Shown here piece after piece: positions 1-33,658 of a DNA stretch of 33,658 bases. Positions within the stretch are counted from its first letter, which is position 1; each line of letters opens with the position of its first letter. The stretch spans positions 1 through 33,658 of the forward strand of contig JACMPD010000015.1 of assembly GCA_014377675.1 (NCBI GenBank). The letters are read 5' to 3'. Source of the stretch: Taibaiella sp. (GTDB lineage: Bacteria > Bacteroidota > Bacteroidia > Chitinophagales > Chitinophagaceae). The translations under genes and the position numbers were made by a program. Under the pieces are notes generated by a model. It was not told the origin of the DNA, made no database searches, and worked only from the letters and a program-made list of their open reading frames with translations.

Positions 1-192
1 AATGCGCAGAAACGCGCTATTCTAAATGTTGGTAATGGCAAAGTTTATGTAGATAATTCTGATCACATAAATCACATAAAATACACCAAGGACAATATAT
101 GTTTCATTAAGGTCTGCAACGGGTTAATATATAAAATAGACACACCTGAACCATTTGAAATCAAAGAATACATAGCAAGCAATATTAACTAA
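1..192 (+). CDS. C-terminal fragment of an unidentified protein, 5' end outside window (frame 1: NAQKRAILNVGNGKVYVDNSDHINHIKY...EYIASNIN*)
   Basis: Open in frame 1 from base 1 to TAA at 190-192; followed by a noncoding stretch and a terminator. Confidence 0.5.
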   Translation, partial: NAQKRAILNVGNGKVYVDNSDHINHIKYTKDNICFIKVCNGLIYKIDTPEPFEIKEYIASNIN

Positions 193-396
193 TAATCACC
201 GTAGCTATTTTTACGTTACCGGGGGTGTTATCATAGTGTTGTCAGCACCTTGTATATTTTTTGAGCCCGCCATAGCAGTCACACAAACAATGCCATACTA
301 CCCATATTTTAATGGGCATCAAGAAGCCGTATATGTTTTGTTTGCAATTGTTGTGGTAATATCATTTCTATATCGGGGCTTGGCATTATTGATATA

Positions 397-430
397 AAAC
401 AGGGTGCCCCGGTTAGAGGCACCCTGTTTT
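397..430. terminator. Bidirectional intrinsic terminator between convergent genes
   Basis: AAAACAGGGTGCC (397-409) pairs perfectly with GGCACCCTGTTTT (418-430); T/A tracts on both sides. Confidence 0.85.
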
Positions 431-479
431 ATTATTGATAAATACCTGCCCTGTAAAAAGGGTGCTAATGAATCTTAAC

Positions 480-3400
480 TTAGCTGCAGCCTGTAGTAGT
501 ACCGCAGTTAGGGCACATATAGCAGGTACCGTTGCGCATGGTTATGTTGCCACAACTGCGGCAGGCAGGCGCATCAGCACTTGTTCCCATCAGCTTTTTA
601 AGGTCGGAGCTATTTTGAGCGGCAACAGCTACCGGTACCGGTACCGGTGCGGTAACAGACTTAGGTTTTGGTACCGTGGTTTGCGGTGCGGTTATTCTTA
701 CCTGCGAGAGTTCCTGCTGCCTGCGGTCTTCTATTTCCTGCTGGCGTGGTTTTTTCTCAGGGTCTGGTACATGTACCAGATCTTCCCGATCGAGGTACTC
801 ATATGCCAGCAAGCGGAATATATAATCAAGCACCGAGGTAGCGGATTTTATATTCGGGTGTTCCACCATACCAGACGGCTCAAAACGGGAGAAAATGAAC
901 TTATCTACATACTCTTCAAGCGGCACGCCATATTGCAGGCCAACAGATATAGCTATCGCAAAACTGTTGAGTAAACTGCGCATGGTAGCACCTTCCTTGG
1001 CCATATCAATAAATATTTCACCAAGAGTACCGTCATTATATTCACCAGTTCGCAGGAACATAGCCTGACCACCCACTTTACCCTTTATGGTATAGCCGCG
1101 TCGTTTGGCTGGTAGCTGTTTGCGTTCCACTATGCGGCTGAGTTCGCGCTTCAGCTGCGTATCAGGGCTTTCCTGCACGCGTCTGTTCACTTCTTCAAGC
1201 AGTTCCTCCACCGTAAGGCGGCTCATATCTACTATCTGCCCGTCATCAATGGTAACGGCTTCTTCCTTTACTTCGGTCTTTTTCTTGCTATCGCTTTTTG
1301 TACTGAGCGGCTGGCTCAGCTTAGAACCGTCACGGTAAAGCGCACAAGCTTTCAGGCCCAGTTTCCAGCTGAGGTAGTAACAATCTTTAATTTCGTCAAT
1401 AGTCGCCTCATTAGGCAGGTTGATGGTCTTTGAAATAGCACCACTGATAAAAGGCTGCACAGCACCCATCATCCGGATGTGGCCATGGGCGTGTATGAAA
1501 CGCTCGCCTTTTTTACCGCACTTATTAGCGCAGTCAAACACAGAAAGGTGCTCATTTTTAAGGAAAGGTGCTCCTTCGACAGTCATTGTGCCGCAGGCGT
1601 AGTCGTTGGCCGCGTTTATTTCATCATCACTAAAGCCCAGCTCATGCAGCAGGCTGAAATCAGTGGCGAAATATTGCTCGGGTGTAAAGCCCAGGCGTTG
1701 CAGGCAACTTTCGCCAAGCGTATATACATTAAATACAAATCCTGCTTCAAAAGCGCTTTCAACCGCAGTATCCAGCTTTTTAAGCTCATCAGCTATGAAT
1801 CCCTTTTCGCTTAGGCTTTGGTGGTTAATGAATGGGGCACCGGCAAAAGTGCCATGGCCTTTCGCGTATTTTACTATTGTATCTATTTCGTCAGCCCTGT
1901 ATCCCAATTTTTTCAGGGCCGCGGGTATGCTATGGTTGATGATTTTAAAATAACCGCCACCTGAAAGTTTTTTGAATTTTACCAGCGCGAAGTCTGGCTC
2001 CACGCCGGTGGTGTCGCAGTCCATTACAAGACCTATGGTGCCCGTAGGGGCTATCACGGTAGCCTGCGCATTTCGGTAGCCGTATTGCTCGCCCAGCTGC
2101 ACGGCCTCATCCCAGGCGCGGGTGGCTGCTTTAAGCAGATAATCGGGGCAATACTTGGCATTGATACCAACAGGCTTTATTTCTATTCCTTCGTAGGCAT
2201 CAGCGGCATCGTAGGCTGCCGCCCTGTGGTTGCGCATTACACGCAGCATGTGTTGTTTATTCTGTTCGTATTTAGAAAAGGCGCCCAGGCTTTTCGCCAT
2301 CTCTGCCGATGTTTTATAGGCTACACCATTCATAATGGCTGATATGGCACCTGCTATACCACGGGCTTCCTCACTGTCATAGGCTATACCGCTTACCATA
2401 AGCATAGAGCCGAGGTTAGCATAACCAAGGCCGAGTGTGCGGTAGTCATAACTTAGCTGCGCCACTTCCGGAGACGGGAACTGCGCCATGAGTACTGAAA
2501 TCTCCAGCACTACTGTCCACAGGCGCACCATGTATTCAAAACCCTGCACGTCAAACTTGCTCGTTTCTTCATTAAAGAAACGGCGCAGGTTAAGTGAGGC
2601 AAGGTTACAGGCTGTGTTATCAAGGAACATATACTCTGAGCATGGGTTAGATGCTCTTATGGAGCCGCCCTCAGGGCAGGTATGCCATTCGTTAATGGTG
2701 CTGTTGTACTGTGTACCAGGGTCAGCGCAGCGCCATGCGGCATAAGATATTTTCTCCCATAATTCTTTTGAAGGGATGCTTCTCATTGTTTTGCCGGTAC
2801 TGCGGGCCGTCATTTCCCAGTCTTCATTGTTTTCGAGGCACCGGAAGAAAGAGTTAGGAATACGTACTGAGTTATTGGAGTTCTGACCGGAAACAGTTTT
2901 GTAGGCTTCGCCTTCATAGTCTGAAGCATAACCAGCGGCTATAAGCGCCGCTACTTTTTTCTCTTCTTCTACTTTCCAGTCAATGAAGTTGATGATTTCA
3001 GGGTGGTCAAGGTCAAGGCAAACCATTTTAGCGGCCCTGCGGGTGGTGCCGCCACTTTTGATGGCACCTGCCGCCCTGTCCCCTATCCTTAGGAAGCTCA
3101 TGAGGCCACTTGATGTGCCGCCGCCGCTGAGCTTTTCGCCTTCCGCGCGGATATTGGAATAGTTAGTGCCTACGCCGGAGCCGTATTTGAAAATACGTGC
3201 TTCACGCACCCAAAGATCCATAATGCCGCCTTCATTCACCAGGTCATCATCAACACTAAGTATAAAGCAGGCGTGCGGCTGCGGGTGTTCATATGCGTTT
3301 GTTGAGCGCTCCAGTTTACCGGTAGCACCATCAACATAGTAGTGCCCTTGTGGCTTGCCTTCTATGCCGTAGCTGCTATAGAGGCCCGTGTTGAACCACT

Positions 3401-3806
3401 GCGGGGAGTTAGGCGCACAGCTTTGTAATAATATGCTATAAATAAGCTCATCATAAAATACCTGTGCATCATGTGCGGAAGCGAAGTAGTTATACTTCTC
3501 CCCCCATTGGCGCCAGCAGTCAGCCAGGCGGTGAGCTACTTGCTTTACTGATGTTTCGTGGCCCGTAGTACCATCGGGTTGTGGCACGCCGGCTTTGCGG
3601 AAATATTTCTGGGCTAAAATATCGGTGGCTATCTGTGACCAATGGCTTGGAACTTCCACATTGGTCATTTCAAATACCTTTTCACCATTCGGGTTACGGA
3701 TAACCGATGTACGGTAGTCGTAGTCAAACATGTCAAATGCATTCACTCCTTCTTTAGTATATTGCCGGGTAAACGGTAGTCCTTTATTATCAGCTGTTGT
3801 ACTCAT
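480..3806 (-). CDS. nrdJ: Vitamin B12-dependent (class II) ribonucleoside-diphosphate reductase
   Basis: 1108-aa ORF with RNR motifs (NPCSEYMFLDNTACNLASLNL, ATVIAPTGTIG) and Cys-rich C-terminus CRSCGNITMRNGTCYMCPNCGTTTGCS. Confidence 0.93.
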   Translation of the reverse strand: MSTTADNKGLPFTRQYTKEGVNAFDMFDYDYRTSVIRNPNGEKVFEMTNVEVPSHWSQIATDILAQKYFRKAGVPQPDGTTGHETSVKQVAHRLADCWRQWGEKYNYFASAHDAQVFYDELIYSILLQSCAPNSPQWFNTGLYSSYGIEGKPQGHYYVDGATGKLERSTNAYEHPQPHACFILSVDDDLVNEGGIMDLWVREARIFKYGSGVGTNYSNIRAEGEKLSGGGTSSGLMSFLRIGDRAAGAIKSGGTTRRAAKMVCLDLDHPEIINFIDWKVEEEKKVAALIAAGYASDYEGEAYKTVSGQNSNNSVRIPNSFFRCLENNEDWEMTARSTGKTMRSIPSKELWEKISYAAWRCADPGTQYNSTINEWHTCPEGGSIRASNPCSEYMFLDNTACNLASLNLRRFFNEETSKFDVQGFEYMVRLWTVVLEISVLMAQFPSPEVAQLSYDYRTLGLGYANLGSMLMVSGIAYDSEEARGIAGAISAIMNGVAYKTSAEMAKSLGAFSKYEQNKQHMLRVMRNHRAAAYDAADAYEGIEIKPVGINAKYCPDYLLKAATRAWDEAVQLGEQYGYRNAQATVIAPTGTIGLVMDCDTTGVEPDFALVKFKKLSGGGYFKIINHSIPAALKKLGYRADEIDTIVKYAKGHGTFAGAPFINHQSLSEKGFIADELKKLDTAVESAFEAGFVFNVYTLGESCLQRLGFTPEQYFATDFSLLHELGFSDDEINAANDYACGTMTVEGAPFLKNEHLSVFDCANKCGKKGERFIHAHGHIRMMGAVQPFISGAISKTINLPNEATIDEIKDCYYLSWKLGLKACALYRDGSKLSQPLSTKSDSKKKTEVKEEAVTIDDGQIVDMSRLTVEELLEEVNRRVQESPDTQLKRELSRIVERKQLPAKRRGYTIKGKVGGQAMFLRTGEYNDGTLGEIFIDMAKEGATMRSLLNSFAIAISVGLQYGVPLEEYVDKFIFSRFEPSGMVEHPNIKSATSVLDYIFRLLAYEYLDREDLVHVPDPEKKPRQQEIEDRRQQELSQVRITAPQTTVPKPKSVTAPVPVPVAVAAQNSSDLKKLMGTSADAPACRSCGNITMRNGTCYMCPNCGTTTGCS

Positions 3807-3904
3807 AGATTGAAAATTTTATTTATCAGGGATCGCTTTCCTTTAGCGCGACAGCTAAATTACCACAAATCAACCCCTCAGACGGTAAAAAGAAATTAAC
3901 CGCC

Positions 3905-3913
3905 TGTGGATAA
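3905..3913 (-). promoter_or_regulatory. Perfect-consensus DnaA box (TTATCCACA on minus strand) upstream of nrdJ
   Basis: TGTGGATAA on + strand = TTATCCACA on -, matching TTWTNCACA; about 100 bp upstream of the nrdJ start. Confidence 0.45.
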
Positions 3914-4289
3914 CCCGCGAAATGCAGGCGGGTAAAAGAAAATTTTTATTTTCATTATGCATTTGCACAATGGTTGGCATGGTACATGCAATTGTGGTTA
4001 AAAGCTAATATATTTGAAAATAAAAAACGTAAACATAGCCGGAGATACCGAGCCCATTGTAAAAGACGTGATTAAAGAGGTATTGTTACAGTGCATTGAT
4101 TTCGTTTTCGCTGAGGCCAGTAGTGCTCATAATAATATCACCTAACATACCATGCAGTTTTTATAGATGCGTCAATTATGCATGGAAATTAACCGGCCCC
4201 TAAAAGACGATCAGAAACCAAAATCATTTACAAATTTTGACGGAGTACTTTTAACAGCATACAAATAAATCTTCCAGATTTATCTAAAT

Positions 4290-4316
4290 AAAAAAGGCGC
4301 TCAATTGAACGCCTGA
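4290..4316 (-). terminator. Intrinsic terminator for the small minus-strand operon
   Basis: Minus strand AGGCGTTCAATTGAGCGCCT followed by a T tract; one internal mismatch. Confidence 0.7.
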
Positions 4317-4335
4317 AATTTTTATGATTAGAAAT

Positions 4336-4494
4336 TTACGATTTTGCTACTTCAATATTCTTCAAATACTGTTTAGCTTCTTCCAGTTTTTCCGGAAATA
4401 AAACCCTGTTCTTTAGTTTAGCTGCTACAAAAGATAGCAGAGCCTTCTGTGGCTCCTTTACCAATTTTTGGGCGTTAGTTTCTTTAGTTTTCAT
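4336..4494 (-). CDS. Small hypothetical protein (MKTKETNAQKLVKEPQKALLSFVAAKLKNRVLFPEKLEEAKQYLKNIEVAKS)
   Basis: In-frame ATG at 4494 within the 78-aa track ORF; overlaps the end of the upstream ORF by 11 nt; followed by a terminator. Confidence 0.6.
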   Translation of the reverse strand: MKTKETNAQKLVKEPQKALLSFVAAKLKNRVLFPEKLEEAKQYLKNIEVAKS

Positions 4495-4999
4495 GAAAAG
4501 GTACTCTTTTATTACAAAATACGGAATCATATTCTTTTCCTCTCTCATAATGATATAATAAAATAGCGCCATTACGCATCTTCATTCCACCTAGAAATTC
4601 GTAATCTTTTATTAAATCATCGTAATTCTTATTAACATAATACCTGTATGTACTAATTCTTCTACCCGCATTTTTGCAATTTTCTTTACACTTTTTAGTA
4701 CACTGTCTCCTGCAATTGCTGATAAATTCCTCACTATTATCACTTCCCTGCACCATAATGGTAGCGCGGGGGTAGTTTTCAAAAAAAGCGGGTATTGTAC
4801 TTACTACAGTATTAAACACAGCATAATGGTCGTCATTATTGGTATTTACCTTGTCATTTAAGGTTGTAGTTTCCATATCATAATCTCCAAATGCTAAATT
4901 AAATAGGTGGTCTTCATAATAGGGTTGAATGTATTGGTATTCTATCGCTTTAATCACATCAGCTTTACTACTACTTACGAAAAGGTATTTTGCCGACAC
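4484..4999 (-). CDS. DUF6934-like protein; possibly an N-terminally disrupted gene (open frame extends to an ATG at 5047 apart from one TAG)
   Basis: 171-aa ORF with NLAFGDYDMET...STIPAFFENYPRATIMVQGS pattern recalled from DUF6934 proteins; starts at GTG; see finding on the in-frame TAG at 5012-5014. Confidence 0.6.
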   Translation of the reverse strand: MSAKYLFVSSSKADVIKAIEYQYIQPYYEDHLFNLAFGDYDMETTTLNDKVNTNNDDHYAVFNTVVSTIPAFFENYPRATIMVQGSDNSEEFISNCRRQCTKKCKENCKNAGRRISTYRYYVNKNYDDLIKDYEFLGGMKMRNGAILLYHYERGKEYDSVFCNKRVPFHEN

Positions 5000-5058
5000 T
5001 TCGTCTACATACTACTCAGTTTGATAAATGTTATCGTATTTTGCCATTTTGAAAACCG

Positions 5059-5066
5059 CAAATATA
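5059..5066 (-). promoter_or_regulatory. Bacteroidota-type -7 element (TATATTTG, minus strand)
   Basis: CAAATATA on + = TATATTTG on -, matches TAnnTTTG; just upstream of the ATG at 5047. Confidence 0.4.
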
Positions 5067-5171
5067 GTCTGTCTATAACGTTTGATTTTAGTGAATGCTC
5101 AAACTAATTTCAAAACTGAACGGCACTGCACCCCAATATTTCATTGTATCAAATACCTCCTTAAACTTTGC

Positions 5172-5179
5172 TATTTTTG
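5172..5179 (+). promoter_or_regulatory. Bacteroidota-type -7 element (TATTTTTG) for the WG-repeat gene
   Basis: Matches TAnnTTTG and lies 30 nt upstream of ATG 5209, favouring that start over 5095. Confidence 0.45.
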
Positions 5180-5208
5180 CAACCGGATTCACAATTAAGA
5201 GCAATACT

Positions 5209-6063
5209 ATGGAAGATAAGAAAGCCACAATAATAGACCTTTCGGCTATGGCGGCAAAAGAGGATAATAACGAGGTGCTGATACCTTACCGCAAAGGAAT
5301 GGCATGGGGTTACTGCAATGAAAAGAAAGAAGAAGTTATTGACTATGTTTATGAAAGTGCAGACCCATTTAGCGAAGGGCTGGCCGTAGTGAGAATGGAA
5401 GAAAAATGCGGCTATATAGATAAAAATGATAAGCTCGTTATTCCTTATCGCTATGACTATGCGCTGCCATTTAAGGAAGGTCTTGCCCCGGTGGAAAAGA
5501 AAGACAGGTATGGATATATTAATAAATCGGGTAACGAGGTAATACCTTTCAGATTTAATGACGCTGAAAACTTTATTGATGGCCTGGCTATAGTGGAAAT
5601 AAGGGATAAGTGGGGTTTTATTGATAAGCAGGGCGATGTGGTAATACCGTGCAAGTTTGATATGGTAGCTCCCTTTATTGATGGCGTAGCCTTTGTGGAA
5701 CTAAACGGAGAGACAAAATTTATTGATAAAACCGGCAAATTCGTTGATGCACCCGGAGACGATGTTTATTATGACGGCCTCACCATGGATATATCAGAAG
5801 ATGGAGAAAAGGTTGGGTTTAAAGACCGCGATGGCAAACAGGTGGTACCGCAGATCTATGACGCGGCCATGGACTTTTCAGAAGGTATGGCGGCAGTATG
5901 CATTGACGGTAAATGGGGCTATATAAATACGGAAGGCACCCTGGTAGTGCCTTGTATTTATGATGATTATATTGATGACTTCTGTGATGGGCTGGTGCTG
6001 GTAGAACTCAAAGACGATTTTGGCTATATAGATAAAAACGGGGTGCAGTACTGGGAAGATTAA
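5209..6063 (+). CDS. WG-repeat (KWG) containing protein
   Basis: Repeated units such as GLAVVRMEEKCGYIDKNDKLVIPYRYDYALPFKEGLAPV, WGFIDKQGDVVIPCKFD, WGYINTEGTLVVPCIYDD; start chosen at MEDKKATIID. Confidence 0.85.
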   Translation: MEDKKATIIDLSAMAAKEDNNEVLIPYRKGMAWGYCNEKKEEVIDYVYESADPFSEGLAVVRMEEKCGYIDKNDKLVIPYRYDYALPFKEGLAPVEKKDRYGYINKSGNEVIPFRFNDAENFIDGLAIVEIRDKWGFIDKQGDVVIPCKFDMVAPFIDGVAFVELNGETKFIDKTGKFVDAPGDDVYYDGLTMDISEDGEKVGFKDRDGKQVVPQIYDAAMDFSEGMAAVCIDGKWGYINTEGTLVVPCIYDDYIDDFCDGLVLVELKDDFGYIDKNGVQYWED

Positions 6064-6085
6064 GTACTTTATATTTTAAGAAAGA

Positions 6086-6120
6086 AGCGCTTGCCGGGTA
6101 CTGCCGGGCAGCGCTTTTTT
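6086..6120 (+). terminator. Intrinsic terminator after WG-repeat gene
   Basis: AGCGC-TTGCC...GGCA-GCGCT hairpin followed by T6. Confidence 0.75.
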
Positions 6121-6198
6121 ATTAGTGAACAGGTTAACAAGAAATGCGGAGCGATTTTTGCTTACTTTTATAGCGCAACGATACTTTAATATATAATA

Positions 6199-6672
6199 AT
6201 GAAGAAACTGCTGTTGATAGCCGCTATGGCTCTGCCCCTGCTGGTAAACGCACAAATAAAAAATGTGAGCGAAATGATAACTCTCGGCGCCAGCACCTTT
6301 AACCAGGTTAGCGAGAAACTGACCAAGGGCAGCTGGAAGAAATATGAAGAGGGCAAAACTGATACCCAGAACTACGTGCGGTTCATACCTGTAAATATGA
6401 CAGCTGAGAACGCCGGAGATAACATAATGTGTTTTTATCAAAAGAAGGAAAAGCCGGTTATTTACCTTGTGTTGCAGACTATGACCAAAAAAACACCTGA
6501 TAAGCTATTAGCTGAAGCTAAAAAGCAGGGCTTTAAGTTTATGGCAAAAGAAAACTCGAACGGGCAGAAAAAAGATATTTATTCTAACGGCAAGTGCAAT
6601 ATTTCGGTTGTTGAAGGCCGGCAACGGCCCGGCGAGCCTTTGATCTATCTTTTTGGGGTTAAGTATCCGTAG
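6199..6672 (+). CDS. Hypothetical secreted protein
   Basis: 157 aa with signal peptide MKKLLLIAAMALPLLVNAQ; flanked by terminators. Confidence 0.7.
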   Translation: MKKLLLIAAMALPLLVNAQIKNVSEMITLGASTFNQVSEKLTKGSWKKYEEGKTDTQNYVRFIPVNMTAENAGDNIMCFYQKKEKPVIYLVLQTMTKKTPDKLLAEAKKQGFKFMAKENSNGQKKDIYSNGKCNISVVEGRQRPGEPLIYLFGVKYP

Positions 6673-6680
6673 GGTGCATT

Positions 6681-6706
6681 GCCGCCTTTCAGGCGGCGTT
6701 TTTTTC
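6681..6706 (+). terminator. Intrinsic terminator
   Basis: GCCGCCT-ttc-AGGCGGC followed by GTTTTTTT. Confidence 0.85.
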
Positions 6707-6729
6707 TACTTTCAAAGGCTTTTTCACAA

Positions 6730-6758
6730 GTGTAACGATGGCTTTCCCATCGTTACAC
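6730..6758. repeat. Perfect 12-bp inverted repeat (GTGTAACGATGG-CTTTC-CCATCGTTACAC), function unknown
   Basis: Exact reverse complement arms; no T tract follows. Confidence 0.6.
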
Positions 6759-6992
6759 AAGCCCAACCTTCACTTTAGGTACAACCTTATTTATGGTTTG
6801 GCTGGTATTTGATTGACTATTCTTTACCTAATGGCCGCCTATTTTATTTGTTGTCCTAAAATCCCAAATTATTTTCCTCCCCTCACATCCGTGTTTTCCT
6901 TTTATGCGTAGATATGCATACGGGTTGATGATTTTAAAACTAGCATTTACCTGTATTTCCTAATCATTTGTTAACGAAAATAACCGCTTTTT

Positions 6993-7021
6993 ACCGTTCG
7001 TGAAGTTTTACGACCGTTCGT
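6993..7021 (+). promoter_or_regulatory. Candidate LytTR-type response-regulator site: two ACCGTTCGT repeats 20 bp apart
   Basis: ACCGTTCGTGAAGTTTTACGACCGTTCGTGAAGTTTA; each 9-mer fits the LytTR consensus [TA][AC][CA]GTTN[AG][TG]. Confidence 0.55.
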
Positions 7022-7067
7022 GAAGTTTATTTGGCAACGGAAGGAGGGCGGCGGTATATTACATCAT

Positions 7068-7114
7068 ATTTCAGCATCAGGGTAGTGAAACAGAACAGGT
7101 GTGGATGCTGAAAT
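7068..7114 (+). repeat. 11-bp inverted repeat (ATTTCAGCATC ... GATGCTGAAAT), candidate leader hairpin
   Basis: Exact complementary arms, 25-nt loop. Confidence 0.45.
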
Positions 7115-7160
7115 TATCAAAGCTCTTAACAAAAAAAAACAAAAAATATTAGTATCCATT

Positions 7161-7189
7161 TGTAAGAGGCGCAATTACAGCCTCTTACA
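7161..7189 (+). repeat. 10-bp inverted repeat (TGTAAGAGGC-gcaattaca-GCCTCTTACA), candidate leader hairpin
   Basis: Exact complementary arms, 9-nt loop, no T tract immediately after. Confidence 0.5.
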
Positions 7190-7288
7190 TTTGGTGAACA
7201 AAACAATTTTTTTAAAAATACTTGTTTTTTAAATGACAAAAGGGCTATGCTGTATTTAATCTTGCGGCACTAAAAAAACTTTAAAACT

Positions 7289-7375
7289 ATGTTACTCTAT
7301 CTGTTGTATCTGGTTTGTATCATTTATTATGAAGGGTTCAAAAGACACAACCCACACGCCAGAAACGGCTTCTGA
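7289..7375 (+). CDS. Candidate 28-aa small membrane peptide MLLYLLYLVCIIYYEGFKRHNPHARNGF
   Basis: ATG 7289 to TGA 7373-7375; in-frame stop just upstream; hydrophobic N-terminal half, basic C-terminal tail; strong terminator 39 nt downstream. Confidence 0.4.
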   Translation: MLLYLLYLVCIIYYEGFKRHNPHARNGF

Positions 7376-7413
7376 AAACATATTCTAAATACAAAATAGC
7401 AGTATATAAAAAT

Positions 7414-7442
7414 CCTGCGCCTGCGGAAGGCGCAGGGTTTTT
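7414..7442 (+). terminator. Intrinsic terminator
   Basis: CCTGCGCCT-gcgga-AGGCGCAGG followed by GTTTTT. Confidence 0.85.
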
Positions 7443-7560
7443 GCTTTTGGGGGATTGGGCGTGTATTAGCTGGCATTATTGCCAGATTATATAAGTATGA
7501 ATGCATAGTTAACAAAGCTGTTTCATAGTAAATTTCTGTACCTTCACCTCAGCATTTACC

Positions 7561-8277
7561 ATGAAAATAGCACTTATAGGATACGGAAAAATGGGCCATG
7601 CGATAGAGCAGGCCGCGCTGAAAAGAGGACACAGTATTGTGTTGCGCATCAACTCGGCTAACCGGCACGAGCTCAATGCAGCAAGCCTTGAAGCAGCAGA
7701 TGTAGTTATTGAATTTACAGGCCCCGAAACAGCCAGAACGAATGTGCTGGCGTGTTTGGCGGCGGGCAAAAAAGTGGTGTGCGGCAGCACCGGCTGGAAT
7801 GAAGAACTACAGGAGGTGACCGCAACAGCTAAGGAGCGGCAGGGTACTTTCCTGTACGCGTCTAATTTCAGCATTGGGGTAAATATATTCTTTGAGGTGA
7901 ACAAACTATTGGCGACGCTGATAAACGGGCACGGTGCCTATGAGCCACAAATAGAAGAAACCCACCACCTGCAAAAAAAAGACGCGCCAAGCGGCACCGC
8001 TATAACACTCGCTGAACAAATACTGGAGCGGCTGCAAACTAAGAAAACATGGTCGCTGAACTTTTTGAACAATGCAGATATTTTGCCTGTGCTGGCGCAC
8101 AGAACCGAGGATGTACCTGGTACACATAAGGTAAAATACATCTCCGAAATTGATAGTATTGAAATAATACATACTGCACACAATAGGGATGGCTTCGCAT
8201 TAGGGGCAGTTCTCGCAGCGGAATTTCTGGAAAGCCGACAGGGTGTATTTACAATGCGCGATGTATTGTTCAGTTAA
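7561..8277 (+). CDS. dapB: 4-hydroxy-tetrahydrodipicolinate reductase
   Basis: MKIALIGYGKMGHAIE, EETHHLQKKDAPSGTA motif, typical C-terminus HTAHNRDGFALGAVLAAEFL. Confidence 0.93.
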   Translation: MKIALIGYGKMGHAIEQAALKRGHSIVLRINSANRHELNAASLEAADVVIEFTGPETARTNVLACLAAGKKVVCGSTGWNEELQEVTATAKERQGTFLYASNFSIGVNIFFEVNKLLATLINGHGAYEPQIEETHHLQKKDAPSGTAITLAEQILERLQTKKTWSLNFLNNADILPVLAHRTEDVPGTHKVKYISEIDSIEIIHTAHNRDGFALGAVLAAEFLESRQGVFTMRDVLFS

Positions 8278-8342
8278 GGCCAGGAGACACTTTGTTAAAA
8301 TGCCAGCTCAATTATTATATATTTTAAAACGGATAACTTTTT

Positions 8343-8741
8343 ATGAAAAAACTGATATTGGCGATAGGGCTTATGGGGACAGTCGCGGCGTTCTCATCAT
8401 GCGAGGATGGCAAGGAAAATGATGGCAAAACAGCCATAGTGCAGGATAGCCTGATAACGGTATTGCCTACGTGGCAGGCGCTGAAAATAAAGATAGAAGA
8501 TAACCGCACCGAGATGAATGTAATTGTTGGTGACGCTTCGTTTTTTACTGCGTCGCCCCAAGAGAAAGCCCGCAAAGCTGAGGAGCTGGGCAAACTGATA
8601 TTGCGCATATACGGTAAGGGCAACTACCTTGAAAAAGGCAACCTTGTGGTAACAAAAGATGTGCGCAATAACTCTGAAACACCCGCTGACGGCATTAGTA
8701 CGCCAATACCATTCAGCGAACTGAAAAAGGCGGGGTTTTAG
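8343..8741 (+). CDS. Hypothetical lipoprotein
   Basis: 132 aa, signal peptide with lipobox-like AFSSCED. Confidence 0.6.
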   Translation: MKKLILAIGLMGTVAAFSSCEDGKENDGKTAIVQDSLITVLPTWQALKIKIEDNRTEMNVIVGDASFFTASPQEKARKAEELGKLILRIYGKGNYLEKGNLVVTKDVRNNSETPADGISTPIPFSELKKAGF

Positions 8742-8767
8742 TCAAAAGTAACCGGAGTGATAAAAAC

Positions 8768-8802
8768 AAAACCGCCAGGCAGTAATTAATGCCTGGCGGT
8801 TT
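8768..8802. terminator. Bidirectional intrinsic terminator
   Basis: AAACCGCCAGGC (8768-8779) pairs with GCCTGGCGGTTT (8791-8802). Confidence 0.85.
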
Positions 8803-8818
8803 ATATAAAAAAATAAAA

Positions 8819-10975
8819 TTATTTCAGATAATCATCAAAGTAATTGGTTATTTTCTGCATCAGGTGTACCCTGTCTTTACCTCTCACATTATGCTCATGA
8901 CCGGGGTACACGAAGTAGTCAACCTGCACGCCCTCGTCAACCGATTTTTTTATTAAGTCCATGCTGTGCTGCCATACTACCACGTTGTCGCTCGCGCCAT
9001 GTATCAGCATCAGTTTCCCCTGCAGGTTTTTCACCTTATCCAAAAGATTACTTTTGTTGTAGCCTTCAGGGTTTGTTTTCGGGGTGGTCATGTAACGCTC
9101 GGTGTACATTACCTCATACATGCTCCAGTCTATTACCGGCCCACCCGCCACTGCACACTTAAAGATCCCGGGGTGCCTTAGCATAAGAGATGTTGTCATA
9201 AAACCGCCAAAACTCCAGCCATGCACGCCCATGCGGGCCGGGTCAATAAAATTCTGCTTCTTCAGGTACTCCACCGCTTTCAACTGATCATCCATCTCCA
9301 CATCACCGAGCCTGCGCCAGGTAGCCTGCTCAAATGCCATGCCCCTGTTCCAGCTGCCGCGGCCATCCATTGTGAAAATGATATAGCCATGCTGCGCCAT
9401 ATACTCATACCAGAGGTTGCCGCTTTCCGGGAAAGAGTTGTGGAGCAGCTGCACGTTGGGGCCATTGTACAAGTACACAATAACCGGGTATTTTTTATTG
9501 CTGTCAAAGTTTGGCGGCAGTATCATTTTACTGTAAAGCGTAGTGGCTCCGTCAGCTGCTTTTATGGTAATGTTACGTACCTGTGCTCTTTCATATTCGG
9601 CCAGCGGATCAGGCGACTTCATCAACTCAACTGAAACAGTGCCATCAACCGAACGCACATAGGTGTTTTTAGGTGTACCAGCGGCGCTATAAACGTCAAG
9701 CACATATTTTCCATCATCGCTTACTGTGGCGCTGTGCATTCCCGCCCCCTTATCTATGCGCTCCATGCGGCCGCTTTCAAGGCTTACACTATAGATATGC
9801 TTTTCAAGCGGAGACTCTTTTGAAGCGGTAATGATCATTTTGTCACCCGCTTTGGTGAATGAGATTAGTTCATTCACCACCCATGCTCCCTTTGTCAATT
9901 GTTTTACCAGTTTTCCATCAGTATTGTAGAGGTATAGGTGGGCATACCCGTCGCGCTCACTCCACCATATAAATTCGTCATTATTGCCGGGTAAAAAGGT
10001 TAGTGCGTGGGTCGGGTGCACATACTTTTCGTCAGTTTCTTCAAAAAGGGTTTTTATTTTTTCCCCTGTCGCCGCATTGTATTTATTGAGCAGCAGGTGG
10101 TTTTGCTGCCTGTTCAGTATTCCTACGAATATATATTTTTCATCCGGGCTCCAGGTGACTGAAGTAAGGTAGTGGTCTTTGAAATTGACACCGGTTTTCA
10201 AGGTAACTATTGCACCGGTAGCAGGGTTATAAACACACAGGGTTACTTCATGCGAAGTGCCACCCGCCATAGGATACTTAATTATTTCAGCCTTCGCGGG
10301 TACTACATCCCATTTTACAATCGGGTAGTCATTGACCATGCGCTGATCCATGCGGTAAAAGGCCAGCAGGTTTCCTTTAGGGGAAAAGAATATACCCTTG
10401 TCTATCCCGAACTCTTCGCGGTGTACTGATTTACCACAAATAACATCTGCGGGTTCAGCGGTTATTTTTATATTTCCTTTCTGAGGATCCCACATCCACA
10501 GGTTGTTGTCAATTGTCCACGCTACGCGCTTGCTGTTGTCGACTGTAACATTTTCCGCCTTATCAGGCAATGTCATTAATGTTTCCCAGTTAAACTTCTT
10601 GTCAGCAAGGATGCCCGCTACAACTGTTTTATCGTTAACGAAGTATACACCATCCTTACCCAGCCATTTAATAGCCGGTATAGTTTCCTGCTTAATGCCA
10701 TCAGGAAAACTGCCCCGGGTAATGGTACGGCTCACGGGGCCGCCTTCCGCTGAGTAATCAGTCGCAGTCCACACCTCTTCTCCGCTCTTTTTTTCTGATT
10801 GCCAGAGTATGTCGGTACCGGGCTGCCAGCCGGCGCTCTTAATACCTTTGGTGGCCAGGGTAGTGCCCATGCCGTTGGTGGCTTCAGCCATAGTAAACTG
10901 CTTCTTTTGAGCAAAAGAAGGCTGATAGATGGCCATTAAGGCTAAAGCAGGCAGAAAATGTTTAAAATTCCTCAT
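8819..10975 (-). CDS. S9 family peptidase, dipeptidyl peptidase IV-like
   Basis: Signal peptide MRNFKHFLPALALMAIYQPSFAQ, DPP IV beta-propeller then GWSFGG nucleophile, ASDNVVVWQHS and PGHEHNVRG catalytic regions; start trimmed to ATG 10975. Confidence 0.9.
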   Translation of the reverse strand: MRNFKHFLPALALMAIYQPSFAQKKQFTMAEATNGMGTTLATKGIKSAGWQPGTDILWQSEKKSGEEVWTATDYSAEGGPVSRTITRGSFPDGIKQETIPAIKWLGKDGVYFVNDKTVVAGILADKKFNWETLMTLPDKAENVTVDNSKRVAWTIDNNLWMWDPQKGNIKITAEPADVICGKSVHREEFGIDKGIFFSPKGNLLAFYRMDQRMVNDYPIVKWDVVPAKAEIIKYPMAGGTSHEVTLCVYNPATGAIVTLKTGVNFKDHYLTSVTWSPDEKYIFVGILNRQQNHLLLNKYNAATGEKIKTLFEETDEKYVHPTHALTFLPGNNDEFIWWSERDGYAHLYLYNTDGKLVKQLTKGAWVVNELISFTKAGDKMIITASKESPLEKHIYSVSLESGRMERIDKGAGMHSATVSDDGKYVLDVYSAAGTPKNTYVRSVDGTVSVELMKSPDPLAEYERAQVRNITIKAADGATTLYSKMILPPNFDSNKKYPVIVYLYNGPNVQLLHNSFPESGNLWYEYMAQHGYIIFTMDGRGSWNRGMAFEQATWRRLGDVEMDDQLKAVEYLKKQNFIDPARMGVHGWSFGGFMTTSLMLRHPGIFKCAVAGGPVIDWSMYEVMYTERYMTTPKTNPEGYNKSNLLDKVKNLQGKLMLIHGASDNVVVWQHSMDLIKKSVDEGVQVDYFVYPGHEHNVRGKDRVHLMQKITNYFDDYLK

Positions 10976-10992
10976 AAAAAGTTGTTCCGATG

Positions 10993-11000
10993 CAAAACTA
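10993..11000 (-). promoter_or_regulatory. -7 element TAGTTTTG for the S9 peptidase
   Basis: CAAAACTA on +; matches TAnnTTTG; overlaps the longer track start, supporting the shorter start. Confidence 0.4.
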
Positions 11001-11232
11001 AAAAGTAATGGGGGATATTTCATACCCCTTAAAAGGTTAGTATTCCAAACGGGAAGCCGAGAGTAGTTTGGGAGGCACAGAGATATATTCTACCTGATTT
11101 TTATAGATATATTTTGATACCTTTATAGTTCAAGGTAATATGGCGGTTAAATATTTTCCCCTGCTTTAAACCTGATTGAAAACCCGTGGTCTTATTAACG
11201 TTAACAATATAAAAACCTTTAAAACAAACGCT

Positions 11233-12090
11233 ATGTTCAGGTCAAAACTTTCCCTCACTACAGGCACTGCGGTGCTTACTATCGGTTTATTCATTTTTGC
11301 GGCCTCATGCAATAAAAAAGAAAAGGAAACTGTAACTACAACTGAAGATAGCGGATATGCTTCCGAGCAGTCGGTTGCTGAAAAGTCCTTTGATGACGCT
11401 CAGTCAATAGCTGACCAGGCTAATAATGTAACTTCAGGCAACCTGGGTTACAAAACAACCGGATTAACTGCGGGGAGCTGCGCCACTGTAACACGTAGTG
11501 GTGATACAACGGTGATTGACTTTGGTACTACCAACTGCATGTGCCATGACGGGCGCAACCGCCGGGGTAAAATAATAGTTGTAAAGGTGGGTGCCTATTC
11601 GGCAACTGGCTCTGTAAAAACAATTACGTTTAACAACTACTACCAGAACGATAACCAGGTAACCGGTACCAAGACGATTACCAATATGGGCAATAACTCT
11701 GCGGGGGTACCTTATTTTAATATAACAGTAAGTGGGTCAGTAGTGCTGGCAAGCGGCGCGGGCACCATTACTACCAACTGGACCAGGGTGCGGACCTGGA
11801 TAGCGGGTTCGGCAACACCAACTGACTGGACTGATGACGCTTATACAATCAGCGGCTCCGGAACAATGACGCGGCCCAGTGGCGCTGTAGTGAGCATAAA
11901 TATAGCAACAGCTACCCCACTGCTGGTAAAATATGGCTGCAGGTGGATAGAAGCCGGCGAGATAGTGTATATACTGCCAAGTGGCCTGACCAGAACCATT
12001 AACTTCGGCAGCAACACAGCGCCGGTATGTGACGCCACGGCAGTACTTACATTGCCATCAGGTGTAACCCGCACTATTACAATGCCTTAA
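11233..12090 (+). CDS. Hypothetical lipoprotein
   Basis: MFRSKLSLTTGTAVLTIGLFIFAASCNKKEK signal with lipobox; Thr/Gly-rich beta-type sequence; no family recognised. Confidence 0.65.
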   Translation: MFRSKLSLTTGTAVLTIGLFIFAASCNKKEKETVTTTEDSGYASEQSVAEKSFDDAQSIADQANNVTSGNLGYKTTGLTAGSCATVTRSGDTTVIDFGTTNCMCHDGRNRRGKIIVVKVGAYSATGSVKTITFNNYYQNDNQVTGTKTITNMGNNSAGVPYFNITVSGSVVLASGAGTITTNWTRVRTWIAGSATPTDWTDDAYTISGSGTMTRPSGAVVSINIATATPLLVKYGCRWIEAGEIVYILPSGLTRTINFGSNTAPVCDATAVLTLPSGVTRTITMP

Positions 12091-12117
12091 TAAAATGCAA
12101 TTGATAACAAATATTTC

Positions 12118-12162
12118 TTTAAATCATTATGGCTCCGAAAAACGGAGCCATAATGATTTAAA
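12118..12162. terminator. 45-bp perfect hairpin between convergent genes (20-bp stem, AAAAA loop), probable bidirectional terminator
   Basis: TTTAAATCATTATGGCTCCG-AAAAA-CGGAGCCATAATGATTTAAA. Confidence 0.65.
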
Positions 12163-12175
12163 CGGCAGAAGGAAT

Positions 12176-13081
12176 TTATAGGGCATGTAGTAATGTCTCT
12201 AATGAATGATGTAATTCTTTGTATTTTTCAGGATTCTTGTCTTTAAGGCTCTGTAAATTTTTCAGCTTCCATAGTATAGCGGGAAACTGGCTAAAATCAT
12301 AAATATTCCAGTCTGGCATTAAGTTCTTAATGCTTAACAAAAAAAATTTGTCCTGATTATTTAAATTTCCATGAATAGACTTTATCAATTTTGTACGGGT
12401 GCTTTCAAACTCGTCTTAATTAAATTGTTGTGCACTCATGCCGGCGAACTGATTGTTGAACGCAGAACGCTGGTCTTGCAAATTAGGAGATAGTATTTCA
12501 TGGATAGGCCGTGCGCTACTTAACAGGCAAAAAATAAAGCCTGTTTTAACGGCCTCAGTAATTCCTTCATTTTCTAACAGGTATTTTATATCAAATAAAT
12601 CCCGGGGATGCTGGCGATCTAATGCCGCGCAAATTTTGCCACCATACAATTGCCCTACCGGAACAATTTTGATAGCGCAAAAGGCTTCAAATTCCATTTG
12701 TGCATTATCGCATAAAACCATACTTAATGGTTGTTCGATTGTTCCCCGGTTGATTGCACTAACCTCAAGTTTAATGTCAACCCCGTTAGCGGAAACGAAT
12801 AATTTCAAAATATCTTCACGGTGTGATATGCGTGCATTCGGTATTACTTTTTGGGTATTTGCTTTAATTCGCTCCAGGGCATCAGAGATGTTTGCGAGTG
12901 AAGTTACCCGGTCCTCAACCGGCAGATAAGTTACATCTATATCGATTGATAAACGAGGCATATTGCGTACGAAAAGGTTAATTGCGGTACCGCCATGAAG
13001 CGCAAAACAATTTTCTTTAGCTACTTCTGGTAGCACACTCAACAGCAATGCAACTTGCTTTTTATATGCCGGTTTTTCCAT
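12176..13081 (-). pseudogene. AbiEii/AbiGii-family nucleotidyltransferase toxin interrupted by an in-frame TAA at 12416-12418
   Basis: 221-aa ORF (MEKPAYKKQVALLLSVLPEVAKENCFALHGGTAINLF..., LSIDIDVTYLP) followed in the same frame by DEFESTRTKLIKSIHGNLNNQDKFFLLSIKNLMPDWNIYDFSQFPAILWKLKNLQ, recalled as a normal AbiEii C-terminus. Confidence 0.75.
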
Positions 13082-13844
13082 ATTCGTCTAACTCTTTAGG
13101 GACTGTTATTTTATATCTGGCGATATAAACGCCTTTTTTTACTAAACTTCTTTTTCCATCTCCTAAATCAACTTTGGCCAAGTTTATATATCTAAACCAA
13201 TCATGTCCGGTTTTCTCTGCCATATATAGAAACAACCGCTTGACTTTAACCGAATGGCAATTTTCAAGCAATTCCTGTACCTGCCCTGGTATAAGATTAT
13301 TTAAGCCTTCCATCAGTTGGTAGCATTCCAATAAATCCTGATGAGCGGGCGCCAAATACAAACATTCCATAATTGCCCGGGCTGCAGCAGATATTTGTAT
13401 GTAAATATTTTTAACATTGATCGTCGTAAGGCCAGAGTTGCCTTGCAGAAAAGATGTAGGATGGTATTCAATGTCAATGCCCCAGTTGTGTTTTTTCAGC
13501 CAGGTGGGAATCATGTCGTCATCGTTTCCAAAAAGGATGACTTTCTTCGGCGAAAATTCTAAATAATGGGCTTTACCCAGCAAAGACAAAGCGGTTTTGC
13601 CGCCAGGGTGAACTTTTGACGATGCCTGGTTTTGCAGGGCATATATTGCCCCTTCATAACCTACTTCATCTCCAGACCGAACCATTGCCCCGTTACCGAT
13701 TGATTCAAGCCAGCCGCTGTTCCTGTATCTTTTCTGAAGATTTGAATCATAGCCCAGCCGGGTAAGCCATGCTGACTGAAACACGATACCATAGGGATAA
13801 GCTGAAAGTAGCTGGTTTATTTTTGTTGTTTTTTGAGTACCCAT
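13062..13844 (-). CDS. Type IV toxin-antitoxin system AbiEi-family antitoxin
   Basis: 260 aa, N-terminal winged-helix-like region, overlaps the AbiEii start by 20 nt as in AbiE operons. Confidence 0.75.
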   Translation of the reverse strand: MGTQKTTKINQLLSAYPYGIVFQSAWLTRLGYDSNLQKRYRNSGWLESIGNGAMVRSGDEVGYEGAIYALQNQASSKVHPGGKTALSLLGKAHYLEFSPKKVILFGNDDDMIPTWLKKHNWGIDIEYHPTSFLQGNSGLTTINVKNIYIQISAAARAIMECLYLAPAHQDLLECYQLMEGLNNLIPGQVQELLENCHSVKVKRLFLYMAEKTGHDWFRYINLAKVDLGDGKRSLVKKGVYIARYKITVPKELDEYGKTGI

Positions 13845-13987
13845 AGTACCATTATTGTTATTTTTTTAAACCAATTTCTCTGGAGAGTTTATTTTTACCT
13901 ACATAAAGGTACTAAATGTACTTGAATTGCACATTTTTTAAACTGGATATACAAATGACTATTTCAAACCAGGACAACGGTTTCCAC

Positions 13988-15064
13988 TTACACTCCGGCC
14001 TTTCTTTGCAATATACCTGCACCTGTAGCCAGCAAGGCCGAAGGCAATGCCATAAATGCCATTACCAGCCATATTGGGGAGTTAATGAACAGCAAACAAA
14101 GAAAAATTGAAGAGCAATTAACGGCGGCAAATAGCCATGTGATAACGGCGTGGGAAATTCCCGCATCAAGCAGGTAATAATGGAGATGGCGGCGGTCCGC
14201 CTTGAGTGGCGAAATGCCTTTTACTGCCCGTAACACAAATACCCGCAACGCGTCAAAGACAGGTAGAAAGAAAACTGCAATTACCAGCCGTAAGGCAGAC
14301 TGCCCGCCAAAGGCGTCATGAATGTGGTAGATAATATGGCTCGCCGAGGAGCGGATAAACAGCAATGACAGCAGAAATATGCTGAAACCCAGCAGCATGG
14401 AGCCGGTATCGCCCATGTATATTTTAGCGGGCGGATAGTTGAAGAAAAGCAGCCCCGCTGTGGCACCCGTAAGGGAAAAAGCGATGCACGCCGTTGCCGT
14501 TTCATTAGAGAACGCCATGAGCAGGCCAAATAATGTGGTGTAAAGCAACGACATCATACACGCCAGCCCATCTATGCCATCAATAAAATTAAATACATTA
14601 ATGAAAAAAGTGCCGCAAAACGTAGTGAGCAATACACTCACCGGAAAGGGAAGCTCATGGATACCAAAGGTACCATACAATGAAGTAATTCGAATATCAG
14701 CAAAGTATACGGTTATGGCTGTGGCAGCCAGCTGTGCCAGTAGCTTTTTTGAAGGCCGCATATTCATAATATCATCGTACACGCCGGTAAAAAAGAGAAT
14801 GACAGAGGAAATGATAATGTAATTCCACCCGCTAAAGTTCAGTGGCACGAAGAACGGCGCTATAGCCATATACCCAATAAAAATACCTATGCCACCCAGG
14901 CTGGGTATTTGCTCGCCATGTATCTTACGGATGTTGTCCGGTATGTCAAATATTTTGCGCTTGGCGGTGATGAAAATAATCTTTCTTACAGCGTACACGC
15001 CCACCAAAGCCGCCAGTGCGAAGGACAACAGATATTGGCAGTATGCGGGTAAGGTAGTGAGCAT
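13988..15064 (-). CDS. Undecaprenyl-phosphate sugar-1-phosphate transferase (MraY/WecA family)
   Basis: Polytopic; motifs IPSLGGIGIF, NVFNFIDGIDGLA, KIYMGDTGSMLLGF, DRRHLHYYLL. Confidence 0.88.
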   Translation of the reverse strand: MLTTLPAYCQYLLSFALAALVGVYAVRKIIFITAKRKIFDIPDNIRKIHGEQIPSLGGIGIFIGYMAIAPFFVPLNFSGWNYIIISSVILFFTGVYDDIMNMRPSKKLLAQLAATAITVYFADIRITSLYGTFGIHELPFPVSVLLTTFCGTFFINVFNFIDGIDGLACMMSLLYTTLFGLLMAFSNETATACIAFSLTGATAGLLFFNYPPAKIYMGDTGSMLLGFSIFLLSLLFIRSSASHIIYHIHDAFGGQSALRLVIAVFFLPVFDALRVFVLRAVKGISPLKADRRHLHYYLLDAGISHAVITWLFAAVNCSSIFLCLLFINSPIWLVMAFMALPSALLATGAGILQRKAGV

Positions 15065-15095
15065 ATCGGGGTTAACGCAGCGGGGTTGTATATTA

Positions 15096-16034
15096 TTATG
15101 AAGAGGTGTTATCGAATACCTGCCGCATAAAATTCAGGGTGAAAGAATAAAGATTGAAGCCACCTGCCTGCAACGCATCAGTGATAGCTTTTTGTAGCTG
15201 GTAGCGGCTCACACCGCCCATGCGCCTGGTCTGCATCAGTTGCCAGCTTTTCTGAGCCAGCAGTTGTATTTTCTTTTCTGTTATTTTATTACCCGCAGCT
15301 ACAAAGTTTTCTATTTCTTCTGCAAGCTCCGCAATGCCCGTTTCATCAGTAGCTACTGTTTTAAACACGGGAATCTCCCTTTCATCTCCTGCTTTTTCAT
15401 GAGCCATTAAGCGCAGGTTGCGGTAAAGAGCTTCGGCGTTGTCACGGTCAGCTTTATTCACAACAAATATATCCGCTATTTCCATAATACCCGCTTTCAG
15501 GGTTTGTACTTCATCGCCCGCCTCTGGTACCAGGGCCACTATGGTGCAGTCCGCAAGGCCGGCAACTTCCACTTCACTCTGCCCTACCCCCACTGTTTCC
15601 ACCACAACCAGGTCAAACAGGCTATCCTTCACCAGGTCGGTTATTTCAATTATTTTACTGCTCAGGCCGCCAAGTGCGCCTCTGGAAGCAAGAGAACGGA
15701 TATATATATTTTTGTTAGTATAAAAAGCATTCATGCGTATGCGATCACCCAGCAGCGCGCCAAAGTTAAATGGCGATGAAGGGTCAACTGCTATAACGGC
15801 TATTTTTTTGTGCTGCTGCAGCCAGTGGCGCAGCAGCGCGTTAACCAGCGTACTTTTGCCCGCACCCGGTGGGCCGGTGATACCTATCACGGGGGTGGTG
15901 TTGTTTTCCCGCAGCCCGGTGAGCAGTTCCAGGTAACCGGGAAGCTCATTTTCCACAATGCTGATGCCTTTGGCGAGTGCCAGGTAACTGCCGTGTTTTA
16001 TGTCCCCGCTAAGTTGTTTAATATTGTTGTGCAC
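15096..16034 (-). CDS. meaB: Methylmalonyl-CoA mutase-associated GTPase MeaB
   Basis: GITGPPGAGKSTLVNALL Walker A, VAVDPSSPFNFGALLGDRIRM, VETVGVGQSEVEVA, VNKAD. Confidence 0.92.
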   Translation of the reverse strand: MHNNIKQLSGDIKHGSYLALAKGISIVENELPGYLELLTGLRENNTTPVIGITGPPGAGKSTLVNALLRHWLQQHKKIAVIAVDPSSPFNFGALLGDRIRMNAFYTNKNIYIRSLASRGALGGLSSKIIEITDLVKDSLFDLVVVETVGVGQSEVEVAGLADCTIVALVPEAGDEVQTLKAGIMEIADIFVVNKADRDNAEALYRNLRLMAHEKAGDEREIPVFKTVATDETGIAELAEEIENFVAAGNKITEKKIQLLAQKSWQLMQTRRMGGVSRYQLQKAITDALQAGGFNLYSFTLNFMRQVFDNTSS

Positions 16035-16077
16035 TAAATTACCGTTTTAACCGTTTTAACACACTATAGGCTAAACT

Positions 16078-17367
16078 GTGAGCAAAAGTAGTTTTCTAAA
16101 TAATAAGAAGTTAACAAAGTCTGATATTGCTGTAATAAGCATACTTATAATGGTTGGCGGCTTACTTATTTCCCGCTTATTTCTGTCGGTGGGTATGTTG
16201 ATTTTCGGCGTTAATGCTTTGTGGGGCGTGCACCCGCGCACATGGCTGCGGGATAAGTGGTGGCTTACCGGCCTGGCCTGGGTGGGCATGTATGCACTCA
16301 GCGGCCTTTGGAGTACTGATAAAGAAACCTGGGGAGTATTGCTGCAGGTGAAGCTGCCAGTACTGCTGCTGCCTGTCTCTTTTTATTGTCTCCCTGCTTT
16401 CAGCCGGCGGCAACTGGAACTGCTCACGTTGGGTATAGGGCTGATGCTGCTTGCGGGTGCGTGTTACAGTGTATCATTCCTTATTCTTCATTACCAGCAT
16501 TATATACAGGAGTATAATGTCTCGCACATGATACCTACACCGGTATATGGCGAATATATCTGCTTCAGCATGACGATTGCCCTATATATTTGCTGGTGCG
16601 TGTATATGTGGCCCTCTCTCAACACGCGCCCGGTCAAGTGGTTTACAGGCTTTGTGATGGCCCTGCTGGCTGTTTACCTGCATGTGCTTGCCTCTAAAAG
16701 CGGCCTGCTCGCCTTGTATATTTTCATCATAGGCTGGGGGCTTTATCTTACTATAGCGCGCCGCAGTGTAGCAGGGCTTGTGGTGGTGCTGAGCCTGCCT
16801 GTAGTCCTTACACTGGCTGTTACCTACATCCCTACGCTGCACGAGCGCAAAGAACATATAATATATACCTGGTACCGCTATATGGACAATGACAAAAGCG
16901 GCCGGCTTGGGGATCTTTCCCGCATTGCCTCTTATGACATAGCCTTAAAACTGATAAAGGAACACCCTATTGCAGGTGTAGGTGCAGGTGACATGATGCC
17001 TGAAATGATAAAGGGTTATGAAAAATGGTATCCGTCAATAACAGAGCAGCGCAACCGCCTGATACCGCATAACCAGTTTATGACGGTCGGTTTCGCGTGC
17101 GGGCTTCCGGCTATGGCACTGTTCATCATCTGGGTATTTATGCCACTGCGCCGCATGGGCCGGAACCGGGAAAGTTTCTTTTTCTTTATTATTTGGCTGT
17201 CCCTGCTCATGCAACTGATGGTAGAGCCGTTTCTCGAGGGGCAGTTTGGGGTATTTGTGTACCTGTTTTTCATACTCTTTTTTCGGAACGTATTGCCCGG
17301 CAGGCTCACTGCATATAGCGGAGGAGGTGAAAACCTGAATCCGACCCCAATAATACCAGCAACCTGA
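16078..17367 (+). CDS. O-antigen ligase family (Wzy_C) membrane protein
   Basis: 429 aa polytopic; HPIAGVGAGDMMPEM...PHNQFMTVGFACGLPAM pattern; GTG start. Confidence 0.8.
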   Translation: MSKSSFLNNKKLTKSDIAVISILIMVGGLLISRLFLSVGMLIFGVNALWGVHPRTWLRDKWWLTGLAWVGMYALSGLWSTDKETWGVLLQVKLPVLLLPVSFYCLPAFSRRQLELLTLGIGLMLLAGACYSVSFLILHYQHYIQEYNVSHMIPTPVYGEYICFSMTIALYICWCVYMWPSLNTRPVKWFTGFVMALLAVYLHVLASKSGLLALYIFIIGWGLYLTIARRSVAGLVVVLSLPVVLTLAVTYIPTLHERKEHIIYTWYRYMDNDKSGRLGDLSRIASYDIALKLIKEHPIAGVGAGDMMPEMIKGYEKWYPSITEQRNRLIPHNQFMTVGFACGLPAMALFIIWVFMPLRRMGRNRESFFFFIIWLSLLMQLMVEPFLEGQFGVFVYLFFILFFRNVLPGRLTAYSGGGENLNPTPIIPAT

Positions 17368-17601
17368 TTAAATATAAATAACACGCATGAAACGTTATAC
17401 CCACACTTAAAACAGAGTAATTACGCATGTAATAGTGCCAGGTGTTTAAAAATAACCCGTGAATAACCGTTATTTTGTATTATTGTACCTTAATTGATTT
17501 TATTCAGGGCAATGTTGTTGCTTTGACGCATGTTTTTTTTAATTTTAACGGTGTTAAAAATATTGCCTCCCGAAAGAGTGCAGCTACAAACAGAAACAAG
17601 T

Positions 17602-18288
17602 ATGAAACCACAGATAGAAAAAGAAAGCAGGCCGGATGAAGGGATAAGCATAATGCATGATACTTCCCGCCGTCGTTTTCTTCAGCTTGCAGGGGGAATA
17701 GCAGGCGCAGGGATTTTTGTAGCTTCATGCCGCCGGACACCGCCTGATACCGTTTATGTTGGGAAAGGAGATATAGCCGTTCTCAATAACCTTTATATCA
17801 TGGAACAGGTGCTTGCAGCATTTTACTCACAAGCTAACATAACACCTTACTACGGCCTCACGGCCAGCGAGCTGGAACTGATTGATGACCTGCGTGACCA
17901 TCAACTGGCACACAAAGGCATACTTAAAGCCACGCTGGGCACTAACGCAATTACCGATATTGTTACCGTGCTCACGCCGGTTACATTCGCTGACAGGGTT
18001 GATGTGCTGAACCATGCCATCGTTTTTGAAGACCTTGCCGTTGCCGCTTACAATGGCGCAGCCAAGTATTTTACTGACACCAATTATATACTGCTGACCG
18101 CTAAAATGGCTACAGTACAGGCGCGTCATTCGGCCTATGCACGGGAAATATTATCACATAATACTTTTTCTGACAGCAGCGTGGTAGATGTTAACGGGCT
18201 TGACAGGGCACTTTCACCTCTGGCCGTGTTCACTGCACTCAAACCGTATATAGAAACCAAGTTCGACATCAGCAACCTTCCGGGCTAA
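17602..18288 (+). CDS. Ferritin-like domain-containing protein with Tat-like signal
   Basis: SRRRFLQLAGGIAGAGIFVASC signal and ferritin-like helical body; start trimmed to ATG 17602 (17653 also possible). Confidence 0.75.
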   Translation: MKPQIEKESRPDEGISIMHDTSRRRFLQLAGGIAGAGIFVASCRRTPPDTVYVGKGDIAVLNNLYIMEQVLAAFYSQANITPYYGLTASELELIDDLRDHQLAHKGILKATLGTNAITDIVTVLTPVTFADRVDVLNHAIVFEDLAVAAYNGAAKYFTDTNYILLTAKMATVQARHSAYAREILSHNTFSDSSVVDVNGLDRALSPLAVFTALKPYIETKFDISNLPG

Positions 18289-18355
18289 TACACTCCGGTA
18301 CTTATACCCATAATCAGGCTTTGCGCCTTATATTAATACAAACAATTGCAATAAC

Positions 18356-19237
18356 ATGAATTTCAGAAATATCCTGCAGGAGATACAGCAAGCTGACCCC
18401 GAAGTATTTGAAAAATTAAGCGGCAGGCGGCATATACTCAAAAACTTTGGTTCTAAAGTAGCTCTTGCGGCATTACCGCTCGCTATCGGTTCCATGTTTA
18501 AAAAGGCGTATGGCAAATCTACTATCAGCTCCGTAGCTGATGTACTCAACTTCGCCCTTGAGCTGGAATATTTTGAATATAACTACTACCACACTGCTAT
18601 GGCAACAGGCTCTAACACCACTACCTACCTGGTGCCACCTGCTGACCGTGCAGGCTTCCAGATGGTGGAAGATCATGAGAAAGCGCACGTTAATTTCCTC
18701 CGCACCGCTATTGATGCTATGGGACTTGTACCGTTTACGCCTAACAACTATGTAGGTAACCCTGTTACCGGCAACCCATTTACGCCGCCTTCCTACGATT
18801 TTACAGCACGTAATACATTCCGTGTTTTTGATAACTATGCGGGCTTCCTGGAGCTGGCGCAGACTTTTGAAGACACTGGTGTAAGGGCATACCAGGGGCA
18901 GCTGCCTGATTTACTGGGCAATACCGATGGTGTACTGACGCAGGTATTGCAGATAAGCACGGTTGAGGCGCGCCACGCAGCTTACATACGCCTTGTACGC
19001 CGCCTGGGTCTTGGTGCTATTGACAATCCTAAACCGTGGATAACCAATAATATACCCCCAATCATAAGCCTGCAGCCCAACTACCTGGGAGAAGACAACA
19101 CCGTGCAAAAAGGTGTTGAAGTAACTTCAATAGCTGGGTATAACGGGAATATCCCAAAAACGGCAGCTACTGAAGCGTTTGATGAGCCGCTTGATAAAGC
19201 AACAGTCGCATCGCTCATTGCGCCATTTAAAAGATAA
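18356..19237 (+). CDS. Ferritin-like domain-containing protein
   Basis: 293 aa, LNFALELEYFEYNYYHTA, DHEKAHVNFLRTAID, FEDTGVRAYQGQL, EARHAAYIRLVRR. Confidence 0.82.
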   Translation: MNFRNILQEIQQADPEVFEKLSGRRHILKNFGSKVALAALPLAIGSMFKKAYGKSTISSVADVLNFALELEYFEYNYYHTAMATGSNTTTYLVPPADRAGFQMVEDHEKAHVNFLRTAIDAMGLVPFTPNNYVGNPVTGNPFTPPSYDFTARNTFRVFDNYAGFLELAQTFEDTGVRAYQGQLPDLLGNTDGVLTQVLQISTVEARHAAYIRLVRRLGLGAIDNPKPWITNNIPPIISLQPNYLGEDNTVQKGVEVTSIAGYNGNIPKTAATEAFDEPLDKATVASLIAPFKR

Positions 19238-19362
19238 TTGTAATGACATTATAAAATGAAAGCAAGCTCCCATTTTTTTATTTACAGCATTATGTATTTT
19301 AGTACAGCAGCTAATTATTTCAATACTATTTACTATCATTACAGCCATATAAATCAATAATA

Positions 19363-19704
19363 ATGGACGTACAAAAGGCCGATATGTATATCGCCACCAA
19401 TGGAAAATGTTTTGATGGCTTCATGATACCCCAAATACATGAAATGCTGCTGCAAGCTGATGACTCAAAGTTTTTACAGCTACAGGGCGCAGACCTCAAA
19501 GACCCAACTACAATGCTTATTATTTCTTTTTTTGGCGGCAGTCTCGGTATCGACCGCTTTATGCTGGGCGATACAGGCACGGGCCTGGGCAAGCTGCTTA
19601 CCTGTGGAGGCCTGGGTATCTGGGCACTCGTAGATTTGTTCTTGATCATGGGCCGGACCAGGGAGGTAAACTTCAACAAATTTAAAAAGACATTATACAT
19701 GTAG
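19363..19704 (+). CDS. TM2 domain-containing protein
   Basis: [46 protein letters not shown]. Confidence 0.85.
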
Positions 19705-19705
19705 T

Positions 19706-20131
19706 GTGCAATTAACCAGGCGACATATTTACCAGTTGCTGACCACCTGTATGGCTGGTGGCTGGCTGTGGCTTGTATACTGGCACTACAACATAAATAC
19801 TCCGGCTGCTGAAAATGGCATTTTGCGCTGTCCTTTTATGCGCATCACCAGCTATCCCTGTCCTTCGTGCGGCAGCACACACGCGGTGCTGCACCTGCTA
19901 AAACTGGAGTGGAAAGCGGCTATAATGGCTAATCCGTTTGGCTATATTATTGCCCTGGCAATGCTGGGCGTACCGCTTATTATGGCATTTGATGCCTTCA
20001 CCCGCCGCGAGACACTTTACCGCCTTTATTGTAAGGCAGAAATTGTAATGAAACAGCGTAAGACAGCTGTAGTGCTTATATTTGTAACAATTATTAACTG
20101 GGCATGGAACCTCTATAAGTACAGTTTATGA
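19706..20131 (+). CDS. DUF2752 domain-containing protein
   Basis: CPFMRITSYPCPSCGSTHAVLHLLKLEWKAAIMANPFG; GTG start one base after the previous stop. Confidence 0.8.
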   Translation: MQLTRRHIYQLLTTCMAGGWLWLVYWHYNINTPAAENGILRCPFMRITSYPCPSCGSTHAVLHLLKLEWKAAIMANPFGYIIALAMLGVPLIMAFDAFTRRETLYRLYCKAEIVMKQRKTAVVLIFVTIINWAWNLYKYSL

Positions 20132-20553
20132 ACAGCCTGTTTTCTTACCGGCCACACGACCAAGAGGCAGAAAAAGCTTCCAATGGCTACCTGATGTCTC
20201 TTATCGCACTTATGGCGGGTATGCCTTTGCCGATAATTAATCTTATAGCCACTGTTATTTTTTACCTCGCCAACAGGAGAGGCAGCTATTTTGTAAGGTG
20301 GCACTGCACACAAACGCTGGTATCACAGTTTACGCTGCTTTTATTCAACAGCATTGGCTTTTCATGGACCATGGCCATACTATTCAGCCATACGTTCATT
20401 TCCAATAGTTACATCGCTTACATTATCACCGTTATCCTGTTTAACTTAGTGGAATTTATATTCACTATTATTGCCGCCATTAAAACCCGCAAAGGCATAC
20501 ATGTGGAATGGTGGTTTTCAGGTGAGGTGGCGCATCTTATCTGTAAGCAATAG
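20128..20553 (+). CDS. DUF4870-like membrane protein
   Basis: ATGA overlap with previous gene; small polytopic protein with the NLIATVIFYLANRRGSYFVRWHCTQTLV pattern. Confidence 0.7.
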   Translation: MNSLFSYRPHDQEAEKASNGYLMSLIALMAGMPLPIINLIATVIFYLANRRGSYFVRWHCTQTLVSQFTLLLFNSIGFSWTMAILFSHTFISNSYIAYIITVILFNLVEFIFTIIAAIKTRKGIHVEWWFSGEVAHLICKQ

Positions 20554-20592
20554 TATGGCGTTTAGTTATAAGTTCTAAATTATAAATGCACA

Positions 20593-21378
20593 ATGAAAGC
20601 AATTATACAGTTATCTGTTCTGCTCCTTCTTTTTGGGGGAGCGTGGTTTGGCCTCAGCCGCATTGATTTTGTAGAGCGGTTCCGCCTTTATGATATCAGC
20701 AATAAAACCGAGCAAAAGATCGGCGATGCAATAGTAAAAACCATAAAGCAAACGGAACACATGATTGCTGACGACAGCACGACAGCTGTAATAACCAAAA
20801 TAACAAACAAGCTGCTTTTCGCTAACCGCAATATCCCTCACGCTACTATTATACACCTGGTAAAAAGCAAGGAAATCAATGCCTTCGCATTGCCGGGCAA
20901 TCATATTATAGTTTACACAGGGCTTATAGAACATTGCGATAGCGCTCAAGAGCTCTGCGGGGTGCTGGCACATGAAATGGCACACATTGAGCTGAGGCAT
21001 GTAATGAAAAGGCTGGCCGGCGAGGTGGGTATAGCAGTACTGGCTTCCGCTACTACCGGCAATTCGCAGGTAATTAACGGCATATTGAAAACACTATCCT
21101 CCACTGCATTTGAGCGAAGCCAGGAAAGTGCCGCTGATGAAGCCGCTGTAAAATACCTGGTACATGCACAGATCAACCCGGCGGGCTTTGCCGGCTTTAT
21201 GCATAAGATAGATACACTTATTGCCCAGCCTGAAATAATGGAATGGATCAGCACGCACCCTAATTCAAAAGCCCGCGCTGAGGCTATCAACCAGCTTACA
21301 GCCAACATACGCCAAACCTATATGCCAGTAGTTGATTTCGCAGACTGGAAGTTGCTGAAACGCGCTGCCGGGCAGTAG
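20593..21378 (+). CDS. M48 family metallopeptidase
   Basis: Zn motif HEMAH; NAFALPGNHIIVYTGLI; ESAADEAAVKYLVHAQINPAGF. Confidence 0.9.
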   Translation: MKAIIQLSVLLLLFGGAWFGLSRIDFVERFRLYDISNKTEQKIGDAIVKTIKQTEHMIADDSTTAVITKITNKLLFANRNIPHATIIHLVKSKEINAFALPGNHIIVYTGLIEHCDSAQELCGVLAHEMAHIELRHVMKRLAGEVGIAVLASATTGNSQVINGILKTLSSTAFERSQESAADEAAVKYLVHAQINPAGFAGFMHKIDTLIAQPEIMEWISTHPNSKARAEAINQLTANIRQTYMPVVDFADWKLLKRAAGQ

Positions 21379-21406
21379 TGAAGAGACAATAAACAAATCA
21401 GGATTT

Positions 21407-23971
21407 CTACTTCACAGGGGGCCGTTCACCCAGCGCCACATTTGCAGGCATGTCTGTTTCATCTTCAGGGAACAAATCAGCTGATACCCTGGTTTTTGTT
21501 TTAGAGCCAAGCAGCTTGCCCAGGCTCACGAAGAAGCCAAGCACCATAACAATAACGCCGCCCCAAAGCACATTGATGTAAGGGAAAACAAGTGCTTTAA
21601 GTACAATATAATCATCTTTGGGATTTGTCTGGCGCACCATAATTTCAGCGAAGGCTGAATCTTGTGATTTTACTATAATGTTTTCAAGCCTGGTGTAAAG
21701 ATCCATTGATTTAATGGTGTCTTCAATACGGGTGGCGTATTCCTTATTGCGCACTATGTATATAGGGCTTAGGTGTTGAATGCCTCCAGTCATGTCATGA
21801 ACCGTTAGCTTTGCTGTTACTGCAATATCGCCGGCTACCGGCTCATAGCGTTTGTCATTTACCTCTTTACTGAACCCGTCGAAAGTCATAAAGCCATTAT
21901 CCAGGTATATGGTATCGCCGGGGTTGTGCATGATATGGCTCTTGTAAGTGCTGGTGTCAGACTTGCTTTTATCAGTGGCCGAATTAATAAAAGTATATAC
22001 ATCATGGGTTAGGTAGTGCTTGGTATCCGGGTTGGCGCTCAGGCCGCTTTCGTTTCCTTTGGGATTAATGAAGGCATCCGGGTAGAGCATAAATGTCTCT
22101 GTAGCCTTGTGCGATACAGAATCCAGCCTTTCAAATTTTACTTTATAATATACTCTTTTATCTTTGCCCTGTGTGCTGCTGTCGCCTGTATAGGTAGCGA
22201 AATAATCGCCCATGGCTACTTTGGTACCCAGGAAAAGGATTTCGTTCTCCCTGCTTTCCTTCATATTGGCTTCTTCAGAGCCCTTTTCAAAACCGAAATC
22301 AATACCTGTGGTGTTGAAGGAAATAACATGTTTATTGAACGAAGAAAGCAGTATACCCAGCAATGACATGGCAAAGCCCAGATGGCCTATCACCGGCCCC
22401 AGGTTTTTAATCCTGGTTTTCTGTACTGATATGCCATAGGCTATACTTGCCACAATGCTGAAACACGCTGAAAATAACATTAGCGCGTACTGCCATGCAT
22501 CAATGTGTTGCAAATACCCTATCGTGAACGTCATAGCCCCTGAAATAACAGCTACTACCGCTATCCTGCGCCACAATAAAGCTGCTTCAGTTTTCTTGTA
22601 CTTCATGTACATGGTGGCACCGGCAAGTATACCTATTACTATAGCAATCCAAACCTGGGTATCATTGTAATGCTTCATTACATCAATGGGCGGCGCCGGT
22701 TCTTTACCGGTTATCATTTTGGCCAGTGGCGCCCATACCGGCTGCGATGTGCTGAAAATAATCATTACCGCTGAAATGAAGATAACGGCAGAGCCGATGA
22801 ACATCCAGAATTCACGGGAAAGTGTCGCCTCTTCGGAGCCTATACGGGGTAGTTTTCTCCATCTTAAAGCCAGCATCCAGACCGTTATAGCTAGCAGTAT
22901 ACCCAAAACAATCAACAAATGATAATAAAGTGCCTGCCCGTCTCCGGTAAAGGCGTGAACCGATGTTTTGCCCAAAATACCTGTGCGGGTAAGGAAGGTG
23001 GAATACCACACCAGCAGTTGCGACAGCGTTAAGAATATAAAAGTGATGGTGAGCGCCCTGCCTGTGCTGCGGTATATAAGCAGCGTATGCAGGCCGGCAA
23101 TAAGCGTAAGCCATGGCACCAGGGAGGCATTCTCCACCGGATCCCATGCCCAGTAACCGCCAAAGTTAAGTGACTCATAGGCCCAGCGGCCACCCATCAT
23201 AATGCCGGTGCCCAGTATAGCGCCGCACACCAGCGTCCACGCAATGGTGGGTTTCAGAAAGGTAATGTAATCGCCCTTCCATAAGGCAGCAATACAATAA
23301 GCGAATGGTATAAGGGAGAGCGCAAACCCAAGGAACAATACCGGCGGGTGTATCACCATCCAGTAGTTTTGCAGCGATACATTAAGGCCGTTACCGTCTT
23401 TAACAAAAGACATGTAGTTAGGCATTGAAAAGATAGGCGCGCCCTGCATGGCGTGGCGAAGCAGTAAAAACGGCGTGCTGCCTACTTTAATATCGGGGCC
23501 AAAATGAATGCCCAACAGCATGGTGCCCAATATTACCTGTACCATAGCTATTATGGTCATGGTGCGCGTCTCCAGGCTTTTGGCTGTGCGCATCACTACA
23601 AGGCCGAGTATACTGTGCCAAAACATCCACAGCATAAAACTGCCTTCCTGCCCTTCCCAGAAACAGGATAGCAGGTACTTGCCAGGCAGGTCAAGCGAGG
23701 AGTGCGACCATGCGTAGTGATATTCAAAAAGGTGATTGGCAATAACGTAATAGAGGGCTACAAAAATACTTACTATGGCAACGGTGTGGGTAATAAAACC
23801 GCCGCGGCCCATCCGCAGCCAGCTTTTACTGCCAAACGGATCTACTGTTTCGGTTTGTGCCGCCCTCAGGTAACTGAAAGCGCTGAAGAGCGAGGCTACA
23901 AATGATATGATAACAAAAAAATATCCCAGTTGTCCGGGCAATAAATGTTCTCCTGTGAATTCTGTAGCCAT
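21407..23971 (-). CDS. ccmF: Cytochrome c biogenesis heme lyase CcmF/CcsA-type protein
   Basis: 854 aa polytopic; GGYWAWDPVENASLVPWL; HPPVLFLGFALSLIPFAY. Confidence 0.88.
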   Translation of the reverse strand: MATEFTGEHLLPGQLGYFFVIISFVASLFSAFSYLRAAQTETVDPFGSKSWLRMGRGGFITHTVAIVSIFVALYYVIANHLFEYHYAWSHSSLDLPGKYLLSCFWEGQEGSFMLWMFWHSILGLVVMRTAKSLETRTMTIIAMVQVILGTMLLGIHFGPDIKVGSTPFLLLRHAMQGAPIFSMPNYMSFVKDGNGLNVSLQNYWMVIHPPVLFLGFALSLIPFAYCIAALWKGDYITFLKPTIAWTLVCGAILGTGIMMGGRWAYESLNFGGYWAWDPVENASLVPWLTLIAGLHTLLIYRSTGRALTITFIFLTLSQLLVWYSTFLTRTGILGKTSVHAFTGDGQALYYHLLIVLGILLAITVWMLALRWRKLPRIGSEEATLSREFWMFIGSAVIFISAVMIIFSTSQPVWAPLAKMITGKEPAPPIDVMKHYNDTQVWIAIVIGILAGATMYMKYKKTEAALLWRRIAVVAVISGAMTFTIGYLQHIDAWQYALMLFSACFSIVASIAYGISVQKTRIKNLGPVIGHLGFAMSLLGILLSSFNKHVISFNTTGIDFGFEKGSEEANMKESRENEILFLGTKVAMGDYFATYTGDSSTQGKDKRVYYKVKFERLDSVSHKATETFMLYPDAFINPKGNESGLSANPDTKHYLTHDVYTFINSATDKSKSDTSTYKSHIMHNPGDTIYLDNGFMTFDGFSKEVNDKRYEPVAGDIAVTAKLTVHDMTGGIQHLSPIYIVRNKEYATRIEDTIKSMDLYTRLENIIVKSQDSAFAEIMVRQTNPKDDYIVLKALVFPYINVLWGGVIVMVLGFFVSLGKLLGSKTKTRVSADLFPEDETDMPANVALGERPPVK

Positions 23972-24129
23972 TTTTAATAATAAGTACTCAGTTAATATGC
24001 CGGCAGGCTGTTATAAAAACTTAACGGCATTCTCAATATATGGTAATACGCAGGGCCTTTATCTTTGCTTTTTTCACAGATGTTTATTGCGGGGATAGTT
24101 TTATTATTGCAGGGTAAATATCCGGCCTG

Positions 24130-24525
24130 TTAGCTGCTTTCGCCTATCGTCATATCCTTCTTATATTTTGAAGGGCATTTCATCTGTATACCATTGCAAT
24201 AAAACGCGTCGCCTTTTACATAGCCCTTCATTACCAGCTGTTCTGATTTATCAATATCCCGGGGAGGCGCGCCGTTCACAAATACTACTTTGCGTTGTAC
24301 GCCTGACTTATCAGTAGCGTAAAAAGTAAACTGATTTGGGTCCACCTTGGGATCATAACTGATGCCCTTTCCCTTATCAAAAAAACCGATGACGTGAAAA
24401 GCCTTGCCCGGAACCTTTGAAGCCGACCCAAACGTTTCGTAAGTACTAAAATCAAGAAAAGTAGCGGATATAACCGAGATAGCTACAACCACCAGCACCA
24501 ACAGCGCTATATGTGTTTTCTTCAT
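24130..24525 (-). CDS. ccmE: Cytochrome c maturation protein CcmE
   Basis: 131 aa, single N-terminal TM, FYATDKSGVQRKVVFVNGAPPRDIDKSEQLVMKGYVKGDAFYCNGIQMKCPSKY. Confidence 0.82.
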   Translation of the reverse strand: MKKTHIALLVLVVVAISVISATFLDFSTYETFGSASKVPGKAFHVIGFFDKGKGISYDPKVDPNQFTFYATDKSGVQRKVVFVNGAPPRDIDKSEQLVMKGYVKGDAFYCNGIQMKCPSKYKKDMTIGESS

Positions 24526-24544
24526 AATTATTAGGATTCGGAGG

Positions 24545-24552
24545 CAAAGTTA
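24545..24552 (-). promoter_or_regulatory. -7 element TAACTTTG for ccmE
   Basis: CAAAGTTA on +; matches TAnnTTTG about 20 bp upstream of the ccmE ATG. Confidence 0.4.
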
Positions 24553-24690
24553 AGGTAAATAGATGTGTCTATAAGAGTAGCGCTGTAAATGTTGTGCTAA
24601 GAAAGAGGCGCAACACGCATTATAAAAATGATTTTAACTTTCCCGCTGAAATAATAATTAAACCGCCACCGAAGGCCCGCTAACAATCTT

Positions 24691-24720
24691 TTGTTTATTC
24701 ATTTATGTGTACTACCTTTG
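24691..24720 (+). promoter_or_regulatory. Bacteroidota-type promoter for rimP-nusA (TTG-19 bp-TACCTTTG)
   Basis: TTG 24691-24693 and TACCTTTG 24713-24720 with 19-bp spacing. Confidence 0.65.
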
Positions 24721-24740
24721 CACCAATATAAGAAATTAAG

Positions 24741-24770
24741 AGGGGACAATTAATTGTCCCCTCGTTTTTT
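24741..24770 (+). terminator. Perfect palindrome plus T6 in the rimP leader, candidate attenuator
   Basis: AGGGGACAATTAATTGTCCCCT (24741-24762) followed by CGTTTTTT, ending a few bases before ATG 24775. Confidence 0.6.
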
Positions 24771-24774
24771 AGGT

Positions 24775-25230
24775 ATGAACGGGACAATAGAGAAAATACA
24801 CGGTTTACTGGAGCCATTGCTTGATAATACAGATATGTTCATAGTAGGCATTAATATAAAGCCCACTAATAACATAAAGGTATATATTGACGCTGACGGT
24901 GGCTTCTCCATTGAAAAGTGCATTGTAATCAACAAGCGGTTATATTCTCTCCTTGAAGATGAAGCGATGTATCCTGATGGCGATTTTTCGCTCGAAATAT
25001 CAAGCCCCGGCATTGACGAGCCATTGTTGCAGTGGAGGCAGTATAAGAAAAATACTGGCCGCAAAGTAACTGTTACCGATAACGAGAACAAAGAAACAAC
25101 GGGAATGCTGACTGAAGTAACGGAAGAGAAAATAACCCTTGAAGTAAAGAAACCTAAAGAAAAGACACCTTCAATGATGGAAATACCTTTTTCAGATATA
25201 AAAACAACAATTGTACAAATAATTTTTTAA
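24775..25230 (+). CDS. rimP: Ribosome maturation factor RimP
   Basis: VYIDADGGFSIEKCIVINKRLYSLLEDE...YPDGDFSLEISSPGIDEPL; the track start at 24754 is a TTG inside the palindrome, so ATG 24775 is preferred. Confidence 0.88.
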   Translation: MNGTIEKIHGLLEPLLDNTDMFIVGINIKPTNNIKVYIDADGGFSIEKCIVINKRLYSLLEDEAMYPDGDFSLEISSPGIDEPLLQWRQYKKNTGRKVTVTDNENKETTGMLTEVTEEKITLEVKKPKEKTPSMMEIPFSDIKTTIVQIIF

Positions 25231-25274
25231 CAATGGGCTGCCTGTAATTATAGGGCGGAATAAAAATAAAGTAT

Positions 25275-26522
25275 ATGCCAAGCATCAATCTAATTGATTC
25301 ATTTCAGGAGTTTAAGGACGCCGAAAATATTGACAGGCCTACACTAATGAAGGTTTTGGAAGATGTTTTCAAAACATTGCTGCGTAAAAAATACAGCAGT
25401 GATGAGAACTTCGACGTAATTGTAAATGACCAGACGGGTGACCTTGAAATTTTCAGAAGGCGCGAAATTGTAGAAGATGATATGGTGGAGGACGAAAACG
25501 CGCAGATACCTTATACCGAAGCGATAAAAATTGAAGCTGACTACAACGTAGGCGAAGAAGTTTATGAGGAAGTGATTGTGGCCAACTTTGGCCGCAGGGC
25601 TATACTGGCCGCAAAACAAACGCTGGCAGCAAGGATAGGAGACCTTAAAAAGAATAACCTGCTGAAAAAATACGCTGACCGCGTAGGGGACATAATAAGC
25701 GGTGAAGTATACCAGATATGGAAGAAAGAAATGCTGCTGCTTGATGATGAAGGCAATGAACTGATAATGCCTAAAACAGAGCAAATACCAACTGACTTCT
25801 TCAAAAAAGGAGAAACAGTTCGTTCGGTGGTAAAGAAAGTAGAAATGAGGAACAACAGCCCGGTTATTATACTCAGCCGCACCCACTCTTCGTTCCTCGA
25901 AAAACTACTGGAGATTGAGGTACCTGAAATAATGGACGGCCTGATAACGGTAAAGAAAATAGTGCGCGAACCAGGCGAAAGGGCTAAGGTAGCGGTTGAA
26001 AGCTATGATGACCGCATAGACCCCGTAGGTGCCTGCGTGGGTATGAAGGGAAGCCGCATACATGGTATAGTAAGAGAACTGCGCAATGAAAACATTGATA
26101 TCATTAACTTTACCAACAATGTGCAACTGTTGCTGCAACGCTCACTAACACCAGCGCGCATCAACAAAATAAATCTTGATAACGAAAAACTTTCTGCCCA
26201 GGTGTTTCTTGACCCTGACCAGGTGTCCTTAGCTATTGGAAAGAAAGGTGTAAATATAAAACTGGCCCAGGAACTTACCGGTTATTCAATTGACGTTTTC
26301 CGTGATGTGAAAGAAGAAGTTGAATACGATATTGACCTGAATGAATTTGCAGATGAGATAGAACCATGGGTTATTGAGGCGCTAAAACGCATTGGCTGTG
26401 ATACCGCACTAAGTGTTCTAGACCTTTCACCTGAAGAGCTCGTTCGCCGTACTGACCTTGAAGAAGAGACTGTACGCGAAGTAAGAAACATACTTGAAGC
26501 GGAATTTAAGGAAGAAAATTGA
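25275..26522 (+). CDS. nusA: Transcription termination/antitermination protein NusA
   Basis: S1 domain followed by KH regions (DPVGACVGMKGSRIHGIVREL, QVSLAIGKKGVNIKLAQELTGY). Confidence 0.95.
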   Translation: MPSINLIDSFQEFKDAENIDRPTLMKVLEDVFKTLLRKKYSSDENFDVIVNDQTGDLEIFRRREIVEDDMVEDENAQIPYTEAIKIEADYNVGEEVYEEVIVANFGRRAILAAKQTLAARIGDLKKNNLLKKYADRVGDIISGEVYQIWKKEMLLLDDEGNELIMPKTEQIPTDFFKKGETVRSVVKKVEMRNNSPVIILSRTHSSFLEKLLEIEVPEIMDGLITVKKIVREPGERAKVAVESYDDRIDPVGACVGMKGSRIHGIVRELRNENIDIINFTNNVQLLLQRSLTPARINKINLDNEKLSAQVFLDPDQVSLAIGKKGVNIKLAQELTGYSIDVFRDVKEEVEYDIDLNEFADEIEPWVIEALKRIGCDTALSVLDLSPEELVRRTDLEEETVREVRNILEAEFKEEN

Positions 26523-26724
26523 TGCATGCACTTTTAAACTCATAATAAAGCCGGCATAATGGCATTATTTTGTAAAACAGATTAAAGTGGGAATGGTTCA
26601 TATTTTTAATCAAAATGCTCGGAAATGATGAATTATTAACAAAGGATAGTATTACATTTTTACACTTAGCCAATTTATAATGATACCTGCTATGCGGGAT
26701 GTATAAACTAATGTAAAAATAACG

Positions 26725-26732
26725 TAGGTTTG
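26725..26732 (+). promoter_or_regulatory. -7 element TAGGTTTG in the nusA-infB gap, possible internal infB promoter
   Basis: Matches TAnnTTTG; downstream hairpin GCCGGT-atacag-ACCGGC at 26746-26763. Confidence 0.4.
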
Positions 26733-26789
26733 CAGCGGGGTGAAAGCCGGTATACAGACCGGCAAAAATTTTAGAAGGAAAAAAGAATA

Positions 26790-29700
26790 ATGACAACAAT
26801 AATCAATAAGACACCCAGGCTACTGGAGGCTGCGAAAGAATTCAATATCGGCAGGGAAACACTCGTTGTTTTTTTGACGGATAAAGGATTTTCAATTAAT
26901 AACAACCCCAGTACCAAGCTCTCTGAGCCAATGTACAATGCATTGCAGTTGGAATTCGCTCAGGATAAGGCGGCGAAACGTAAAAGCGATGAAATTGCGT
27001 TGCCGAAAGGGTCATTATTCGATAACCTGAAAAAATCGAAGGAAAGCCTCGACATATCCAGGAAGGATAAAAAAGAAGAAACCCACATACCTACAGTACA
27101 GGATACGCCAAAAGCAAAAGAACCGGAAAAGCCAAAGGACGTACCCAGGCCGGCCACGGCAGAAAAACCGGCGGAGCAACCTAAGGAAGCAACACCAGTA
27201 GCGCAGAAAGCGCCGGAACCTGTTATAGTAAAGGAGAATATAAGTGCACCTGTGTTGCCGCAGCTTAAAGTGGTACAACAGGCGCCGCCTCCGGCACCAC
27301 CACCACCGCCACAACCTGTGCAGGCCCCGGTAGCCGAGCTGCCAACACAGGCAGTGACAATACCTAAGCCGGCAGCACAACCGGTAGCGGAAGCTCCGGC
27401 AGCGCCTGTGGCAGCAGAACCAAAAGCTCAGCCTCAGCAGGAAGACAAAGTGGCAGAGCCTGCAAAACCAGTTGCTGAAGAACAAGCCGCGCCCACAAAA
27501 CAGGCAGAGCCTGAAGAGCCGCAGCACCTTGATATTAAAGCACCTAAGATAGAAGGACCTAATATACTGGGTAAAATAAATCTCGAAGAAATGAATCTCT
27601 CTTCACGCCCTAAGAAAGGCGCGGTGAAGAAGGTGACTACCGGAAAAGTGGAAGTAACCAAAAAAGAAGAAAATATACAACCTGTTAGTAGTACCCCGGC
27701 ACCACCGATACAAGTGGCGGAGCCTGCCAAACCAGCGGAAATGCCGGTACCTGCACCGGTGCCGACACCGGTTGCTGAAGAGGTAAAAACACCACAGGCA
27801 CCTGTTTCAAATCCACCAGCTGAGAGTGATGAGACAGGAAAGCCGGAACATATTGAAATGAGGGCACCAAGACTGGAAGGCCCGAAGATAATTGGCAGAA
27901 TAGAATTACCCGTTGCGCAACCTTCAGGTGGCTCACGGCCTAATGACCGGGAAAAACGCAAACGCAAACGCATACCCGTTGAGAAAAAACCTGAAGCCTT
28001 CAAACCAGGTACGCCAGGTACAGGTACGCCGGGTACAGGACCAGGCCAGGGTGGCCGCGGACCGGGCCAGGGCGGCGCACCAGGCGGTAACAGGCCGGGT
28101 GGCGGCATGGGCGACCGTAACAGGCCGGCCGGCGCACCAGGCAGCGGCCTGGGTAACCGCGGACCAGGACAAGGTAGCGGGCCAGGTGGTAGCAGACCGG
28201 GTGGTGGCACGGGTGACCGCAGCAGACCAGGAGGCGCACCGGGCGGCAACAGGCCGGGCGGTGGCAGCACCTTTAAGCCGGGCCAGGGCGGCGGTGGCCG
28301 CAGACCGTTCTCTAATGAACCGGTTTCGCAGCAACAGCAGGAGATTGATACTAAAGCAATACAAGATAAAATAAGGGAAACTCAGGCCAAACTGACCGGC
28401 TCAACCCGCAGCAAAAACCTGAAAGCCAAATACCGCCGTAATAAGCGTGATGAGATGGCTGAAAAGAGGGCCGCAGCTGAAAATTCAGAGCAGGATAATA
28501 CGATACAGGTTACAGAGTTTATCTCGGTGAGTGAACTGGCCAGCCTGTTGAACGTTAGTTTTGCTGATATTATTGGCAAGTGTATGAGCCTGGGTATAAT
28601 GGTATCCATTAACCAGCGTCTTGATGCAGAAGTTATTGAACTTGTTGCCAGTGAATTTGGCTATGAAGTGGAATTCATTAACCTGGAGCAGGGCACCGAA
28701 GAAGAAGAAGAGGAAGTTGATGCACCGGAAGACCTCGTACTGCGTGCACCAATTGTTACCATCATGGGTCACGTAGGCCATGGTAAAACATCGTTGCTCG
28801 ACTATATACGTAGTGCAAATGTGGTTGCAGGTGAGGCCGGTGGTATCACACAGCATATAGGTGCCTACCAGGTAACAACGCCAAACGGCAAGAAGGTTAC
28901 CTTCCTCGATACCCCTGGTCACGAAGCGTTTACCGCTATGCGTGCCCGTGGTGCCAAGGTGGCCGACGTAGCGGTAATTGTGGTAGCGGCCGACGATGCC
29001 ATAATGCCACAAACCAAAGAAGCAATTTCGCATGCTCAGGCGGCGAACCTGCCTATGATATTTGCGATCAATAAAATTGATAAGCCGGGCGCTGACCCTG
29101 AAAAGATAAAGCAGCAACTTGCTAATATGAACATCCTTGTGGAAAGCTGGGGTGGTAAATTCCAGTGTGAAGAAATATCAGCGAAGAAGGGCATCAATAT
29201 TGATGTACTCCTCGAAAAGATAGGTCTTGAAGCAGAATTACTTGAACTGACCGCCAACCCGGTACGCTCAGCAAGCGGATCTGTGATAGAAGCGAAACTG
29301 GATAAAGGTCGCGGTTTCCAATCTACTATCCTCGTGCAGAACGGTACCCTGAAGCAGGGCGACATGATTGTGTGCGGACAATACTTTGGTAAAGTCAAGG
29401 CCATGTTCAACGAACGTTTGCAAAGGGTGAAAGTAGCCGGACCGTCAACACCTGTACAGGTACTTGGTCTGAATGGCGCACCTAACGCGGGTGAGAAATT
29501 CAGGGTATTTGAAGACGAAAACGAAGCAAAAGAACTCGCTACACACCGCACCCAGATTATCAGGGAGCAGGGCATCAGGGCGCGTAAGCATATTACACTT
29601 GATGAAATTGGCCGCCGTTTGGCTTTGGGTAGCTTTAGAGAGTTGGGTATCATCATCAAGGGCGACTTTGATGGCTCTGTAGAGGCATTGAGTGACTCAT

Positions 29701-30248
29701 TGCAGAAACTGGCTACACCGGAAGTTGCGGTGAGTATTGTTCACAAAGGCGTTGGGCAGATCACGGAAAGCGATGTTAATCTCGCTTCTGCATCAGATGC
29801 CATTATCCTTGGCTTCCAGGTGCGTCCATCCGTGCAGGCAGCAAAACTTGCCGAGCAGGAAAACATTGAGATACGTACTTACAGCATTATCTACGATGCC
29901 ATTGAAGAGATCAAGAGCGCCATGGAAGGCCTCCTTGAACCCAAGGTGGAGAAGAAAACCGTATGTAACGTGGAAGTACGTGAGGTGTACAAAATTGGCG
30001 GCGTAGGTACCATAGCAGGTTGCTATGTACTTGATGGTAAAATTGCCCGTAACACCCGCATCAACCTGGTGCGAGATGGCATAGTGGTATTCACCGGCGA
30101 GCTGTCATCACTGAAACGCTTTAAAGATGATATGAAAGAAGTGGCCACCGGCTACGAGTGCGGTATTATGGTGAAAAACTACAGCGATATACGTGTAAGC
30201 GATATTATTGAAGGCTTCGAAGAGGTGGAAGTAAAACGCACACTGTAA
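26790..30248 (+). CDS. infB: Translation initiation factor IF-2
   Basis: [55 protein letters not shown]; long Pro/Ala- and Gly-rich N-terminal extension. Confidence 0.97.
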
Positions 30249-30265
30249 AATATAATATAAGATGT

Positions 30266-30294
30266 AAAAAGCCCTGCGGAAGCGGGGCTTTTTT
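30266..30294 (+). terminator. Intrinsic terminator after infB
   Basis: AAAAAGCCCTGC-ggaa-GCGGGGCTTTTTT (one G-T wobble). Confidence 0.85.
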
Positions 30295-30372
30295 GCGTAT
30301 AACAAATGAACGAACTATTCAAAAGATGCCAGATGGCAGCCAGGGCATTGGGAAAAGCATACTTCACTCCAT

Positions 30373-30410
30373 ACTAAGAAGCCATATCCTCCCGGACATG
30401 GCTTCTTAGT
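30373..30410. repeat. 13-bp perfect inverted repeat between infB and glnS
   Basis: ACTAAGAAGCCAT (30373-30385) pairs with ATGGCTTCTTAGT (30398-30410), 12-nt loop. Confidence 0.6.
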
Positions 30411-30444
30411 TTATTGCATTCTAATGTTTGCGTGAATTTTGTAA

Positions 30445-30545
30445 CCCGGAATTTGAAAATTTTAAAACTGGAATTTTTAACTTATAAACTGGAATTAGAA
30501 CCCTGGAATTTGGAACTCTAAAATTGGAATTTGAACCCGTAAATT
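30445..30545. repeat. Degenerate heptameric (GGAATTT-like) short tandem repeat
   Basis: GGAATT at 30448, 30470, 30491, 30505, 30526; spacings 22, 21, 14, 21. Confidence 0.6.
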
Positions 30546-32210
30546 TTACTTCGCCATTTCCTTAGCCCAGGCGTCTTTAAGGGTAACCGTGCGGTTAAAA
30601 ATGAGCTTTTCGCCGGTGCTGTCTTTGTCCGCACAGTAGTACCCTTTGCGCAGGAACTGGTAGCGGTTGCCGGGCACAGCGTCTTTTAGAAACGGCTCAA
30701 TGTATACCTCTGGTAACACCTCCAGCGCGCCGGGGTTAATATAATCTTTAAAGTCACCCTCTTCATTAGATGGGTCTTCTACTTTAAACAGGCGGTCATA
30801 CAGGCGCACTTCCGCTTTCAGCGCGTGTTTTGCGCTCACCCAGTGTATAGTGCCCTTTACGGTAAGGCCGCTGGTGTCATTGCCGCTTTTGCTCTCCGGC
30901 AGGTAGGTGCAGTGTATCTCCGTTACATTACCATTGTCATCTTTCAGGCAGCCTTCGCACTGCACTATGTAGGCGCTTTTCAGGCGAACCAGTTTACCCG
31001 GCGCCAGCCTGAAATATTTCTTTGGCGCTACTTCCATAAAGTCTTCCCGCTCTATCCACAGTTCCCTGCTGAAGGGCACCTGGCGGGTGCCGTTCGGCGT
31101 TTCGGGGTTATTTTCCGCGTCAAAAATATCTTCCGCGTCTTCCGGGTAGTTGGTTATTATTAATTTCACGGGGTCAAGCACCACCATCACGCGGTCTGAA
31201 GTTTTATTCAGGTTTTCCCGCACACAAAACTCAAGCAGGCTGAGGTCTATCATATTTTCCCTCCTGGCCACGCCTATGGTATCGCAAAAATTACGGATAG
31301 CTTCCGGCGGATAGCCCCTGCGGCGCATACCGCTCAGGGTAGGCATGCGGGGGTCATCCCAGCTGGTTACATAGCCTTCATTCACCAGTTTCAGCAGCTT
31401 GCGCTTGCTCATTACGGTGTAAGTGAGGTTCAGGCGCGCAAACTCATACTGCCTGCTCGGGAAAATACCCAGTTGCTCTATAAACCAGTTATACAATGGC
31501 CTGTGGTGTATAAACTCCAGAGTGCAGATAGAATGAGTAATTTCCTCTATACTGTCGCTCTGCCCGTGGGCGAAATCGTAAAGCGGGTACAGGCACCAGG
31601 TATCGCCCGTGCGGTGGTGGTGCGCGTGTTTTATACGGTATATAGCCGGGTCGCGGAGCAGCAGGTTGGGGTGCGCCATGTCTATTCTGGCCCTCAATAC
31701 TTTTACCCCATCCTCATATTTTGCTTCCTTCATTTCCGCGAACAGGCGCAGGTTTTCCTCCACGGTGCGGTCCCGGTAAGGGCTGTTCTTGCCGGGTTCT
31801 GTGGTGGAGCCCTTCGTTGCCGCTATTTCTTCCGGCGTACTGTCATCAACATAGGCGCAGCCTTTATTAATAAGCGCTACCGCAAAATTGTATATTTTTT
31901 CAAAATAATCAGAAGTATATAATTCTTCATCCCACTGAAAGCCAAGCCACTGTATGTCCGTTTTTATACTATCAACATATTCTGTCTCTTCGGTAGTGGG
32001 GTTGGTGTCATCAAAGCGCAGGTTGCACCTGCCATTGTACTTCTTTGCAAGGCCAAAGTTGAGACAAATCGCTTTCGCATGGCCTATGTGCAGATACCCG
32101 TTAGGCTCCGGCGGAAAACGGGTGAGCACCCTGCCACCATGCGTGCTTTCAGCCAGGTCTTTCTCTACTATTTCCTCTATAAAGTTCAGCGATTTTTCTT
32201 CAGTCGTCAT
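30546..32210 (-). CDS. glnS: Glutamine--tRNA ligase
   Basis: [56 protein letters not shown] (KMSKS-like). Confidence 0.95.
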
Positions 32211-32227
32211 ATGTGCATTTATTGCCG

Positions 32228-32235
32228 CAAAGGTA
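32228..32235 (-). promoter_or_regulatory. -7 element TACCTTTG for glnS
   Basis: CAAAGGTA on +, matches TAnnTTTG just upstream of the glnS ATG. Confidence 0.45.
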
Positions 32236-32486
32236 CAACCTATAATTTAATGTGCGGGAACGAAACGTTGCGCAGGCTTATACTCATGCTGAAGCGTCGG
32301 TACATCCCCATAGAATTCATAATATCACAGCATTAAAAATTTTATCATCTCATTTTATCTTAAGGGTAAAAGTATGTGACACATCAACGACCGGCAAACC
32401 ACTAAAAAAAATGTTAAAAAAAATTACCGGAAATCCCAAAACTATCATAATTTTAAAAAAAATATTGATCACGTTAAAACAATCTT

Positions 32487-33011
32487 ATGAAACGAAATAT
32501 CCTCATAGCAGGTGTTTTAGTGTCATTTGCCACCGCTCCGCTCGCAAGGGCGCAGAGTATATGGCCTAGTACACTTAACGCCACCGGGGGCTCCACCACC
32601 GTTTCCGGTGTGCAGCTCGAATGGTCAGTGGGTGAAATGGCTTTGGTGAGTACATTCTCCACCTCTTCAATAGTGGTGACACAAGGCGTATTACAGACCA
32701 GGCTTTCCGGGGCGGTGAATGAAGTAACCCCTACATCCCTCGGTGACTACCTCACCATTTTCCCAAACCCCGCCAATACAGTCGTTAATATTCAGCTGAA
32801 TGCTGTAGCTGAAGGCACGCTCACCACCCGGTTTATGGATATGGCGGGCAGGCTGATTACAGAGCAGAAAGAAGCCGTAAAGCAAGGTACTAACGCCCAA
32901 AAAATTGACGTTTCCAACCTTGCCGCGGCCACCTACATGCTACAGGTTTACTACAAACCCAACGGCGGCAAAGAGGAAGCAACATCTTACAAAATTCAAA
33001 AACTTCAATAA
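32487..33011 (+). CDS. T9SS type A sorting domain-containing protein
   Basis: Signal peptide plus C-terminal [33 protein letters not shown]...[25 protein letters not shown]. Confidence 0.85.
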
Positions 33012-33037
33012 ACACTCCATCTGTTCAACATTCATTT

Positions 33038-33658
33038 ATGAAAAAAACATTTCTAATTTTTTCCCTGTGTCTATCTACAGGATTCGCCGCGTGGTCACAG
33101 GCTCCGCAAAAATTTAACTACCAGGGTGTGGCCCGCAACTCGGCAGGCGCACCATTGTCCCTTGCTACCATGACCATGCGCATTACCCTGCATGAGGACT
33201 CAGCGGCAGGCACATCAGTTTACCAGGAAAAACATACCGTACTTACCAACGCGTTCGGTTTGTACAATGTAGCCGTGGGTACCGGCACTGTGCTCAGCGG
33301 CACCTTCGCGGGCATAGCCTGGAACACCGGCGACAAGTGGATACAAATTGAAATAGACCCCGCAGCAGGAACGGCCTACCAGCAAGTGGGCAGCAGCCAG
33401 TTACTGAGTGTACCTTTTGCGCTTAACGGACCAGGCGGTCCGGCTGGCCCCGCAGGCCCTACAGGACCTGCCGGACCTACAGGCCCAATGGGATCTGCCG
33501 GTGCAACAGGTGCGGCCGGAGCTACAGGTGCCGCAGGTGCAACGGGTGCAACGGGAGCTACAGGCGCAGCAGGTGCCACAGGTGCAACCGGCGCAGCAGG
33601 TGCAACAGGTGCTGCGGGTGCTGCGGGTGCGGCGGGTGCTACAGGTGCCACCGGCGCA
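33038..33658 (+). CDS. Collagen-like (Gly-X-Y) repeat protein, 3' end outside window
   Basis: ATG 33038, signal peptide [41 protein letters not shown]-terminal domain, then [13 protein letters not shown]...GATGAAGATGA to window edge. Confidence 0.85.
33428..33658 (+). repeat. Gly-X-Y coding tandem repeat (9-nt register), truncated by window edge
   Basis: GGN at every third codon from 33428 onward. Confidence 0.85.

Follow-up and report, generated by a model that had tools for sequence, protein, structure and literature searches.

What is the region just upstream of dapB in this Taibaiella genome, where some 850 nucleotides are laid out like a regulated transcription unit? The window (the whole stretch of DNA analyzed, 33,658 nt) is contig C32 of genome G000, a draft metagenome assembly of 306 contigs that is 84.55% complete, and the genus comparison set comprised 11 genomes. 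The locus is flanked by an ORF at 6199-6672 on one side and dapB at 7561-8277 on the other, and inspection of the ORFs agrees with a sequence-only reading that 6.7-7.55 kb holds no convincing long ORF. The same reading took the locus for a complete small-peptide unit. The evidence set out below points instead to a surface-protein operon under LytTR control that has probably suffered a deletion and kept its regulatory ends (Table 1). Elsewhere in the window, GTGTAACGATGG/CCATCGTTACAC at 6730-6758 form an inverted repeat of 12 nt that pairs perfectly around a 5-nt loop and lacks a T run, and an AbiEi/AbiEii type IV toxin-antitoxin gene pair occupies 12416-13844 on the minus strand.

Table 1. Features of the locus in window coordinates
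Feature	Position	Strand	Details
Upstream part of duplicated 5' module	6861-6989	+	91% identity to G000:C131; sharp left boundary at about 6861
LytTR-type operator	6993-7028	+	9-bp boxes ACCGTTCGT at 6993-7001 and 7013-7021, within a 16-nt direct repeat
Promoter, Bacteroidota-type	7026-7063	+	TTTATTTGG at 7026-7034; -7 element TATATTACA at 7055-7063
Leader hairpin P1	7069-7113	+	TTTCAGCATC (7069-7078) pairs with GATGCTGAAA (7104-7113)
Leader hairpin P2	7156-7194	+	TGTAAGAGGC (7161-7170) pairs with GCCTCTTACA (7180-7189), extended by CCA/TGG
28-aa ORF	7289-7375	+	MLLYLLYLVCIIYYEGFKRHNPHARNGF; not in the reading frame of the conserved peptide
MLVTIC peptide gene relic	7302-7388	+	CCIWFVSFIMKGSKDTTHTPETASENIF, then stop (7386-7388); ATG at 7289 out of frame
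Intrinsic terminator	7414-7442	+	9-pair stem at 7414-7436, then T's

A LytTR-Type Operator Recurring Across the Genus

Two identical copies of the 16-nt repeat ACCGTTCGTGAAGTTT (6993-7008 and 7013-7028) stand 20 nt apart from start to start, and the two ACCGTTCGT boxes within them, 11 bp apart, fit the canonical LytTR arrangement, in which 9-bp direct repeats are spaced by 10-13 bp (PMC11347149). The exact double box CCGTTCRT-N12-CCGTTCRT occurs at 64 sites in 10 of the 11 genus genomes, against none in the 11 for the reversed pattern that served as control; outside the genus it appears in only three genomes of a family sample, at one or two sites each. Alignment of 87 sites yields the consensus TACCGTTCGTGAAgtttt.CGACCGTTCGTgaagTTT.TTTGg; in 69 of these sites a TA..TT (-7) element starts 60 or 61 nt beyond the first box. 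The LytTR-like repeats proposed from the sequence alone are thus borne out, both by recurrence across genomes and by their fixed distance upstream of a promoter.

The box CCGTTCGT is identical to bases 1-8 of the nine-base AlgR box consensus of Pseudomonas aeruginosa, CCGTTCGTC (PMC4064291). AgrA P2/P3 of Staphylococcus aureus (PMC4227749) likewise places a pair of 9-bp direct repeats, offset by about two helical turns, ahead of a promoter, with the promoter-proximal box centered at about -60 versus about 50 nt before the likely start here. Unlike AlgR and AgrA promoters, the sites in this genus are combined with Bacteroidota promoter elements, and their targets are mainly type IX secretion system (T9SS) surface proteins. 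By this resemblance the operator would be bound by a LytTR protein. From the promoter elements in the window, transcription would start near 7068.

The 5' module is duplicated on contig C131 of the same genome, which breaks off after the promoter and leader. Identity between the copies is 91% in the upstream segment, 100% (45/45) from the boxes to TTTGG, 75% in the spacer, and 97% (37/38) over the -7 element and the start of P1. The upstream segment also holds a TTTGTTAA box (6974-6981). At about a third of LytTR sites such a box precedes the first LytTR box by some 15-25 nt, and it may mark another protein site or a promoter element.

A Structured Leader and a Terminator

Folding of the RNA from 7067 to 7450 gives -104.3 kcal/mol, against -73.5 +/- 5.4 for shuffled sequences (z -5.7). 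The inverted repeats that had been noted at 7068-7114 and 7161-7189 are confirmed, their pairs being located as P1 and P2, and the strong intrinsic terminator called at 7414-7442 likewise stands as a stem followed by T's. The same terminator is present at G000:C14, and a variant form precedes dapB in G003:C411. In G002:C368, P2 is kept with one pair changed from A-T to G-C and a loop 35 nt longer, and the P1 position holds a hairpin with a different stem, seen by inspection and absent from the minimum-energy fold. Given that only these two sequences exist, covariation in P1 and P2 is weak. A covariance-model search with P2 found no third copy in the 11 genomes, nor was a second complete copy of the leader-to-terminator RNA found there. 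In Rfam 15, no family reaches its cut-off for the window RNA, and there is no riboswitch match. The sequence GCTCTTAACAA at 7122-7132 is similar to the boxA of antitermination systems; the match is short and the candidate was dropped.

A Conserved Peptide Family and Its Broken Copy

The 3' part of the locus has a paralogue of 85% identity at G000:C14, encoding MLVTICCIWFISFLLRGSKDNNNAPETAYENIF. This peptide belongs to what is here named the MLVTIC family, small hydrophobic-basic peptides beginning MLVTIC(F/C/I)I... and lying behind T9SS genes. Searches by tblastn and codon pattern recovered five more intact members (G001:C144, G003:C327, G003:C411, G008:C24, and G008:C45), giving six in all, C14 plus five loci in three relatives. 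Over codons 2-10 of these six, the MLVTIC frame has 70 synonymous changes among 103 codon differences, as opposed to only 13/107 and 10/104 in the other two frames; therefore, the family is really coding. A codon-pattern scan of 84,980 species returned MLVTIC matches only in the genus, the rest arising by chance; matches antisense to YicC proved spurious.

The window copy, matched to the intact C14 paralogue at a tblastn E of 1e-11, contains no intact ORF starting ML(V/I)TIC. A net loss of 2 nt after ATGTTA shifts its ATG out of the MLVTIC frame, and this ATG therefore reads in the frame of the 28-aa ORF. Relative to C14, 9 of 12 codon changes are nonsynonymous, the pattern that decay would give, although a single comparison is weak alone. 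Taken by its sequence, the window copy looks like a pseudogene.

The 28-aa ORF had been advanced as the product of the locus, with a type I toxin such as tisB as its model. Toxin mRNAs of this type do carry a short hydrophobic ORF after a structured leader, as does the window, and the hydrophobic segment with its basic tail suits such a role or one in signaling. Unlike in tisB, however, the ORF lies in a frame that is not conserved: C14, the closest paralogue, lacks its start codon, the coding signal sits in another frame, and the related peptides form a family behind large T9SS genes. The ORF has no Pfam or NCBIfam match, and as signs of an antisense RNA antitoxin the minus strand offers only promoter-like hexamers, at chance level. 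Neither the proposal of the 28-aa peptide as product nor its likening to a toxin finds support in these observations, and such a product is very improbable.

A Probable Loss of a Surface-Protein Gene

In five of the six intact members the peptide gene follows a T9SS tail; the contig of the sixth (G003:C327) starts inside the intergenic hairpin. At G008:C24 the gene for a Big_2-repeat protein of 2099 aa, which has a T9SS tail, stops 36 nt short of the peptide ATG, and the contigs G000:C14, G001:C144, and G008:C45 begin inside the end of a similar T9SS-type protein. The order at G003:C411 is T9SS tail, hairpin, peptide, terminator, dapB; that in the window is promoter, leader, broken peptide, terminator, dapB, so that the two have the dapB neighbor in common. 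A T9SS sorting-domain gene, which precedes the same peptide family at G003:C411 and G008:C24, is absent from the window. In relation to T9SS type A cargo operons (Por_Secre_tail, TIGR04183/PF18962), the 3' module of the window shares homology with the DNA found after such genes in relatives, the dapB-linked copy in G003 included, but the cargo gene itself is missing. The claim of a regulated unit holds as far as operator, structured leader, terminator, and the involvement of a small-peptide gene are concerned; it fails as to completeness, the large gene seemingly having been lost.

In the intact form, a LytTR response regulator bound to the repeat pair immediately ahead of the promoter would switch on transcription of the structured leader, followed by a large surface protein exported by the T9SS and, last, the MLVTIC peptide, with the transcript ending at the terminator. 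In the dapB-linked copy, the large gene would have been lost and the peptide gene thrown out of frame, with the operator and promoter, both leader hairpins, and the terminator retained. Leader and 3' module would on this account have been joined by deletion. The unit is plausibly still transcribed under LytTR control, and its transcript, if made, would fold into a structured RNA some 370 nt long that ends before dapB and encodes no conserved product. In favor of a scar are the recurrent operator with its fixed promoter spacing, the peptide family and its place behind T9SS genes, the order at G003:C411, the broken frame with its codon changes, and the near-identity to C131 outside the spacer; in addition, all six LytTR-box products tested elsewhere carry TIGR04183. 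Against it, no contig examined unites LytTR boxes, a T9SS gene, and an MLVTIC peptide, and at G008:C24, the only T9SS-peptide pair that is complete, LytTR boxes are lacking upstream. Nor was the exact junction that a deletion would have left at 7200-7268 found elsewhere.

LytTR promoters or 3' modules also lie at contig ends in G009:C57 and G009:C92 (L098 and L100) and in G003:C411 and C327, the copies being identical over as much as 149 nt, which suggests repeated, recombining surface-protein operons. The sharp left boundaries at G000:C131 and G009:C57/C92 had raised the possibility of a mobile element, rejected because no end in the window matches and because the contig ends better fit repeated surface-protein operons. 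C131 and C14 may represent opposite ends of a single intact copy; given that both stop at contig edges, this linkage is only a guess.

Weighing Other Explanations

Could the transcript itself, from P1 through P2 to the terminator, be a functional LytTR-controlled noncoding RNA, with the peptide relic incidental? The conservation of operator, promoter, and 5' RNA segment between two copies, the strength of the fold, and the existence of other LytTR-box promoters in the genus that drive RNAs without long ORFs all speak for it. Set against this are the want of a complete second copy among the 11 genomes, a P1/P2 comparison of two sequences with a single compensatory pair, and the homology of the 3' half to a protein-coding 3' module, and the noncoding reading is accordingly judged unlikely. 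Misassembly would account for the locus differently, paralogous copies having been misjoined and the large gene dropped from the contig. A draft metagenome in 306 contigs with related modules at contig ends invites this suspicion, but the join region 7200-7268 is unique sequence, substitutions accompany the frame-breaking change, and the dapB synteny is common to G003, leaving an artefact quite improbable.

The position of the locus directly upstream of dapB, with a terminator between, might also indicate a leader or attenuator regulating that gene. This is scarcely credible: G000:C14 has the peptide and terminator but no dapB, the region upstream of dapB has different neighbors in eight other genomes, such a module being absent from 8 of the 10 genomes readable there, and riboswitch matches are lacking in Rfam 15. 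On synteny, attenuation of dapB was rejected. The deletion scar of a surface-protein operon remains the probable explanation.

A Proposed Regulon and Its Candidate Regulator

What follows the LytTR sites varies: large secreted proteins, NHL-repeat proteins, and lipoproteins, but also tiny ORFs and RNAs that contain no long ORF. The six TIGR04183 products, all on intact contigs, include proteins of 1605, 2321, and 2285 aa; other LytTR-box products, for example NHL proteins of about 390 aa, have no visible T9SS tail. A full-text literature search, judged by titles and abstracts, turned up no report of LytTR control of T9SS genes.

Genomes of the genus contain 3-15 LytTR domains each. The best LytTR protein in most of them is a 245-aa response regulator within a cluster ordered LiaF-like protein, DUF4288, LytS-type kinase, LytTR response regulator, and RRM_1 RNA-binding protein (L294, G005:C10; L295, G007:C76; L296, G006:C23; L297, G003:C100; L298, G002:C17; L299, G000:C234; L300, G009:C15). 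Convergent to the RRM gene, a LytTR-box promoter would drive a short terminated RNA in G000, G002, G003, G005, G006, and G007, and the same promoter is present with one mismatch in G009; in G004 the RNA is not adjacent to the regulator. Judged by neighborhood only, the LytS/LytTR pair at G000:C234 is the best candidate for regulating the window operator. Given that the RRM proteins RbpB and FopS partner with small RNAs in Bacteroides (PMC11697453), the LytTR/RRM/RNA arrangement is suggestive, by analogy, of a circuit and offers a lead. The earlier comparison with agr is useful as an analogy of operator layout and not beyond: as in the agr locus with its RNAIII, the locus has a LytTR operator, and another part of the genome places a LytTR regulator gene near a LytTR-box RNA gene, but no AgrB/AgrD-like genes were seen beside the locus, and the RNA sequence is unrelated to any Rfam family.

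Several further products were noted after LytTR boxes. An RNA of about 170 nt just after the boxes at L007, L008, L010, L026, and L046 (five species, 81% mean column identity) has a stem GATACCTAAA/TTTAGGTGTC, invariant TACAAGGG/CCCTTGTA predicted to form a pseudoknot, and a terminator at its end; it has no Rfam match to E 1, and diverged forms occur in G000, G002, and G009. Purine-rich transcripts without long ORFs, bearing TGAGTG or GTGAAAGAG-like motifs, follow the boxes at L017, L018, L020, L023, and L031 and are possibly protein-binding RNAs. Tiny ORFs right after the promoters at L024, L027, L096, and L111, in four genomes, encode single-span peptides like MKHLTVAVSVFLLLSYFIIFVINLYFIFKYLDFI, and 31-aa peptides ending RxQF are similarly placed at L017, L023, and L090; one peptide of each kind was searched, without a convincing Pfam or NCBIfam match.

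Implications

A single genus-wide LytS/LytTR regulon, with the RRM and RNA genes alongside, may coordinate T9SS proteins, tiny membrane peptides, and structured RNAs, the leader RNA of the window being an active member; this broader proposal is tentative and at present more doubtful than not. Taken alone, the locus is a seemingly decayed target site of modest value, and its worth lies in the regulon and the peptide family to which it leads. The operator identifies a coherent regulon, nearly confined to the genus, in which type IX secreted surface proteins are tied to a LytTR system, and with it a directly testable candidate LytTR/RRM/RNA circuit.
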